64,000 nt of DNA from Bacteroidaceae bacterium (GTDB taxonomy: Bacteria; Bacteroidota; Bacteroidia; Bacteroidales; Bacteroidaceae): contig JAFUFK010000010.1 of the NCBI GenBank assembly GCA_017469925.1, positions 1 to 64,000 on the forward strand, in the 5' to 3' direction. Under the pieces are notes generated by a model. The model had not been told where the DNA came from. It did no database searches and saw only the letters and a list, made by a program, of their open reading frames with translations. The translations under genes were made by a program, and so were the position numbers. Shown here one piece after another: positions 1 to 64,000 of this stretch (the first letter of the stretch is position 1; each line of letters starts with the position of its first letter).

Positions 1-1
1 C

Positions 2-445
2 AAAATGAATTTGTTCCCCATCACGAACTATACGGACGTTCCAGACTTAAAAGACAATGAAATACGCTATTCCTTTGTGGATGACACCTTATTGGTGCAA
101 GGAAAGGAAACGCTTAATTACCTGACAAGCTACGCCGAATGTATTATTGCGGAGAACACAATTAAAGTAAACATTGGCCAATATGTTTACAAGGACTTAT
201 ATCCTACGGGGAATGTCATGAGATACTTCGAGGCAAGAATCCCAGGTTTTACTCCTGGCACATACATCATCAACGGGGAGACCGTGGTCTGCGGTGGCGA
301 GGATGGCATCAGGGATATTGGCAAAGGGAAATTGACAACTGACCATGACGGACCCGCCTACGACCTCAGCGGCCGCCGTGTCAAGCCCTCGTCTGCCCAG
401 AAGGGAATATACATTCAGAATGGGAAAAAGGTAGTCAGGCAATAG
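2..445 (+). CDS. secreted protein, C-terminal part, with YDLSGRR/GIYI tail (5' partial)
   Basis: An open frame runs from the window edge; the first Met is at base 5, but no signal peptide follows it, so the true start probably lies upstream of the window. Function not recognised. The last ~30 residues read AYDLSGRRV...KGIYIQNGKKVVRQ, a tail shared with the proteins at 559-1353 and 46177-49059. Tails of this kind are common on exported proteins of Prevotella-like bacteria and resemble type IX secretion C-terminal domains; export by that route is an inference. The next gene has its own promoter, so this gene may be a separate unit. Confidence 0.55.
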   Translation, partial: KMNLFPITNYTDVPDLKDNEIRYSFVDDTLLVQGKETLNYLTSYAECIIAENTIKVNIGQYVYKDLYPTGNVMRYFEARIPGFTPGTYIINGETVVCGGEDGIRDIGKGKLTTDHDGPAYDLSGRRVKPSSAQKGIYIQNGKKVVRQ

Positions 446-498
446 CCCTCAGGGTGTGACCATTCAACAACGGTTTTGAAGTTAAACTCGGTGCAGAA

Positions 499-530
499 TT
501 TGAAATTGACCCAAATAATCACTAACTTTG
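499..530 (+). promoter_or_regulatory. Bacteroidetes-type promoter for the 559 gene
   Basis: TTTG at 499-502 and TAACTTTG at 523-530 are separated by 20 nt, matching the -33/-7 pattern of the Bacteroidetes primary sigma factor. Transcription would start near 537, about 20 nt before the ATG at 559. Confidence 0.6.
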
Positions 531-558
531 TCTTGCAATAATCATAAAATCGTAAGCC

Positions 559-1353
559 ATGAAAAGAATGATGATGTTTTTTATCTTCCCTTTTCTCATG
601 ACAAGTCATGCGATGGGGCAAACGGACTATCATCCGTTCATCGAAGAAGGAAAGATTTGGTATGTAGGGCACTATCCCTATGGCGACTGTAGCAAGGAAC
701 CTTTCGGTATGTCACGCTATTATTTCGAGGGGGACACCGTGGTTGCTGATGTCCCTTGCAAGCGTTGGATGAAGGACGGGAAACTTCTGGCTCCCCTATT
801 CGAGAAGAATCGCAAGGTGTACTTTTTCCGGGCTGGTGAGGATGAACCGCAGTTGCTATACGACTTCAATGTCTCGGCAGGAGAGCGTACCGAGGTGACA
901 GACTTCACCTCCTCTGCAGGGCAGAAAGTAATCTGCTATGTCTGCGAGGAAAAGGGAGGCAGTTTGCGTAACCTCCTGCTTTACGACAGCATAGGGCTGA
1001 AGGAGGTGGAAAGTTTGAAGGAAGATATTGGAGATAGCGATGAGTTTGAGCATATGCTGCGCGAGGATTTCTCCTATGCTTGGACGGAAGGTATCGGTGT
1101 CATGGACAGTCCGGAAGAAAATGTCGGCCACGGAGGAAAGACAGGCAACACCAGTTGTCTGGTACGAGTGACCATTGGCGATAATACGTTCTATGACAAC
1201 CCCCATGCTGTATGGACTGACGGAGTGGATGAAATCGTAAATAGTAAATGGTCAGATAAATCCCTTTACGACCTCAGCGGGCGTCGCGTCAGCGACGGGC
1301 AGCGAGGGGTGAGGATACAAGGGGGGAAGAAGTTCCTCGTGCCTTTGCGATAG
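559..1353 (+). CDS. secreted hypothetical protein with YDLSGRR C-terminal tail
   Basis: This 264-residue protein begins with a signal peptide (MKRMMMFFIFPFLMTSHAMG, probable cleavage after AMG), so it is exported. The body is rich in acidic and aromatic residues and matches no family I recognise. It ends with SLYDLSGRRVSDGQRG and a short GGKKF segment, the same kind of tail as in the preceding protein, although GVRI replaces the usual GIYI. The shared tail suggests a common export or anchoring route, possibly type IX secretion. It lies just downstream of the preceding gene and has its own promoter. The ATG at 559 is chosen because the signal peptide starts there. Confidence 0.6.
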   Translation: MKRMMMFFIFPFLMTSHAMGQTDYHPFIEEGKIWYVGHYPYGDCSKEPFGMSRYYFEGDTVVADVPCKRWMKDGKLLAPLFEKNRKVYFFRAGEDEPQLLYDFNVSAGERTEVTDFTSSAGQKVICYVCEEKGGSLRNLLLYDSIGLKEVESLKEDIGDSDEFEHMLREDFSYAWTEGIGVMDSPEENVGHGGKTGNTSCLVRVTIGDNTFYDNPHAVWTDGVDEIVNSKWSDKSLYDLSGRRVSDGQRGVRIQGGKKFLVPLR

Positions 1354-1445
1354 GATTTCTAGTCGTCATACGAAAGGCAGCCCAGCTACCCATGCACGAA
1401 GAGCGATGAGGGCCTCCCCCTGAATTGTCTTTGGATTTTCGCTTA

Positions 1446-2486
1446 TCAGAGCCATCCGGCGGACTTGTACCACTGGACGGAGCGGCGTACACCCTCGGGC
1501 AGGAGGACCTGGGGCTCGTAGCCGAGGTCGCGACGGGTGGGCTCGATGTCGCACTGCCAGTTGCGCTGGCTGAGGATGTGGTACTTGTCGAGGTTGAGGG
1601 TAGTGAGTTTGCCCAGCCAGCCGCTGACCGTACCGCTGACGGCACAGACGAGGCGGAGGAACCAGAGGGGGGCCTTGATGTGGAGGACCCAAGGGTTGCC
1701 GAGTTCCCGCTGCAAGAGGTCGCTGAAGGCACGGCTGTTATAGACCTGGCCGTCAGAGAGGAAATAGCCCTTGCCCAAGGCGTTGGGAGCCGTGAAGGCA
1801 AGGAAGACAGCCTGCACGACGTCGGAGACATAGACGAAGGTGATGTCCTGAGGACGGTAGCCGACGGCGAAATCTACATGCCTACAGATACTCTGGGCCA
1901 TGAGGAAGTAGTCGCGCTCACGGGGACCATAGACGCCGGTGGGGCGCAGGATGATGTAGGGAAAACGGTCCGTGTCGAGGGTCTGCAGGAACTGCTCAGC
2001 CTGCCACTTGCTCTCGCCGTAAGCCGTATTGGGGCGCGGGGTGTCGGTGGTGAGGATGGGCTCGTAGGGGTATGGCTGTTCGCGGATGGCTCCGAAAATG
2101 CTGAGCGAGGAGACGAAGACGAAGCGCCGGGGCACCATGTCCTCAGCCATCAGGGCGCGGACGAGATTGCGGGTACCCTCGGTGTTGGTACGGAAGAAAC
2201 CCTCGCGACGGAGGCTCTTGGTGGCTCCGGCGGCATGTACGACGTAGTCCCAGCCGCGACCGCCCATCTCAGCCTTATAGGCCCGCAACTGCTCGCAGAG
2301 GCGGTCGTAATCGCCCAAATCCAACTGGGCAAAGCGGAGGCGTTCATCCTGAAGGTACTGGCTGCTGCTGGTACGGCGCATGCCGGCCCAGACTTGGTAG
2401 CCGCGCTCGAGTCCTTCGCTGCAAATAAAACTGCCGATGAAGCCCGAGGCACCGGTGACGAGGACTGTCTTTGATTCACAATTCAT
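1446..2486 (-). CDS. NAD-dependent epimerase/dehydratase (extended SDR family)
   Basis: Predicted cytoplasmic nucleotide-sugar or sterol-type epimerase/dehydratase of 346 residues. The Rossmann motif TGASGFIG is at residues 11-18, and the catalytic Tyr/Lys pair is in AYGESK (Y156, K160) with an upstream VSS serine region at 125-127. The start at 2486 (MNCESKTVL) is preferred over the upstream Met because upstream residues come from a low-complexity intergenic repeat. A -7-like box TACTTTTG (2518-2511) lies just upstream. It is divergent from rnr. The substrate cannot be assigned from sequence; nothing nearby points to a specific sugar pathway. Confidence 0.8.
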   Translation of the reverse strand: MNCESKTVLVTGASGFIGSFICSEGLERGYQVWAGMRRTSSSQYLQDERLRFAQLDLGDYDRLCEQLRAYKAEMGGRGWDYVVHAAGATKSLRREGFFRTNTEGTRNLVRALMAEDMVPRRFVFVSSLSIFGAIREQPYPYEPILTTDTPRPNTAYGESKWQAEQFLQTLDTDRFPYIILRPTGVYGPRERDYFLMAQSICRHVDFAVGYRPQDITFVYVSDVVQAVFLAFTAPNALGKGYFLSDGQVYNSRAFSDLLQRELGNPWVLHIKAPLWFLRLVCAVSGTVSGWLGKLTTLNLDKYHILSQRNWQCDIEPTRRDLGYEPQVLLPEGVRRSVQWYKSAGWL

Positions 2487-2590
2487 AATGCACAATTCAG
2501 AATTTCTTTGCAAAAGTAAGAAAATGTTCACAATTATCATTATATTTGCAGGAAGAATTATGAATCGTGCATTGTGAATTCATAAAATTG
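2475..2590. repeat. AT-rich low-complexity inverted repeat between divergent genes
   Basis: Copies of an ATTCACAATTCATAATGCAC-like word at 2475-2500 are repeated in inverted orientation at 2554-2587. Similar short words occur at other gene junctions in this window (8676-8705, 9437-9466, 34656-34695, 50592-50619). A -7-like TATATTTG at 2541-2548 could serve rnr. Confidence 0.5.
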
Positions 2591-2598
2591 ACCATACC

Positions 2599-4836
2599 AT
2601 GAGCAAAGGAAAGAACAAGACTGCCAAGCGAGTGACGCGCAAGCAGATGACGGCCATGCTGGAGAGTCTCTTCGGCAGCCACCCCTCGGAAAGGTACGAA
2701 CTGAAGTCGGTGTTCCGACTGCTGGGACTGGACACCCATCCGGCCAAGATGCTCTGCATGGAGGTGCTGGACGACCTCATGCAGGACGACATCATCACCG
2801 AGAAACCGCGATACACCTACCAACTGAAATTGCAGAGCCAGCGGCTGGAGGGCATCTTCCACCGCAAGGCAAACGGCAAGAATACCTTCCTGCCCGACGA
2901 GGGCGGACAGCCCATACTCATCGCCGAGCGCAACTCGCTGCACGCCATGGACGGCGACCGCGTCCGCGTGTCGATGATGGCCCGGAGAAAGAACCACGTA
3001 CGCGAGGGACAGGTGACGGAAATCGTCCGACGGACCGACAAGCAGTACGTAGGCCGTCTGGACGTGCATCGCGACCTGGCCTTCCTCATCACGGAGGACC
3101 GTACCTTGGCCAACGACATCATCATCCCGCGCCAAGGACTGCGTGGTGCCAAGCAGGGCGACAAGGTAGTGGCCAAGATTGTGGAGTGGCCCCAAGAGTC
3201 GAAGAATCCCATCGGGCGCGTCGTGGAGGTGCTGGGGCAGTCGGGCGAGAACGAGACCGAAATGCACGCCATACTGGCCGAATTCGGTCTGCCATACAAG
3301 TACCCGCAGCAGGTGGAAGATGCCGCCAACCGCATCCCCGACGAGATACCCGAGGAGGAGATTCGCCGGCGCGAGGACATGCGCCAGGTGATGACCTTCA
3401 CCATCGACCCGCGCGACGCAAAGGACTTCGACGATGCCATCTCGATTCGCAAGGTGAGCACACGAATGTACGAGGTGGGCGTGCACATTGCCGACGTGTC
3501 GCACTACGTCCGCGAGGGTGACATCATCGATCGTGAGGCACAGAAGCGCGGCACGAGTGTCTATCTCGTTGACCGCACCATACCGATGTTGCCCGAACGG
3601 TTGTGCAACAACATCTGCTCGCTCCGGCCCAACGAGGACAAACTGACGTACAGCGTCGTCTTCCTCATGGACGAGGAGGCCAACGTCCACGACTGGCATC
3701 TGGCCAAGACGGTGACGAGGAGTAATCGTCGATTCATCTACGAAGAGGTGCAGCAGGTGCTGGAGGCCCACGGCGAGGCCAGCCCCGAGGACTACCAGAA
3801 CCCGGGCGACCACATGGACCCCGAGCGTCCCGAATACGAACCTGCCGAGCACTTTGCCCAGGAACTCATCACCCTGAACCGCATGGCCAAGGCCCTGCGG
3901 AAGCGCCGATTCAGCGCAGGGGCAGTCGATTTCGACCGTCAGGAGACGCGTTTCGAGATTGACCAAAACGGCAAGCCGCTGAGCGTATATTTCAAGGTGG
4001 CGAAGGATGCCAACAAACTGGTGGAGGAGTTCATGCTGCTGGCCAACCGCACCGTGGCAGAGAGCATTGGAAAAATTCAAAGTTCAAAGTCCAAAGTTCA
4101 AAGTTCAAAAACTCCGAAGGTCTTCGTCTATCGTATCCACGAGCAACCGGACCAGGAGAAACTCATCAACCTGTCGCAGTTCGTCACGAAGTTTGGCCTG
4201 AAACTGAAGCCCACGGGCTCGAACGAAATGGTGAGCCAGAGCATCAACAAGATGTTGCACGACGCCAAGCAGACCAAGGCCAAGAACCTCGTGGAGATGG
4301 TGACCCTACGAGCCATGATGAAAGCCAAGTACAGCACCGAGAACATCGGCCACTACGGACTGGCATTCGACTACTACACCCACTTCACAAGCCCCATCCG
4401 CCGCTATCCCGACCTGATGGTTCACCGCCTGCTCTATCGCTATGCCGAGGGCGGACGCAGCGTGATGAAGAGCAAGTGGGAGGAACAGTGTGAGCACGCC
4501 AGCCAGATGGAACAGACTGCTGCACTGGCCGAGCGCGCAAGCATCAAGTACAAGGAGGTGGAGTTCATGCAGGACCGCATCGGACAGGAGTTCGACGGCA
4601 TCATTTCGGGCATTACGGAGTACGGGCTCTACGTCGAACTGAACGAGAACAAGTGCGAGGGTATGGTGCCCCTGCGCGACCTCGACGACGACTACTACGA
4701 GTTCGACGAGAAGAACTACTGCCTCTGGGGACGTCGCAACCACCACCGCTACTCGCTGGGCGACGAGGTGCGCATAAAAATTGCTTCCGCCAACCTGGAG
4801 CGGAAGCAACTAAACTTCACGTTAGTGCGTGAGTAG
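2599..4836 (+). CDS. rnr: ribonuclease R
   Basis: A 3'-5' exoribonuclease of the RNase II/R family that degrades structured RNA in the cytoplasm. The 745-residue protein has N-terminal winged-helix and OB-type regions, the RNB catalytic core with DPRDAKDFDDAISI (about residues 270-283, with the metal-binding Asp cluster), the SPIRRYPDLMVHRLL motif and a C-terminal S1 domain ending at residue 745. Length is normal for the family. One oddity is an inserted IQSSKSKVQSSKTPK segment near residues 492-506, encoded by a TTCAAAG-type repeat (4075-4110), just before the conserved FVYRIHEQPD. The frame stays open, so the protein is probably functional. The ATG at 2599 follows a short leader. Confidence 0.93.
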   Translation: MSKGKNKTAKRVTRKQMTAMLESLFGSHPSERYELKSVFRLLGLDTHPAKMLCMEVLDDLMQDDIITEKPRYTYQLKLQSQRLEGIFHRKANGKNTFLPDEGGQPILIAERNSLHAMDGDRVRVSMMARRKNHVREGQVTEIVRRTDKQYVGRLDVHRDLAFLITEDRTLANDIIIPRQGLRGAKQGDKVVAKIVEWPQESKNPIGRVVEVLGQSGENETEMHAILAEFGLPYKYPQQVEDAANRIPDEIPEEEIRRREDMRQVMTFTIDPRDAKDFDDAISIRKVSTRMYEVGVHIADVSHYVREGDIIDREAQKRGTSVYLVDRTIPMLPERLCNNICSLRPNEDKLTYSVVFLMDEEANVHDWHLAKTVTRSNRRFIYEEVQQVLEAHGEASPEDYQNPGDHMDPERPEYEPAEHFAQELITLNRMAKALRKRRFSAGAVDFDRQETRFEIDQNGKPLSVYFKVAKDANKLVEEFMLLANRTVAESIGKIQSSKSKVQSSKTPKVFVYRIHEQPDQEKLINLSQFVTKFGLKLKPTGSNEMVSQSINKMLHDAKQTKAKNLVEMVTLRAMMKAKYSTENIGHYGLAFDYYTHFTSPIRRYPDLMVHRLLYRYAEGGRSVMKSKWEEQCEHASQMEQTAALAERASIKYKEVEFMQDRIGQEFDGIISGITEYGLYVELNENKCEGMVPLRDLDDDYYEFDEKNYCLWGRRNHHRYSLGDEVRIKIASANLERKQLNFTLVRE
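4075..4110 (+). repeat. TTCAAAG microrepeat inserted in frame within rnr
   Basis: Four to five copies of a TTCAAAGT/CCAAAGT word sit in tandem inside the RNB domain and encode IQSSKSKVQSSK. The same word occurs in noncoding junctions near 9441 and 34680, so a normally intergenic repeat has entered a coding region without breaking the frame. Confidence 0.7.
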
Positions 4837-4844
4837 CGCGATGA

Positions 4845-7535
4845 CTACTCTATGCGGCTACGCCCCTTGAAGACGTACTTGTAGTTCTGGTCGATGACTG
4901 CCTTCAGCAGCGTCTGGCCACTGTAGCTGCTACTACCCATGAAGTCGGCATAGACGTAACCTGCAGGACCCGTCAGCGTATTCGTAATGTACGTAGCCGC
5001 TGCCGGGTTCTGTGTGTTGGCATGGGTAGATATGGCCGAACCCAAAAGTTTCCATGCCACACTGGTATAGGTGAAGTGGAAGTGACTGCGATCCTCGTTG
5101 GCAGAAGCCAAGTTGAGCATGGCATTCACTACCGATTTCTTCGAATCACCGCTGGTATTGTAGGCATCCTCTACGCTGGCCGAACAGGTGCTACCCACCG
5201 CTACGCTATAGTCGGTAACGGAAGAATCGTCGGGCCAGTTCTCTACACGCACGGCACCCGTTACATTGTACCAGTTGGGACGACAGCCGTAGAATATCTT
5301 GCCACGGAAGTCATCAAGCGTGTAGTAGGAGTGGTCAAGCACCTTGAAGTAACTGCTATACGTGTTATGAATCTCTGTGACAACAGATATCAATGTGCTG
5401 GTCTGGTCTGTTCCGCTACCTTCCTCCTTCGCCATGATGATGGAGATAGCCTCGGAGGGATGTGCGTCGAGGAACGAAGCGATGGTGGCAATAGCATCCT
5501 TATACAATACGCCCGTGCTGACGGTGCCGTGGTAGATGGTGAGGTTGTCGGCCGTAATGGTGCTGTTGGACTTATATTGCGGGCGCAGGTCGAAGGCACG
5601 CACGCCATTGGCCAACTGCTGGGCGATGGTCTCGCTCTGGCACTTAGCCTGATTGGCATAACTGCTGCTGACGCTGCTCGTGGCGGCATTATGGGCTCCC
5701 GGTGTACTAAGCATCGAGAAGTTGATGTTGCCGGGGATGGTGGCCATCCAGTTGTTGGTAGCGGCGGTAGCAGTGAAGGTCAGGTTGTTTACGGCACCAG
5801 CCGTCACGCTGAAATCCTGACTATAGTACTTGCCGTTCGAGTCGCGTATGGTTACGATTACACCATTAGGAAGGTCTATCGGCAGCAGGTAGGCTACATA
5901 CGTACCGGCATTGGTCCCCGTCACGGTTACGACATCGCTCTGCATGTTCCTATTGCTCTGGTCGTCAGATGCATAAACCGAAGGAGAATCGCCCGCCGAG
6001 TAGGTGGCACTCTCGTAGGCAGTCTGATAGTTCATCAGGCCCGCGATGCTTTCCTTGCCCTTGGCATAGACGCTCACGCTCTTCACGTTCGAGAGCGTGG
6101 TCGTAATACGTAGCGTGGTCAGGTAGTCCGCAATATCGTATTTGTCGCTTACGTCTTCATGTGTCAGTATGCAGATGGCGGAATTCAGGGCATAGCCCGC
6201 ACCGCCGGCATTCTCCGTAGCCGACTGCTCGGCATAGACGGTGGCAGCGAGGTCGGCATAGGTCCACGTCTGGTCCACGACCTTTGCCTCCTGCTTACCC
6301 AGGATGATGTTCACCAGCGACGTTACGTCGGCTATGGTCACGTCGCCATCCTCGTTCACGTCGGCCAGTTCCTCCCGATAGTCGGTCGTCTTCCCCAAGA
6401 TGATGTTCACCAGCGACGTTACGTCGGCTATGGTCACATCGTCATCCTCGTTCACGTCGCCGATGGTGTAGCGGAGGGAAGGTAAGGAACCGAGGCAAGT
6501 AAGGCTTTTCACGTTTATCGTAAACCAATTGGCTCCAGCCTTATTGGCTGTCAGCCGGAAGGTCATCTTCCCATCGACCACAGGGATATCGCTCAGCGTG
6601 TAGAGCCGAGGCTCGTCTGCTTCCCACCCAGTATTCAGTATGACAGGTATGTCCACCTTCTTCCCGTTTACGGAAAGTGTCGTGTAACCTGTAGCTCCAG
6701 AAGTAGTTACTGGTGAATCAACCCATGCCACATGACCGTGACAATAGACCTGAGCCTCATAAATGCCATCCGGGAGGTCAACGCTCTGCGACATAATCTC
6801 GCCAGTAGGAATCCACGAGAACCAACGTTCGGGCATCGTGACACTATTCGCCGAGGCTGTTCCATGATTGGGCGCACCTTGGGGATTTGTCCATGCATCC
6901 GTCTCATTGCTAACCATTGACGTCATGTCCAAGTCTCCCTCAGCATATTTCTCCAACTTGAAGTTATCAACACCAGAAATGCATTCGGCCTGAGCGTTTT
7001 GTGTGAACGTGTAAGCAATTTCGACTTCCGCAGGAACTGTCAACGTGAAGGAAACGGCATAGTTGGCCCATGCATCGCGCGAAGCTATGGTTACGCTCCG
7101 GTCGCCGGCACTAATTGTTGCCGCTGATGAAGACTCTATCCAAAACGCATCAGCACTCAGGCGGTACATTCCTGCGGGCAAACTCACAGTTTGCGAAAGC
7201 TTGATGCTTACACTACTTCCCCAACGAAAACGAATCCAATAGACATTGTTTCCGCCATCGGCCGGCTGTGGCCGACTGGAAAAGTTGTTCCACTGAAGAC
7301 AGGAGCTGTTAAGTGACGTCATGTCATTAGATTCTCCATTCGTGTACGTCACGGTCCATCCTTCGGGCTTGTATATCGCCCGTGCATTGTCACCGTCATT
7401 CCGAGGGTAGGATTGGACCTCATAACTCCCTTCAAAGTCGGCGTTCGTCAGGTACTGGCTGGTGACATCGGTCTGGGCCGAAAGATGGGTGAGCACAAAA
7501 AGTATGCCCAGCAAAGGGAATAATCGGGTTTTCAT
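4845..7535 (-). CDS. secreted protein with dockerin-like repeats and PI-PLC X-like domain
   Basis: An exported 896-residue protein with signal peptide MKTRLFPLLGILFVLTHLSA. Two related beta-rich modules (about residues 20-200 and 205-350) resemble carbohydrate-binding domains. They are followed by two duplicated EF-hand-like segments, DVNEDDDVTIADVTSLVNII and DVNEDGDVTIADVTSLVNII (about 355-415), typical of type I dockerin repeats. After a linker domain, the C-terminus (about 590-890) looks like a phosphatidylinositol-specific phospholipase C X domain: TPGAHNAAT and YHGT supply the two expected catalytic histidines, and RAFDLRP the conserved loop. It starts 15 nt after the glf stop codon, so co-transcription with glf is likely. 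The true substrate is unknown. Confidence 0.75.
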   Translation of the reverse strand: MKTRLFPLLGILFVLTHLSAQTDVTSQYLTNADFEGSYEVQSYPRNDGDNARAIYKPEGWTVTYTNGESNDMTSLNSSCLQWNNFSSRPQPADGGNNVYWIRFRWGSSVSIKLSQTVSLPAGMYRLSADAFWIESSSAATISAGDRSVTIASRDAWANYAVSFTLTVPAEVEIAYTFTQNAQAECISGVDNFKLEKYAEGDLDMTSMVSNETDAWTNPQGAPNHGTASANSVTMPERWFSWIPTGEIMSQSVDLPDGIYEAQVYCHGHVAWVDSPVTTSGATGYTTLSVNGKKVDIPVILNTGWEADEPRLYTLSDIPVVDGKMTFRLTANKAGANWFTINVKSLTCLGSLPSLRYTIGDVNEDDDVTIADVTSLVNIILGKTTDYREELADVNEDGDVTIADVTSLVNIILGKQEAKVVDQTWTYADLAATVYAEQSATENAGGAGYALNSAICILTHEDVSDKYDIADYLTTLRITTTLSNVKSVSVYAKGKESIAGLMNYQTAYESATYSAGDSPSVYASDDQSNRNMQSDVVTVTGTNAGTYVAYLLPIDLPNGVIVTIRDSNGKYYSQDFSVTAGAVNNLTFTATAATNNWMATIPGNINFSMLSTPGAHNAATSSVSSSYANQAKCQSETIAQQLANGVRAFDLRPQYKSNSTITADNLTIYHGTVSTGVLYKDAIATIASFLDAHPSEAISIIMAKEEGSGTDQTSTLISVVTEIHNTYSSYFKVLDHSYYTLDDFRGKIFYGCRPNWYNVTGAVRVENWPDDSSVTDYSVAVGSTCSASVEDAYNTSGDSKKSVVNAMLNLASANEDRSHFHFTYTSVAWKLLGSAISTHANTQNPAAATYITNTLTGPAGYVYADFMGSSSYSGQTLLKAVIDQNYKYVFKGRSRIE

Positions 7536-7550
7536 GGTATGTGTTGCTTG

Positions 7551-8675
7551 TTAGTTAGGTTCTGCTTCCCAGAGCTGCATGGCACGTTCGATGGTGGGCG
7601 CCATATCGTAGTAGCGATATTCGGCCAAGCGACCGGCGAAGATGACGTTCGGTTCGGCTTGGGCCAACTGCTGATACTGGACAAGCAGACGGCTGTTCGC
7701 TTCGTCGTTCACAGGATAGTATGGCTCCATGCCTGGTGTCCACTCGGTGCTGTACTCACGACTGATGACGGTCTTGGGATTGGCCTCAACCTGTGGGCCG
7801 AACGACTCGAAGTGCTTGTGCTCGATGATGCGGGTGTAGGGCACCTCGCGCTCGGTGTAGTTGACCACGGCGTTGCCTTGGTAGTTCGGCATGTCGAGTA
7901 CCTCGGTCTCAAAGCGCACCGTGCGGTAGGCCAGATGACCCAGACGATAGTCGAAGTAGGCATCTATAGGCCCTGTGTAGAGCACGCGCTTCGCCAGCAC
8001 GTCCAGTTTGTCGCGATGCTCGAGGTAGTCGATGCCGAGATACACTTCTATGCCCTCAAGCAGTCCGTCGATAAGACGGTTGTATCCACCAATAGGAATG
8101 CCCTGATAGGTGTCGTTGAAGTAGTTGTTGTCGAAGACCATGCGAACGGGCAAGCGCTTGATGATGAAGGCTGGCAATTCGGTGCACGCCCGCCCCCATT
8201 GTTTCTCGGTATAGCCCTTGATGAGGCGCTCGTAGATGTCGCGTCCCACAAGCAGCATAGCCTGTTCCTCCAAGTTCTGTGGCTCGCGGCCACCCAGCCG
8301 CCTCAGCGCCTCGCCGCGCTGCTCGTCTATCTTGGCCTGTGCTTCAGCGGGCGTGGTCACGCCCCACATCTGGTAGAAGGTGTTCATGTTGAACGGCAGG
8401 TTATAGAGTTTGCCCTTATAGTTGGCCACGGGGCAGTTGGTGTAACGGTTCATCTCCACGATGTCGCTGACGAACTGCCACACCTCGCGGTTGCTGGTGT
8501 GCAGGATATGGGCGCCGTACTGGTGGACGTTGATGCCCTCCACCTCTTCGCAATGGATATTACCGCCCACATGATTGCGGCGCTCTACTACGAGGCAACA
8601 TCTTCCGGCCTTCGTGGCCAGGTGGGCAAAGGTGGCACCCATCAGGCCTGAACCCACAATGAGGTAATCGTACAT
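7551..8675 (-). CDS. glf: UDP-galactopyranose mutase
   Basis: A flavoenzyme of 374 residues that interconverts UDP-galactopyranose and UDP-galactofuranose for surface polysaccharide synthesis in the cytoplasm. The FAD-binding motif VGSGLMGATFAHLA is near the N-terminus, followed by ERRNHVGGNIH, YGAHILHT and the FNMNTFYQMWGV region typical of Glf, and ends with the RLAEYRYYDM motif. The start at 8675 (MYDYLIVG) is preferred because the eight upstream residues come from a junction repeat. It lies downstream of btuD and is followed closely by the PI-PLC protein gene. No other glycan-synthesis genes are adjacent. Confidence 0.93.
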   Translation of the reverse strand: MYDYLIVGSGLMGATFAHLATKAGRCCLVVERRNHVGGNIHCEEVEGINVHQYGAHILHTSNREVWQFVSDIVEMNRYTNCPVANYKGKLYNLPFNMNTFYQMWGVTTPAEAQAKIDEQRGEALRRLGGREPQNLEEQAMLLVGRDIYERLIKGYTEKQWGRACTELPAFIIKRLPVRMVFDNNYFNDTYQGIPIGGYNRLIDGLLEGIEVYLGIDYLEHRDKLDVLAKRVLYTGPIDAYFDYRLGHLAYRTVRFETEVLDMPNYQGNAVVNYTEREVPYTRIIEHKHFESFGPQVEANPKTVISREYSTEWTPGMEPYYPVNDEANSRLLVQYQQLAQAEPNVIFAGRLAEYRYYDMAPTIERAMQLWEAEPN

Positions 8676-8705
8676 TATTTCACAATTTGACAATTTCACA
8701 ATTTA
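8676..8705. repeat. CACAATTT junction microrepeat
   Basis: Three copies of a CACAATTT/GACAATTT word span the glf-btuD junction. The last codons and the stop of btuD (8696) lie inside this repeat. Confidence 0.5.
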
Positions 8706-9454
8706 ATCGTAAACCGAAGTGTTGCAGCATCGAAGTCGAGGTGCTCGCTCGGGAAGAAATCGGGTAATTCCTTTGCCAGTTCGCACGGTGTGCCTACGGC
8801 CAACGGCATACCTTTCCCCATCAGCCACAAGCGGTCGGCCATCTGTAAGGCCAAGTCGAGGTCGTGGGTCGAGAGGAAGATGCTCTTCCCCATCTCATGG
8901 GCCAGGCGGCGCAGCAGGAGCATGACTTCCACCTTGCTGGGGAAGTCGAGAAAGGCCGTCGGTTCGTCGAGCAGGATGATAGGGGTGCCTTGGGCCAGCG
9001 CCTTGGCTATCATCACCTTCTGCCGCTCGCCGTCGCTCAGGGTCGAAATCTGGCGGTTGGCAAACGCCGTAATGCCCACCTGTTCCATGGCCTCATCGAC
9101 GTGGGTCTCGTCTTCCCGCGTCAGTCGTCCCCAGAAGTTGGTATAGGGACTGCGCCCCATGGCTACCATGTCGCGCACGGTGATGCCAGCGGTGCGTATG
9201 CGTTCGGTCAGCACAATACCGATGAGGGTGCTCAGTTCGCGCGGTGCAATCTGCGTCAGGCGTCGCTCGCCCAAACGTATCTCCCCCCCGAGGGCCGGCT
9301 GGAAGGCCGCCAAGGTCCGGAGCAATGTACTCTTGCCCGCACCGTTGGCGCCAAGCAGACAGCATAGCTCCCCCTCGCGGAGGGTAGCATTCATCGGCCC
9401 CGCCACTTCGTGGCCGGGATATCCGATGACCAGACTTTTCAGTTCAAAGTGCAA
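8696..9454 (-). CDS. btuD: ABC transporter ATP-binding protein, cobalamin/iron-siderophore type (BtuD-like)
   Basis: The ATPase subunit expected to power BtuC/BtuF vitamin B12 import at the inner membrane. In 252 residues it shows Walker A GANGAGKST (35-43), signature LSDGE (139-143), Walker B IILLDEP (159-165) and the switch region STHDLDLAL. The start is a TTG at 9454: an in-frame TGA lies two codons upstream, and the next Met (residue 21) would remove the first strand. Both this start codon and the stop codon lie in junction microrepeats. It is separated from btuC by the hexosaminidase gene, which has its own promoter, so its expression may be partly uncoupled from the riboswitch. Iron-siderophore import is the alternative role. 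Confidence 0.85.
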   Translation of the reverse strand: MHFELKSLVIGYPGHEVAGPMNATLREGELCCLLGANGAGKSTLLRTLAAFQPALGGEIRLGERRLTQIAPRELSTLIGIVLTERIRTAGITVRDMVAMGRSPYTNFWGRLTREDETHVDEAMEQVGITAFANRQISTLSDGERQKVMIAKALAQGTPIILLDEPTAFLDFPSKVEVMLLLRRLAHEMGKSIFLSTHDLDLALQMADRLWLMGKGMPLAVGTPCELAKELPDFFPSEHLDFDAATLRFTIKL

Positions 9455-9470
9455 AGTTCAACGTGTAAAG

Positions 9471-11063
9471 TTATTCCTGCTTATAGCAATACTTATAGCC
9501 CAGCTTGCGGTAGAGCTCGAGCATGCGAGGCAGGCGAGCCTTGAAGGAGTCCAGATCCTTCCGTTCCTTGGGCAGCCACTGCACCTCGCTCATGGCATCC
9601 AGTCGGGGCAGGAGCATATACATAGCGTGTTCGGGGAAACCGACGTACTCCGTCCAGAGATTCACCTGTGGGCCGATGATGTACTTGCCCTCCTCTTCCG
9701 AGAGTTCCGAGGGCACGGGTTCCATGCTATACACCTTCGAGACGGGCACGTAGCCACCGATGCTCTGGGGCTGTGCCCAGTCGTCCTTCAACTGCGCGTA
9801 GTCGATGTAACAGTAGTCCGTCGGGGTCATGATGACACGGTGGTGCTGACGGGCAGCCTCGATGCCGCCCTTCATGCCACGCCACGACATGACGATGCCG
9901 TTCTCGCTCAGTCCACCCTCCAGCGTCTCGTCCCAACCGATGAGGGTGCGACCCTTGGCGGTCAGGTACTTGTCCATCTCCTTATTGATGTAGGTCTGCA
10001 ATTCAGCCTCACGCGTCAGGCCCAGTTCCTTCATCTTGGCCTGGCACTTCGGGCAGTGCTTCCAGCGCACGCGCGGACTCTCGTCGCCGCCGATGTGGAT
10101 GAGTTTCGAGGGGAACACGTCGCACAACTCGTCATAGACACGCTTCAGGAACTCGAGCGTCTTGGGGTTACCGGCACAGAGCACGTCCTCCGACACACCC
10201 CAGTGAGGCCACACCTCGTACGGGCCGCCCGTGCAACCCAGTTCGGGATAGACGTGCAGGGCACCCAGCATGTGGCCGGGCAGGTCGATTTCGGGAATCA
10301 CGTTGATGAAACGCTTGGCAGCGTATGCCACAATCTCGCGACACTCTGCCTGCGTGTAGTAACCGCCATAGGGCTGACCATCGTAGATGCCGGCGTTGCG
10401 GCCCAGGACAGTCTGCTGTCGGACACTGCCCTTCTCGGCCAGTTCGGGCATCGACTTCACCTCGAAGCGCCAACCCTGGTCCTCGGTCAGGTGCCAGTGG
10501 AACTGGTTACAGCCGTGCAGGGCCATGACGTCGATAAACTGTTTCAGGAAATCCACCGGGAAGAAGTGGCGCGCCGTGTCGAAGTGGACACCGCGGTACG
10601 AGAATCGCGGCTCGTCCTGAATTGTGACGTAGGGCAGTTCTATCCGTTCGCCACCCTCGGTACCAATGGCCTTGCGCAGGGTCATGATGCCACGGAAGAC
10701 GGCCTCCTCCGTCACGCCTTGGATGGTGATGCCCCGCTTGCCCACCGTAATCTGGTAAGCCTCGGGATTCTCCTTCTTCAGCCCCAGGCTGAGGGTAATG
10801 GCAGCCCGCTTGCCTGCATCGGCCTTAGGCTCGAGGGCAAAGTCGGCATCCGTCCGCAGGTACTCTGCCAGCAGTTCGGCATTCGAGGCCATCTGCTCGT
10901 TACCGGCCGGATAGGCCACCACGGCATGCTGTCCGAGCACGAACGTCTCGCCTTTCTTGCTCAGTTCGATACTACGGGGCAGAGGGATTACCTCATAACT
11001 CACTTGGGCCCAAGCGATGGCGGCCATACAAGTCACACACAGGGTAAGGAAGATTCTTTTCAT
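9471..11063 (-). CDS. beta-N-acetylhexosaminidase, GH20
   Basis: A secreted glycoside hydrolase of 530 residues that releases terminal N-acetylhexosamine from glycans. A signal peptide (MKRIFLTLCVTCMAAIAWAQ) is followed by a GH20b-like N-domain (about 20-145) and the GH20 barrel from RFSYRGVHFDTARHF (about 153). The catalytic Asp-Glu pair is in HIGGDESP (D327, E328), and HWHLTEDQGWR lies on an earlier strand. The start at 11063 is chosen for the signal peptide. It sits between btuC and btuD of the B12 transporter on the same strand, yet has a -7 box of its own at 11103-11096. No functional link with B12 is evident. Confidence 0.92.
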   Translation of the reverse strand: MKRIFLTLCVTCMAAIAWAQVSYEVIPLPRSIELSKKGETFVLGQHAVVAYPAGNEQMASNAELLAEYLRTDADFALEPKADAGKRAAITLSLGLKKENPEAYQITVGKRGITIQGVTEEAVFRGIMTLRKAIGTEGGERIELPYVTIQDEPRFSYRGVHFDTARHFFPVDFLKQFIDVMALHGCNQFHWHLTEDQGWRFEVKSMPELAEKGSVRQQTVLGRNAGIYDGQPYGGYYTQAECREIVAYAAKRFINVIPEIDLPGHMLGALHVYPELGCTGGPYEVWPHWGVSEDVLCAGNPKTLEFLKRVYDELCDVFPSKLIHIGGDESPRVRWKHCPKCQAKMKELGLTREAELQTYINKEMDKYLTAKGRTLIGWDETLEGGLSENGIVMSWRGMKGGIEAARQHHRVIMTPTDYCYIDYAQLKDDWAQPQSIGGYVPVSKVYSMEPVPSELSEEEGKYIIGPQVNLWTEYVGFPEHAMYMLLPRLDAMSEVQWLPKERKDLDSFKARLPRMLELYRKLGYKYCYKQE

Positions 11064-11095
11064 GATAGGATTCGTTTTAGAATTCATTCTCGCCA

Positions 11096-11103
11096 CAAAG
11101 ATA
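11096..11103 (-). promoter_or_regulatory. -7 promoter box for the hexosaminidase
   Basis: TATCTTTG reads on the minus strand at 11103-11096, about 33 nt before the ATG at 11063. It suggests that hexosaminidase, btuD, glf and the PI-PLC gene can be transcribed independently of the upstream riboswitch. Confidence 0.5.
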
Positions 11104-11259
11104 ATACTTTTTTCTTATACCACAAACTTGTGCCGTACAAAAAGACGAAGCAGGCGCAAATGCAAAAAACTTTGGAATTTGCCTTGTGAGGAGGAGAGAA
11201 AAATCGATAGGTCAGCCGAGCGAAAAAACAAACAATCGGTTATATTTTTGTGGTGCCTT

Positions 11260-11348
11260 GCATCTTTAGTAAAGATACACGTGTATCTTCGGGTCCTTAT
11301 CGCTGCATCTTTATAAAGATGCGCCTGTAAGGACGTAATGATGCAGCG
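11260..11348. repeat. array E: four dyad units at ~22 nt spacing
   Basis: Units begin at 11260, 11283, 11305 and 11327 (steps 23, 22, 22). The third contains a perfect 18-nt palindrome, GCATCTTTATAAAGATGC; the first contains a near-palindromic version. GTCCTTA and TAAGGAC flank the perfect palindrome, making a nested cruciform. It lies between the end of btuC and the hexosaminidase promoter. The rest of 11104-11364 holds no gene that I can see. Confidence 0.7.
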
Positions 11349-11364
11349 AGGAGGTGGCGACCTC

Positions 11365-12378
11365 CTACTTTTCCAGCCGGAGGATGACCCAGAGGACTAC
11401 GGGGGCACCGATGATGGGGGTGATGACGTTGATGGGGATGACGCCCGACTCGCCGGGCAGGGTGCTGATGAGGTTGCAGAGGAGGGCCAGCGACGAGCCC
11501 GTGAGCAACGTGGCGGGCAGCAGCGTGCGGTGGTTGGCACTGCCCAGGAGGAGACGGGCGATGTGGGGCACGGCCAGTCCGATGAAGGCTATGGGACCGC
11601 AGAAGGCTGTGCTGGAGGCCGTAAGCAATCCTGTGGTAAAGAGCAGGAGGGTGCGCGTGCGGGTGATGCTGATGCCGAGGTTGCGGGCATAGTTGTCGCC
11701 CAGGAGCAGGGCGTTGAGGGGCTTGATGAGCAGGAGGGCCAGGGTGAGCCCCACGAGGCTGATGGCGACGAGCCAGGGCAGACGATCAAGCGAGACGGAG
11801 GCGAAGGAGCCCATGCCCCAGAGGGTCATCGTGTGGACGCCCTCGGCCGTGGCGCGGAAGTTGAGCAGGCTAATCATGCTCGACGTGATGTAGCCGACCA
11901 TCATACCGGCGATGAGCAGCATGACGTTGTTCTGCAACAGGCGACTGAGCAACAGCAGAATGGCCATAACACAGAGCGCCCCTACGAGAGCGGCTGAAAT
12001 GACGAGCGTGAAGCCACCCAGCGTGAGCATGCCCGTGGTCATAGAGCCGCCCGCCACCAGGATGACAAGGGCCACGCCGAGGTGGGCACCGCTGTCGATG
12101 CCAAGCACCGAGGGGCCGGCCAGAGGGTTGCGGAAGGCGGTTTGCAACAGCAGACCACTGACGGCCAGCGACGCACCGCAGAGAACGGCCGTGATGGCCT
12201 GCGGCAGACGGTTCTCGAGGATGATGTACTGCCACGAGGGATGTTCCGCACAGCCGCGTCCGAGCAGGATGTCAGTAATGGCCTCGACGGGGATGCTGAC
12301 GCTGCCGCGATAGAGCGACAGGATGAACAACAGCAGAGTTGCCAGCACGAGGGCTATGATGGAAGTGTTACTTTTCAT
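11365..12378 (-). CDS. btuC: cobalamin ABC transporter permease (FecCD/BtuC family)
   Basis: An inner-membrane permease of 337 residues with about ten hydrophobic helices. Family landmarks include ENRLPQAITAVLCGASLAVSG, the Q-x-x-FRNPLAGPSVLGIDSGA stretch and the C-terminal GLAVPHIARLL segment that contacts the ATPase. The start at 12378 (MKSNTSIIALV) overlaps the stop of the upstream btuF by 4 nt (ATGA), indicating translational coupling. B12 as substrate is inferred from the riboswitch and the BtuB/BtuG genes upstream; the FecCD family also carries haem and siderophores. Confidence 0.88.
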   Translation of the reverse strand: MKSNTSIIALVLATLLLFILSLYRGSVSIPVEAITDILLGRGCAEHPSWQYIILENRLPQAITAVLCGASLAVSGLLLQTAFRNPLAGPSVLGIDSGAHLGVALVILVAGGSMTTGMLTLGGFTLVISAALVGALCVMAILLLLSRLLQNNVMLLIAGMMVGYITSSMISLLNFRATAEGVHTMTLWGMGSFASVSLDRLPWLVAISLVGLTLALLLIKPLNALLLGDNYARNLGISITRTRTLLLFTTGLLTASSTAFCGPIAFIGLAVPHIARLLLGSANHRTLLPATLLTGSSLALLCNLISTLPGESGVIPINVITPIIGAPVVLWVILRLEK

Positions 12379-13508
12379 TCGACTTTGCAAAAGTACGACT
12401 TTTCCGACTGGATTCCAAGTTCTGGGTGAATTATTCGCACAAGGTCGGCCAGGAGGCGGTCGGGATGGTAGGGCGTCTCCTCGTAGAAGCGGGAGGTGGC
12501 CTGGTTGCAACCATAGACACCACCCGAGCCTACCGAGCGGAAGTGGGCAAAGGGCGGATAGTCGCTCGTGAGTTGGCGCAGGGTGAGGGGCGAGGACTGG
12601 TTGTACTTGATGAGCCAGATGTCGGCCCGCTGACCACGCTCGAAGACAGTCTCTACACTAAGCGCCAGACTGCCCGTCTCGGGACGGTCGGCATAGAGAT
12701 AGTCGGCCCCTGCGTCGCGATAAAGTATGCCCATGACACTGCCTCCACCGGGCACGTACCAGACGCCGCTATAGGGTTTCTCGGCAATCAGCGTAGGCCG
12801 GTGGGCGACGTGGGCGGCCTGAGCCTTCAGGGCCAGATAGCGCTGTTCGACAGATTGGAAGAGGCTGTCGGCGCGTTCGGGTACGCCGAAGAGCAGACCG
12901 TAGAACTTCATCCACTCGGCACGGGCCAGGGGGCTGTACTCCATGTAGTCGGCACACTCGATGATGGGGATGCCCAGACGCTCGACACGTCCGTATCCGC
13001 CCGAGTTCTCAAAGGGGGATATCATCAGGGCATCGGGTTCGGCATCCATGATGACCTCGAGCGTGGGCTCCATGGCCGAGCCGAAGTTGGCGATGCGCCC
13101 CGCAGCCACGCCCTGACGGACGTAGGGAATGTTTATGTACTCCAGTTCACAGATGCCCCGGATGGCGGACTGGACGCCCAACTCCTGCAAGAGCCCGCAG
13201 TGGACCGACGTAAAGACACCCGCCCGTTGCAGGGGAACGGGGATGATGGTGGATGGGTTAGATTTTCTAGTATCTCTATATAAACTATAGTTTCTAGCAT
13301 CCACCAAGACATAGCGATGCAGCACGGAGGTGGTGTCCCAGGGGTTGCGGATGGTGACCTCGGTGCGGTCGGCATAGCGCACCATCGTTAGGTTGTGGGC
13401 ATAGCGCATGGGGATGGTGTCGCCCTCGGAGGCATTGCCGTCGGTCTTATGGGAACCACAGGCTACAAACAGGAGGCACAGGGCCAGGGGTATCAGTTTC
13501 TTTTCCAT
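12375..13508 (-). CDS. btuF: corrinoid-binding lipoprotein (BtuF-like)
   Basis: A substrate-binding protein of 377 residues that would deliver corrinoids to BtuC/D. The signal peptide ends with lipobox LFVAC, and the residues after Cys (GSHKTDG) lack the acidic surface-export signal, so it is probably anchored in the periplasm. The two-lobed FecB/BtuF fold is suggested by the SAIRGI..LEYI segment, EPTLEVIMDAEPDALMISPF and the C-terminal YHPDRLLADLVRIIHPEL. It overlaps btuB by 16 nt upstream and btuC by 4 nt downstream. Confidence 0.82.
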   Translation of the reverse strand: MEKKLIPLALCLLFVACGSHKTDGNASEGDTIPMRYAHNLTMVRYADRTEVTIRNPWDTTSVLHRYVLVDARNYSLYRDTRKSNPSTIIPVPLQRAGVFTSVHCGLLQELGVQSAIRGICELEYINIPYVRQGVAAGRIANFGSAMEPTLEVIMDAEPDALMISPFENSGGYGRVERLGIPIIECADYMEYSPLARAEWMKFYGLLFGVPERADSLFQSVEQRYLALKAQAAHVAHRPTLIAEKPYSGVWYVPGGGSVMGILYRDAGADYLYADRPETGSLALSVETVFERGQRADIWLIKYNQSSPLTLRQLTSDYPPFAHFRSVGSGGVYGCNQATSRFYEETPYHPDRLLADLVRIIHPELGIQSEKSYFCKVE

Positions 13509-15505
13509 TGCGGTTTGATTTCGAGGAATATTTCGAAGTTACGGCCAGCCATGGGACGGGAGAGGACGGTGACGTACTCCGAGTCGAAGAGGTTGCCCAC
13601 GACAGCCTTAACCGAGGCATGGACGCGGCGCCACTGGAATTGCTTCTCCAAGGAGACGTCGTTCATGTAGTAGGGCAACAGGCGGCCTGTGATGTAGGAG
13701 ACCTCGTTACTGGTGGTAGTAAAGCGCTCGCTGTAGTGGGTCCACTGGTAGCGGAGAGTCCACGACCGCCACGTAAGCCGGCCCGAGAGGTTGGCCGAAT
13801 GGCGGGGCACATAGACAAGTTGCTTGCCGTAGGAGGCATCGTTGTCGTCGAGGTCCTCGCTCTTGTTTATCGAGGGCGTGTAGGCGTAGTTTCCGGTCAG
13901 GCCTATGGTCCACGCATGGGGCAGGCGCACCTCGGCGGAGAGCATCATCTCCGTGCCATAGTTGTGGACCTTCCGCAGGTTAGAGGGTTGCCAGTAGCCC
14001 TTGGCATTGGGTGTCCAGAGAATCCAGTCAGTAATGTAGGAGTCGAAGGCGGAGAGATTCATGCTGAGCGAAAAGCGCTCGCGCTCTACCCTACCCTCCA
14101 GACCACCGTCGTAGGTGATGCCGCGTTCGGGGCGCAGATTGGGATTGCCGCCGGGACGGAAGTAGAGGTCGTCCATCGTCGGGTAGCGATAGTTGCGGGC
14201 CACGGAGGTCTTGAAGACAAGGCCCCAGGGGCGATACAACACGTATTCGGCAAACAGGGCGGGGATGACTGGCACGAAATCCTTCTTATAACATTCCTCG
14301 CACAGGACGGCCGAGAGCGAAAGACGGTCGGTGGGGCGCCATTTGGCCGAGAGCGAGAGGTTGTACTCCATACGCCCGAGGTTGTAGTTGTCACCGATGT
14401 GGAAGGGACTCTTGTCCGAGCTGCGCACGTGATTGTAGTAGGTGGCCAGGTTGGCCGTCAGGAGCCAACGACGAGTGGGCATCCAGTCGGCATCGGCTTG
14501 GACGTAGGCTTGTTGGCTGTGGCTGCGCGAGTGGGTGATGTCGGTACTGACGGTCTCGCGCGTCGTGTAGTAGTCGTAGGCAATATCCTGCCAGACGTAG
14601 CCAGCGCGTGTCCCGAGGTTCCAGGTGCCGAAGGTCTTGTCCCACGAGAGTACCGAGCGGAGGGCGTCCTGCCGATGCTCGTTCTTGAAATCGACATTGT
14701 CGCGGTAATCGACGCTGAGGAAGGGCAGACCGCGCAGGCTGTGGGTGTACCACAACATGCCGCCGAAGCGGTTGCCGTGGTCGTCGCGGTAATAGACATC
14801 TTGAAGGGCATGCACGTCGTCGAAATAGCCGCTCCGGTTGCGCTCCGTGGGATGGTAGGAGCGAAGGATATTGCCCGCCTCATCGCGCACATCCACCTTC
14901 TTGTCATAGTTGGTGTACTTGAAGTCGTTGTCCGACGTGGAATAGACAAGGCGCGTACTCGTGCTCCAATGGTCGTTGCCGTAGGTGAAGCGGAGGAACT
15001 GGTCGTAGGTGTCGAACGAGCCGATACCCTGAATGTACTGAAGGGCATAGCCCTGACCGAAGAGGGGGCGCGTCTGCATCTCTACGGCACCACCCAAGCC
15101 GCCGCCCGTCAGCGTCAGCGACGACGCGCCATGCAGGAGGTTGGCGTGATCAATGAAGTAGGCGGGAATGGTGCTGAAATCGACCGTACCGAGCATAGGG
15201 GAGTTTATCTTCATGCCGTTCCACAAGACCTGCGTGTGGCTGGGTGAGGTGCCGCGGAACTCTGCCGTCGATTCCGTAGCCCGGCCATAGCTCTTAATGA
15301 AGAGTGTGGAGTGCTGCGTCAGTATGTCGGACATCGAGAGAGCCACGTTCTGGTGGAGGACGGCCGTGTCAAGCACGGTCTTCTGCACGCCCGCATCCTT
15401 CAGTCGGCGATGGGCTGTAATTTGGACTTCGTCGAGTTGCCTGTCTTGTTGCGCATACAATGCAGAACATGCCAACAGCCCCACTAATACCAACCCACGC
15501 TTCAT
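13493..15505 (-). CDS. btuB: TonB-dependent cobalamin receptor (BtuB-like)
   Basis: An outer-membrane receptor of 670 residues. The signal peptide MKRGLVLVGLLACSALYAQQ is followed by a plug domain (TLFIKSYGRATESTAEFRGT, GLGGAVEMQT) and a 22-strand-type barrel with FKTSVARNYRYPTMDDLYFR and NPNLRPERG motifs, ending in an aromatic-rich terminal strand. The start at 15505 overlaps the stop of the upstream PKD lipoprotein by 4 nt. Its position in a cobalamin-riboswitch operon next to a BtuG-like protein makes B12 the likely ligand. No SusD partner is present. Confidence 0.88.
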   Translation of the reverse strand: MKRGLVLVGLLACSALYAQQDRQLDEVQITAHRRLKDAGVQKTVLDTAVLHQNVALSMSDILTQHSTLFIKSYGRATESTAEFRGTSPSHTQVLWNGMKINSPMLGTVDFSTIPAYFIDHANLLHGASSLTLTGGGLGGAVEMQTRPLFGQGYALQYIQGIGSFDTYDQFLRFTYGNDHWSTSTRLVYSTSDNDFKYTNYDKKVDVRDEAGNILRSYHPTERNRSGYFDDVHALQDVYYRDDHGNRFGGMLWYTHSLRGLPFLSVDYRDNVDFKNEHRQDALRSVLSWDKTFGTWNLGTRAGYVWQDIAYDYYTTRETVSTDITHSRSHSQQAYVQADADWMPTRRWLLTANLATYYNHVRSSDKSPFHIGDNYNLGRMEYNLSLSAKWRPTDRLSLSAVLCEECYKKDFVPVIPALFAEYVLYRPWGLVFKTSVARNYRYPTMDDLYFRPGGNPNLRPERGITYDGGLEGRVERERFSLSMNLSAFDSYITDWILWTPNAKGYWQPSNLRKVHNYGTEMMLSAEVRLPHAWTIGLTGNYAYTPSINKSEDLDDNDASYGKQLVYVPRHSANLSGRLTWRSWTLRYQWTHYSERFTTTSNEVSYITGRLLPYYMNDVSLEKQFQWRRVHASVKAVVGNLFDSEYVTVLSRPMAGRNFEIFLEIKPQWKRN

Positions 15506-16899
15506 TCCAGATGGTAATCGCTGATGTAATACACCTCGGTGCTTATCTCGCCAAGGTTGGGCGTGGCGCCCGTCTGGGCCGTCTGAACCTTTACAAAGTC
15601 GATGTACTCGAGGTCGGCGGGCCGGCCATCCCACGTGCGTGCGTTCGATATCTTATAATAACCCATCTTGCCGGCAGGGCCGTCGATGAGGTCACCCAAG
15701 TTGTCGGCATAGCCCCAGTCATAGGGCGGGATGTCGGAGATTCCGTTCTCGTAGGTGCTGCGGTCGCGCAGGCGGGAGCCGAAGAAAGTCATCTCAGAGA
15801 TGCCCACCTGCCACGGCTGCCAGTAGTAGGCGGAAGGGTTCCAGTAGCTCATGTAGGGGATGTAGCCCGTGTCGTTGTTGGCGTCACGCCATCCGACGGC
15901 CGACTTCGCCTTCTCGGGCCGGTAGTAGGTGATGGCATACTCCATGGAGTGGTTGTCGGTGCCATACTCCGAACCAGCCAGTTCGAACCATTGGTCGTTG
16001 GGCAGGCCGTCGCCGTTGTCGTCCTGACTGACCCAGATAATGCCAGGCTCGGACTGATAGCTGAAGGGGTTGCCCTTGATGCAGAGGTCGTACCCACCCG
16101 AATTGGGCACGCTGTGGTCGAAGCCTGCGATGAGATAACCGCCCTGAGCGCCCAGGCTTACCGACCACTTTCGGCTGAAATGCGCCAGCACTGAGTCGCA
16201 GGCCTGCTCGTGGGTGCAATTGTCGGGATAGGGCTTACCCGTGATGATGTAGCCATTTACCTGGTGGCCCGGCGCAGGCATGTATTCATACACCCGATTG
16301 ACCATAGCCTGCCCCTCCGACGAGCGGCGATGAGCACCTGCCGGCGGACAGACGTTGATGACCATCTCCTGCTGACTGCCGTCGCGGGGATTAGTAAGGG
16401 TGACGACGTGGCGACCTTCGGCCTGAGCCGTGAATACGGTGCTGGCCTCCTCCGACCCTGTCATGTAAGCCCGCACCTTGATGGTGCGCCCTTGGGCTAT
16501 GTTGATTTCTGTCCATGGGTACTGCCACTCCGCAATCTCGGGAATCTCGGGCAGTTCCTGATTCTCGGCCTCGGTGACGGTTATCTTCACCTCGTCCTCC
16601 ACCTGGCCGAAGCGGTTGTTGACCGCCAACTTCACATAGTACTCGCCCGCAGAATCGGTGGTGAAGGTGTAGTAATTGTCGTGGCCGACGACCCTGCCTT
16701 CGAAGGTCCAGACGTAGGCCGAGGTCTCGTCCAGGTTCTCGATGTCGGGCACCAGTTGTATGCTCTCGCCCGTCTGGATGCGGAAGCGGCCCGACGACAT
16801 GACCCAGGTGATGACGGGCAAGGGACCGGAAGGTTCGGGATCGTCGTGACAAGACACAAGCAGCAAGAGAGGGAGGAGAAGGAGGAGGAACTTTTTCAT
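15502..16899 (-). CDS. PKD-domain surface lipoprotein of the B12 uptake operon
   Basis: A 465-residue lipoprotein with signal MKKFLLLLLPLLLLVSC. Cys is followed by HDDPEP, an acidic stretch like the Bacteroidetes surface-export signal, so a cell-surface position is likely. An Ig/PKD-like domain (about 30-110: SAYVWTFEGRVVGHDNYYTF) is followed by a second beta domain and a C-terminal region rich in Trp/Tyr and Asp (DDNGDGLPNDQWFELAGSEYG) resembling calcium-binding loops. It overlaps btuG by 4 nt and btuB by 4 nt. It is conserved in position with B12-uptake loci of Bacteroides; its role may be corrinoid capture, but this is inference. Confidence 0.65.
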   Translation of the reverse strand: MKKFLLLLLPLLLLVSCHDDPEPSGPLPVITWVMSSGRFRIQTGESIQLVPDIENLDETSAYVWTFEGRVVGHDNYYTFTTDSAGEYYVKLAVNNRFGQVEDEVKITVTEAENQELPEIPEIAEWQYPWTEINIAQGRTIKVRAYMTGSEEASTVFTAQAEGRHVVTLTNPRDGSQQEMVINVCPPAGAHRRSSEGQAMVNRVYEYMPAPGHQVNGYIITGKPYPDNCTHEQACDSVLAHFSRKWSVSLGAQGGYLIAGFDHSVPNSGGYDLCIKGNPFSYQSEPGIIWVSQDDNGDGLPNDQWFELAGSEYGTDNHSMEYAITYYRPEKAKSAVGWRDANNDTGYIPYMSYWNPSAYYWQPWQVGISEMTFFGSRLRDRSTYENGISDIPPYDWGYADNLGDLIDGPAGKMGYYKISNARTWDGRPADLEYIDFVKVQTAQTGATPNLGEISTEVYYISDYHLE

Positions 16900-18014
16900 T
16901 TGAATGCAAAACTATTAGGGGTTATGCCCACGCGGAACTGATGAAGCAGGGTGCCGTCCTCGGCGTAACGATAGACCACGCCCGACTGACGGTAATCGAC
17001 CGCGTCGGCCACATAGATTTCGCCATTACGGGGATTCACCCCGATGCCATAGAGATAGTGGCGACGGCCGTTTGCACCACGGGGAGCCTCGATGAAGGGG
17101 CGCACGGGCAGGTGGCTGGCCGAGACGTCCATACGATAGACATCGTTGTTGATGACGTAGAGCACCGTGCCCGCGGGGTTCGTGGCCAACTGCACGTTGG
17201 CCTCGTCGGTGTCCAGCGCCTGGTCAAGTTCGATGGCCAGTGTCGCCGCGTCGATGCGATAGAGGTGCGGTATGTTGTCGCTAAACGAGTCCTCGTCGGT
17301 CGAGTAACCTCCGTCCGTGATGACCCACAGCTTACCACGGGCGTCCATGGCCATGCTCTTGGGTTGCCAACTGGAGAGCACAATGCTATCGCACACCTCG
17401 TCGCGACGGGTGTCGATGACCAGAATCTTGTTCGAGTAGCTCCAGCAGTTGGTAAACACGCGGTCGCCCCACGCAACCATCTGCTCCGTCGAGTTGTAGC
17501 CGAAGGAGGCTTCCTGACGGGTCGATATACTGCCTACGTACTGGAACGTACGCGGATTGAAGATGGTGATGTAGGGCGAATAGAGGTCGGTGACGTACGC
17601 CTTGTCGTCGCTGAGGAAGTGTATGTAGCGCGGGTTTATCATGTGCTCTGTCTGGCCCGTGGTCAGTTGGCCGCGGACGCGGAACGTGGCGGTGTCCAGT
17701 CCCCAGATGATGCCGCTGTTCTCCATGGCCACATAGGCCACCCCACCATGTAGTTGGATGGACTGGCCCGTGTCGCCCAGGCGACGGTCGTTGGCACGCT
17801 GGAACACGCCGTTCTCGACCTCCCGAGTTTCGGGGTTGTAGTACGAGAGCGTGGAGTTGCCGCTATTGAAGTTGCCCTCGCACAGAACGAAGACACCCTG
17901 GCCCGTGTCCGAGAAGGATTCCTCGCCGGGGCCATGGTCGGAATTGGAGCATGCTGCCGCCAGCCCGAAGGCTGACAGCAGCATGAACCGATATATATAG
18001 ATAGAGATTTTCAC
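16896..18014 (-). CDS. btuG: BtuG-like surface beta-propeller lipoprotein
   Basis: Probable surface lipoprotein that captures cobalamin and hands it to BtuB, as established for BtuG of Bacteroides thetaiotaomicron. The 372 residues start with a signal peptide and lipobox LAAAC (Cys22, followed by SNSDHGPGEE, acidic). The body is a YncE/DUF5074-like beta propeller: GVFVLCEGNFNSGNSTLSYY, repeated blades such as ITIFNPRTFQYVGSI and ILVIDTRRDEVCDSIVL, and ARGKLWVITDGGYS. It lies 3 nt after the DUF4465-like gene and overlaps the PKD lipoprotein gene by 4 nt, in the riboswitch operon upstream of btuB. Confidence 0.82.
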   Translation of the reverse strand: MKISIYIYRFMLLSAFGLAAACSNSDHGPGEESFSDTGQGVFVLCEGNFNSGNSTLSYYNPETREVENGVFQRANDRRLGDTGQSIQLHGGVAYVAMENSGIIWGLDTATFRVRGQLTTGQTEHMINPRYIHFLSDDKAYVTDLYSPYITIFNPRTFQYVGSISTRQEASFGYNSTEQMVAWGDRVFTNCWSYSNKILVIDTRRDEVCDSIVLSSWQPKSMAMDARGKLWVITDGGYSTDEDSFSDNIPHLYRIDAATLAIELDQALDTDEANVQLATNPAGTVLYVINNDVYRMDVSASHLPVRPFIEAPRGANGRRHYLYGIGVNPRNGEIYVADAVDYRQSGVVYRYAEDGTLLHQFRVGITPNSFAFK

Positions 18015-18017
18015 TGG

Positions 18018-18737
18018 TTAGTCCATTACGACACGGACGTTGTCGAAGGCGAAGTACTTGGGATGCTTGACGCCCCAGCTCGACCTGTCGCTGCCATCCA
18101 TGGTGAACGTAAGGCTGTTCACCTTACCCAGCACGGAGAGGTCGATGCGCTTCCAGGTCTTCAGTATGTCGCCGTCGCGGGCGAAGTCCACATCGAGCGT
18201 AGCGCCATTGTCGGCCGTAATGGTCAGCGTCATGTTGTCGCCAGCCTCGGTCAGTGCCTTCGCATAGCCGTCGCCATAGGTCTCCACGCCGAGCAGGTAG
18301 GTGGTGGGGCAAACGTCCATCGAGCGAATCATGCGCTTCACGCCCTTGGCAAAGTGGAGTGTGGCGTCGCAATATACCACGGCAAAGTTGTTGCTGCCGT
18401 TCGACACGGGCACTTCCAACTGGTAGGTGTAGGTGCCATGAGTCTGGATGCTGTCGCAAACGTAGTTGGAAACGGCAATACCGCCCTCCGAGTAGCCATA
18501 GCTACCACCCCAGGCACGGGTCAGGCCACCCTGGAGGCCCGTAATCTGGTCGGCCCAGTCATAGGAGTCCTTGCCTTCGCCATACAACAGCGCACCATTG
18601 TACTGGGGATTGTCCACCAGGGCAGTCCACTGGTCGCCCTCGAAGGTCAGGATGGTCATGTTCTCGTCGTCACTCTCACAGGAAGTCATGGCAAAGCCCA
18701 TGCACAGGGCAAGTGCCAAATAAAGATACTTTTTCAT
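18018..18737 (-). CDS. DUF4465-like lipoprotein, first gene of the B12-riboswitch operon
   Basis: A 239-residue lipoprotein (MKKYLYLALALCMGFAMTSC). The residues after Cys are ESDDEN, closely matching the Bacteroides lipoprotein surface-export signal. The rest looks like a beta-sandwich with DUF4465 features: WADQITGLQGGLTRAWGGS near the start, a central TYTYQLEVPV strand and the terminal HPKYFAFDNVRV. It is the first gene after the riboswitch, so it should be induced when B12 is low. A second class of B12-binding surface lipoprotein (BtuH) is known in such loci; whether this gene belongs to it cannot be decided here. Confidence 0.7.
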   Translation of the reverse strand: MKKYLYLALALCMGFAMTSCESDDENMTILTFEGDQWTALVDNPQYNGALLYGEGKDSYDWADQITGLQGGLTRAWGGSYGYSEGGIAVSNYVCDSIQTHGTYTYQLEVPVSNGSNNFAVVYCDATLHFAKGVKRMIRSMDVCPTTYLLGVETYGDGYAKALTEAGDNMTLTITADNGATLDVDFARDGDILKTWKRIDLSVLGKVNSLTFTMDGSDRSSWGVKHPKYFAFDNVRVVMD

Positions 18738-18799
18738 TTGGTTATTGTTTTAGTGAATAAGATGTTGTTCCTCATACTGTCCGCGCAGTGGTTTGTGGA

Positions 18800-18958
18800 T
18801 GGCAAGTGCGGCAGGTCTTCTGACTTATCCTCCCCTTCCGTGGCGCCTTCCCAGCCTTGTTGCGGGCCAGTGGTCAATTGCCGCAGGGGTTTTGCAAGGA
18901 CTTACAGCAGCGGGACTGTCCAGGACTTCCACCTGATTCCCTTATCCGCATTGCGGTG
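18800..18958 (-). promoter_or_regulatory. cobalamin riboswitch (operon 18737-11365)
   Basis: On the minus strand the RNA reads GGGAATCAGGTGGAAGTCC, CAGTCCCGCTGCTGTAAG, the conserved GACCACTGGCCC, GGCTGGGAAGGCG and GATAAGTCAGAAGACCTGCC in the order expected for the AdoCbl aptamer. It ends about 65 nt before the DUF4465 gene. Binding of cobalamin should reduce expression of the uptake genes. Confidence 0.93.
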
Positions 18959-18959
18959 G

Positions 18960-18967
18960 CAAAATTA
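18960..18967 (-). promoter_or_regulatory. -7 box upstream of the cobalamin riboswitch
   Basis: TAATTTTG on the minus strand at 18967-18960 lies immediately before the riboswitch aptamer, so transcription would begin at about 18955. The -33 element is weak. Confidence 0.5.
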
Positions 18968-19030
18968 CAAAATAATATTGAAATACGAAACCCTGCCGCG
19001 CCTTTTTTCGACTTCTGCGCGTCCGAAGCA

Positions 19031-19984
19031 TCAAAAAAGCAGGCTTACTCCCACCACCAGCAGGAGCATCATGACCTCCGCCAGGCGACAGACGCGCACC
19101 GAGCGGCGCATGTCGGCTGTACTCAGGGGACGATCGGTCGTCCCGATGTAGGGCTTGGGGAAGAGTTGCCCGAAGTAATGGTGCGGACCGCCAAAGCGAC
19201 AATCCAGAATGCCCGCCAGGGCCGACTCGGGGTAACCGCTGTTGGGGCTGGCATGTTCCGGACCGAACCGACGGACGAAAGCCAACAGCGAAGGCAGACG
19301 GAAGCGGGAGGGCAGCTCGAGCACAGCCGAGGCAAGCACCATCAGCAGGGCTGTCAGCCGGGCCGGCAGGTAGTTGGCCACGTCGTCGGTGCGCGCCGCC
19401 ACACAGCCGAACTCACGATAGCGTTCCGTACGGTAGCCAATCATCGAGTCCTGCGTGTTTATCATCTTGTACGTCAGCATGGCAGGCACCCCACCCACGG
19501 CCAGCCAGAACAGAGGGGCCACCACCCCGTCGCTCAGGTTCTCGGCCAGAGTCTCCAGGGCGGCCGTACGTACCTCCTGGGCCGACAGTTCCGACGTATC
19601 GCGCCCTACGATGCGAGCCACCTGGCGACGCCCGTCCTCCAGCGAACGGTCGAGGGCCAGGAAGACCTGACGCACCTCCCATATCAACGTCGTGCCCGCC
19701 AGACAATAAAAGATAAGGACGGCCGACACGGCAAAGGAGAGCCAAGGCCATGGCGCAGTCAGCCGCAACAGGCCCCACGCCGCCACAAACGTAAGGAGGT
19801 CGAGCACCAGGGCCAGCAACCCGCCCTTCAGCCTGCGGTGCCGACCTTGGTTAAGCCGATGCTCACCCCAGGCTATCAACTTGCCAAAGCCCACCACGGG
19901 ATGGGGCAGCCACTGGGGGTCGCCAAGCAGGAGGTCGAGCCCCCAGGCCAAGAGCAAGGGATATATCAGCGTTTCGTCCGTCAT
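19031..19984 (-). CDS. cbiB: adenosylcobinamide-phosphate synthase CbiB
   Basis: An inner-membrane enzyme of 317 residues that attaches the aminopropanol phosphate arm to adenosylcobyric acid. Landmarks are the N-terminal LAWGLDLLLGDPQWLPHPVV, the LSDGVVAPLFWLAVGGVPA stretch, YKMINTQDSMIGYRTERY, and the late NSGYPESALAGIL motif, with about four hydrophobic segments. It overlaps the upstream cobD by 4 nt and ends the minus-strand cbiA-cbiP-cobD-cbiB unit. It lies back to back with riboswitch 1 (18.8-19.0 kb). Confidence 0.95.
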   Translation of the reverse strand: MTDETLIYPLLLAWGLDLLLGDPQWLPHPVVGFGKLIAWGEHRLNQGRHRRLKGGLLALVLDLLTFVAAWGLLRLTAPWPWLSFAVSAVLIFYCLAGTTLIWEVRQVFLALDRSLEDGRRQVARIVGRDTSELSAQEVRTAALETLAENLSDGVVAPLFWLAVGGVPAMLTYKMINTQDSMIGYRTERYREFGCVAARTDDVANYLPARLTALLMVLASAVLELPSRFRLPSLLAFVRRFGPEHASPNSGYPESALAGILDCRFGGPHHYFGQLFPKPYIGTTDRPLSTADMRRSVRVCRLAEVMMLLLVVGVSLLF

Positions 19985-20964
19985 GCCATGTATTGTCGGA
20001 TTGCGCCCACGAGGACATCGTCGTCCTCAGGCCGTTGTGCGGCTACGCGGAAGTGGTGGGCCGAGAGCCCACGAAAGTTCGACGCATCCCGAATCAGTAT
20101 GCCATGCTCCTCGGCCAGGTAGGCCTTCAGTTCGGCGGCAGTCCGCGGCCGGATGGTGGCGAGCATGAAGTTGGTCTGTGTCGGGGCTACCTCGATGCCC
20201 GGGATGCTATTCAGGGCCTTCCGTAGGCGCTGGGCCTCACGGAGATACGCCCCGATGTCCAGCAGCCGAGGGCTATGCTCCACCAGCCATGCGCCAGCCT
20301 CCTGAGCCAATGCATTCACCGACCAAGGCCGGCCACAATGGCGCAGCACCTCAATCACTTCTGGGGCGCCCGTCACATACCCCAGGCGGAGGCCGGGGAT
20401 GCAATACCGCTTCGTCATCGAATGAAGCACGACGACATTCGTCAGGTCGCCCAGGTCGGGCAAGGGGGACTGGGTGTAGTCCTCATATGACTGGTCGATG
20501 ACGAGCAGGCGATGGTGCCGGAGCAGGCGGCGGACGTACGCTTCGTCGCGCACCTCGCCAGTGGGGTTGTTGGGGTTGCACAGCCAGCAGATGTCGCCGT
20601 CTGCCCCTTCCCGTAGCCCGAACATCTGGCAGGCCGACTCGTACTCGCTGAACGTAGGTTGCACGACAGTGTAGGTTGGGCCACCCTCGCCGGGGAACAA
20701 CGTCCGAGCCGACTGGGCGATGAGGTAGATGGCCTCCGTGGCCCCGCTGGTGACGAGCACTTGAGAGGGATTTCTTCCGATGGAATGGGCGATTTTTGCT
20801 TCTAAGGAGCGGGGCGAGGGTTCAGGATAGTTGCGTATCAGCGACAGGTGGCGGCTCAGGTGGGCCTCCAGGCCGGACAGGTCGGTATAGGCGGGGATAT
20901 TCGAACTGAAGTTCAGCCGAATGTGCCCGTAACGATAGGTGTCGTCGCCATGTCCCTCAATCAT
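19981..20964 (-). CDS. cobD: L-threonine-O-3-phosphate decarboxylase (CobD-type PLP enzyme)
   Basis: A fold-type I PLP enzyme of 327 residues that should make (R)-1-aminopropan-2-yl phosphate for CbiB, the next gene. Key parts are the N-terminal LNFSSNIPAY, SGATEAIYLIAQS, WLCNPNNPTGE, DQSYEDYT and the PLP lysine in HSMTKRYCIPGLRLGYV. The Met at 20964 (MIEGHGDDTYRYG) is chosen because upstream residues are only the shadow of cbiP. It overlaps the cbiP 3' end by 8 nt and cbiB by 4 nt. A histidinol-phosphate aminotransferase is the related alternative, but the context favours CobD. Confidence 0.9.
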   Translation of the reverse strand: MIEGHGDDTYRYGHIRLNFSSNIPAYTDLSGLEAHLSRHLSLIRNYPEPSPRSLEAKIAHSIGRNPSQVLVTSGATEAIYLIAQSARTLFPGEGGPTYTVVQPTFSEYESACQMFGLREGADGDICWLCNPNNPTGEVRDEAYVRRLLRHHRLLVIDQSYEDYTQSPLPDLGDLTNVVVLHSMTKRYCIPGLRLGYVTGAPEVIEVLRHCGRPWSVNALAQEAGAWLVEHSPRLLDIGAYLREAQRLRKALNSIPGIEVAPTQTNFMLATIRPRTAAELKAYLAEEHGILIRDASNFRGLSAHHFRVAAQRPEDDDVLVGAIRQYMA

Positions 20965-22468
20965 TGCCTTGCAGAATCTTATAGATGAGTTCCATATCGA
21001 CGTGCCGCCGCACGTGGTCGGCCAGCAGGTCGTACTGTGTTTCCTTAAACGCCCGGTAGTCCATCGGCTCTGCCCCGCCCTCGAGTCTGTCGGCAAAGGG
21101 GCGCAGGAGCAGGTCGATGAAGTCGGGATTGTCCAGTATCCCATGCACGTAGGTCCCCATGCAACGGTCGTCGAGCCGGTAGCCATCGCGCTGTCCGTCC
21201 TCGAAGGCGACGAGGGGCCGCTCCTCGGCATCGTCGCAGGGACGGGTCTCACCCTGGTGTATCTCGTAGCCCGTCATGGTTGGTTCCCCAGGCTTGCCGT
21301 CGCCAACGCCCTCGCACAGGGAGAAGTGCACCTGGCGGGTGGTCTTCGTCTCCGTAATGACGGTGGTCACGGGCAGCAAGCCCAGACCGGGCATGCGCTC
21401 CGTCTCGCCCTCCAAATGATGGGGGTCGCAGACCTCACGCCCCAGCATCTGATAGCCCCCACATATGCCGAGCACGGTGGCACCCTGACGGTGGGCACGC
21501 ACGATGGCCTGGGCGACACCGTTGCGACGCAGGCCATAGAGGTCGTCGATAGTCGATTTCGACCCGGGCAGGACGATTATGTCGCTCCGCAGCAGGTCGT
21601 CGGGATTACTGGTATAGAAGAGGTGGACCCGCGGGTCGCGCTCCAAGGCGTCGAAGTCGGTGAAGTTAGAGAGATGGCGCAGCAGGACCACGGCCACATT
21701 GACACTCCCCTGCTCGATTTTGGCCGATTTCATCGACAATTGTACGCTATCCTCCTCCTCGATGTGGATGTCGCGAAAGTAAGGCACGACCCCGACGACG
21801 GGGACCTGGCAGATATCCTCCAACATGCGGCGACCGTCATCAAACAGACGCATGTCGCCCCGGAACTTATTGACGATGATGCCCCGGATACGGCGACGGT
21901 CGTCGGGCCCCTGCAGGGCGATGCTGCCATAGGCCGAGGCGAAGACCCCACCGCGGTCGATGTCGGCCACAAGGAATACGTCGGCCCCTGCATGGCGTGC
22001 CATAGGCATATTGACGAGGTCGGTATCGCGGAGGTTCAGTTCCGAGATGCTGCCGGCCCCCTCCATGACGATGGGGTTGTAGCGTCCCGCGAGTCGGTCG
22101 AAGGCGTCGCAGACCTGACCCCTCAGTTCCTCGCGGCCTTCGCGACGGAAGTATTCGTAGGCATTGCGGTTACCGATAGGGCGACCGTTCAGGACCACCT
22201 GGCTCGTGTGGTCGCTCTGGGGCTTCAGGAGCAGGGGGTTCATGTCGGTGTGGCAGGGAACGCCGGCGGCCTCGGCCTGCATGGCCTGGGCGCGACCTAT
22301 CTCCAGCCCCTCGGGCGTGGCATAGGAGTTGAGGGCCATATTCTGTGCCTTAAAGGGCGCCGGCCAGTAGCCGTCCTGGCGGAATATGCGGCAGAAGGCG
22401 GCGGCCAGGACGCTCTTGCCTACGTCACTGCCCGTGCCGGCCAGCATCATAGGGTGTAGTCTCTTCAT
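20957..22468 (-). CDS. cbiP: adenosylcobyric acid synthase CbiP/CobQ
   Basis: A 503-residue glutamine-dependent amidotransferase that amidates four side chains of adenosylcobyrinic a,c-diamide in the cytoplasm. The N-terminal ATP-binding P-loop is MLAGTGSDVGKSVL, followed by FKAQNMALNSY and MEGAGSISELNL. The C-terminal glutaminase domain has the nucleophile in ATVLGICGGYQMLG and the late His in GTYVHGILDNP. Length is normal. It overlaps cbiA by 4 nt upstream and cobD by 8 nt downstream. Confidence 0.96.
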   Translation of the reverse strand: MKRLHPMMLAGTGSDVGKSVLAAAFCRIFRQDGYWPAPFKAQNMALNSYATPEGLEIGRAQAMQAEAAGVPCHTDMNPLLLKPQSDHTSQVVLNGRPIGNRNAYEYFRREGREELRGQVCDAFDRLAGRYNPIVMEGAGSISELNLRDTDLVNMPMARHAGADVFLVADIDRGGVFASAYGSIALQGPDDRRRIRGIIVNKFRGDMRLFDDGRRMLEDICQVPVVGVVPYFRDIHIEEEDSVQLSMKSAKIEQGSVNVAVVLLRHLSNFTDFDALERDPRVHLFYTSNPDDLLRSDIIVLPGSKSTIDDLYGLRRNGVAQAIVRAHRQGATVLGICGGYQMLGREVCDPHHLEGETERMPGLGLLPVTTVITETKTTRQVHFSLCEGVGDGKPGEPTMTGYEIHQGETRPCDDAEERPLVAFEDGQRDGYRLDDRCMGTYVHGILDNPDFIDLLLRPFADRLEGGAEPMDYRAFKETQYDLLADHVRRHVDMELIYKILQGND

Positions 22469-23046
22469 AGCAGGTCTCCTATATTATAGATGTGGGTGTA
22501 ACTGGCCAGGACGTTCTTGTAGCGGAGTATGGGCGTCGCCACGGGTTCGCCCTTGGCGTTGAACACCTGAACCGCCGAGGGCGGATCGTCGCAAAACTGT
22601 GTGTAGTGGAACTCATGCCCGCGAAACTCCCGACCGTCCAGCGTGAAGCGGCGGTAGCCCAGCGAGAGCCGGCGGTCCTGTTTCCTGGCCGACACCCGAT
22701 AGGGCAGGACGTCACACATGGGGTACTCGCCGTCGTCGGTGACGATGCTCCGGCAGAGATACATCATGCCCCCGCACTCGGCCACGATGCGCCCGCCCCG
22801 CTCGGCAAAGTCACGAATGGCCTGTCGCGTACGCTCCGCACGGACGAGTGCCTCGAGGTGCTTCTCGGGATAGCCGCCAGGAAGGTAGAGAAGGTGAGGG
22901 GTGAGAGGTGAGAGGTGAGGGGCGTCTTCCTCGGGGTCGAAGAAGTGGACGGGCCCGAACTGGGCCAGACGGTCAAGCGTCTCCTGATAGATGAAGGAGA
23001 ACGACTCCCGGTTGCGGGCTATCAGTGTGCCAAAATCTCTTGCCAT
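22465..23046 (-). CDS. cbiA: cobyrinate a,c-diamide synthase, C-terminal glutaminase half (frame-split)
   Basis: This 193-residue part holds the type I glutaminase domain of CbiA/CobB: ARNRESFSFIYQETLDRL, LLYLPGGYPEKH, the nucleophile in GGRIVAECGGMMYL and the late GHEFHYTQF histidine. CbiA is normally one chain of about 420-460 residues, but here the N-terminal half ends at 23022 in another frame and the two overlap by 25 nt. The ATG at 23046 (MARDFGTLI) could start a separate protein, or a -1 shift near the TTTT at 23033-23036 could join them. A low-complexity repeat (22891-22921) encodes APHLSPLTPHL before the YLPGGYPE motif. Confidence 0.8.
   Translation of the reverse strand: MARDFGTLIARNRESFSFIYQETLDRLAQFGPVHFFDPEEDAPHLSPLTPHLLYLPGGYPEKHLEALVRAERTRQAIRDFAERGGRIVAECGGMMYLCRSIVTDDGEYPMCDVLPYRVSARKQDRRLSLGYRRFTLDGREFRGHEFHYTQFCDDPPSAVQVFNAKGEPVATPILRYKNVLASYTHIYNIGDLL
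22891..22921. repeat. GTGAGAGGTGAG microrepeat in frame within cbiA
   Basis: Tandem GTGAGGG/GTGAGAG words lie in the glutaminase half of cbiA and encode a HLSPLTPHL-type segment just before YLPGGYPE. The frame stays open. Confidence 0.55.
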
Positions 23047-23678
23047 GCGATATGTTTCTCCAATAGACCGACCAACTCGTCGGCAGGGACATGGTGGTCC
23101 GAAAAGTCGAGTCCCAGGTAGCGGCTGGCGGTCTCCAGCTTCGGACACTTAGGCAGACACCCCAGACAGGGCAGGCCCACCTCGCGGGCCACCTCACGGA
23201 GCATCTGGGCGTGGCGCTCGCTGCCGACCTTGTTAAACAGGACACCCAGGAAGCGCACGTCGGGCCGGAAGCGGACGAAGCCCTGGAGGAGGGCCGCCAT
23301 CGAGTAGGCTGCCGAACGGGCATCCACGACGAGCAGGACGGGCAAGCCCAGCCAGCGCGCTATCTCGGCCGAGGAACCACGGTCGCGGTCGTAGCCGTCG
23401 AACAGCCCCATCATGCCCTCTACGATGGCAAGGTCTGCACCCTCGGCGTAGTGGCTGAAGAGCCGTCGCAGGTGGTCCTCGGAGGCAAAGAACGAGTCGA
23501 GGTTAACGCTCGGCCGGCCACACACTGCCTCGTGGAATTTCGTGTCGATGTAGTCGGGCCCGCACTTGAAGGGATGCACCGTATAGCCCCGGCTGCGATA
23601 GAGGGCCATCAGGCCACGGGCCACCGTGGTCTTTCCCGAGCCGCTATGGGGTGCTGCGATGAGAAATGCCTGTTTCAC
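23022..23678 (-). CDS. cbiA: cobyrinate a,c-diamide synthase, N-terminal ATP-binding half (frame-split)
   Basis: These 218 residues contain the DethioB-synthetase-like half of CbiA/CobB: P-loop APHSGSGKTTVARG, FKCGPDYIDTKFHEAV, VEGMMGLFDGYD and FNKVGSERH. The start is a GTG at 23678 (VKQAFLIAAPHSG); upstream in-frame residues do not look like protein, and the next Met would delete the P-loop. A TAACTTTG promoter box ends 5 nt before this GTG. The frame stops at TGA 23024-23022, exactly where the glutaminase half continues in the -1 frame. It is the first gene of the cbiA-cbiP-cobD-cbiB unit. Confidence 0.82.
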   Translation of the reverse strand: MKQAFLIAAPHSGSGKTTVARGLMALYRSRGYTVHPFKCGPDYIDTKFHEAVCGRPSVNLDSFFASEDHLRRLFSHYAEGADLAIVEGMMGLFDGYDRDRGSSAEIARWLGLPVLLVVDARSAAYSMAALLQGFVRFRPDVRFLGVLFNKVGSERHAQMLREVAREVGLPCLGCLPKCPKLETASRYLGLDFSDHHVPADELVGLLEKHIAWQEILAH

Positions 23679-23683
23679 GGGGG

Positions 23684-23715
23684 CAAAGTTAGTGCAATCC
23701 GAGCGAAAATCCAAA
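23684..23715 (-). promoter_or_regulatory. promoter of the cbiA operon, -7 box 5 nt from the GTG start
   Basis: On the minus strand TTTG (23715-23712), a 20-nt spacer and TAACTTTG (23691-23684) form a complete promoter. Only 5 nt separate it from the GTG at 23678, so the mRNA is probably leaderless or nearly so. Confidence 0.6.
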
Positions 23716-23788
23716 CTTGTCGGCACATTTCCGACCACAAGCCCCCTATTGCCACGTGGGAAACGCCCCCGCGACGCGCTGCAAGCCA

Positions 23789-24031
23789 TTAGGCGTTTCA
23801 CAAAAATCTCTTAGGTGTTTCACAGGAATCCTTTAGATGTCTATGGCGAAAGATAGTTATCTTACACTGAACGCATAGTTATCTTACAGCGTTAAGATAG
23901 TTATCTTTCGGCTGTAAGATAGTTATCTTTCGCACGTAAGATAGTTATGCAAAAGACTTATCCTATAGACGATGGGAACGAAACCTGTAGGCGATGGGGA
24001 CGAAACCTGTAGGCGACGGGAACGGAGCTGG
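23789..24031. repeat. array A: 11 units in three blocks with 22-nt period
   Basis: Block 1 (TTAG words at 23789, 23811, 23833), block 2 (ATAGTTATC at 23853, 23875, 23897, 23919, 23941) and block 3 (TAG.CGA.GGG at 23966, 23988, 24010) each step by exactly 22 nt. Sequences differ between blocks. Block 2 units contain the near-dyad AAGATAGTTATCTT. The array lies between divergent cbiA and TonB receptor promoters; apart from it and the riboswitch region, 23692-24383 holds no gene. Confidence 0.8.
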
Positions 24032-24053
24032 CATGAAATTCCCGGCCAATTCC

Positions 24054-24084
24054 TTTGCACTTTCACAAAAAAGCCATATCTTTG
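24054..24084 (+). promoter_or_regulatory. promoter upstream of riboswitch 2
   Basis: TTTG at 24054-24057 and TATCTTTG at 24077-24084 with a 19-nt spacer place the transcription start at about 24090, just before the cobalamin aptamer. Confidence 0.65.
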
Positions 24085-24094
24085 CAACCGAATC

Positions 24095-24265
24095 CTGGCA
24101 GTTGGGTGGCGAGAGTGCCACTTCGACGCAAGGGAATCCGGTGAGAGTCCGGAGCTGTACCTGCAGCTGTAATCCCCCTTGAAAGGGTCTGCTTGTATGA
24201 CGCCACTGGCCGAACGAGGCTGGGAAGGTAAAGCAGACTGGGGAAAGCCAGAAGACCTACCAGGA
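24095..24265 (+). promoter_or_regulatory. cobalamin riboswitch (operon from 24384)
   Basis: Conserved AdoCbl aptamer parts appear in order: GGGAATCCGGTGAGAGTCC, CTGCAGCTGTAATCCCC, GACGCCACTGGCC, GGCTGGGAAGGT and GCCAGAAGACCTACC. About 120 nt of expression platform follow before the ATG at 24384. It contains a direct repeat CCTACCAGGA (24256-24265 and 24332-24341), the first copy of which overlaps the end of the aptamer. Confidence 0.92.
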
Positions 24266-24383
24266 GTGAGGGCAGAGCGAAGTTTACTTCTGCTATGCCG
24301 AGCGACGGCAGGGCTCGACCGAAGGTCAAGGCCTACCAGGAATAAAAATGTACGCGCGCTCAGGAACAAGCGAAGGCGGAAAG

Positions 24384-26549
24384 ATGAAGAAAGGACTACG
24401 TCTGATTGTCGGGACGGCACTATGGTGCATGGGCCCGGCGTTAATGGCACAGACGACACTCCGCACGGACACCATCCCGGAGGTCGTCGTCACAGGTACT
24501 GGCACCCAGCACCTGCTGAAGAATGCGCCCGTGCAGACGGAGGTCATCACCCAAAAGATGCTGCAACAGTACGGCGGTCGGAGCCTGGAGGACATCCTCT
24601 CGGGCCTGACCGCCTCTTTTGCGTTTAACGAGGACGACATGGGCTCGCAGATGCAGATGAACGGGCTGGGCAACTCGTATATCCTTATCCTCATCGACGG
24701 CAAGCGCATCCACGGCGACAACGGCGGACAGAACGACCTGGGCCTCATCGATCCGGCACGCATCGAACGCATAGAAATCGTGAAGGGAGCCGCCTCGGCA
24801 CTGTACGGAAGCGATGCCATAGCGGGTGTCATCAACATCATTACACGAAAGCCCACGCAGGGCTGGCTGGTGGAGAACGAGACGCGCGGCGGTTCGTACG
24901 GCGACCTGCGCCAGCACAACACCGTGGGACTGACCTTCGGGCGCGTACAGAGCCTGACGAACGTGCACTACCGCCGCACCAACGGCTGGCAGAACACGGC
25001 AACGGAGGACCCGACGCAGATAGGCGGACGGGTGATTACGGACTCGAAGAACAAGACGGTGAACGAGAACCACCTGTACCAACTGAGCCAGCGGCTGACG
25101 TGGCAGCCCACCGAGGGCATGGAGGTCTTTGCCGACGGCATGTGGTACCACAAGCGCATCTACCGCCCCAACGGCAAGTACGCCGTGGCCGACGTGCACG
25201 GCTACGACCTGAGTTACGACGACGCGGCAGCCTCGGCAGGCTGGTCGTGGACGACACGGAAGAAATATCTGCTGACTGCGGACCTCGCCTGGAACCGCCA
25301 CGGCTACTACTACGACTACACCTCGCAACGGGGTTGGCTGGTGGAGACCGACGACCCCGCCCACCCCAACATCTACTTCGACGGCGACCGCGCCCTGCAA
25401 GCCGACCAGCGGCGCACGATGCTGCAACTGAAGGGCATATTCCCCCTGGCGGAGCAGCACCGCCTGAGCGTGGGCTACGACTTCCGCCACGACTGGCTCC
25501 GTGCCCCCCTGCGCATCGACAGCGACCGCGCCCGCGACTGGACGCAAGCCGTCTATGCCCAGGAGGAGTGGACCCCCTGGAAGGTACTGAACGTGACGGC
25601 AGGCCTGCGACTGGACCACAACGGGCAGTTCGGACTCCACTTGACACCGAAGGCTTCGGCCATGCTGAGCCTGGGCGACTTGCGCCTGCGTGCCTCATGG
25701 GCACAGGGATTCAAGTCCCCCACCCCCAAGGAACAGCACTATCGCTACGTGCGCGACATGGGCGGCGTGCGCCTGTTCCTGGGCAACACCGACCTGAAGC
25801 CGCAGACGAGCAACTACCTGTCGATGAACGCCGAGTACCGCACCTCGCGCCTGAGCGTGAGCGTGACGGGATATTATAATAAGGTAGACCAGATGATAAA
25901 CCTCGTCACCATCCCCACACGTGAGGCACCAGGCGAACTCATCCTGCGCTACGACCCAGCCTTCGTGCGCCAGTACAAGAACCTGGAGGATGCCTACACG
26001 GCAGGCGTGGACCTGAGCGTGCGCTGGACGGCGGGCAAGGGCATCGTGGTGGGTGGCGGCTACAGTTACCTGAAGGCGCGCGGCAGCGTCTACGACGAGG
26101 AGACGGAGCAGTTGCGCCGCCTGACCATCGACGGCACGGCGCACCACAAGGGCAACCTGTTCGCAACGTGGAACCATGCGTTCAGAGGAGAGAAGAGAGA
26201 GGAGAGAGGAGAGCGAATAGGCCTGGGACTCTACGGACGTGCCTCATCCACACGCCACTACGAGAACTACGGCAACGGCAAGGCATACCACCTGTGGCGA
26301 CTGACGGGCAGTTATGACATCACTCCCGTGCGTGGCCGGTGGAAGGGGACGACGCACTTCCGCGTGGAGGCCGGCGTGGACAATCTGCTGAACTACGTCG
26401 ACCGCACGCCGCACCTGCGCCACCTGGGCACGACGACGCCCGGGACGACGGTCTTTGCGGCACTGATCGTCCGCTTCAACAAAGGAACAAGAGTTAATAA
26501 ACAATCTAATTATTCAACCATTAAACAACAAAACAATGAAACAGATTAA
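24384..26549 (+). CDS. TonB-dependent receptor (corrinoid/cobalt type, BtuB-like)
   Basis: An outer-membrane receptor of 721 residues. Signal peptide MKKGLRLIVGTALWCMGPAL leads into the plug (TDTIPEVVVTGTGTQH TonB-box region, DILSGLTASF, GNSYILILIDGKR, IEIVKGAASALYGSDAIAG) and a barrel. The ATG at 24384 has GGCGGAAAG upstream; an upstream in-frame ATG at 24348 would spoil the signal peptide. It is the first gene under riboswitch 2, so its ligand is probably a corrinoid or a B12 precursor. A GAGAGG-type microrepeat (26184-26214) encodes GEKREERGER in a loop. The 3' end overlaps cbiK by 14 nt. Confidence 0.9.
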   Translation: MKKGLRLIVGTALWCMGPALMAQTTLRTDTIPEVVVTGTGTQHLLKNAPVQTEVITQKMLQQYGGRSLEDILSGLTASFAFNEDDMGSQMQMNGLGNSYILILIDGKRIHGDNGGQNDLGLIDPARIERIEIVKGAASALYGSDAIAGVINIITRKPTQGWLVENETRGGSYGDLRQHNTVGLTFGRVQSLTNVHYRRTNGWQNTATEDPTQIGGRVITDSKNKTVNENHLYQLSQRLTWQPTEGMEVFADGMWYHKRIYRPNGKYAVADVHGYDLSYDDAAASAGWSWTTRKKYLLTADLAWNRHGYYYDYTSQRGWLVETDDPAHPNIYFDGDRALQADQRRTMLQLKGIFPLAEQHRLSVGYDFRHDWLRAPLRIDSDRARDWTQAVYAQEEWTPWKVLNVTAGLRLDHNGQFGLHLTPKASAMLSLGDLRLRASWAQGFKSPTPKEQHYRYVRDMGGVRLFLGNTDLKPQTSNYLSMNAEYRTSRLSVSVTGYYNKVDQMINLVTIPTREAPGELILRYDPAFVRQYKNLEDAYTAGVDLSVRWTAGKGIVVGGGYSYLKARGSVYDEETEQLRRLTIDGTAHHKGNLFATWNHAFRGEKREERGERIGLGLYGRASSTRHYENYGNGKAYHLWRLTGSYDITPVRGRWKGTTHFRVEAGVDNLLNYVDRTPHLRHLGTTTPGTTVFAALIVRFNKGTRVNKQSNYSTIKQQNNETD
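26184..26214 (+). repeat. GAGAGAGG microrepeat in frame within the TonB receptor
   Basis: A run of AGAGGAGAGA words encodes a charged RGEKREERGER loop between predicted barrel strands. The reading frame continues without a break. Confidence 0.55.
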
Positions 26550-27609
26550 GTTTCTTTTCGTGGCTCTCGCAGCCATGGTGATGTCGGCTGGCTTCACGGC
26601 TTGCTCCGACGACGACGAACAGCAGCAGGGCAACTTCGAGAAGTACCTGTCGAGTGTGGAATCCCAGGTGAAGGCCAAGAAGGCCAAGAGCGGCAACAAG
26701 AAGGCCCTCCTGCTGGTGGCCTTCGGCTCCACGTGGGAGAATGCCCACCAGACCTTCAAGGGCATCGTGGCTGACTACGAGGGCGACAATGCCTTCAAGG
26801 ACTACGACGTCTACTTCTCTTTCACCTCCGCCATCTGCATCAACAAGAGCCGCGAGGGCGAGCACTACGCCAGCCAGGACTTCTATGCCCCCAACTTCTG
26901 GCTCGAGGCCATCGGTCGGCAGAAGTACGAGGAAGTGCGCGTACAGTCGCTCCACGTCATCCCCGGTGAGGAGTACCTGCGCCTGCGCGACACCTACATC
27001 AAGGACTTCAAGAACAACGTCTACGGCGACCTCGACAACGACTACCTGGAAGAGGGTGTGAAGGTGTTCATCGGCGGCCCGCTGATGGCAGAGGAAGAAG
27101 ACGTGAAGGACGTGGCCACGGCACTCAACGGCTACTTCAGCCAGTACGTCCAGGGCGACAACGCCATGGTCTTCCTGGGCCATGGTAACCCCGAGGGCTA
27201 CAACTACGGCAACGGCAACATCCGCTACACGCAACTCGAAGAGCAGTTGCAAGCCATCAACCCCAACTATTTCGTGGCTACCGTGGACATGGAGGATAAC
27301 CTCATCGACGACCTCTGGGCCAATCGCATGGAAGGCAAGGTGAAGGACGGCGTCACCATCACACTCCACGCCCTGATGTGCATCGCCGGCGACCATGCCC
27401 ACAACGACATGTCGGGCATCGAGAACGAGGGCGACAGTTGGCGCGAGTTCTTCCAGGAGCAGGGCTTCACCTGCAACTACGACGGCAACGATGCCAACTC
27501 GGCCAACAACTGCATCCTGAAGGGCCTGGGCGACTACGCCAACATACGCGCCATCTGGAAGAAGCACACCAAGGAGGCCACAGAGATGTTTGCCGAGGAG
27601 GAAGAATAA
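26536..27609 (+). CDS. cbiK: CbiK-type cobaltochelatase, predicted surface lipoprotein
   Basis: A 357-residue member of the class II chelatases that insert Co2+ into sirohydrochlorin. LLVAFGSTWENAH opens the N-lobe, QSLHVIPGEEY (H140) and FLGHGNPEGY (H216) supply metal-site histidines, and MCIAGDHAHNDMSG (H287) marks the C-lobe. Unlike cytoplasmic CbiK it has a lipoprotein signal (AGFTAC, Cys23) followed directly by SDDDE, which matches the Bacteroides surface-export signal. It overlaps the preceding TonB receptor and is followed by a terminator-like hairpin and a second receptor. An extracytoplasmic role in tetrapyrrole or cobalt capture is plausible; a purely biosynthetic role would need export of substrate. 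Confidence 0.85.
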   Translation: MKQIKFLFVALAAMVMSAGFTACSDDDEQQQGNFEKYLSSVESQVKAKKAKSGNKKALLLVAFGSTWENAHQTFKGIVADYEGDNAFKDYDVYFSFTSAICINKSREGEHYASQDFYAPNFWLEAIGRQKYEEVRVQSLHVIPGEEYLRLRDTYIKDFKNNVYGDLDNDYLEEGVKVFIGGPLMAEEEDVKDVATALNGYFSQYVQGDNAMVFLGHGNPEGYNYGNGNIRYTQLEEQLQAINPNYFVATVDMEDNLIDDLWANRMEGKVKDGVTITLHALMCIAGDHAHNDMSGIENEGDSWREFFQEQGFTCNYDGNDANSANNCILKGLGDYANIRAIWKKHTKEATEMFAEEEE

Positions 27610-27646
27610 AACTCTCTTTCTATCTATATAAATTAATGTAAAGTGG

Positions 27647-27688
27647 AACCCCGTGCAGGGCTTCGGTCTTGCACGGGGTTTTTGTTTT
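27647..27688 (+). terminator. intrinsic terminator after cbiK
   Basis: AACCCCGTGCA at 27647-27657 pairs with TGCACGGGGTT at 27670-27680 around a 12-nt loop, followed by TTTTTGTTTT. It would end or attenuate transcription before the second TonB receptor. Confidence 0.8.
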
Positions 27689-27699
27689 ACCCCCAAACC

Positions 27700-29796
27700 A
27701 TGCAACACAACAAAGCAACACTTTTGATATTACTCTTCTGCGCCACGAGCCTACAGGCGCAGACACCTCACGTACAGCGCGACTCGGCCTCGGTGGCCCT
27801 GGAGCGCACCCTGAACCCCGTGGTCATCACCGGCACGGGCACCTACCGCAGGGCCAACACGTCGCCCGTGGCCGTCCGGGTCGTCACGGCCAAGGAACTG
27901 AAGGACGCGCAGGTGACAACCCTGCAGGACGCACTCACGAAGTTGACCACCAACGTCACCACCCACACCAACGGCATGGGCACGTTCGTCAACTTCAACG
28001 GCGTCTCTGACGACTACATCGTCATCCTGGAGAACGGTAAGCGCGTCTCGGGCGACGACCGCTGGAGCCGCCTGTCAATGGACAACGTCCGGCGCATCGA
28101 GATATTCAGCGGAGCCGCCTCGGCCCTGTATGGCTCGGATGCCATCGCAGGCGTCATCAACATCATCACCGACGACAGCCGCGAGCCCGTTGCCGTGTCC
28201 TCCAACACCCGCGTGCTGAACAACGGGCGCATGGACGAGGAGATACACGTCGACGTCAACCAGGGCAAGTTCTCCAGCCAGACGGCCTACACCCACCATC
28301 AGGCCGACTCGTGGCAGGTGAACCCCTATCAGGAGTTCGAGGAGGGCGACAGCCGGGTGCTGAAACTCACCGGACGCCCCATGTCGGCCGGCTATCACAG
28401 CAACAACATCAGCGAGCGGCTGGAGTGGCGGTTCAACGACCAATGGTCGGTCTACCTGCGCGGCTCGTACTACGACCAACTGACCGACCGCGACCGCTCG
28501 GCCACCTACTTCACGCAGAAGAAGGGGAAGGACGCCGAGGGCAACACCACCTACACCTACACGCCGAAGCAGGCCTACACCTACGACGTGCATCACCGCT
28601 CCTACACCTACGGCGGCGGCGCCCGCTGGGCTCCCAACGCACGCACGCATGTCTATCTGGACGTGTACAGCGACAACTTCTCGTCGAAGTACGACTACTG
28701 GCAGACCGCCGAGAAGGAGGCCTACGACGAGACGCGCAAACGCACGCACTACACGAACGAGACCCTGCGCGGCATCTTCCGCCTGGCCGAATGGAACAAA
28801 CTCTCGGCAGGCGCGGAGTTCGTGCAGGAAAGCCTGACCAGCCAAAGCGACAACATCGATGGTCGCCATACCAACACCTACAACCTCTTTGCCCAGGACG
28901 AGGTGAAGATGGTGCAGGGACTGGAGGGCGTCGTGGGCGTACGCTATACGCAGAACGATAACTTCGGGGCGGCCTTCACGCCTAACGTGGGGCTGTTTTA
29001 CCACATCAAAGGCTTCCGCCTGCGCGCCTCGTATGCCGGCGGCTACCGCACCCCCACCCTCTCCCAACTCTATGCCACCGACCAGGCCAAGACCACCGCA
29101 CGCTACACCCTCTACAACCCCGACCTGAAGCCCGAGAAGAATCACTTCTTCAACGTCAATGCCGAGTACAGCAATGCGTGGATGAGCCTGAGCGTGAGCG
29201 GCTTCGTGAACAAGATTCGCGACATGATAAACTACCGCACCATGACGCAAGCCGAGATTGACGCCGACGCACAACTGGCAGCCCTGCAGACGGAGGGCTG
29301 GAAGACCATCCGCCAGCGCGACAACATCGACCGTGCCACCCTGCGCGGCGTGAGTGCCTCAGTGAAGTTCCTCCTGCCCTACGGCATCACCCTGGGCGGC
29401 GGCTACACCTTCACCGACTCCGAGGCCAAGACGCAGACGTTGGATGCCACGACGCAGCAGTACGTCGTCACCACCTCGCCCGTCGACAAGAGCGTGAAGC
29501 ACGTCAGTAACGTCCTCGCTTCGTGGGACAAGACGTGGAAGCAGTATCACCTGAACATCACGCTCAGCGGCCACATGCAGAGCCGTCGCTACAGCAGCAC
29601 CTACGGCTACGCCGATGCCATCGGCCAGTGGGACCTGATGACGCGCCACACCGTCTCGCTCCGCCACTTCACCCTCGAGCCGGGCGTGGGCATCGAGAAC
29701 CTCTTCAACCAGCGCGACACGTCGCCCTGGACGTCGAACTACTCCACCATCAATCCCGGTCGCTCGTATCTCGTCAGCCTGCGGATGACGTACTGA
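27700..29796 (+). CDS. TonB-dependent receptor (corrinoid type, BtuB-like), second copy
   Basis: A 698-residue outer-membrane receptor with signal peptide MQHNKATLLILLFCATSLQA. The TonB-box region TLNPVVITGTGTYRR, plug motif DALTKLTTNVTTH, YIVILENGKR and IEIFSGAASALYGSDAIAG parallel the receptor at 24384, so the two are paralogues. The barrel has YRTPTLSQLYATDQAKT and NPDLKPEKNHFFNVNAEY. The start at 27700 is chosen for the signal peptide; the upstream in-frame Met lies within the terminator. It probably shares the riboswitch operon through read-through, but I see no separate promoter. Confidence 0.9.
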   Translation: MQHNKATLLILLFCATSLQAQTPHVQRDSASVALERTLNPVVITGTGTYRRANTSPVAVRVVTAKELKDAQVTTLQDALTKLTTNVTTHTNGMGTFVNFNGVSDDYIVILENGKRVSGDDRWSRLSMDNVRRIEIFSGAASALYGSDAIAGVINIITDDSREPVAVSSNTRVLNNGRMDEEIHVDVNQGKFSSQTAYTHHQADSWQVNPYQEFEEGDSRVLKLTGRPMSAGYHSNNISERLEWRFNDQWSVYLRGSYYDQLTDRDRSATYFTQKKGKDAEGNTTYTYTPKQAYTYDVHHRSYTYGGGARWAPNARTHVYLDVYSDNFSSKYDYWQTAEKEAYDETRKRTHYTNETLRGIFRLAEWNKLSAGAEFVQESLTSQSDNIDGRHTNTYNLFAQDEVKMVQGLEGVVGVRYTQNDNFGAAFTPNVGLFYHIKGFRLRASYAGGYRTPTLSQLYATDQAKTTARYTLYNPDLKPEKNHFFNVNAEYSNAWMSLSVSGFVNKIRDMINYRTMTQAEIDADAQLAALQTEGWKTIRQRDNIDRATLRGVSASVKFLLPYGITLGGGYTFTDSEAKTQTLDATTQQYVVTTSPVDKSVKHVSNVLASWDKTWKQYHLNITLSGHMQSRRYSSTYGYADAIGQWDLMTRHTVSLRHFTLEPGVGIENLFNQRDTSPWTSNYSTINPGRSYLVSLRMTY

Positions 29797-29819
29797 TGAC
29801 CGCCCTTTTTATGGATAAT

Positions 29820-29861
29820 TAACGCCGAAGGAGGCAATATTGCACCTCCTTCGGCGTTATT
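29820..29861. terminator. perfect 14-bp hairpin after the second receptor
   Basis: AACGCCGAAGGAGG (29821-29834) pairs exactly with CCTCCTTCGGCGTT (29845-29858) around a 10-nt loop. There is no long U-run after it, so it may terminate weakly or stabilise the 3' end. Confidence 0.6.
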
Positions 29862-29885
29862 CATAGAGTAACATATTAAACAATC

Positions 29886-30602
29886 ATGATGAAAAGAATG
29901 AAACTGATGAGAGGTATCGGGCTATTGTGCATGGCCCTGATGTTCGGTGCATGTCACCACGACACGATTACGCCACGCCTGTCGAAGGCGCAGAAGCAGG
30001 AATACGGGCAGAAACTGGCGGGCACGTACACGGGCCGTTATGTGATTGCCTATACCACGGACGAAGGGGGCGAAGAAGCAACAGAGGGCATCAAGCAGGC
30101 CACGGTGTCCATCACCGACTACGACATGCAGAGCGTCATCTTCCACGACTTCCCCGTCAGTATGCTTTCGCACATCGTGAAGGATGCCGACCTGTCGCAG
30201 GCACTGGCCGAGGTGCCGAACATGGACATCACGGCGCAATACAAATTCCAGTACGACACAGATTATACCAATACACTCTGGAACTACACGCCCACCCCTG
30301 TCTCGCTCACCCTCGACTATGGCGGCGCGACGCACCACATCACCTTCCGCCTCGGCAACAACCAGCGCTACTATCTCTTCCACCCCGACGACTGGCAGCA
30401 ATCGCGCCCCCTGCTCTCCTGCCAGTGGCAACTTGTGTTCGACGTCGTGGGCCTCTACGACGGCGACCGCCTCGTGCAGCAGTTCGATTTCGGTTCCGGC
30501 ACGTGCGGCATGTTCGTCGTCTTCGCGCTCGACGATGTTAGAGCAGAAGACCAAGGGAAAAATTGTATTTTGATACACACCAAAAGAGATTCTTCGATTT
30601 AA
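29886..30602 (+). CDS. lipoprotein of unknown function, possibly DUF4840-like
   Basis: A 238-residue lipoprotein with signal MMKRMKLMRGIGLLCMALMF and Cys in FGACHHD. The body is beta-rich with KLAGTYTGRYVIAYT, TVSITDYDMQSVIFHDFPVS and FRLGNNQRYYLFHPDD, reminiscent of DUF4840-like Bacteroidetes proteins; the family call is tentative. It follows the TonB receptor and hairpin on the same strand. Its GC-rich sequence changes abruptly at about 30540: the last ~20 residues (AEDQGKNCILIHTKRDSSI) read into AT-rich DNA, so the original C-terminus may have been replaced when the island arrived. Confidence 0.6.
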   Translation: MMKRMKLMRGIGLLCMALMFGACHHDTITPRLSKAQKQEYGQKLAGTYTGRYVIAYTTDEGGEEATEGIKQATVSITDYDMQSVIFHDFPVSMLSHIVKDADLSQALAEVPNMDITAQYKFQYDTDYTNTLWNYTPTPVSLTLDYGGATHHITFRLGNNQRYYLFHPDDWQQSRPLLSCQWQLVFDVVGLYDGDRLVQQFDFGSGTCGMFVVFALDDVRAEDQGKNCILIHTKRDSSI

Positions 30603-30703
30603 TTTCATAACTTTGTATTTGCTGTTGGACTCTTAAATATCCCTCATAACACAAAAAAATGCAGATTATAGGTTTGAAATATTCATCTCTGCAAATCTTT
30701 TTG

Positions 30704-30711
30704 TATCTTTG
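30704..30711 (+). promoter_or_regulatory. -7 box for the kinase gene pair
   Basis: TATCTTTG at 30704-30711 fits the Bacteroidetes -7 element, about 45 nt before the ATG at 30757. I see no well-placed -33 element. Confidence 0.45.
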
Positions 30712-30756
30712 GGGCAGAATTTAAATGCAAAAATATCAAATAGAGCCCAATGAAAT

Positions 30757-31560
30757 ATGATAATGAATAATACGTCAATATTGAATAGTATAGATACTAT
30801 TAGTTTACAATATCCAACAGGCGAGGCTCCCGTTCTCGTGATGTGTTCGGATATGAATTTCTACATATGCAAGTATATTCGAAACTCGGCCTCGCCTCAA
30901 AAACTAGCAGCAGAACTTATCGGTGCTAAAATGGCTATAATATGGGACTTAAATACGCCAACCACTTCGTTAATAAGAATCAAGCCAGAACATTGGACTA
31001 ACAATTTCATACGGCCTAAGATAGTAACTACCATGTTAGGAAGTAAATATATTTCCGCAGTTGACTATGTGTCACCATCAACATTCAATAAATTAGCCAA
31101 GACATCTGCCATTATTAGACATTTGTTGAAAATTGCATTGTTTGATTTTTGGGTTGCAAACGAAGATAGAAATGAAAATAATTCCAATTTACTTTATGAT
31201 ATTATTAACAAGACCCTTGTTCCAATAGACTTCGGTTGCATATTAAATAATGCTGATTTCCAATCTCAGATGATGCAACTAACAACTTCTGATACTATCA
31301 TCAACTCGTCTCTTTTTAAGTATCTGGCAAAAGATATCAGCCCACAGAGTATTCAAAAATATGCTATTAACTTACACGATTATTACACCATATGTGTCAA
31401 CCAATGCCATAAAAGAATTAGTTCCATTGTTAATGATATTCCGCCAGATTGGAATGTACAAAAGAATCTTGTGACAAATAAGTTGCAACAATTATTCGAC
31501 TCAAAATGGACAGAGGCAGTATGGGGAAATTTTGAAGAATGTTTAACTGATAATATTTAA
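30757..31560 (+). CDS. HipA-like kinase
   Basis: A 267-residue cytoplasmic protein resembling the stand-alone HipA-like kinase family rather than full HipA. The catalytic loop is DFWVANEDRNENNSNLLY (130-147) with D137 as base and N141/N144 as metal ligands. It is followed by the metal-binding DFG at 158-160 and preceded by a possible ATP lysine in ICKYI (K39). It is shorter than HipA (about 440 residues) and no HipB antitoxin lies upstream. It ends 4 nt before a DUF3037-like gene, a pairing often seen for this family. Function (toxin, defence or modifier) is unknown. The ATG at 30757 is used; ATG two codons later is an alternative. Confidence 0.75.
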   Translation: MIMNNTSILNSIDTISLQYPTGEAPVLVMCSDMNFYICKYIRNSASPQKLAAELIGAKMAIIWDLNTPTTSLIRIKPEHWTNNFIRPKIVTTMLGSKYISAVDYVSPSTFNKLAKTSAIIRHLLKIALFDFWVANEDRNENNSNLLYDIINKTLVPIDFGCILNNADFQSQMMQLTTSDTIINSSLFKYLAKDISPQSIQKYAINLHDYYTICVNQCHKRISSIVNDIPPDWNVQKNLVTNKLQQLFDSKWTEAVWGNFEECLTDNI

Positions 31561-31564
31561 GAAT

Positions 31565-31915
31565 ATGAACAAATTAAGATATAGCATTATATACGCAGTT
31601 ATTCGTCCTGAAATATTTGAGAGGGTAAGTGTAGGACTTATCTTTATTGAAAATAACAAGGTAGAGATGCACTATTCAAATGAAAAACTGAAAGCATTAC
31701 ATGGTTTGTTGCCAAAAGAAAGTTATGACTTCATTTCTCAAGTAGTTCGCTCCATGGGGCGTAGGAGTTCAGAATACACAATTGATACTATAGGCTATCT
31801 GACACATTATACAAACAATATTATATCAATATCCCCAATACAGTCTATTGATATAAAGCCTACCGAGCAAAATAAAATCAAACTCTACCGTAACTATGTG
31901 TATAGAGGAAGTTAA
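31565..31915 (+). CDS. DUF3037-like partner protein
   Basis: A 116-residue basic protein. The N-terminal YSIIYAVIRPEIFERVSVGL followed by IFIENNKVEMHYSNEKLKAL resembles the DUF3037 pattern (a strand with an aromatic, then a VGV/VGL turn and a second strand). It starts 4 nt after the kinase gene, implying translational coupling and a joint function. No membrane segment or signal peptide is visible. The family call rests on sequence feel and on the known association of DUF3037 with HipA-like kinases, so it should be read as probable. Confidence 0.6.
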   Translation: MNKLRYSIIYAVIRPEIFERVSVGLIFIENNKVEMHYSNEKLKALHGLLPKESYDFISQVVRSMGRRSSEYTIDTIGYLTHYTNNIISISPIQSIDIKPTEQNKIKLYRNYVYRGS

Positions 31916-31919
31916 TCCT

Positions 31920-32015
31920 ATGCGGAATATGGATAATCGACAAATTATTGCTTATATACAGACCTGCCTTGATGAAGCAAGAAGCCTCTCGAACATGAAG
32001 AACGGCTATAGTTAA
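31920..32015 (+). CDS. possible 31-residue small ORF between island genes
   Basis: An ORF starts 4 nt after the DUF3037-like stop and reads MRNMDNRQIIAYIQTCLDEA and on to NMKNGYS. Its composition is protein-like and the tight spacing fits an operon, but no family is recognised and no homology can be tested here. It may be a remnant of a longer gene. Confidence 0.3.
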   Translation: MRNMDNRQIIAYIQTCLDEARSLSNMKNGYS

Positions 32016-32064
32016 AAAATAGAGAATATGAGATGTTATTCATTATGATTATACATTTTCTACT

Positions 32065-33006
32065 ATGCGTATATTTACAAAAGAAAAAATTTACAAAGGA
32101 CTTGATTCCATAAGTGCACATTCGATTTATTGGGACTCGGAAAAGAGGAGCATAAGTATTGATTTGATAATTCAAATGTTGGGGTTTGAACCATATCTCT
32201 CTGATTACGGCTATTTTGAGAATGTTAAGAAACTATATACAAATCTTAAACAAATAGAGGGCTTATGTTTAATTAGGGAAATTGTTTCATCAAATCACAA
32301 TGAATATTTGAACATTTTATTTGAAAGGAACGGGGCTATAGGTGAATTGCGATGCAAAAAAATTGCTTGGTTTAATAGTCATCTTTGCGCTTTTGACATA
32401 TTAGTTGTAGGTGGCATATCAAAAGAACTTTATAAAGATGATGTTTTTAAAACATCAATACTGAATAGTGATTATGAGAGGAAAGTACATTCTTATTTAT
32501 TTCTCTCTCTCTTTCAGCGCTTACTTATTACAGATGTGCAAAATTTTAATAACCCAAATGAGGTTGTTATGCCTATTGAGAACTATTGCAATGTGTCTCA
32601 ACAGAAGTTCCAACAGAAGAATGAAAGAATAAATGCCTTGAGAGAAATAAAAGGATTTACACTGAAAGGAATAGATGGAAATGTACGTATTGCCTTAGAT
32701 TATTCACATAAGTCAATAAGATATACAACTAATATCTCCGACACAACATTTAGATGGAACAGAGAGGGGGTAAAGGAGGAATATGGAAACTTGTATACTT
32801 ATCAGTGCAATAAGTACTTTTGTAATCTTGATGAGATGCTTTGTTCGATTGAAGAGATAAAGAAGCAATTCGATATTTTAAATAAAACGAATATAGGTTT
32901 TTTTTCCTATTTTGAATTAGGTAATACAAAAGGAATGGAGATTGACGTTCTACAAGAAAAACTATCTATTATTTTTGACGTAGAAAAGAAATATATTTAC
33001 TGCTAA
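32065..33006 (+). CDS. hypothetical protein in the AT-rich island
   Basis: A 313-residue protein with no signal peptide or clear membrane helix and no family that I recognise. It is AT-rich like the kinase gene, is on the same strand and starts about 150 nt after the DUF3037-like gene. The middle (about 150-220) has KFQQKNERINALREIKGFTL, likely helical; the C-terminal half alternates short aromatic strands (YLYTYQCNKYFCNL-like region) with a helix. It may be a third member of the kinase system or an unrelated passenger. Confidence 0.55.
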   Translation: MRIFTKEKIYKGLDSISAHSIYWDSEKRSISIDLIIQMLGFEPYLSDYGYFENVKKLYTNLKQIEGLCLIREIVSSNHNEYLNILFERNGAIGELRCKKIAWFNSHLCAFDILVVGGISKELYKDDVFKTSILNSDYERKVHSYLFLSLFQRLLITDVQNFNNPNEVVMPIENYCNVSQQKFQQKNERINALREIKGFTLKGIDGNVRIALDYSHKSIRYTTNISDTTFRWNREGVKEEYGNLYTYQCNKYFCNLDEMLCSIEEIKKQFDILNKTNIGFFSYFELGNTKGMEIDVLQEKLSIIFDVEKKYIYC

Positions 33007-33218
33007 GTTTTTTATTAGCAAAACCAAATATTATAATAGTAAAAATAACGTGAGACAATTCAAATCGCATATCGGCAATTTTTAAGATTACTATAGTTAC
33101 CCAGTTATCAAAACTCTAATAAAATGAATAGAGATTATTCATATGTCCTAACTCTATCGGACATCGGAATAAAATCGATAGTTCGACCTACCAAAATACA
33201 GAGAGAAAGTAATTGAGC

Positions 33219-34655
33219 ATGGAAAGAGGCAAAATCACCGTGGCGGGCATCGGGCCTGGCAGTAAGGAAGACATCACACCGGCGGTACTGGAGGCCGTGA
33301 GGGGTGCGGACGTTGTCGTCGGATACAAGTATTATTTCCAGTTCATCGAGCCGTACCTGAAGCCCGGGTGCCAGTGCATCGACACGGGCATGAAGCGGGA
33401 ACGCGAGCGTGCCGAGCAGGCCTTCGCCTTCGCTAAGCAGGGCAAGGACGTCGTGTTCATCTCCAGTGGCGACGCCGGCATCTATGGCATGACACCGCTT
33501 ATCTACGAGATGGCGAGAGACGAGGGAGCCTCTACATGTTCTGTGCTCGGCGACTCCGTCGTCGAGATAGTCTCCCTCCCTGGCATCAGCGCCTTCCAGA
33601 AGGCGGCGTCGCTGCTTGGCTGCCCTATGGGGCACGACTTTTGTGTCTTGTCCTTGAGCGACCTAATGACGCCGTGGGAAACCATCGAGCGTCGCATCCG
33701 AGCCGCCGCAGTGGGCGACTTCGTGACCGCGGTGTATAACCCGAAATCCCACGGACGTTACTGGCAACTGTACCGACTGGTAGAAATCTTCCTCCAGGAG
33801 GGACGCAGCGAAGATACGCCCGTCGGCTTCGTACGTCAGGCGGGACGCGAGGACGAGGCCGTAACCTTGACCACGCTCGGTCAGTTCGACCCCGAAGAGG
33901 TGGACATGTTCACGGTCGTCATCATCGGCAACTCGCAGTCGTATCGCTGGGGCGACAAGTTCATCACGCCCCGAGGATACTACCGTGAGGCTACGGACGA
34001 GGCCGCCAAGCCTGGGCAGCAAATCATGATGCAGTCCTTCCGTACCATCCTCAAGGAAATGAAGCAGCCGGACGTGCCGCGCTGGCGTCTGTGGCCCATG
34101 CTGCATGCCATACACACGACGGTGGACTTCGGCATGGAGGAATGCCTGTGGATGGACGACCGCGCCACCGAGACATTATATAACAAGGTAAAGGGCGGTA
34201 CGCTGCGACACATAGTGACTGACGTGACGATGGCCGCCAGTGGCATCCGCAAGGGAGCCTTGGACAGGCTGGGCATCGAGGTACATTGCTACATCAACGA
34301 CCCGCGCTCCAGGCAGATAGCCGCCGACCGTGGCATCACACGCAGCCAGGCCTGCATGCGTCTGGCCGCCGAGGAATATCCCGAAGCCCTCTATGTCGTG
34401 GGCAATGCCCCCACGGCGCTCTTCGAGATTTGCGACCTCGTTCGCTCGAGGAAGATACGTCCCGCCGGCCTCATCGCCGCGCCCGTTGGCTTCGTCCATG
34501 TGTGCGAAAGCAAGCACGCCGCCAAGACCCTGCGCCACATCCCCAAGATTATCGTCGAGGGTCGCAAGGGCGGCTCGAACCTGGCCGCCACGCTCTGCAA
34601 CGCCATCCTCACCTACGACGATGCCGAACAACTGCGGCCTGGCAGGGACTTGTAG
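33219..34655 (+). CDS. cobJ: precorrin-3B C17-methyltransferase / precorrin-8X methylmutase fusion (CobJ/CbiH-CbiC)
   Basis: A 478-residue fusion of two corrin-ring enzymes. Residues about 1-245 form a tetrapyrrole methylase (AGIGPGSKEDITPAVLEAV, FISSGDAGIYGM, AVYNPKSHGR, FTVVIIGNSQSY). Residues about 270-478 form a CbiC/CobH methylmutase with the catalytic His in HAIHTTVDFG and the late GFVHVCESK and IIVEGRKGGSNLAA motifs. The ATG at 33219 is preferred; a TTG two codons upstream is possible. It is the first GC-rich gene after the AT-rich island and shows no nearby TAnnTTTG promoter. The same fusion is known in Bacteroidetes. Confidence 0.92.
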   Translation: MERGKITVAGIGPGSKEDITPAVLEAVRGADVVVGYKYYFQFIEPYLKPGCQCIDTGMKRERERAEQAFAFAKQGKDVVFISSGDAGIYGMTPLIYEMARDEGASTCSVLGDSVVEIVSLPGISAFQKAASLLGCPMGHDFCVLSLSDLMTPWETIERRIRAAAVGDFVTAVYNPKSHGRYWQLYRLVEIFLQEGRSEDTPVGFVRQAGREDEAVTLTTLGQFDPEEVDMFTVVIIGNSQSYRWGDKFITPRGYYREATDEAAKPGQQIMMQSFRTILKEMKQPDVPRWRLWPMLHAIHTTVDFGMEECLWMDDRATETLYNKVKGGTLRHIVTDVTMAASGIRKGALDRLGIEVHCYINDPRSRQIAADRGITRSQACMRLAAEEYPEALYVVGNAPTALFEICDLVRSRKIRPAGLIAAPVGFVHVCESKHAAKTLRHIPKIIVEGRKGGSNLAATLCNAILTYDDAEQLRPGRDL

Positions 34656-34695
34656 GGGAGTTCAAAATGCATAGTTCATAGTTCAAAGTTGCATC
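34656..34695. repeat. TTCAAAG/TTCATAG junction microrepeat
   Basis: AGTTCAAAATGCATAGTTCA-type words fill the gap between the cobJ-cbiC fusion and cbiET. The same word family appears inside rnr (4075-4110). Confidence 0.5.
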
Positions 34696-36144
34696 ATGCG
34701 CTTCATCGTCATTGGAATAACCGACAATCCGCAGCCGTGGTTCCCGCCTGAGGTCATGGAGATTATCAGGCAGGGGCAGGTGTTCTCGGGCGGACGGCGG
34801 CATCACGAGATAGTGATGCCACTGCTACCTCCCGATGCCCGATGGATAGACATTACCGCGCCGCTGGACAAGGTGTTCGAGGAGTATAGAGAACTCCAGC
34901 CCCCCCCCCAGCCCCTCCCTTGTAGGGAGGGGAGTAGTAACATTATGCCCCTTATTAATAGAAGTGCTGGCTCCCCTCCCTATCAGGGAGGGGCTGGGGG
35001 TGGGTCTGCCATTATCGTCTTCGCCTCAGGCGACCCGCTTTTCTTCGGGTTTGCCACGACGATACAGCGGCGGATGCCCGAGGCTGAACTGGTGGTGTTC
35101 CCGACGCTGAACTCGCTGCAAATGCTGGCTCACAGGCTGACGATGCCTTACCACGACATGAGAATCGTGTCGCTGACGGGCCGCCCCTGGCCCGACTTCG
35201 ACCGAGCGCTGATAGAACGCACGCCGAAGATAGGCATCTTGACGGACAAGGAACATACGCCCTCGGCCATCGCCCAGCGGATGCTGGAGTACGGCTATCG
35301 GGACTACCGGATGCACGTCGGCGAGCACTTGGGGCACCCTGGTCTGGAGCGTGTCGTCTCGCTCTCATTAGAGGAGGCCGCCAAGGAAGCGTTCGCGATG
35401 CCGAATTGCATTATATTAGACCCTCCCCCCGCCCTCCCGTGTAGGGAGGGAGAAGTAACTTCCGTGGATAAAGAGCAGGGACCTTCAAGACTATCCTCTC
35501 CCTCCCTACAAGGGAGGGCGGGGGGAGGGTCTCCTTACGGCCTGCCCGATGCGTCGTTTGCCTTACTGGACGGGCGGGCGAAGATGATAACGAAGATGCC
35601 CATTCGTCTGCTGACCTTGCAGGCACTGGACCTGCCTCGGCGGCGCACGCTCTGGGACATCGGGGCATGCACGGGCAGCGTCTCGATTGAAGCGCGCCTG
35701 CTGTTCCCCCACCTGCGCATCGAGGCTTTCGAGGTAAGGCCCGAGTGCGAGGCCATCATCCACGAGAACATGCGGCGGCATGGTGCCCCGGGCATCGGGG
35801 TACACATCGGGGACTTCCGCTTGGTAAGTTGCGACTCAGTCGCAACAGACGCAACGGGGAAGCAGGCCGGGAGCCCCGACGAGGAGGGGCCATACGGGCG
35901 GCCTGACGCCGTCTTCATCGGGGGGCACGGGGGCCATCTGCGGGACATCATGGAGAAAGTCCTGCGATACCTGGCGCCCGACGGCGTAATCGTGATGAAC
36001 AGCGTCGCGGCCCCTCGGGTCAGCAGGGACAGCTTCCGGCTCTGGAACGAAGCGTGCGCCGAACTGCACCTGCGGCAGGACGAGCCCACAAGAATACAAC
36101 TCAATGACAACCATCCCATAACGATACTACGATGCAGAAGATAG
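34696..36144 (+). CDS. cbiET: precorrin-6Y methyltransferase/decarboxylase (CbiE-CbiT fusion) with two in-frame repeat elements
   Basis: A 482-residue CobL-type fusion; such fusions are usually nearer 400. CbiE (about 1-240) has IIRQGQVFSGGRRHHE, ASGDPLFFGFATT and the HVGEHLGHPGLERV region. CbiT (about 280-482) has the SAM-binding WDIGACTGSVSIEA and DAVFIGGHGG. Two inverted-repeat elements are inserted in frame: 34897-35007 (residues ~69-104) just before the GDP loop strand, and 35418-35532 (~241-279) in the CbiE-CbiT linker; a third loop (35828-35880) carries a 19-nt palindrome. The key motifs are intact, so activity is likely retained. It is 40 nt after cobJ and overlaps the next gene by 13 nt. 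Confidence 0.92.
   Translation: MRFIVIGITDNPQPWFPPEVMEIIRQGQVFSGGRRHHEIVMPLLPPDARWIDITAPLDKVFEEYRELQPPPQPLPCREGSSNIMPLINRSAGSPPYQGGAGGGSAIIVFASGDPLFFGFATTIQRRMPEAELVVFPTLNSLQMLAHRLTMPYHDMRIVSLTGRPWPDFDRALIERTPKIGILTDKEHTPSAIAQRMLEYGYRDYRMHVGEHLGHPGLERVVSLSLEEAAKEAFAMPNCIILDPPPALPCREGEVTSVDKEQGPSRLSSPSLQGRAGGGSPYGLPDASFALLDGRAKMITKMPIRLLTLQALDLPRRRTLWDIGACTGSVSIEARLLFPHLRIEAFEVRPECEAIIHENMRRHGAPGIGVHIGDFRLVSCDSVATDATGKQAGSPDEEGPYGRPDAVFIGGHGGHLRDIMEKVLRYLAPDGVIVMNSVAAPRVSRDSFRLWNEACAELHLRQDEPTRIQLNDNHPITILRCRR
34897..35007 (+). repeat. in-frame inverted-repeat element, copy 1
   Basis: Left arm (34897-34934) and right arm (34971-35007) are imperfect inverted copies; each arm itself has a CCCCTCCC...GGGAGGGG hairpin. 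It is translated as PPPQPLPCREGSSN... and ends AGGGS. The left arm includes a run of 10 C (34900-34909). Confidence 0.85.
35418..35532 (+). repeat. in-frame inverted-repeat element, copy 2
   Basis: Left arm 35418-35453 and right arm 35497-35532 are 36 bp each and match as inverted repeats at 35 of 36 positions. Outer ends are AGACCCTCCCCCC and GGGGGGAGGGTCT; inner halves form CCCTCCC/GGGAGGG hairpins. Translated as DPPPALPCREGEV... ending RAGGGS. Confidence 0.9.
35828..35846 (+). repeat. 19-nt palindrome in the cbiT loop
   Basis: GTTGCGACTCAGTCGCAAC is a palindrome apart from its central base, followed by a partial copy GACGCAAC. It encodes part of an extra loop (VSCDSVATDATGK) just before DAVFIGG. 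Confidence 0.6.
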
Positions 36145-38009
36145 CCTTGATACCCACAGGGCAGGCCGGAAGCGACGTGGCCGACCGCCTGTCGCAGGCC
36201 CTCATGCCCGACCTTGCGTGTACAACCCTCGCCCGACAGCAGGTCGCCGACCGCTGGAGGGAGTTCGATGCCCTGGTCTTCATCGGCGCCATGGGCATTT
36301 GTGTGCGCACCATCGCCCCGCTGATAGAGGACAAACACCGCGACCCTGCCGTGGTGTGCATTGACACTCAGTGTCAATACGCCATACCCGTGCTCTCCGG
36401 CCACATCGGCGGCGCCAACGAACTGGCCCGACGGCTGGCCGACATCCTCGGGGCCATGCCCGTCGTCACCACGCAGAGCGACGCGCGAGGGCTCTGGCCG
36501 CTGGACACCCTCGCCCAGCGCTTCGGCTGGACAATCGCCCGAGGCGAAGAGCAAATGAACCCGTGCATCTTCGCCTTTGTCAATGGCGAGCCCACCGCCT
36601 TGCTCATAGAGGCGCGGGACGAAGGCACCGACTACATGGAACGGACGCTCCCGCCACACGTCACCCCCATCCGCGACATCAGCGAGGCGACGACAGGGAA
36701 GTTCCGCCTCGTCATCGTGGTCTCGCCCTACCGTCGCCCCGTGCCCGAGGCGATGCTCATGCTACACTTCGTGCCCCGCGTGCTGACCGTGGGCCTCGGC
36801 CTTGCCCACCAAGCCGCGCCAGCCGACCGCATCCTGCGCGAAATCGGCGAGGCGATGGAGGCCCAGGGGCTCTATCCCTGCGCACGCCGCTACGCGACCA
36901 TCGACCTCAAGGCCGACGAGCCCGTCGTCCGACAGTTACAGGCCGAGGGCCACGAAGTCCAGTTCTTCCGGGCCGAAGAACTGGCCGCCGTCCACGTGCC
37001 CAACCCGAGCCCGACCGTCCAGCAGCACGTCGGCACCCCCAGCGTCGCCGAGGCATCGGCCATCCTGGCCTCGGGCGGTGGCACCCTCATCGTCCCGAAG
37101 ATGAAGGGGAAGGATTGGACGGTGGCGGTGGCAATCAGACCCACCCCCCAGCCCCTCCCTTGTAGGGAGGGGAGTGGTCACCTTATGGAGACGCAGGAGG
37201 AAGAACATTATACTCCCCTCTCTACAAGGGAGGGGTATGGGGGTGGGTCCCTGCCCCATGTGGAAATAGTCGGCGCAGGCCCGGGTGACCCCGACCTGAT
37301 ATCCGTGCGCGGACGGCGCTTCCTTGAACGGGCAGACCTCATACTCTACGCCGGCAGCCTCGTACCGAAGGCACTGACGACGTGCCACAAGCCGGGCGCC
37401 GTCGTCCGCTCGTCGGCAGACATGACACTGGAGGAACAGTGCGCACTGATGCACGAACACTACCGCAAGGGCCACCTCATCGTGCGCCTGCATACGGGCG
37501 ACCCCTGCATCTTCGGCGCGATACAGGAGCAGATGGCCTACTTCGACCGCGAGGGAATGTCGTATCACATCACCCCCGGCATCTCGTCGTTCCTGGCCGC
37601 AGCCGCCGAACTTCGCTCGCAGTTCACCATACCCGAGCGCACGCAGACCATCATCCTCACGCGCGGAGAGGGCCGAACGCCCATGCCCGAGGCCGAGCAG
37701 TTGCGCCACCTCGCCCGTAGCCGTTCCACCATGTGCATCTTCCTCTCCGCCTCCATCGTCGACGACGTCCAGACGCAACTCCTGGAGCATTACCCGCCGA
37801 CGACCCCCGTTGCCGCCTGCTACCACCTGACGTGGCCCGACCAGCGCATCTACCGTGGCCAGTTATCCCAGTTAGCCTCGCTCGTCAAGTCCCACGGCCT
37901 GACGCTCACCACCATGCTCGTCGTGGGCGACGCCATCGACAACCGAAAAGGTCTCTCAGAATTGTATAACAAAGCGTTCACCCACCTATTTCGGAAAGGT
38001 CAAGCATGA
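36132..38009 (+). CDS. cbiGF: cobalt-precorrin-5A hydrolase / precorrin-4 C11-methyltransferase fusion (CbiG-CbiF)
   Basis: A 625-residue fusion. The CbiG part (about 1-335) has IALIPTGQAGSDVAD, ALVFIGAMGICVRTIAPL, SGHIGGANELAR and TPSVAEASA. The CbiF/CobM methylase (about 372-620) has IVGAGPGDPDLISVRG, ADLILYAGSLV, HTGDPCIFGAI and ITPGISSFLAAAA. An inverted-repeat element (37137-37250) lies exactly at the joint and encodes RPTPQPLPCREG...GYGGGS as the linker. CbiG opens the delta-lactone of cobalt-precorrin-5A, releasing acetaldehyde; CbiF methylates C11 of cobalt-precorrin-4. It overlaps cbiET by 13 nt and cbiJD by 4 nt. Confidence 0.93.
   Translation: MQKIALIPTGQAGSDVADRLSQALMPDLACTTLARQQVADRWREFDALVFIGAMGICVRTIAPLIEDKHRDPAVVCIDTQCQYAIPVLSGHIGGANELARRLADILGAMPVVTTQSDARGLWPLDTLAQRFGWTIARGEEQMNPCIFAFVNGEPTALLIEARDEGTDYMERTLPPHVTPIRDISEATTGKFRLVIVVSPYRRPVPEAMLMLHFVPRVLTVGLGLAHQAAPADRILREIGEAMEAQGLYPCARRYATIDLKADEPVVRQLQAEGHEVQFFRAEELAAVHVPNPSPTVQQHVGTPSVAEASAILASGGGTLIVPKMKGKDWTVAVAIRPTPQPLPCREGSGHLMETQEEEHYTPLSTREGYGGGSLPHVEIVGAGPGDPDLISVRGRRFLERADLILYAGSLVPKALTTCHKPGAVVRSSADMTLEEQCALMHEHYRKGHLIVRLHTGDPCIFGAIQEQMAYFDREGMSYHITPGISSFLAAAAELRSQFTIPERTQTIILTRGEGRTPMPEAEQLRHLARSRSTMCIFLSASIVDDVQTQLLEHYPPTTPVAACYHLTWPDQRIYRGQLSQLASLVKSHGLTLTTMLVVGDAIDNRKGLSELYNKAFTHLFRKGQA
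37137..37250 (+). repeat. in-frame inverted-repeat element, copy 3, at the CbiG/CbiF joint
   Basis: Left arm 37137-37174 and right arm 37213-37249 are inverted repeats with about four mismatches; the AGACCCACCCCC end matches copy 1. It is translated in the same frame as copies 1 and 2 (PQPLPCREGS...GGGS). Confidence 0.87.
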
Positions 38010-39739
38010 TTTTGGTATTTGGAGGAACCACGGAGGGACGACAAGCCATCAAGGCCCTGGAGGCGGCGGGGCAGCCCTACTTCTATTCGACAAAAACGGG
38101 AGAGCAGGAGGTCGTGTTGCACCACGGCGTGCGCACCGACGGCGCTATGGATGCCGATGAAATGGCGCGTTTTTGCCGCAAGAACGACATTCGCCTCATC
38201 GTCGATGCCGCCCACCCCTTCGCCTCACGCCTGCACCAGACCATTGGCGACGTCGCCGCCTCGCTCCGCCTTCCCGTCGTCCGTTTCGAGCGCATCTATC
38301 CGCCACGCCAAACCGATATCACATGGATTGACGACTACCGGGAAGTGCCGACGGACGTATCAACCCTACTTGCCACCACGGGTGTGCAGAGCATCCGTCA
38401 ACTACAGTGGTTGGAGAAACGTGGCGTGAAAGTCGTCTATCGCATCCTGAACAGGGAGTCGTCTATCGCGTTGGCAAGAAATCAAGGAGCCCGGGACGAA
38501 CAACTTTGCTACTACGAAGAACCGGCCGACATGCCCTCAGGGGCCGATGCCCTACTGCTCAAAGAGTCCGGCCTCACGGGTGGTTTCGTGGAGAAGGTGG
38601 AGGAGGCACGCCGACGGGGGATGCGCATCATCGCCCTGCGGCGGCCACCCATGCCAGAATCGTTCGTCACCGTCGATGGCGAGCACGGACTGCGTCGCAT
38701 GGTGGAACGGCTATTGCCAGAGTTCTTCCCGTTGAAGAGCGGACTGACCACAGGCACCTGCGCTACGGCTGCTGCCGTAGCTGCAACGGTGAGACTGACG
38801 AAAGGCGAAACACCTGCCGAGGTTCCCATCCGATTGCCCAATGGCGAGACCATCAACGTGGCGGTTGGCTACGGCGAGGACTATGCCTACTGCATCAAAG
38901 AGAGCGGCGACGACCCCGATGTAACTAACGGCATCGAGATTCGCGCACAAGCCGAAAGGGCGAACAACTTTGAAATACGGAGCGGAAGTGGCATCGGTCG
39001 TTTCACACTACCTGGTTTCGACTTCCCACCAGGTGAGCCAGCCATCAATCGCATACCACGCGAGATGCTCCGAAACAATATCAGGGAAAGGGTTCGCATC
39101 ACCCTGTCCGTCCCCAACGGTGAGGAGATTGCCCACCGCACCTTCAACCCTCGGCTCGGCATCGAGGGAGGCATCAGTATCATCGGTGTCAGCGGCATTG
39201 TCATGCCCTACTCGGAGGAAGCCTTCATCCAGAGCATCCGTAAGTGCATGGAGGTGGCCCGTGCCAGCCAGTCGCCACGCATCGTCATCGGCAGTGGAAT
39301 GAAGAGCGAACAGCAGTTGCGCCACCTCTATCCTGACCTGCCCTCGCAGGCCTTCGTGGAGTATGGCAACTACATCGGCGAGACCTTGAAAATCGCCGAT
39401 GAAATGGGCATAAATCGCATGACCCTGGGTATTATGATAGGCAAGGCCGTGAAACTCGCCCAAGGGCATCTCGATACGCACAGCCGTCGCGTCACCATGG
39501 ACCGCACCTTCGTCGCCCAACTCCTGCGCGAAGCCGACTGCTCGACAGCGGCCATCGCCCACATCGATGGCATCACCATCGCCCGCGAACTCTGGGACAT
39601 TCTCTCACCCTCCGAGGCAGCTCGTTTTTCCGAGGTCGTCGTCCGCCATTGCTATCGGCATTGCAAGCCCCTGTTACCCAAAGGCGAACTCACCATCCTC
39701 CTCCTTGACGACAAGGGTGGAATCTATGGTAAAAAATAA
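38006..39739 (+). CDS. cbiJD: precorrin-6A reductase / cobalt-precorrin-5B C1-methyltransferase fusion (CbiJ-CbiD)
   Basis: A 577-residue fusion. CbiJ/CobK (about 1-245) starts MILVFGGTTEGRQAIKAL and has DAAHPFASRLHQ, YRILNRESS and LLKESGLTGG. CbiD (about 247-577) starts LKSGLTTGTCATAAAVAA and has NPRLGIEGGISIIGVSGIV, VEYGNYIGETL and the late HIDGITIARELWD. It completes the C1 methylation and C18-C19 reduction steps of the cobalt-early pathway. It overlaps cbiGF by 4 nt and is followed by a strong terminator. Confidence 0.95.
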   Translation: MILVFGGTTEGRQAIKALEAAGQPYFYSTKTGEQEVVLHHGVRTDGAMDADEMARFCRKNDIRLIVDAAHPFASRLHQTIGDVAASLRLPVVRFERIYPPRQTDITWIDDYREVPTDVSTLLATTGVQSIRQLQWLEKRGVKVVYRILNRESSIALARNQGARDEQLCYYEEPADMPSGADALLLKESGLTGGFVEKVEEARRRGMRIIALRRPPMPESFVTVDGEHGLRRMVERLLPEFFPLKSGLTTGTCATAAAVAATVRLTKGETPAEVPIRLPNGETINVAVGYGEDYAYCIKESGDDPDVTNGIEIRAQAERANNFEIRSGSGIGRFTLPGFDFPPGEPAINRIPREMLRNNIRERVRITLSVPNGEEIAHRTFNPRLGIEGGISIIGVSGIVMPYSEEAFIQSIRKCMEVARASQSPRIVIGSGMKSEQQLRHLYPDLPSQAFVEYGNYIGETLKIADEMGINRMTLGIMIGKAVKLAQGHLDTHSRRVTMDRTFVAQLLREADCSTAAIAHIDGITIARELWDILSPSEAARFSEVVVRHCYRHCKPLLPKGELTILLLDDKGGIYGKK

Positions 39740-39770
39740 ACGAACGTGCTGTTGGGCACGTTCGTTTATT
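39735..39770. terminator. terminator after the cbi operon
   Basis: AATAAACGAACGTGC (39735-39749) pairs perfectly with GCACGTTCGTTTATT (39756-39770) around a 6-nt loop. The A- and T-rich ends let it work in both directions. Confidence 0.8.
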
Positions 39771-39980
39771 CGATAAGTGCGAAATAATAAGCTTATACAT
39801 CTATGAATCGGGATTTCTCCCCCGATATCGCCACAAAGTTACATATTAATATTTGCACATCCAAATCTTAGACGCGAAAAACTCCTTTCGGATAGTCTCA
39901 AAATGTAGAATCTAAGCAATAGGAAGTTTGTACCTTATTGTAAAGTTATCAGCATACAGATGCATTCCCTTTTACAACAG

Positions 39981-40107
39981 GTTGCAAAAGCAAGAAGAGT
40001 TAGTTGCTAAAACAAAATATAAGTTTGGAATGTGTGTTCTAAACTTTGGAACGTATGTACCAAACTTTGGAACGTACGTTCATAACTTTGGTAATTTTTA
40101 TACAAAT
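39981..40107. repeat. array B: units at 21-22 nt spacing
   Basis: TTTGG words start at 40024, 40045, 40066 and 40087 (step 21), as TTTGGAACGTATGTACCAAA-like near-palindromes; GAACGTACGTTC (40069-40080) is a perfect palindrome. Two GTTGC words at 39981 and 40003 (step 22) precede them. It lies between the converging cbi operon and btuC-like permease gene. The remaining 39771-39980 is AT-rich and holds nothing I recognise. Confidence 0.7.
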
Positions 40108-41129
40108 TAATATTGCCCCTTCCGGCGGAAGAGGACATAGGCGATGACGGGCGCACCGACAAGGGCGGTGACGCTGTTGACGGGGAGTGCACCCTCAAAG
40201 CCGGGCATACGGGCGATAAGGTTACAAAGAAGGGCCAGACAAGCCCCGACGAGCGCCGTAGCAGGCATCAGCAGACGATGGTCGCTGGTACGGAAGATGC
40301 TGCGCGCCAAATGGGGCACGGCCAGGCCGATGAACATGATGGGGCCGCAGTAGGCCGTGACGATGGCCACGAGTACGCCCGACGAGGCGATGACCATCAT
40401 GCGCGAGCGGCGCACGTCGAGCCCGAGGTTTTGGGCATAGTCGTCGCCAAGCAGCAGGAGGTTCATCTGCTTCACCAGCAGCATACTCAAGGGCAACAGT
40501 ATCACCATCAATACGACAAAGAGCACCATCTGGTCGCCCGAGACACGGGCAAACGAGCCAAGCCCCCAGACGACGTAGGCCTTGATGTCCTCCTCGTTGG
40601 AGAAGAACTTCAGCACGCCGATGACGGCATTGGCCAGGTAGCCTATCATCACGCCGATGATGAGCAGCGTAACGTCGCCCTTCACCTTCTGCGACACGTA
40701 GAGGATGAGCGCCATGACGGCCAGCGCCCCCACGATGGCCCCGACGGACATCGCCACGTCGCCGAGGTAGCCCAGTCGGCTCAGCGCCACGCCGCCCAGC
40801 GAGCCCGACATCAGCACCACGAAGGCCACGCCAAGCGAGGCTCCGTTCGAGATACCGAGCACCGAGGGACCTGCCAGCGGATTGCGGAAGACGGTCTGCA
40901 TTTGCAGACCGCTCACCGCCAGACCTGCCCCCGCCACAGTGGCGGTCAACGCCTGCGGCACGCGACTGCTCCACACGATATTTCGCCAGATTTCCTGCTC
41001 GTCACCCCGACCAAACAGGATGCCAAGCACATCAAGCATGGGGATGCGCACCGTCCCCAACAGCAGATTGAGGACGAAGAACAGGGCCAAAAGGGCCAAA
41101 AGCAGGAGGAAGAGGACGGACTTCTTCAT
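40107..41129 (-). CDS. FecCD/BtuC-family permease, second copy
   Basis: A 340-residue inner-membrane permease with about ten helices, paralogous to the one at 11365. Landmarks are SRVPQALTATVAGAGLAVSG, QTVFRNPLAGPSVLGISNGA and GLAVPHLARSIF. It overlaps the upstream binding-protein gene by 4 nt. No ATPase gene accompanies this pair, so it may share BtuD at 8696 or one encoded elsewhere. Corrinoid or iron-chelate transport is likely; the absence of a riboswitch upstream weakens the B12 assignment. Confidence 0.85.
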   Translation of the reverse strand: MKKSVLFLLLLALLALFFVLNLLLGTVRIPMLDVLGILFGRGDEQEIWRNIVWSSRVPQALTATVAGAGLAVSGLQMQTVFRNPLAGPSVLGISNGASLGVAFVVLMSGSLGGVALSRLGYLGDVAMSVGAIVGALAVMALILYVSQKVKGDVTLLIIGVMIGYLANAVIGVLKFFSNEEDIKAYVVWGLGSFARVSGDQMVLFVVLMVILLPLSMLLVKQMNLLLLGDDYAQNLGLDVRRSRMMVIASSGVLVAIVTAYCGPIMFIGLAVPHLARSIFRTSDHRLLMPATALVGACLALLCNLIARMPGFEGALPVNSVTALVGAPVIAYVLFRRKGQY

Positions 41130-42322
41130 GGCAAAAGTCGATAGAACGTAGGTTCGTGGCCAGGCAGGAGTCCGGGATGGAAGATAGCTACGAGGTCGGC
41201 CAGGAGGACGTCGGGCTGGACGGGTGCCAGTTCGTAGTAGGGCGTCTGGCGCATGTTGCAGTAGATGACGTGGCGGTCGCGGAAGGCCTTGAAGAGAGCG
41301 TTGCGCGGTTCGCTGGCACGCAGGGCCTCGTAGGAGAAATCGCCGTGGTAACTGTTCAGGATGCGCCAGTAGTCGGCATGGGCCGCCGTAGCGTAGAGTT
41401 GTTCGTACTCCAGGTTCACGCCGCCCGTGTTGTCGTCGTGGATGATGTAGTCGGCCCCGGCATCGCGGAAGAGTTGGGCCAGGTGGTTACGCCCGCCCAC
41501 GGCATACCAGTTACCACCGTGCATCTCACCACTGAAGACGGTAGGTATCTCCCCCACCATACAGGTGTTGGAGCCGAGCAGAGAATCGACACGTTGCTTC
41601 AAGGTATTGTAGCGTTGTTCGATTCCTGCAAACGCTTCGTTGGCCTCTTTCTCACAACCAATGAACAAAGCAACGAACTTTATCCACTCGGCCTGACCGA
41701 GGGGCGAGAGTTCCTTGTAGCCGAGATGGGGAATGAGCGTGATGCCCGTCTCCTTGATGGCATCGTAACCACCGCGCTTGAAGGGAGAGATGAAGATGAC
41801 GTCGGGATTGGCGGCCAGAATGAGTTCGGGGTCGAAGTTTCCCTCCATACCTATCTTTTGTATGCGTCCGTCATGGACGCGCTGCAAGATGTCCTTGTTA
41901 TAGAGGTTCTTAGTGCCCGTGATACCTTTTATATAATCGTGCGCACCAAGAGCCGTGAAGTTCGAGAGTTGCAGCGCCGTCATCGTGATGGTACTGCGTA
42001 TGGGCACCTCAACGCGCTCGTAGCCCTCGGGCACTGCAGCCTTGCTACCCCTTGGCACTAAGGCAAACGAATAGCCGATGGGCATCCGCTCCTCCTCACC
42101 CTTCTGCGGGTCAGAGACCTCCACCAGTCGCACGCCATCGGCCAGATATCGGACCGTAAAGCCTTGGGCGTAACGAGGGGATATCATGGCGGATGAATCT
42201 TCTAAAACATCCGATTCCATCGAGGAATCATCTGTCAGGCCCTGTCTTCCTCCCTGGCCACAGGCCACTATGGAGAGGACAAATAGAAGGCCGAGAACGT
42301 AGGTTACTTGCTTTATCATCAT
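41126..42322 (-). CDS. periplasmic corrinoid/iron-chelate-binding lipoprotein, second copy
   Basis: A 398-residue BtuF/FecB-type binding protein. The signal peptide ends at lipobox SIVAC (Cys about 21); the following GQGGRQG lacks a surface-export signal, so a periplasmic position is expected. QLSNFTALGAHDYIKGITG and FDPELILAANPDVIFISPF match the binding-protein fold, and the PDVLLADLVAIFHP end mirrors BtuF at 12375. It is coupled to the permease downstream by a 4-nt overlap and lies 23 nt after tatC. Confidence 0.8.
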   Translation of the reverse strand: MMIKQVTYVLGLLFVLSIVACGQGGRQGLTDDSSMESDVLEDSSAMISPRYAQGFTVRYLADGVRLVEVSDPQKGEEERMPIGYSFALVPRGSKAAVPEGYERVEVPIRSTITMTALQLSNFTALGAHDYIKGITGTKNLYNKDILQRVHDGRIQKIGMEGNFDPELILAANPDVIFISPFKRGGYDAIKETGITLIPHLGYKELSPLGQAEWIKFVALFIGCEKEANEAFAGIEQRYNTLKQRVDSLLGSNTCMVGEIPTVFSGEMHGGNWYAVGGRNHLAQLFRDAGADYIIHDDNTGGVNLEYEQLYATAAHADYWRILNSYHGDFSYEALRASEPRNALFKAFRDRHVIYCNMRQTPYYELAPVQPDVLLADLVAIFHPGLLPGHEPTFYRLLP

Positions 42323-42345
42323 ATTATATCAATTCTTAGACATAA

Positions 42346-43029
42346 TTACTTTCGTGCCACCAGGATGCTTACCTCGTAAAGCAGGTAAACGGGGATGGTG
42401 ACTATCATTAGCGTAAAGGCATCGCTCGTGGGCGTAATGACGGCGGCTATAACCACAATGGCAAGCAGAGCCGGACGGCGCTGACGACGCATCACATCAG
42501 CCGACAACAAACCGAAACTGCTCAGCAACCAACTGACTACGGGCATCTCGAAGAGAACGCCGAGCATCAGGCTGAGCATCGTTAGCGTGTCGATGTAACT
42601 CTCAAGGGATATGAGGTTGCTGACCTCGTTGCTCACTTGATACCCCCCGAGGAACTGGAGCGTAAAAGGGAATATCACGAAGTAAGAGAAGAGGACGCCA
42701 AGGGCAAACATCACATAGCCGCTCACGACAAGCCGAATGGCCAACCGCCGTTCCTGCCTGTATAGTCCAGGTGCTACAAAGTTGAACAACTGGTAGAGGA
42801 TATAGGGCATAGCCCCTATCAGACCTACGTAGAAAGAAACCATCATGTGGGTGACGAATTGTCCCGTAACGGCCGTATTGATGAGCCGTAGGTCATCACC
42901 CTTGGGATGGAGAATGACGGCGAAGACCTGGTCCTTGAACACAAAGGCAACGACCATCAGCAAGAGCGTGACTACCATGCAACGGATAATCACGCCCCGC
43001 AGTTCATCGAGATGGTCCCAAAAGGTCAT
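42346..43029 (-). CDS. tatC: Sec-independent protein translocase TatC
   Basis: A 227-residue inner-membrane protein with six predicted helices; it is the twin-arginine signal receptor. The start FWDHLDELRGVIIRC has the conserved HLxELR motif; FVAPGLYRQERR and the FEMPVVSWLLSSFGLL helix are typical. It overlaps tatA by 4 nt. It lies downstream of an aldo/keto reductase that carries a Tat signal, which may be its main client here. TatB is absent, as usual in Bacteroidetes. Confidence 0.95.
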   Translation of the reverse strand: MTFWDHLDELRGVIIRCMVVTLLLMVVAFVFKDQVFAVILHPKGDDLRLINTAVTGQFVTHMMVSFYVGLIGAMPYILYQLFNFVAPGLYRQERRLAIRLVVSGYVMFALGVLFSYFVIFPFTLQFLGGYQVSNEVSNLISLESYIDTLTMLSLMLGVLFEMPVVSWLLSSFGLLSADVMRRQRRPALLAIVVIAAVITPTSDAFTLMIVTIPVYLLYEVSILVARK

Positions 43030-43241
43030 TTCTTCTCGGCGGAGTCTGTTTCCTCTGGAGTGCCAGAGGATTCGACAACCTTCGTCGTCTCGTTCATGCC
43101 GTCCTTAAAGGCCTTTACGCCCTGGCCGAGGCCGCGCATCATTTCGGGCACTTTCTTGCCTCCGTAGAAGAGCAAGACGATGAGCAGAATGACAAGTATC
43201 TCCTGTATGCCAATTCCGCCGAGGAACAATAGATTCATCAT
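43026..43241 (-). CDS. tatA: Sec-independent protein translocase TatA
   Basis: A 71-residue protein with one N-terminal helix (LGGIGIQEILVILLIVLLFY), the FYGGKKVPEMMRGLGQG amphipathic region and a charged tail, the full TatA pattern. It overlaps the aldo/keto reductase stop and the tatC start by 4 nt each. Confidence 0.93.
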   Translation of the reverse strand: MMNLLFLGGIGIQEILVILLIVLLFYGGKKVPEMMRGLGQGVKAFKDGMNETTKVVESSGTPEETDSAEKK

Positions 43242-44641
43242 AGTGTATTTTGTTTAAGTTTCTCTACAAAGGAGTCGATGCGCTGCAATTCGCGCGGGAT
43301 GTTGATGCGCTGGGGGCAATGCTCTACGCAACGGCCGCAACCAATGCAATGAATAGCCTGGCGCAGGCGAGGCACCGAGCGATTGTAGCCGATGAGGAAG
43401 GCACGACGAGCCTTCCAATAGTTTTCGGCCTGCATACTCTCAGGTACATTGCCAAGGTTGACGCACTTGTTATAGTGAAGCAGGATAGCCGGAATGTCGA
43501 GTCCGTAGGGACAGGGCATACAGTACTTACAGTCGTTGCAGGGGATGGTGGGGTACGAGACGTAGAGGTTGGCCACGTCGGTCTCGAGCCACTCCTGTTC
43601 TTCGGTGGTAAGCGGTTGCAGAGGACTGAACGTACGCAGGTTGTCCTCGAGGTGTTCCATATAGGTCATGCCCGAGAGTACGGTCATGACCCCGGGTTTC
43701 GTGCCCGCATAGCGGAATGCCCACGAAGCCACGCTGTCCTCGGGACGCTTCTGCTTCAGGGTGGCCACGATATGGTTTGGCATATTCACCAAGCGACCAC
43801 CCAAGAGAGGCTCCATAATGACAGCCGGGATACCGCGCTTCTCGAGTTCGCCGTAGAGGTACTCGGCATCGGTATTGCGGGCATTGGTCTCGTCGGCCAA
43901 ATGCCAATCGACGTAGTTCATCTGTATTTGGGCAAAGTCCCAATGGAAGTAGTCTTGCTTCGACAGCAGGTAATCGAAGACCTCTACATCGCCATGGTAC
44001 GAGAAGCCCAAGTTTCGGATGCGTCCGGCCTTGCGCTGTTGCAAGAGATAGTCGAGCAGGCCGTTGTCGATATAACGACTGTTAAAGGCCTCCATGCCTC
44101 CCATGCCGATGCCATGCAAGAGCAGATAATCGATATAGTCGGTCTGCAAGTAGCGGAGCGAGTCCTCAAACATCTTCACGCCTTCCTTGTAAGGCCATTG
44201 CTCGGGAGAAAAGTTGGAGAGTTTCGTGGCAATGTAGTACTTATCACGGGCGTAGCCGCTGGCTTTCAGGGCAGAGCCTGTCGATTCCTCGCTGTGTCCG
44301 CGGCAGTAGGCAGGACTTGTGTCGAAGTAGTTCACACCATGGTCGAGGGCAAACTTCACGAGGCGGTTTACCTCTTCCTGGTCTATCTCCTCGTCACTCT
44401 CGTTATGGTTGCTGGCTGTCCCGCCCACCTTGTTGGGCAGACGCATCATGCCATAGCCAAGCAACGAGACGCGGTCGCCCGTCGTAGGGTTCTCCCTGTA
44501 GGTCATCTTGTCGGTGGGGATGTCGCCCGTATGGTGCCCCAACGGGTCGATTTCGCCATCCTTCTTCCGCAGCCCACAACTAGCCAAAGCAACCGTAGCG
44601 GCTCCCGTGCCAAGCGTCTTGATAAAGTATCTTCTTTCCAT
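43238..44641 (-). CDS. Tat-exported aldo/keto reductase with C-terminal 4Fe-4S clusters
   Basis: A 467-residue protein. Signal MERRYFIKTLGTGAATVALA with twin Arg is followed by SCG, suggesting a Tat-exported lipoprotein. The aldo/keto reductase barrel shows NYFDTSPAYCRGHSEE and DYLLLHGIGMGG (catalytic Asp/Tyr/Lys/His pattern). The C-terminus has CNDCKYCMPCPYGLDIP and CIGCGRCVEHCPQRI, ferredoxin-type cluster motifs. The Met at 44641 is chosen for the Tat signal. It starts 1 nt after the polyferredoxin stop and overlaps tatA by 4 nt, so electron donor, client and translocase form one operon. Its substrate is unknown. Confidence 0.85.
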   Translation of the reverse strand: MERRYFIKTLGTGAATVALASCGLRKKDGEIDPLGHHTGDIPTDKMTYRENPTTGDRVSLLGYGMMRLPNKVGGTASNHNESDEEIDQEEVNRLVKFALDHGVNYFDTSPAYCRGHSEESTGSALKASGYARDKYYIATKLSNFSPEQWPYKEGVKMFEDSLRYLQTDYIDYLLLHGIGMGGMEAFNSRYIDNGLLDYLLQQRKAGRIRNLGFSYHGDVEVFDYLLSKQDYFHWDFAQIQMNYVDWHLADETNARNTDAEYLYGELEKRGIPAVIMEPLLGGRLVNMPNHIVATLKQKRPEDSVASWAFRYAGTKPGVMTVLSGMTYMEHLEDNLRTFSPLQPLTTEEQEWLETDVANLYVSYPTIPCNDCKYCMPCPYGLDIPAILLHYNKCVNLGNVPESMQAENYWKARRAFLIGYNRSVPRLRQAIHCIGCGRCVEHCPQRINIPRELQRIDSFVEKLKQNTL

Positions 44642-44642
44642 A

Positions 44643-46166
44643 CTATACCTCCCTATGTGTTTCGTGACCCTCCACATAAATGGCACTGAAGGGGCGTGCC
44701 GGACACAGGTTTTCACAGGCTCCGCAACCGATGCAGGCAGACTCGTTCACGGCCGGAATCATGGTCCAGTCGTCGGCCTCTTCATCGAGGGGTACCATCT
44801 CGATGGCTCCGACAGGGCAATGACGGGCACAGTTGCCGCATTCCACACCCTCGGTAACAGGCAGACAATTCTTCTTAATCCACACGGCATGGCCTATCTG
44901 ATGGGCCGTCTTCTCTTCACGAGTGAGTGGAAGAATGGCACCAGCCGGACAAACCTCCGAGCAACGGGTACACTCTGGACGGCAATAGCCACGGTCGTAC
45001 TCCATTTTGGGCTGCATCAGATGTTCCAGATCGTCGCTGGGGCGCAGCACCTGATTGGGGCAGTTCGAGATGCAAAGCTGACAAGCAGTGCAATGTTGGG
45101 CGAAATGCTTTGCCGAGAGTGAGCCCGGCGGTGTCAGGGGTGTCTTGCGCTCGGGCAATTGTTTGTCTTCGATAATGGCCAGCCCGCCATCAACGGTCTT
45201 CGCCATGGTTTCAACAGTTGCAGCCGAGGCCATCAAGGCAAGACCTTTTACGAAGTCGCGACGGTCGTTAAAGTCCTTAAGGTCGTTAAGGTCCTTAGAG
45301 TCCTTGGAGGCTTTGAAGGCTTTGAAGCGGTTGCCAAAGTGCATGGCACCCTGCGGGCAGAGGTCCATGCAATCACCACACATCACGCACCTACTCATGT
45401 CGATATGGTGGCCTTTAACATCGATGCAACTCGACTTGCAATTGCGCTCACACAGACGACAACCATTACACTTCTCCTCATTGAATACCGGGCCATGAAG
45501 CGAGTGTCGACTAACGAAGCCCAGCACCGTGCCGACGGGGCAGATAGTATTGCAATACGTACGGCCTCCGCGCCAAGCGAGGAAGCCGACCACGAGCAAC
45601 GTACCCACGGCTATGAGCAAGGAAGTGAGGCTACGCACCCACACATCGACCGAATAGAAGGCATACGAGTCATAATACTCAGCCACGGCGGCCAACAGAT
45701 TGTTCCCCCAAAGCCAGACGGGTTGCATCAGGTTCGTAGCAATACGACCATAGGCACTATAAGGAGCCACGAGGATGGCCAGGCTATTCAGCCCCGCCAC
45801 CATAAGGATGACGAACAGAACGAGCACCAAAAGGCGCAGGGCCGTTTTAGCAGGCGAATAGGTGTACTTGTTAACCAGTCGGGCACGTTTGTTCTTTCGG
45901 AACAACTTACGCTTGCTGACCCACGCAACTATGTCCTGCATCACACCCATCGGGCAGATGACGGAACAATAGATGCGGCCAAGCAGGAGCGTCAGCACGA
46001 GCAGTCCCACCACGATCGCCACATTAAGGGCCAGCACGGCGGGTAGTAATTGCACCTTGGCCATCCAACCGAGGTAGCGATGGGCCGTCCCCGTAAAGTC
46101 GAGGAAAAGCCACGTCACTCCCACCCAAAAAAGGATGGCCAACAGGGTTCTAATCTTTTTTAGCAT
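44643..46166 (-). CDS. membrane polyferredoxin (NapH-like) fused to 4Fe-4S domains with internal twin-arginine motif
   Basis: A 507-residue protein. The N-terminal half has about four membrane helices and the CSVICPMGVMQDIVAW and CNTICPVGTVLGFV motifs of NapH-like electron-transfer proteins, then CNGCRLCERNCKSSCIDV and CVMCGDCMDLCPQGAMHF. At about residue 301 comes NDRRDFVKGLALMASAATVE, a Tat-like signal in mid-protein, followed by four more cluster motifs (CTACQLCISNCP, CRPECTRCSEVCPAG, CGNCARHCPVGAIE, CIGCGACENLCPARP). This resembles NapH joined to a NapG-like periplasmic ferredoxin. A microrepeat (45264-45327) encodes the KASKDSKDLNDLKDF lead-in. It probably passes electrons to the downstream reductase. 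Confidence 0.85.
   Translation of the reverse strand: MLKKIRTLLAILFWVGVTWLFLDFTGTAHRYLGWMAKVQLLPAVLALNVAIVVGLLVLTLLLGRIYCSVICPMGVMQDIVAWVSKRKLFRKNKRARLVNKYTYSPAKTALRLLVLVLFVILMVAGLNSLAILVAPYSAYGRIATNLMQPVWLWGNNLLAAVAEYYDSYAFYSVDVWVRSLTSLLIAVGTLLVVGFLAWRGGRTYCNTICPVGTVLGFVSRHSLHGPVFNEEKCNGCRLCERNCKSSCIDVKGHHIDMSRCVMCGDCMDLCPQGAMHFGNRFKAFKASKDSKDLNDLKDFNDRRDFVKGLALMASAATVETMAKTVDGGLAIIEDKQLPERKTPLTPPGSLSAKHFAQHCTACQLCISNCPNQVLRPSDDLEHLMQPKMEYDRGYCRPECTRCSEVCPAGAILPLTREEKTAHQIGHAVWIKKNCLPVTEGVECGNCARHCPVGAIEMVPLDEEADDWTMIPAVNESACIGCGACENLCPARPFSAIYVEGHETHREV
45264..45327. repeat. AAGGACTTTAACGAC microrepeat in frame within the polyferredoxin
   Basis: Repeated TTAAGGTCGTTAAGGTCC-type words encode FKAFKASKDSKDLNDLKDF immediately before the internal twin arginines. 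The frame is kept. Confidence 0.6.
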
Positions 46167-46176
46167 AATGGGGCGG

Positions 46177-49059
46177 TTACTCGATAAGTATCTTCTTTCC
46201 GTTCATGATGTAAAGGCCGCGGACAGGCTTCATGACACGACGACCCTGGAGGTCGTAAATGCCATGGGTCGCATCTCGCAATTCATAACTCGTAATTGCC
46301 TCCACCTCCGTTCCGCCTTCGCCCTTGGTGAAGTCGGTGACGCGATTAGCCATCGTGTTGAGCGCACGGACATCGGTAGCCGTGAGTTCGCGGTTGTGAA
46401 TCATCACATCGTCGATGTAGCAATCAGCCGAGCCATACGACGAGCCCAGGCCCAGGAAGAAGTAGCGCATGTTCGTCACCATAGCCACGGCTTCGCTTAC
46501 GGGCAGGTTCTTCAGCGTTGTTGCGCCCGTACTCGAGGTCACGGAGTGAGTGGATTTATTCACTCCATTGACATATATGCGCACTCCATTGGTCGCGCCC
46601 ACCGTGATGGAGACAAAGTTCCACTGGCCGACGGGAATGTCGGTATAGGCCGACGAGGCAGGCGCATTAATGTCGAAGGTGGTGCCGGCATTGTCGTTAT
46701 AACCCACATAAGCATTACCGGTGAGGAAGAAGCGCGGACTGCTGATGGCGGCCGTAGTGCCGTTAAAGAACGACCACAATGTACCCTGCATGTCGCTGGT
46801 AGTGCGCTTTACCCACATGCTCACGGTAAAGCCCTCCAGTTCCGTCTGGTCCTTCAGGGGGTTGGGCATTCGGGTGCTGGAGTTGCTGCCCTTAGCGCCT
46901 TCCGACTGGTGGACAACCTTTCCGAAGCGGCTGTAGTCGCTCTCAAGTGTGGGACGAGTGCCCGTGGTGCCGAAAAGGGTGCGTTCCTCCTGGTTGTAGG
47001 CATTGTAGCAGGGCGAAGTGTCCATGTCGTAGTAAGCCACCAAGCCACCGAGGTAGTCGCCCGAGGGGATAATCTCCTTCTGTGCCTTGATGTTGAAGGT
47101 CTGCTCCCAATAGTAGTCGCGGCACTCGAGCCGGCCCGTCAGGGTCAGGGGGGTTACCTCCTCGCGTGGCGAATATTTGCCGGTTTCATCGATGACTTCG
47201 GGCTCCGACGAACTCCAGGTCAGCGTGGTATTCTCCGTAGTTGGGAACATGAGTTCGATGTTCGAGCTGTACGTGGCGCCCTCCTTCACGTTGATGGTGT
47301 TGTTGACATAGTTTGTCGAGACGGCATACTTGGGTTGCAGCTTATAGCCCCAGACAGGCACACCATTGGAAGCCAGGGCAGTAAAGGCAAGAGCCTCCAT
47401 CCCGGAAGTCTTATAGTTCTGCTTGGTAGCGCCATTGAGTGTCTGAGGCACAAAGACGCCGTAGTAAGTCGTCGAGCCGAGTTTCAGGGTCAGGTACGAG
47501 GTGCCCTCCTTCATGGTCCACGTGCCTGTATAGGCTCCCGTCACCTTGCCATTGGCCGAGAGGTTAACCTCGACTGGGGTCTGCTCAGCATAGTTCGAGT
47601 GATCCTGGCGATAGGGATGAATCAGCAGATGATAATCTCCCGCAATTTCATCGGTTGCAAAGAGGCTCTGAGAGGCAATGTCGGCATCCGTAGTGGCTTC
47701 GCCACGATAACAGAAGGGAGCTGCCACGAGCCAGTCCTTTTCGTTGAGGAAGAGTTGGTGGACGCGCACCTGGTGGCCTGCCGTACCATCGTTGAACTTC
47801 GTGTGGTAAACGACGAACGAGCGGCCCTGGTCGTCCTGGCAAGCAGAGTTGTGTCCCTGCGAACGTTCACCCACGTTCTGCAAGCCCCATCCGTTGTATG
47901 CGTCCATCAGTTTTACCCCGCGATTGGTGGCGGCTTTCGGGCCATAGTTGAGCTGATAGCTGGTATAAGTTGCTGCCACACCCGAAGCATCGACGTAGGG
48001 GCCGTCGGGCTTCTGCGAGCGGAAGATGCGCATCTCGTATCCATCGGCCGGACCGAAACCGCCATAGCTCATAAAGAGGTAGTAGTACTGCCCGATATGC
48101 TGAATGTAGGGACCCTCGCCCGAGACGTAGTAGCCTCCGGCTATGCGCTTGCCGAAATAGGGGTCACTGGTGAACGAGGCCCCTTTCGAACTGAAGTCAG
48201 AGGTGTAGGTGTAGGTATAGTCGCGCAAGCCTGTTTCCTTATCCAGTTTGAGCATGAAGATACCACCGCTCCACGAACCGTATGCCAGCCACAACTCGCC
48301 CTCTTCGTCGAAGAAGGCACAAGGGTCGATGCAATTGGGCCAATACGTGCCCCACGAGCCTTTCTGGGCGTAGCGCGAGGGCAGCGACGACTGCGCACCG
48401 AGGGCAATCTCCATGTCGGTATCCTTGTACGAGGGCGCGGCAATGGAGTTTCCGTTACGGTCGTTGTGGCTTCCGCCCGTGAATCCGCCCATCACGACGG
48501 GGCCCTGATAGGTAAACGGCCCCGTGGCTGAGGGGGCAGTAAGCAGGATGATGACCGAAGCCCACGAGTCGCCGTTCAGGCTCAGGTACATACACCACCG
48601 CTGCATCGTCTCGTTCCAGACGATGTCGGGCGCCCACATGTCGCCGTTGACCCAGGTCTCCTTGTCAGCCGCATACCACGAGCACCAGGCTTCGGCATCC
48701 ACCTGTGGGAAATCGACCACCTGGCCCTGGTAATTTGTCACTTGCTTGACCGCCTGCTCGTTGAAGGCCGTGGCAAAACCACAACGCGTGCCATTGGGTT
48801 TGGCAAAGGTCTGGTTGTTGGCCGAGAGCGAAGTAAACGTCACCAAGTCCTTGCTCGAGGCCACGCCGAGGTGGGAGCCCCAAATGTAGAAGTTTCCGTT
48901 GCGACAGACCACCGAAGGATCGTGGATGCTCACCCACGAGCCACTCTGCGTGGCCGTCAGTTGCCGCATCTCGGTGGGGGTAAGGGCCGTTTGGGCCAAT
49001 GCATACTGAAGTCCGGACAAGCCCAACGCCAGACCGAGGAGTATCTTCTTGCTTTTCAT
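46177..49059 (-). CDS. secreted GH43-like glycosidase with LamG-type domain and YDLQGRR tail
   Basis: An exported 960-residue protein with signal peptide MKSKKILLGLALGLSGLQYA. The N-terminal half resembles a GH43-like five-bladed propeller (arabinan/xylan-active clan): SWVSIHDPSVVCRNGNFYIW carries the likely base Asp, DPCAFFDEEGELWLAYGSWS a second Asp, and GEGPYIQHIGQYYYLFMSYG the acid Glu. A LamG/concanavalin-like domain follows (about 760-920; GFTVSMWVKRTTSDMQGTLW). The end, IYDLQGRRVMKPVRGLYIM and NGKKILIE, is the same tail as in the proteins at 2-445 and 559-1353. The start at 49059 is set by the signal peptide. The next gene lies 10 nt downstream, so it may head the polyferredoxin-Tat operon. 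Confidence 0.85.
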   Translation of the reverse strand: MKSKKILLGLALGLSGLQYALAQTALTPTEMRQLTATQSGSWVSIHDPSVVCRNGNFYIWGSHLGVASSKDLVTFTSLSANNQTFAKPNGTRCGFATAFNEQAVKQVTNYQGQVVDFPQVDAEAWCSWYAADKETWVNGDMWAPDIVWNETMQRWCMYLSLNGDSWASVIILLTAPSATGPFTYQGPVVMGGFTGGSHNDRNGNSIAAPSYKDTDMEIALGAQSSLPSRYAQKGSWGTYWPNCIDPCAFFDEEGELWLAYGSWSGGIFMLKLDKETGLRDYTYTYTSDFSSKGASFTSDPYFGKRIAGGYYVSGEGPYIQHIGQYYYLFMSYGGFGPADGYEMRIFRSQKPDGPYVDASGVAATYTSYQLNYGPKAATNRGVKLMDAYNGWGLQNVGERSQGHNSACQDDQGRSFVVYHTKFNDGTAGHQVRVHQLFLNEKDWLVAAPFCYRGEATTDADIASQSLFATDEIAGDYHLLIHPYRQDHSNYAEQTPVEVNLSANGKVTGAYTGTWTMKEGTSYLTLKLGSTTYYGVFVPQTLNGATKQNYKTSGMEALAFTALASNGVPVWGYKLQPKYAVSTNYVNNTINVKEGATYSSNIELMFPTTENTTLTWSSSEPEVIDETGKYSPREEVTPLTLTGRLECRDYYWEQTFNIKAQKEIIPSGDYLGGLVAYYDMDTSPCYNAYNQEERTLFGTTGTRPTLESDYSRFGKVVHQSEGAKGSNSSTRMPNPLKDQTELEGFTVSMWVKRTTSDMQGTLWSFFNGTTAAISSPRFFLTGNAYVGYNDNAGTTFDINAPASSAYTDIPVGQWNFVSITVGATNGVRIYVNGVNKSTHSVTSSTGATTLKNLPVSEAVAMVTNMRYFFLGLGSSYGSADCYIDDVMIHNRELTATDVRALNTMANRVTDFTKGEGGTEVEAITSYELRDATHGIYDLQGRRVMKPVRGLYIMNGKKILIE

Positions 49060-49095
49060 AGTCTTCTGCGTTATATTTATAAGGTATAAGCGGGA

Positions 49096-49126
49096 CAAAT
49101 ATACGAAGAAATACGGAGAGTGCAAA
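49096..49126 (-). promoter_or_regulatory. promoter for the GH43-like gene
   Basis: On the minus strand TTTG (49126-49123), a 19-nt spacer and TATATTTG (49103-49096) give a start near 49090, about 30 nt before the ATG. Confidence 0.6.
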
Positions 49127-49144
49127 ATGTTTACTCGAAATCCC

Positions 49145-49176
49145 GTTGCAGGTGTCACGTTTTTTCCGTAACTTTG
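49145..49176 (+). promoter_or_regulatory. promoter for the symporter gene, -7 box 5 nt from ATG
   Basis: GTTG at 49145-49148, a 20-nt spacer and TAACTTTG at 49169-49176; the ATG follows at 49182. The layout equals that before cbiA (23684-23715), pointing to a leaderless mRNA. Confidence 0.6.
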
Positions 49177-49181
49177 TCGGC

Positions 49182-50591
49182 ATGGAAGGCTTTTTTACCC
49201 TCATCGACCATATGCAGCAGTTCCTATGGACATACATCGTCCTGACAATGCTCATCGGCTGTTCCCTCTATTTTACGTGGCGCTTATGCTTTGTACAGTT
49301 CCGTCGCATCGGTGAGATGATGCGCCAACTCTTCGCCAGTACCCACGACGACCAGAATGCCGAGCAGAACGGCCGTCGCCATGTCAATTCGTTCCAGGCC
49401 TTTGCCATCAGCCTGTCGAGCCGCGTCGGTACAGGCAACCTGGCCGGTGTGGCTTCGGCCATCGCCGTAGGCGGACCGGGCGCAGTCTTCTGGATGTGGG
49501 TGATGGCCCTGTTGGCCGCAGGGACAGCCTTCATGGAGGCCACGCTGGCCCAGCTCTTCAAGCGCCGGGGCGAGGATGCCTACTATGGCGGCCCAGCCTA
49601 TTACATGCAGCACGGACTCCACTGCCGCTGGCTGGGCGTCATCTTCGGCATCGGCATTATCACGACCTTCGGCATGGGTAACCAAATCATCCAGAGTCGC
49701 ACCATCTGCGACGCAGTGGGTGTGGCCCTGGGCTTCGACGGCGCCACTATTGCCTTCGTGCTTATGGTACTGACGATGCTGGTCATCTTCGGCGGCGTCC
49801 AGCGCATCTCGCACTTCTCGGCCGTCGTGGTGCCCGTCATGGCCGTGGGTTATCTGCTACTCTCCATCTACATTCTGCTGGCCAACATCCAGCAAGTCCC
49901 GGCCATGCTGGCACTTATCGTCAAGAGTGCCTTCGGACTGCAACAGGCAGCCGGCGGTGTGGTGGGCGTGGCCGTCATGCAGGGCGTCAAGCGAGGCCTT
50001 TTCTCGAACGAGGCAGGCGAGGGCAGTGCGCCCCACGCAGCAGCGACGGCCAGCATCTCGCACCCCGTCAAGCAGGGTCTCTTGCAGTCGATGGGCGTTT
50101 TCGTCGATACGCTGGTCATCTGCACCTGTACGGCCTTCGTCATCCTCCTCTCTGGCCTCTATGCCAATGGCGAGGACGGCAGCATACTGACCGGTTCGGC
50201 CATGCAGCACCACCTCGGAGCCTTTGGGCGCTGGTATCTGACCATCATCGTCTTCCTCTTTGCCTTCAGCACCATCGTGGCCAACTACTTCTACGGCGAG
50301 TCGAACGTCCGCTTCATCACCCGTCGGCGCTGGCCTATCCAGGGTTTCCGCATCGTGACGTCGCTCACGGTATTCTTCGGAGGGTTCATTACCTTGCAGC
50401 AGGCCTGGTCGCTCATCGACCTGCTGATGGCCTTCATCGTCATCATCAACCTCATAGCCGTACTCCTCCTGGCCCGATACGCCTATCGCCTGCTCGACGA
50501 CTACGCGCACCAGCGAAGCGAGGGGCACGACCCCACCTTCCATCGCTCCCAACTGCCCGAAATACAGCAGGACATCGAATGTTGGGAATAA
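49182..50591 (+). CDS. sodium:alanine symporter (AGCS family)
   Basis: A 469-residue inner-membrane transporter with about ten helices, importing alanine or glycine with Na+. Family landmarks are FQAFAISLSSRVGTGNLAGV, GGPGAVFWMWVMALLAAGTA, EATLAQLFKRR, GGPAYYMQHGL and the FSNEAGEGSAPHAAATA motif in the middle. The ATG at 49182 (MEGFFTLIDHMQQ) follows the promoter by only 5 nt; upstream in-frame codons are noncoding. topB follows after 28 nt and may be co-transcribed. Confidence 0.95.
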   Translation: MEGFFTLIDHMQQFLWTYIVLTMLIGCSLYFTWRLCFVQFRRIGEMMRQLFASTHDDQNAEQNGRRHVNSFQAFAISLSSRVGTGNLAGVASAIAVGGPGAVFWMWVMALLAAGTAFMEATLAQLFKRRGEDAYYGGPAYYMQHGLHCRWLGVIFGIGIITTFGMGNQIIQSRTICDAVGVALGFDGATIAFVLMVLTMLVIFGGVQRISHFSAVVVPVMAVGYLLLSIYILLANIQQVPAMLALIVKSAFGLQQAAGGVVGVAVMQGVKRGLFSNEAGEGSAPHAAATASISHPVKQGLLQSMGVFVDTLVICTCTAFVILLSGLYANGEDGSILTGSAMQHHLGAFGRWYLTIIVFLFAFSTIVANYFYGESNVRFITRRRWPIQGFRIVTSLTVFFGGFITLQQAWSLIDLLMAFIVIINLIAVLLLARYAYRLLDDYAHQRSEGHDPTFHRSQLPEIQQDIECWE

Positions 50592-50619
50592 TGTGTAACT
50601 TGTCAAATCGTCAAATTAA

Positions 50620-52428
50620 GTGATAGTTTGTATTGCAGAGAAACCGTCGGTGGGCCGCGACATAGCCCACGTCTTGGGTGCCAACCAGGCGCGCGACGGA
50701 TATATGGAGGGCAACGGCTATCAGGTGACCTGGACCTTCGGCCACCTGTGCGAGCTGAAGGAGCCCCACGAGTACTCACCCATGTGGAAGACCTGGAGCC
50801 TGGCCCAACTGCCCATGATACCCCAGCGCTTCGGCATTAAGCTGAAGACCGACAAGGGAGTGGAGAAACAGTTCGAGACCATCAAACGGCTCATGCTCTC
50901 GGCCGAGCGCATCATCAACTGCGGCGATGCCGGGCAGGAGGGCGAACTCATCCAGCGCTGGGTCATCCAGATGACTGGTGCCCGCTGTCCCGTCCAGCGC
51001 CTGTGGATATCGTCGCTGACCGAGGAGGCCATCCGCGAGGGGTTCCAGCAGTTGAAGGATCAGTCGGAGTACCAGAGCCTCTACGAAGCCGGGCTCTCCC
51101 GCGCCATCGGCGACTGGACGCTGGGCATGAACGCCACCCGGCTCTACACCCTGAAGTATCGCAACTCGATGGCCCGCGACAAGCAGGTGCTCTCTATCGG
51201 CCGGGTCCAGACCCCCACCCTCGCCCTCATCGTGCGCCGCCAGCAGGAGATTGAGCAATTTGTCCCCGTCCCATACTGGGTGCTGACCACACGGTATCGC
51301 CAGGTCGTCTTCTCCGCCGTCATGGAGGAGGGAGACCGCGGCTACAAGACCCGCGAGGAGGGCGAAGCCGCCCTGGCCGCCATCCGCCAGCAGCCCTTCA
51401 CCGTCACCAAGGTGGAGAAGAAGAAGGGCACCGAGGCCCCGCCCCGTCTCTTCGACCTCACCTCCCTGCAGGTCGAGTGCAACCGGCGTTTCGGTTTCTC
51501 GGCCGACCTCACGCTGCAAGTCATCCAGAGCCTCTACGAGAAGAAGTACACCACCTATCCGCGCGTCGATACCACCTTCCTGCCCGACGACATCTATCCC
51601 AAGTGCCCCCAGATTATGAACGGCCTGCGCCCCTACTTCCCCCTGATGGAGCGCATCAAGGGCAAGCCGCTGCAGAAGTCGAAGAAGGTCTTCGACAACA
51701 AGAAGGTCACCGACCACCACGCCATCATCCCCACGGGCGTCGAGGCAAAGGCTATGACAGAGGCCGAGCAGAAGGTATATGACCTCGTCGCACGCCGCTT
51801 CATCGGTGCCTTCTATCCCGACTGCCAGTTCGAGACCACCACCGTCCTGGGCCAGGCAGCCGACGTCCCTTTCAAGGCCACGGGCAAGCACATCACCGAC
51901 CCGGCCTGGAGAATATTGTGGATGAAGGAGGAACAGCCAGAAGAGCAAAAAGGTAGTGAGGAAAATACCCTCCCCGCCTTCACCAAAGGCGAATCGGGTC
52001 CCCACGAGCCCGACCTGGCCGAGAAGCAGACCACACCCCCAAAGCCCTACACCGAGGCCACCCTGCTGCGCGCCATGGAGACGGCGGGTAAGTTTGTCGA
52101 AGACGAAGAGTTGCGCGACGCCCTGAAGGAGAACGGCATCGGTCGCCCCAGCACCCGCGCCGCCATCATCGAGACCCTCTTCCGCCGCCAGTATATCCGT
52201 AAGGAGCGCAAGAACCTCATCGCCACCCCCACGGGTGTCGAACTCATTGCCGTCATTCGCAACGAACTCCTCAAGAGTGCCGAACTCACAGGCCAGTGGG
52301 AGCGCAAACTCCGCCAAATCGAGCGCCACGAGTACGAGGCTCGCCAGTTCATCGACGAACTGAAGCAGATGGTCTCCCAACTCGTCCTCTCCGTCATGGC
52401 CGAGCAAACAACCATTGAAAGTAAATAA
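50620..52428 (+). CDS. topB: DNA topoisomerase III
   Basis: A type IA topoisomerase of 602 residues acting in decatenation or plasmid/element processing. The TOPRIM domain has CIAEKPSVGRDIAHVLGA and the acidic GDAGQEGELIQRW; SIGRVQTPTLALIVRR and the catalytic-tyrosine segment KKYTTYPRVDTTFLPDD follow; TTPPKPYTEATLLRAME and KENGIGRPSTRAAIIETLF close the core. It is shorter than TopB of Escherichia coli because it lacks a C-terminal extension. The start is a GTG at 50620 (VIVCIAEKPSV). A run of nine G begins 4 nt after the stop. Confidence 0.95.
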   Translation: MIVCIAEKPSVGRDIAHVLGANQARDGYMEGNGYQVTWTFGHLCELKEPHEYSPMWKTWSLAQLPMIPQRFGIKLKTDKGVEKQFETIKRLMLSAERIINCGDAGQEGELIQRWVIQMTGARCPVQRLWISSLTEEAIREGFQQLKDQSEYQSLYEAGLSRAIGDWTLGMNATRLYTLKYRNSMARDKQVLSIGRVQTPTLALIVRRQQEIEQFVPVPYWVLTTRYRQVVFSAVMEEGDRGYKTREEGEAALAAIRQQPFTVTKVEKKKGTEAPPRLFDLTSLQVECNRRFGFSADLTLQVIQSLYEKKYTTYPRVDTTFLPDDIYPKCPQIMNGLRPYFPLMERIKGKPLQKSKKVFDNKKVTDHHAIIPTGVEAKAMTEAEQKVYDLVARRFIGAFYPDCQFETTTVLGQAADVPFKATGKHITDPAWRILWMKEEQPEEQKGSEENTLPAFTKGESGPHEPDLAEKQTTPPKPYTEATLLRAMETAGKFVEDEELRDALKENGIGRPSTRAAIIETLFRRQYIRKERKNLIATPTGVELIAVIRNELLKSAELTGQWERKLRQIERHEYEARQFIDELKQMVSQLVLSVMAEQTTIESK

Positions 52429-52483
52429 GGAGGGGGGGGGCGGTACAAAGAAAGAGGGTAAGATAGCCTTCATTTCTCGTCCC

Positions 52484-52660
52484 TTTCGTCGTTCGGCCGC
52501 GGTGGAACGATGGTTCGACCGCGGTGGAACGTTCGTTCGTCCACGGACGAACGATGAGAACCTTTCGTCGTTCAATCGCGATGGAACGTTCGTTCAATGC
52601 GCATCGGTCGTTCGTTCAATGCGCATTGAACGATGGTTCGGTCATGTCCGAACGATAAAA
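52484..52660. repeat. array C: seven dyad units at 22-nt spacing
   Basis: GTTC starts at 52491, 52513, 52535 and, after a 35-nt step, 52570, 52592, 52614, 52636. Most units have the form GTTC-N10-GAAC (18 nt) plus a 4-nt spacer (GATG or GTTC). GTTCAATGCGCATTGAAC (52614-52631) is a perfect palindrome. It lies between topB and the PorE-like gene. Confidence 0.8.
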
Positions 52661-52721
52661 GGTTTTAGGCGTGGGCGGTCCCGACACAATAAAACGGCCC
52701 CCGCGTGCGTTATATATAGGT

Positions 52722-54752
52722 ATGAAACGGAAAATTCTGCTTGTAGCCAGCCTTGTGTGGTTGCTCCTGATGCTGGCGAGCTGCGGCGCCGACCAGAACA
52801 TCAAGAAGGGCGACGCACTGTACGCCATCGGGGAGTACTTCGACGCTGCGGCAGAGTACAAGAAGGGCTATAGCCGGACGGCCATCAAGGACAAGCCGAA
52901 GCGTGGCGAACGGGCTTGGAAGATGGCAGAGTGCTACCGCCGTATCAACTACACGGCAAAGGCCGTCGGAGCGTACCAAAATGCGGTGCGCTACGGGTAT
53001 CCCGACTCGATGGCAGTGCTCTACCTGGCACAGATGCAGCATAAGATGGGCGACTACAAGAATGCCGCCCGGAACTATCAGGCGTTTCTCGACAGCGTGC
53101 CGGGCGACCAGCGGGCCATCAGGGGACTGCAAGGTTGCACGCAGGCACCGATATGGAAACAGCGCCCCACGCTATATATGGTCCGGAAGGAACCGCTCTT
53201 CAACTCCCGACGCTCCGACCTGTGCCCCGTACTGGCGGGCGACGAGTGGGACCAACTGTACCTGACCTCGACGCGCCCACAGGCCTCGGGCAACGAGATG
53301 AGCGGCATCACGGGTACGAAGGCGGGCGACCTGTTCATGTCGAAGAAAGACGATAAGGACAAGTGGCAACAGCCAGAACTGCTGGAGTCGGAGGTGAACA
53401 GCGAGTACGACGAGGGGGCCTGCTGCTTCTCGCCCGACGGCAAGACGATGTACCTGACCCGTTGCACCCACGACCCCGACTATCCGCGCTTTGCCCAGAT
53501 ATTTACGAGCCAGCGCAGCGATGCCTCGTGGAGCAAGCCTACGCTGCTGGAGATTTCGCGCGACACGCTGTCGTCCTACGCCCACCCCGCCGTTTCGCCC
53601 GACGGCCGATGGCTCTACTTCGTGAGCGACATGCCGGGCGGCATGGGCGGACTCGACCTGTGGCGCATTGCCCTGACCGATGGCGGACTGGGCGGAGTGG
53701 AGAACCTGGGCGAACCCATCAACACGGAGGGCGACGAGATGTTCCCCACGTTCCGGCCGAACGGCGACCTGTACTTCTCCTCGAACGGACACGTGGGCAT
53801 GGGTGGTCTCGACCTCTTCTGTGCCCATCCCGACTCTACCGGCCACTGGACCCTGGAGAACCTGCGATTCCCCATGAACTCGTCGGGCGACGACTTCGGC
53901 ATGACCTTCGAGGGACTGCACAACCGCGGTTACTTCTCGACGAACCGGGGCGACGCCCGAGGCTGGGACCACATCATGTCGTTTGAGTACCCCGAAATCC
54001 TGCAAACCGTCAAGGGATGGGTCTATGAGAAGGACGGCTACGAACTGCCCGCGGCGGTAGTCTATATGGTGGGCAACGACGGCACGAACCTGAAGCTCAG
54101 CGTGCGCGGCGACGGCTCGTTCGTCCAGGAGATACGGCCCAACGTCGATTACGTCCTGCTGGGCACCTGCAAGGGTTACCTGAATCATAAGGAGGAACTG
54201 CGCATCGACACGAGCACCGTGAACCGCGAGTTCGTCCTCCAGTTCCCCCTGGCCAGCATCACGGCCCCCGTTCTGGTGCGCAACATCTTCTACGAATTCG
54301 ACTCGGCCGAACTGACTCCCGAGAGCACGCCGGCACTGGACTCGCTCGTCGTCCTGCTGGAGGAGAATCCCAACATCACCATCGAACTGGCCAGCCACTG
54401 CGACTACCGCGGGGCCGACCAATACAACGAACGCCTCAGCCAGCGCCGGGCCGAGAGCGTCGTACGCTATCTCATCCAGCACGGCATAGCCACCGACCGC
54501 CTCACGCCTAAGGGCTACGGCGAGGGCCGGCCGAAGATTGTGACCCGCAAGATTGCAGAGCAAAACCCCTTCCTGCAGGAGGGCGATACACTGACCGAAC
54601 AGTTCATCCTGGCCCTCGAGGGCGAGGAGCGACAGGAAATCTGCAATGCCCTGAACCGTCGCACCGAGTTCCGCGTGCTGCGCACGACCTATGGCCTCTT
54701 CGACTCGCTAAAGGCTGCCATTAAGGAAGAAGAAGAAGGGGAAGAGCCCTAA
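52722..54752 (+). CDS. TPR-PD40-OmpA lipoprotein (PorE-like)
   Basis: A 676-residue lipoprotein with signal MKRKILLVASLVWLLLMLAS and lipobox LASC. Tetratricopeptide repeats (about 25-130) are followed by PD40/WD40-like blades (YAHPAVSPDGRWLYFVSDMP and similar, about 160-430), a carboxypeptidase-regulatory-like domain (VKGWVYEKDGYELPAAVVYM) and an OmpA C-terminal domain binding peptidoglycan (FYEFDSAELTPESTPALDSL, RLSQRRAESVVRYL). This order matches PorE of the type IX secretion system, though similar OmpA proteins with other roles exist. The start at 52722 is set by the signal. It ends 4 nt into dapL, which is on the opposite strand. Confidence 0.82.
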   Translation: MKRKILLVASLVWLLLMLASCGADQNIKKGDALYAIGEYFDAAAEYKKGYSRTAIKDKPKRGERAWKMAECYRRINYTAKAVGAYQNAVRYGYPDSMAVLYLAQMQHKMGDYKNAARNYQAFLDSVPGDQRAIRGLQGCTQAPIWKQRPTLYMVRKEPLFNSRRSDLCPVLAGDEWDQLYLTSTRPQASGNEMSGITGTKAGDLFMSKKDDKDKWQQPELLESEVNSEYDEGACCFSPDGKTMYLTRCTHDPDYPRFAQIFTSQRSDASWSKPTLLEISRDTLSSYAHPAVSPDGRWLYFVSDMPGGMGGLDLWRIALTDGGLGGVENLGEPINTEGDEMFPTFRPNGDLYFSSNGHVGMGGLDLFCAHPDSTGHWTLENLRFPMNSSGDDFGMTFEGLHNRGYFSTNRGDARGWDHIMSFEYPEILQTVKGWVYEKDGYELPAAVVYMVGNDGTNLKLSVRGDGSFVQEIRPNVDYVLLGTCKGYLNHKEELRIDTSTVNREFVLQFPLASITAPVLVRNIFYEFDSAELTPESTPALDSLVVLLEENPNITIELASHCDYRGADQYNERLSQRRAESVVRYLIQHGIATDRLTPKGYGEGRPKIVTRKIAEQNPFLQEGDTLTEQFILALEGEERQEICNALNRRTEFRVLRTTYGLFDSLKAAIKEEEEGEEP

Positions 54753-55981
54753 CCATTCCACTTTTCGATTCGCCGCAGGGCTTCGTCGGTCTGCTCGTGA
54801 CTGCCGAAGGCCGTGAAGCGCACGTAGCCCTCGCCCGACGGACCGAAGCCGACGCCTGGCGTGCATACCACGTTGGCCCCATAAAGCAACTCCTCGAAGA
54901 ACTGCCACGAACCGCTCTCGCCGGGTGTCTTCAGCCAGATGTAGGGAGCATTCTCGCCGCCATATACCCGATAGCCGAGTCGGCGGAAGGTGGAGAGCAT
55001 CCGCCGGGCGTTCTGCATGTAGTAGCCGATGGTCTCGGCCACCTGGCTGCGACCCTCGGGAGTGTAGATGGCCTCAGCGGCCCGCTGGGAGATGTAGCTC
55101 GTGCCGTTGAACTTCGTCGATTGCCGACGGTCCCAAAGCGGACGGAGCGGGATGCGACGCCCCTCCAGAGTGGCCGCCGTAAGGTCCTTGGGCACGATGG
55201 TGTAGCCACAGCGAACACCGGTGAAACCGGCCGTTTTTGAATATGAGTGGAACTCGATGGCACACTTTCGGGCACCGCGAATCTCGTAAATCGAGTGCGG
55301 GATGTCGGGGTCGGCGATGTAGGCCTCGTAAGCGGCATCGTAGAAGATGAGCGTGTCGTTGCGCAGGGCGTAGTTGACCCACTTGCGCAACTCCTGGCGG
55401 GAGATGACGGTGCCCGTCGGATTGTTGGGATAGCAGAGGTAGATGACATCGACGCGGCGGTCGGGCAACTGGGGAACGAAACCGTTCTCGGCGGTGCAGG
55501 GCAGGTAGATGACGTTTGACCAGCGGCCGTCGCTGCCCTTCAGTCCGGCACGGCCAATCATTGCGTTCGAGTCGATATAGACGGGATAGATGGGGTCGGT
55601 GACGGCGATGCTGTTGTCCCAGCGGATGAGTTCCTGTATGTTTCCCGTGTCCGACTTGGCCCCGTCGTTGATGAAGATTTCGTCCAGGTCGAGGTGGATG
55701 CCGCGCGAGACGAAGTCGTTCTTCAGTATGGCCTCGCGCAGGAAGTCGTAGCCCTGTTCGGGTCCGTAGCCGTGGAAGCCCTCCCGAGTGCCCATCTCAT
55801 CGACGGCCCTGTGCATGGCCTCCACCACTGCAGGGCAAAGGGGTTGGGTGACGTCGCCGATGCCCAGGCTGATGACGTCGGCCCGAGGGTGCGTGACCCG
55901 GAAGGCATTCACCTTCTTGGCAATGTCGGCGAACAGGTAGTTGTTCGGAAGTTTCAGGAAGTGGTCGTTTACTAAGGCCAT
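54749..55981 (-). CDS. dapL: LL-diaminopimelate aminotransferase
   Basis: A PLP aminotransferase of 410 residues that makes LL-diaminopimelate directly from tetrahydrodipicolinate in lysine and cell-wall synthesis. Features are the LPNNYLFADIAKKVNAF start, SLGIGDVTQPLCP, NDGAKSDTGNIQEL, LCYPNNPTGTV, and the PLP lysine in SYSKTAGFTGVRCGY (about residue 250). It follows dapF, the next enzyme of the pathway, 28 nt downstream, and the two form an operon. Confidence 0.95.
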   Translation of the reverse strand: MALVNDHFLKLPNNYLFADIAKKVNAFRVTHPRADVISLGIGDVTQPLCPAVVEAMHRAVDEMGTREGFHGYGPEQGYDFLREAILKNDFVSRGIHLDLDEIFINDGAKSDTGNIQELIRWDNSIAVTDPIYPVYIDSNAMIGRAGLKGSDGRWSNVIYLPCTAENGFVPQLPDRRVDVIYLCYPNNPTGTVISRQELRKWVNYALRNDTLIFYDAAYEAYIADPDIPHSIYEIRGARKCAIEFHSYSKTAGFTGVRCGYTIVPKDLTAATLEGRRIPLRPLWDRRQSTKFNGTSYISQRAAEAIYTPEGRSQVAETIGYYMQNARRMLSTFRRLGYRVYGGENAPYIWLKTPGESGSWQFFEELLYGANVVCTPGVGFGPSGEGYVRFTAFGSHEQTDEALRRIEKWNG

Positions 55982-56009
55982 TATTTTGTGCGTTATGTCG
56001 TTGTTGCGT

Positions 56010-56813
56010 TTATATCGTTATTTCGCCGTCGAAGGCAAAGGCGGCCGGGCCGGTCAACAGGACATGGCCATCCTGCTCGCACCATTCGACCGAGAGTGTG
56101 CCACCGTCCATGACAATCTGCGACCGGCGACCGGCACGACCCGTGACCGCAGCCGCTACGGCCGTGGCACAGGCTCCCGTGCCGCAGGCCATCGTGATGC
56201 CACTGCCCCTCTCCCACACGCGCACCCGGAAACGGTCGTCGCCCAGCGGACGTGCGAACTCGATGTTACAGCGCTGGGGGAAGGCTGGATGCCGTTCCAG
56301 CAAGGGGCCGTGTCCGACCACTTGGTCGATGTCGTCGGTGAAGATGACGTAGTGGGGATTGCCCATCGAGACGAACACGCCCTCCACCAGTCCCTCCTGA
56401 GGCACGAAGAGGCACGGGTCGGCCAACGCGGGTTCGAGCATATCGACGGTGACGCTGCCGACCACGCCGTCCTCGACATGGAGCAGTAGTGTCTTGATGC
56501 CCGAGAGGGTAAGCAATCGGATTTCGGTCTTTCGGGTTAGTCCGCGTTCATAGAGGTACTTACCGATACATCGGCTGGCGTTTCCGCACATCATGGCTTC
56601 CGAACCGTCGGCATTGAAGATGCGCATCGAGAAGTCGGCCTCAGGGGAGGGCGAATGGCCAATCAGCACCAGGCCGTCGGCCCCGATACCCCGATGGCGG
56701 TCGCTCCACTTCCGGGCTGCCTCGCCCGGGTCGGCAATAGACCAGCGCATCGCATCGACGTAAATGTAGTCGTTGCCCGCTCCGTGCATTTTGGTAAAGG
56801 GTATCTTGTCCAT
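56010..56813 (-). CDS. dapF: diaminopimelate epimerase
   Basis: A 267-residue cofactor-free epimerase that converts LL- to meso-diaminopimelate. [15 protein letters not shown] opens the chain; the catalytic cysteine pair is in [12 protein letters not shown] (C76) and [12 protein letters not shown] (about 217). The start at 56813 ([10 protein letters not shown]) is preferred over an upstream Met because that stretch is noncoding. It is upstream of dapL in the same operon. Confidence 0.95.
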
Positions 56814-57031
56814 TTTCGAGCACAAAGAAACAGCAAATCTGCCACATACGAAAGCTTTTCGCACCATTTCTCACCAAAAGACAGCGAAAAACTTTCATTT
56901 TATAAGCCTGCGAAGGTTTACTTCTTACATTTTGAAGCTGATTAACTGCGATTTGCTTTCACTTTATCACTTTCGACATCTCCGAAGATTCGATTCGACG
57001 CCCCAAGTCCGATGCTTCCCCCGAAATGTAG

Positions 57032-57039
57032 TACCTTTG
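57032..57039 (+). promoter_or_regulatory. -7 box upstream of pyrG
   Basis: TACCTTTG at 57032-57039, about 30 nt before the ATG at 57070. The rest of 56814-57031 is noncoding and shows nothing distinctive. Confidence 0.5.
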
Positions 57040-57069
57040 CGGTTGAAACAACACACCAACCCGCACATT

Positions 57070-58668
57070 ATGGACACCAAGTACATCTTCATCACCGGAG
57101 GCGTGGCCTCCTCGTTGGGCAAGGGCATCATCTCGGCCTCGTTGGGCAAGTTGCTGCAAGCCCGTGGCTACAGAATTACGATTCAGAAGTTCGACCCCTA
57201 CATCAACATCGACCCGGGCACCCTGAACCCCTACGAGCACGGCGAGTGCTACGTGACGGCCGACGGGCAGGAGACCGACCTCGACCTGGGCCATTACGAA
57301 CGCTTCACGGGCATCGAGACAACCCGCGACAACAGCGTCACCACGGGGCGCATCTACCTCTCCGTCATCGAGCGCGAACGGCGCGGCGACTATCTGGGCA
57401 AGACCATCCAGGTGGTGCCCCACATCACCGACGAAATCAAGCGCCGCATCCTGCTCAATGCCACCAAGCAACCCCTCGACTTCGTCATCACCGAGATTGG
57501 CGGCACGATTGGCGACATCGAGAGCCAGCCCTTCCTCGAGGCCATACGCCAACTCCGCTGGGAACTGGGGCCGCAGCGGGCCCTCAACGTCCACCTGACC
57601 TACGTGCCCTACCTGGCCGCTGCCGGGGAACTGAAGACGAAGCCCACCCAGACCAGCGTCAAGCAACTGCAAGGCCTGGGCATACAACCCGAGGTACTGG
57701 TCCTGCGCACCGAGCACTCGCTGAGCGACGAACTCCGACGGAAGGTGGCCCACTTCTGCAACGTCGATGTGGAAGCCGTCATCCAGAGCCAGGACTTGCC
57801 GAGCATCTACGAAGTACCCGTCAACATGCAGCGCCAGGGACTCGACGCCATCTGCCTCCGAAAGATGGGCATAAGCAACGCTCCCCGGCCCGAACTGGGG
57901 CCGTGGCTCCACTTCCTCGAACTGCGTCACAGCGCTCAGTCGGTCATCGACATTGCCCTCGTCGGCAAGTACGACCTTCAGGACGCCTACAAGAGCATAC
58001 TCGAGAGCCTCGCGCACGCAGGTACATATAATAATAGGAAGGTGCGCACCCACTTCATCAACAGCGAACACCTGAGTGCCGACAACGCGGACCAGCGGTT
58101 GGCCGACATGGCCGGCATCGTCATCTGCCCCGGCTTTGGCCAGCGAGGCATCGAGGGAAAAATCGTGGCCGCCGAGTACGGGCGCACCCACGACATCCCC
58201 ACCCTGGGCATCTGCCTGGGTATGCAGACGATGGTCATCGAGTTCGCCCGCAACGTCCTGGGCCTCCAGGATGCCAACAGCACCGAGATGGACCCGCAGA
58301 CCCACGACAACGTCATCGACCTCATGAAGGAGCAAAAGTCCGTTACCCAGATGGGCGGCACCATGCGCCTCGGGGCCTACGACTGCGAACTCGTCAGGGG
58401 CAGCCGCACGTGGCAAGCCTATGGCGAGGAGACCCTCATCAAGGAACGCCACCGGCATCGCTACGAGTTCAACAACCGCTACCTCCGGGAGTTTGAGCAG
58501 GGCGGCATGCAGTGCGTGGGCATCAACCCCTCGGCCGACCTCGTCGAGATTGTCGAACTGCCCGCCCACCGCTGGTACATCGGTACCCAGTTCCACCCCG
58601 AGTACTCCTCGACGGTGCTCCATCCCCATCCCCTGTTCATGAGTTTCGTCCGGGCCTGCATGGAATAA
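57070..58668 (+). CDS. pyrG: CTP synthase
   Basis: A 532-residue cytoplasmic enzyme that aminates UTP to CTP using glutamine. The synthetase half starts YIFITGGVASSLGKGI and has FDPYINIDPGTLNPYEHGEC, ETDLDLGHYERFT and CLRKMGISNAP. The glutaminase half has the nucleophile in GICLGMQTMVIEF and the His/Glu pair in GTQFHPEYSS. Length is normal. The ATG at 57070 follows a short leader. It is followed after 12 nt by a purF-like gene and after that by glnN, a glutamine-metabolism operon. Confidence 0.97.
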   Translation: MDTKYIFITGGVASSLGKGIISASLGKLLQARGYRITIQKFDPYINIDPGTLNPYEHGECYVTADGQETDLDLGHYERFTGIETTRDNSVTTGRIYLSVIERERRGDYLGKTIQVVPHITDEIKRRILLNATKQPLDFVITEIGGTIGDIESQPFLEAIRQLRWELGPQRALNVHLTYVPYLAAAGELKTKPTQTSVKQLQGLGIQPEVLVLRTEHSLSDELRRKVAHFCNVDVEAVIQSQDLPSIYEVPVNMQRQGLDAICLRKMGISNAPRPELGPWLHFLELRHSAQSVIDIALVGKYDLQDAYKSILESLAHAGTYNNRKVRTHFINSEHLSADNADQRLADMAGIVICPGFGQRGIEGKIVAAEYGRTHDIPTLGICLGMQTMVIEFARNVLGLQDANSTEMDPQTHDNVIDLMKEQKSVTQMGGTMRLGAYDCELVRGSRTWQAYGEETLIKERHRHRYEFNNRYLREFEQGGMQCVGINPSADLVEIVELPAHRWYIGTQFHPEYSSTVLHPHPLFMSFVRACME

Positions 58669-58680
58669 AAGACCACGAAG

Positions 58681-60417
58681 ATGGAACAACTGAAACACGA
58701 ATGTGGCGTGGCGATGATTCGCCTGCTCAAGCCTCTGGAGTACTACGAACGGAAATATGGCTCGTGGGCCTACGGGTTCAACAAACTCTATCTCATGATG
58801 GAGAAACAGCACAACCGGGGTCAGGAAGGGGCTGGACTGGCTACGGTGCGCCTCCACTCAAAGCCTGGCACGGAATACATGTTCCGCGAGAGGGCTGAGG
58901 GAAAGGACGCCATCACGCACATCTTCTCTCGCATAGACCCATCCATGACAGGCGAACTCTACATGGGACATCTGCGCTACAGCACCACGGGACGGAGCGG
59001 ACTGAAGTTCGTCCACCCCTTCCTGCGCCGCAACAACTGGCGGGCAAAGAACCTCTGCCTTTGCGGCAACTTCAACATGACGAACATTGACGAAGTGTTT
59101 CGTCTGCTGACCGCACAGGGACAGTCGCCCCGCCTCTATGGCGACTCATACATCACACTCGAACTGATGGGCCACAGGCTGGACCGCGAGGTGGAGCGCC
59201 TCTTCTGCGAGGCAAGGGAGATGGGACTTGAGGGAACGGACCTCACACGCCACATCGACGACCACGTAGAGATGGGCAATGTGCTCAGGACCACCATGCA
59301 ACACTTCGACGGCGGCTACGTGATGTGCGGACTGACGGGCAGCGGCGAGATGTTTGCCATGCGCGACCCTTGGGGCATCCGCCCGGCCTTCTACTACAGG
59401 GACGACGAGGTTGTGGTCGTGGCCTCTGAGCGGCCCGTCATCCAGACCTGCTTTGGCGTGGAAGCCGAACATGTCCGGGAACTTCAACCCGGCGGGGCAC
59501 TCATTGTGCGCCGCAATGGTGCCGTCGTCCTGGAGCAAATCCTTGCCGAAGGAGAGTTCAGTGCTTGCAGTTTCGAGCGCATCTACTTCAGCCGAGGCTC
59601 CGACCGCGACATCTATCAGGAGCGCAAGCGGCTGGGCGAACAAGTGGCGGAGCCCGTCCTCAAGGCCATCGGCGGCGACGTTGCTCACACCGTTTTCTCC
59701 TACATTCCGAATACGGCCGAAGTTGCCTTCTACGGCCTGACCGACGGATTCCGCAGGCGACACCATGAAGTGCGCACGGAGAAGGTCGTCTGGAAGGACA
59801 TCAAGCTGCGCACCTTCATCACCGAAGGCACGGAGCGCAACGACCTGGCCGCCCACGTCTATGACATCAGCTACGGCAGCCTCACGCCCCTTGAGGACAA
59901 CCTTGTCATCATCGACGACAGCATTGTCCGGGGCACGACGCTCAGGGAGAGCATCTTCAAGATTCTCGACCGCCTCCGCCCGCGGAAGATTGTCATGGTC
60001 AGTTCCTCGCCCCAAATCCGCTACCCCGACTACTACGGCATCGACATGTCGCGCCTCGAGGAACTTTGTGCCTTCCGCGCCGCCATCAGCCTGATAAGGG
60101 ACAGGGGGATGCACCAGTTGATAGCCGACGTCTATCGGGCATGCAAGGAAGACAATGCCGAGAACCACGTCCGGAGAATCTACGAACCCTTCGCCCCTGA
60201 GGAAATCAGCCGAAGAATTGTGGAAATGCTCCGTCCGGAGGGCATGCAGACGCCCGTCGAACTGGTGTTCCAGAGCATCGAAGGACTGCATCGGGCCTGT
60301 CCCCGCCATCCCGGCGACTGGTACTTCACCGGCCGCTACCCGACCCCCGGCGGCATCCGCAAGGTGAACCAGGCCTTCGTCGATTACATAGAAAGGGAAA
60401 CAAAAAGTATCGTCTGA
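58681..60417 (+). CDS. purF: amidophosphoribosyltransferase-like protein (PurF family, Bacteroidetes form)
   Basis: A 578-residue protein of the class II glutaminase/phosphoribosyltransferase family, which makes phosphoribosylamine for purines. The N-terminal nucleophile would be Cys8 (MEQLKHECGVAM), implying removal of a short propeptide. QHNRGQEGAGLATV and GHLRYSTTGRSG mark the glutaminase, and NLVIIDDSIVRGTTLRES (about 408-425) the PRPP site. It is longer than usual PurF (about 470-500) with an unusual middle and C-terminus (EGLHRACPRHPGDWYFTGRY), so it may be a paralogue with another role. It lies between pyrG and glnN. Confidence 0.8.
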   Translation: MEQLKHECGVAMIRLLKPLEYYERKYGSWAYGFNKLYLMMEKQHNRGQEGAGLATVRLHSKPGTEYMFRERAEGKDAITHIFSRIDPSMTGELYMGHLRYSTTGRSGLKFVHPFLRRNNWRAKNLCLCGNFNMTNIDEVFRLLTAQGQSPRLYGDSYITLELMGHRLDREVERLFCEAREMGLEGTDLTRHIDDHVEMGNVLRTTMQHFDGGYVMCGLTGSGEMFAMRDPWGIRPAFYYRDDEVVVVASERPVIQTCFGVEAEHVRELQPGGALIVRRNGAVVLEQILAEGEFSACSFERIYFSRGSDRDIYQERKRLGEQVAEPVLKAIGGDVAHTVFSYIPNTAEVAFYGLTDGFRRRHHEVRTEKVVWKDIKLRTFITEGTERNDLAAHVYDISYGSLTPLEDNLVIIDDSIVRGTTLRESIFKILDRLRPRKIVMVSSSPQIRYPDYYGIDMSRLEELCAFRAAISLIRDRGMHQLIADVYRACKEDNAENHVRRIYEPFAPEEISRRIVEMLRPEGMQTPVELVFQSIEGLHRACPRHPGDWYFTGRYPTPGGIRKVNQAFVDYIERETKSIV

Positions 60418-60443
60418 CAATCATAAAAAAAACGATTAAAACT

Positions 60444-62663
<2,220 letters not shown>

Positions 62664-62715
62664 CGCCGTCCGACGGGGAGGAGAGGGAAAATCCTTACAA
62701 CACCTCAAAAGAACA

Positions 62716-62750
62716 TAACACCCTGTTTCTCAACGGGAAACGGGGTGTCT
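62716..62750 (+). terminator. hairpin after glnN
   Basis: ACACCCTGTTTC (62718-62729) pairs with GAAACGGGGTGT (62737-62748) with one wobble-type mismatch. It lies about 55 nt after the glnN stop; no U-run follows. Confidence 0.5.
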
Positions 62751-62773
62751 TCGTCATGCCTCCGAAGGGGGCG

Positions 62774-62870
62774 CCGGAAGTTATGTTAACCTACGGCCCT
62801 AAGTTATATTAACCGATGGCGACAAATTAATATTATCTCGGCCGATAGGTTAACATAACTTCCGGCGGCA
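62774..62870. repeat. array D: four units at 23-nt spacing closed by an inverted repeat
   Basis: Units start at 62780, 62803, 62826 and 62849, each step 23 nt. The outer ones (GGAAGTTATGTTAACCTA and its inverted copy TAGGTTAACATAACTTCC) pair to give a stem of about 25 bp around the inner two. It lies between converging glnN and the PAP2 gene. Confidence 0.7.
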
Positions 62871-62881
62871 AGGTTTTTTCG

Positions 62882-63639
62882 TCACAGCAGGGCAGTAAAG
62901 GCGAGGCCCGCAGTGCGGGTCGAAACGTCGTAGGTAGGCAGGAGGAGGAGGGCCGAATCCTTCCCCTTCTTGCGTTTGTCGAGGCCGAGCCAGCGGCGCT
63001 CGAGGGGCAGTAGCCAATAGGCGACGTGGGTGGTCAGGATGCCGGATCCGGCACCGGCGAGGACGTCGTTGAGGTAGCAGCGGTCGTTATACATCTGGAG
63101 CACGCCGACGCCCGCGGCAACGCCATAGAAGGCCATGCCCCAGCCCCAGCCGCGCTCGATGCGGGTCTGCTCGGCGGCCATAAAGGCGTTGGCGGTCTTC
63201 AGGGAGGGGAAGGCGTGGCTACCGTGGCCGTCGGGACGCGGTTCGCGGACGCAGCGACGGACAACGGGCATGGTGGCATAGAGGAGGGCGTACGAGGTGG
63301 CCTTGACGAGGAGACGGTCGGTAAGGTTGTGCTTCGGTCGGGGGCCGAGAGCCATGGTGGTCACCTGCATGGAGAGGGTGGCCCACGTCTCGACGTTGGC
63401 CTTGCGATGCGTACCACGACCGCGCTGGAAGGCATCGCGGACGTCCGTCTTCCAGTCGCAAAGGCGGGGAGCGGAGACGGCGGCAGCGCCCACGGCTATC
63501 ATCGTGGCGGGCACGACGACTTGCTGCGGACGGACGCGGAATTCGCTACGGGGCGGACGGACATCAGTGGTATCAACGTATTGCGCCCTGACTTGCCATG
63601 TGCAAGCCAAGGCGCATACGATGAATAGGAATTTCCGCA

Positions 63640-63640
<1 letters not shown>
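62882..63640 (-). CDS. PAP2-superfamily-like protein with degenerate catalytic motifs
   Basis: A 252-residue exported or membrane-associated protein (signal MRKFLFIVCALACTWQVRAQ) that resembles PAP2 phosphatases. Motif 1 survives as VRRCVREPRP. Motif 2, normally PSGHA, reads PSLKTANAF and lacks the His; motif 3, normally SRxYxGxHxxxD, reads NDRCYLNDVLAGAG and lacks the His and several residues. It is probably not an active phosphatase. Its ATG shares one base with the stop codon of the V-ATPase subunit K gene (TAATG), so translation is coupled. Confidence 0.7.
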
Positions 63641-63999
<359 letters not shown>

Positions 64000-64000
64000 A

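Follow-up and report, generated by a model that had tools for sequence, protein, structure and literature searches.

Two adjacent B12 genes carry three palindromic units inside their open reading frames, which raises the question of what kind of element these units are and how their host genes accommodate them. Comparison of the source genome with its relatives points to a non-autonomous, REPIN-like mobile element that is, unlike ordinary REPs, mostly coding; we consider this reading probable.

Three hairpin units in cbiET and cbiGF

Within the window (the whole 64,000-nt stretch of DNA that was analyzed), the units lie in cbiET (34696..36144, plus strand; 482 aa, with a TP_methylase match at residues 17-228) and cbiGF (36132..38009, plus strand; 625 aa, with CbiG_N/mid/C matches to residue 334 and a TP_methylase match at residues 379-582); the CbiT part of the cbiET product is named from its context. 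Unit 1 (34897..35008, plus strand; arms 34897-34934 and 34971-35008, 89% complementary) is located in the CbiE part of CbiET, where its peptide, QPPPQPLPCREGSSNIMPLINRSAGSPPYQGGAGGGS, stands directly ahead of the IIVFASGDP stretch. Unit 2 (35418..35532, plus strand; arms 35418-35453 and 35497-35532) occupies the CbiE-CbiT linker and reads DPPPALPCREGEVTSVDKEQGPSRLSSPSLQGRAGGGS; its arms are complementary at 35 of 36 positions (97%), as the initial annotation had stated. Unit 3 (37137..37250, plus strand; arms 37138-37175 and 37212-37249, 89% complementary) lies in the CbiG-CbiF linker and reads RPTPQPLPCREGSGHLMETQEEEHYTPLSTREGYGGGS. Re-measurement of the arm pairing confirmed all three inverted-repeat elements at these positions. 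In RNA folding, each formed one long stem-loop, with energies of -82.6, -87.4, and -86.0 kcal/mol and z-scores of -7.9, -9.4, and -10.8 for units 1, 2, and 3, respectively. The arm core CCCTCCCTTGTAGGGAGGG, searched on both strands with up to three mismatches, had 10 matches in the window against 0.03 expected from shuffles.

Several details of the initial annotation required revision. It had described AGACCC...GGGTCT ends for all copies; the left end of unit 1 is instead CAGCCCCCCCC, and the right end of unit 3 is GGGTCC. Its 36-bp arm was too short: the real arm is about 48 nt, with an inner stretch of ~14 nt (GAGTA.TTACTTTT) that is conserved too. The proposal that all copies share a frame holds for the left arms, all three of which give LPCREG, and for the right ends, which all give GGGS. 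It fails for the right-arm cores, where every copy uses a different frame (PPYQGG, PSLQGR, and PLSTREG). Nor is the biased frame much of a signal of selection, as most of it follows from a stop codon that blocks the third frame: the TAG of TTGTAG closes one left-arm frame, leaving two, so three of three copies in the same frame are expected one time in four. The inserts are apparently tolerated within these enzymes, and in this they behave like the palindromic elements of Rickettsia, as had been suggested.

A dispersed family in genes and at gene junctions

A genome-wide search with the arm core revealed further copies, as predicted: 108 matches were found in the source genome, which belongs to a relative of rumen Prevotella, against none in a backwards control, and 31 well-bounded pairs could be delimited. 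The core was present in 88 of 139 genomes of the same genus (0 in the control), and the named carriers were nearly all Prevotellaceae/Bacteroidaceae-type genomes, frequently of rumen origin. In viral contigs, we found no exact match to a 25-mer of the arm and no CbiET relatives. Among the papers listed by searches of an open-access library, none describes such a hairpin family in Prevotella or Bacteroidetes, or REP-made signal peptides. Each unit consists of two inverted ~48-nt arms, each a hairpin in its own right, flanking a non-conserved center. Neighboring arms occur almost always in one order (L..R, 108 pairs; R..L, 1; RR, 3; LL, 0; a further 30 pairs included an untyped arm); these 142 pairs were drawn from 428 cores, 152 of which had no detected partner inside 220 nt. 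Arms within one pair were more alike than arms across pairs (31 pairs; none of 10,000 permutations was as extreme).

Thirteen of the 31 source-genome pairs are open in frame within genes, although this set was picked by its open frame and out-of-frame interruptions may have escaped. The hosts include CbiET (both sites), the CbiG-CbiF linker, MnmG, QueA, RadA, and GH92, and 11 of the 13 pairs sit in proteins with a Pfam match above cut-off. Eight copies are read in the LPCREG-type frame, four in the PSLVGRG-type frame, and one in the third frame; in this sole third-frame copy, the TAG is mutated. In most relatives compared, the same loops lacked the insert or held other repeats, in line with the earlier view of these copies as members of a dispersed family.

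About half of the family, overlooked in the initial annotation, lies at gene junctions. These 17 source-genome pairs fill the junction, with one end mostly abutting the upstream stop codon. The stop of an ORF of at least 150 codons was located at -2 to +2 nt of the outer end for 13 of 62 ends (one of the 13 concerning an antisense ORF), compared with 46 of 11,200 random positions. An in-frame ATG is present within the center of 13 of the 17 junction pairs, and the right arm would then be the N-terminus of the next protein; starts were assigned by ATG, and GTG or TTG starts are possible. By ORF analysis, 26 of the 31 source-genome pairs count as translated, as do 48 of 68 units in named loci of a second sample from related genomes (28 with the start in the unit and 20 in genes). 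Translation of the units is thus predicted from their sequence.

The frame in which the right arm is read differs with the protein that follows. Phase 2 ('GVG') was used ahead of hydrophobic stretches in 11 of 12 cases and ahead of other N-termini in 3 of 24 (P value, 6.5e-6), while the 'GGGS' phase was used ahead of 20 of 24 non-hydrophobic N-termini. Genus-wide, 25 of the 32 AAVYATATACTCCCCTCC-form places examined (34 listed) combined an ATG a short way upstream with an extended open frame and, after the arm, a hydrophobic stretch. The hairpin arms appear to form parts of export signals, including the putative signal peptides of lipoproteins and a TonB-type receptor. We tentatively propose that the hairpin pair may act as a portable N-terminus: it would frame or supply the upstream stop, carry the start codon in its center, and offer a right arm read in the frame suiting the target (a KYILPSxxGRGxGVG signal-peptide n-region if exported, a flexible TPLPTREGQGGGS-type linker if cytosolic), with arms that, in QueA at least, may bracket native coding DNA via an undescribed insertion mode.

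Nature of the center and alternative readings

Among 123 units grouped by size, no class had a center in common, and a hidden conserved module, considered as a candidate, was not found in them. Centers inside genes (n = 13) had a median length of 32 nt and 57% AT, and those at junctions (n = 17) had a median of 69 nt and 72% AT. A non-conserved, location-dependent center counts against a unit copied whole. The lack of a common center and its variation in length and AT content with location favor a reading in which the two arms entered together on either side of native DNA: the center would be host sequence, the left hairpin would sit behind a stop codon or within one loop, and the right hairpin at the next permissive place. 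The QWxPY segment of QueA, a stretch of conserved native protein (30 of 30 loci), indeed stands between the arms in the source genome and in three relatives (L083, L085, and L086); among other relatives, L087 has the right arm only, L084 has the left arm of this type only, and L089 and L105 have neither. Several lipoproteins also keep ordinary signal peptides after mental removal of the right arm, as judged by eye. However, the flippase starts with MANLK/MASLK in five of seven unit-free relatives, while its start residues are unrelated in the source genome and three unit-bearing relatives; the RadA and MnmG centers resemble no native loop by eye; and the lgt center is an entire signal-peptide-like stretch missing from Lgt of unit-free relatives. 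Such bracketing would amount to a mode of insertion not yet known, such as strand transfer by an HUH enzyme on both strands or a template switch starting at a first hairpin. We consider it unlikely. By eye, the centers at cbiET site 2 (VDKEQGPS versus RGKEQEVRGRE), AraC, and DsbD are suggestive of native sequence; native centers are not claimed there, the similarity being partly arm-coded.

All four junction units that were folded paired their arms around the start codon in the minimum-energy structure (z-scores, -7.8, -2.1, -7.8, and -2.9), and REPs have been described close to the 3' ends of preceding ORFs (PMC3733652). The junction element could be chiefly an RNA device: a long stem whose loop holds the start codon would act on translation or on decay, and fusion to the N-terminus would be a by-product. 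We regard this as improbable, given that frame choice tracks protein chemistry and that several signal peptides would lose their n-region without the arm. An RNA-device role and translation are mutually compatible.

A classical DDE-type MITE would share the terminal inverted repeats, the AGACCC...GGGTCT ends, and the ~110-bp size. It is nevertheless very unlikely: no target-site duplication was detected in 101 units (exact junction 3-mers, 0 versus 0.8 expected), each arm is itself a hairpin, the center is non-conserved, and no DDE transposase gene bounded by the arms was seen. Even less probable is that the inserts are left untranslated, bypassed by the ribosome or removed from RNA in a byp-like or intron-like manner, for which the high stability of the long stem-loops might speak. 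The dependence of the gene-start frame on protein type, the absence of ATG from arm end to lipobox in five lipoprotein-like starts of the source genome (L006, L008, L048, L049, and L050; L006 has one ATG inside the arm), and the 13 in-gene copies open from end to end, though picked by that criterion, all count against skipping, because none of them would be needed if the element were skipped. Ancestral protein loops or low-complexity drift can practically be dismissed: loop length at the same sites does vary in relatives, but near-identical arms recur in dozens of unrelated genes and junctions and are missing from most relatives compared, and the dispersed copies already contradict this reading.

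Candidate mechanism and relation to known repeats

On the preferred reading of a REPIN-like, mostly coding element, the unit would most likely be mobile as folded single-stranded DNA, aided in trans by a Y1/HUH (RAYT-like) transposase. Each arm is stop-free in two or three frames, and a copy landing frame-neutrally within a loop or between domains of a protein would simply be translated, as in CbiET and CbiGF. In packed operons, surviving copies occupy junctions, where the left arm begins at, or provides, the upstream stop codon, and a start codon in the center would let the right arm be read as an N-terminus. Selection on the protein would retain the fitting frame: GGGS-ended peptides on soluble proteins, and LPSxxGRGxGVG where a signal peptide's hydrophobic core follows. 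The existence of the family, its pairing, arm order, locations, and frames, and its absence in relatives are read directly from sequence, whereas translation, the role of the transposase, and any fitness effect of the units are presumed here.

The source genome does contain a RAYT-like HUH gene (C5:91001-92020), whose product matches NF047646 (E value, 6e-13) and PF01797 and has DHIH and YIQDNP motifs by eye. Set beside RAYT/TnpA-REP HUH Y1 transposases (PMC6006769), it matches their family model below the NCBIfam cut-off (48.9 versus 80 bits) and is not flanked by the arms; its PF01797 (Y1_Tnp) score is just above cut-off for the whole protein (25.1 versus 23 bits) and 20.4 bits in the genome search. 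RAYT-like matches occurred in 94 of 139 genomes, in many relatives as open frames of ~340-550 aa extending past the match. Without correction for phylogeny, their number correlated with copy number across the 139 genomes (rho, 0.54), although 4 of 48 genomes with at least 10 cores have no match. Strong IS200-type Y1_Tnp genes, considered as a driver, had no clear relation to copy number (P value, 0.19). The initial annotation had advised looking for a nearby RAYT gene; the genome does hold a RAYT-like one, but its surroundings are free of arms out to 1.5 kb. A search for this arm type found none adjoining any of 30 RAYT-like genes, the source gene included, ruling out RAYT as a neighbor of the elements. 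Core-like matches were present in 6 of the 30 loci, two of them pair-like and 1.0-1.3 kb upstream (L467 and L473).

REPINs are REP doublets that form hairpins (PMC3116915), and the family resembles them in having two inverted REP-like arms with a spacer, a size of ~100 bp, tens of copies, one fixed doublet order, no target-site duplication found, and a RAYT-like gene in the genome. High copy number and over-represented doublets, by which REPINs are recognized, are both found in the present family (31 pairs). Unlike REPINs, the family is mostly translated rather than extragenic (the 26 of 31 and 48 of 68 units above), its spacer is wholly non-conserved, and RAYT-like genes are not flanked by the same arms (0 of 30 loci). 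GTAG/CGTC-tagged REPs (PMC3733652) include intragenic dimers encoding 20-30 aa, and they share with the family these coding dimers, closeness to upstream-ORF 3' ends, and a TAG usable as a stop. Their GTAG is an unpaired foot, whereas in the family GTAG spans loop and stem and other loops occur in other genomes; in addition, the family codes for protein in most copies, often for an N-terminus. Rickettsia palindromic elements (palindromic, ~100-150 bp, in frame in unrelated metabolic genes; PMC10969869) belong to another lineage, and a signal-peptide or gene-start role is not known for them from PMC10969869. Both lie in frame inside unrelated genes, a likeness of behavior.

REPs are commonly regarded as mainly extragenic. 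Here, as judged from its sequence, a REPIN-like family falls mostly within coding DNA and time and again makes up the start of a gene. It would give a repeat a route to remodel protein N-termini genus-wide, and its in-frame inserts in housekeeping enzymes amount to a natural insertion library. It also raises the question of how a hairpin pair fits the stop-to-start space so exactly, and gene starts assigned automatically in these genomes may be mistaken.

Inverted-arm pairs in the B12 genes and across the family

The three elements described in the initial annotation are present in the window, at 34897 to 35008 (unit 1), 35418 to 35532 (unit 2) and 37137 to 37250 (unit 3), far above chance expectation. 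Each is an inverted pair of ~48-nt arms around a centre, and the predicted RNA fold is a single long stem. Units 1 and 2 are hosted by cbiET (34696 to 36144) and unit 3 by cbiGF (36132 to 38009). In Pfam searches, unit 1 lies within the CbiE methylase match, unit 2 just past the end of that match (residue 228), in the CbiE-CbiT linker, and unit 3 between CbiG_C, whose match ends at residue 334, and CbiF, whose match starts at residue 379. Units 2 and 3 thus sit in linkers between fused domains. The stretch from 33213 to 39739 holds four consecutive B12 genes, each a pairwise fusion: TP_methylase(CbiH-like)-CbiC, CbiE-CbiT, CbiG-CbiF and CbiJ-CbiD, with the CbiH, CbiE and CbiT labels assigned from context.

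The elements had been regarded as a family, and further copies are indeed found genome-wide. The core CCCTCCCTTGTAGGGAGGG has 108 matches (both strands, up to 3 mismatches) in the genome of this contig, a 2.87-Mb draft of 28 contigs that is 85.8% complete, many places being counted twice because the core is nearly palindromic; the same genome read backwards as a control gave none. With any three-base loop and no mismatches, the core occurs in 88 of 139 same-genus genomes, at 1 to 166 places each. A 25-base arm sequence matched at least 117 stretches of named genomes; among the arm matches listed, 116 of 117 are in Prevotellaceae, Prevotella, Bacteroidaceae or Bacteroidales genomes, with rumen a frequent sample source; the remaining one is in Sphingomonas guangdongensis (locus L416), so the hairpin sequence is not strictly confined to Bacteroidales. 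The match in this alphaproteobacterium, at ~5230 on the + strand, is exact and unpaired, with another core ~420 nt away; in 8 kb of this locus, one arm of similar sequence was scored together with two more core matches outside any pair, and the arm may be one of those two. The match could reflect common ancestry or convergence among REP-type hairpins.

The arms follow a fixed order. Among 428 distinct cores from own, genus and named loci, neighbours within 220 nt were left-then-right in 108 cases, right-then-left in 1, right-right in 3 and left-left in none; 30 more neighbouring pairs had an untypable arm, and for 152 cores no partner was detected within 220 nt. The inner ~14 nt are conserved in both arms, the centre beyond them has no consensus in any size class (123 units), and no target-site duplication was found in 101 units. 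Across the 31 own pairs, an arm resembles its partner more than it does the arms of other pairs (0 of 10,000 permutations), but the true partner ranks best in only 5 of the 31.

Placement within genes and at gene junctions

We classed the 31 well-bounded pairs of the contig's own genome. Thirteen lie within genes, in frame and open from end to end, in hosts that include MnmG, QueA, DsbD, RadA, an EamA transporter, MatE, GH92, an AraC-type regulator, CbiET (twice) and CbiGF. The host protein has a Pfam match above cut-off in 11 of these; the exceptions are L010, with no match, and L015, a DUF3987 protein below cut-off. No out-of-frame interruption was noticed among the own pairs, a class that could be missed because in-gene pairs were chosen by their open frame. 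One pair (L041) was unclassified.

The other 17 pairs occupy junctions between co-directional genes. In 12 of them, a long upstream ORF stops within 2 bases of the arm, as does a 96-codon ORF in L033. The upstream ORF enters the arm and terminates at the TAG of TTGTAG in L043 and L050, and likewise terminates within the element in L038 and L036. Over both ends of the 31 pairs, a long-ORF stop within 2 bases of the end was found at 13 of 62 (one from an antisense ORF) versus 46 of 11,200 random positions. Downstream, 13 of the 17 junction pairs have an in-frame ATG in the centre and a right arm that reads into the next gene, and in the other four the ATG lies 2 to 8 nt past the arm; these calls considered ATG, and some starts may instead be GTG or TTG. 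In a second sample (107 of the 117 named loci listed, simple codon-score gene caller), 68 units were classified: 28 contained an ATG, 20 lay within genes, 8 were followed by a start, 2 were convergent, 1 was divergent and 9 stayed unclassified. Several of the loci derive from genomes that are related or genes that are near-duplicates, and some belong to genomes of the same-genus set.

The proposed insertion into CbiET agreed with the comparison of relatives: among the matches listed, most of 29 aligned relatives lack a window-type insert, and in others the site is taken up by a different pair, by one arm alone, by hairpins of another family or by tandem repeats. The CbiG-CbiF linker reads DYDHLRQR in L071, and is occupied by an arm pair of the window family in L055 and L079 and by another hairpin family in L075 and L077. 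At the 5' end of lgt (30 loci), L143, L144 and L157 carry window-family pairs and L161 has a right arm; L146, L148, L150 and L169 have another hairpin type, and L145, L147 and L149 have none. The RadA and MnmG units are common to the own genome and the same-genus genome G025 (L524, L504), so some units are inherited. The junctions and loops compared here are prone to repeats, and more than one family uses them.

Upstream of lgt (L142-L171), hairpin families differ by species and share the same architecture. In relatives, the permissive CbiET and MnmG loops (L053-L081, L480-L506) contain other repeat families: AT-rich sequence repeated in tandem, and peptides of the kind DSEYSEDSEKSD or VSSVSSVSSV. 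The own genome also has two-hairpin units of another type, with CCTCCCCTTGAAGGGGAGG adjoining CCCTCCCTTTAAGGGAGGG (L018, ~1819; L042, ~1630). In L238, a remnant, CAGACCCTCCCCCGCC, directly precedes the native ATG of a flippase gene, as if a unit had been mostly deleted.

The centre may be carried by the element or may be native host DNA. In QueA, all 30 loci compared share the QWxPY segment that lies between the arms, and it is flanked by both arms, one arm or none; the arms therefore bracket native sequence there. Furthermore, centres are longer at junctions than in genes (median, 69 nt versus 32 nt; P = 1.1e-4) and more AT-rich (72% versus 57%; P = 1.3e-5), and thus depend on place. Speaking against a native origin, five of seven unit-free relatives begin MANLK or MASLK in the flippase gene and the unit-bearing relatives do not; nor is a native counterpart evident for the RadA, MnmG or lgt centre.

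Gene starts, signal peptides and reading frame

Proteins with a unit at the gene start include Lgt, an Omp28-like protein, OadB, a TonB-dependent receptor, an outer-membrane efflux protein, SAICAR synthetase, an RNase H-like protein and several lipoproteins. The arm of L006, L049, L050 and similar lipoproteins encodes L(R)(K/N)(Y/H)ILPSIxGRGxG(V/A)G, which leads directly into a leucine-rich stretch and then SC or AC. Five own lipoprotein-like starts have no ATG from the arm end to the lipobox; L006 has one ATG inside the arm. The DNA form, AAVYATATACTCCCCTCC, occurs at 34 places in 18 of the 139 genus genomes. Of 32 examined, 25 combine an ATG no more than 22 codons upstream with an open frame of 70 codons or more and, behind the arm start, a stretch in which 7 or more of 9 residues are apolar (glycine included); the other 7 do not. 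The 25 are not independent events, since own copies are among them, as are orthologues of a single efflux-type gene.

The frame in which the right arm is read was compared with protein type in 36 start-in-unit proteins (13 own and 23 named, after removal of 5 near-duplicates). Where hydrophobic residues follow the arm, it is read in phase 2 (mostly ...GVG) in 11 of 12 and phase 1 in one; where they do not (n = 24), it is read in phase 0 (mostly ...GGGS) in 20, phase 2 in 3 and phase 1 in 1 (Fisher P = 6.5e-6). The three phase-2 exceptions (L003, L038 and one in L323) appear by eye to be membrane or exported proteins. Because frame follows protein type, this sequence-level match supports real translation and protein-level selection, short of proof of expression.

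A candidate enzyme and known systems

Of the nearby REP-associated tyrosine transposase (RAYT) envisaged initially, a RAYT-like gene was found in the own genome, but no arm adjoins any of 30 such genes, core-like matches lying elsewhere in 6 of these loci. The own 340-aa protein (L450, C5:91001-92020) scored 48.9 bits against the RAYT model (cut-off, 80) and 25.1 bits against Y1_Tnp, just above the Pfam cut-off of 23 (20.4 in the genome search). This RAYT-like HUH family (L450, L451-L479) has extra sequence beyond the RAYT match. Matches to the protein occur in 94 of 139 genus genomes, often several per genome, and their number correlates with element copy number (rho = 0.54, P = 8e-12; without correction for phylogeny and with fragments included as matches). 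Of 48 genomes that hold 10 or more cores, 4 have no match. Since no arms lie at the genes, that the protein acts in trans on the arms is a guess. Strong IS200-type Y1_Tnp proteins showed no clear relation to copy number and were rejected as the driver.

REPINs share the architecture (PMC3116915). REP dimers inside genes, REPs near upstream 3' ends and a TAG-supplied stop are known from other phyla (PMC3733652), and in-frame RPEs from Rickettsia (PMC10969869). Among the papers listed, our literature search found no such family described in Bacteroidales, no REP-like family with most copies coding, and no REP-like arms used as signal-peptide parts with the frame matched to destination.
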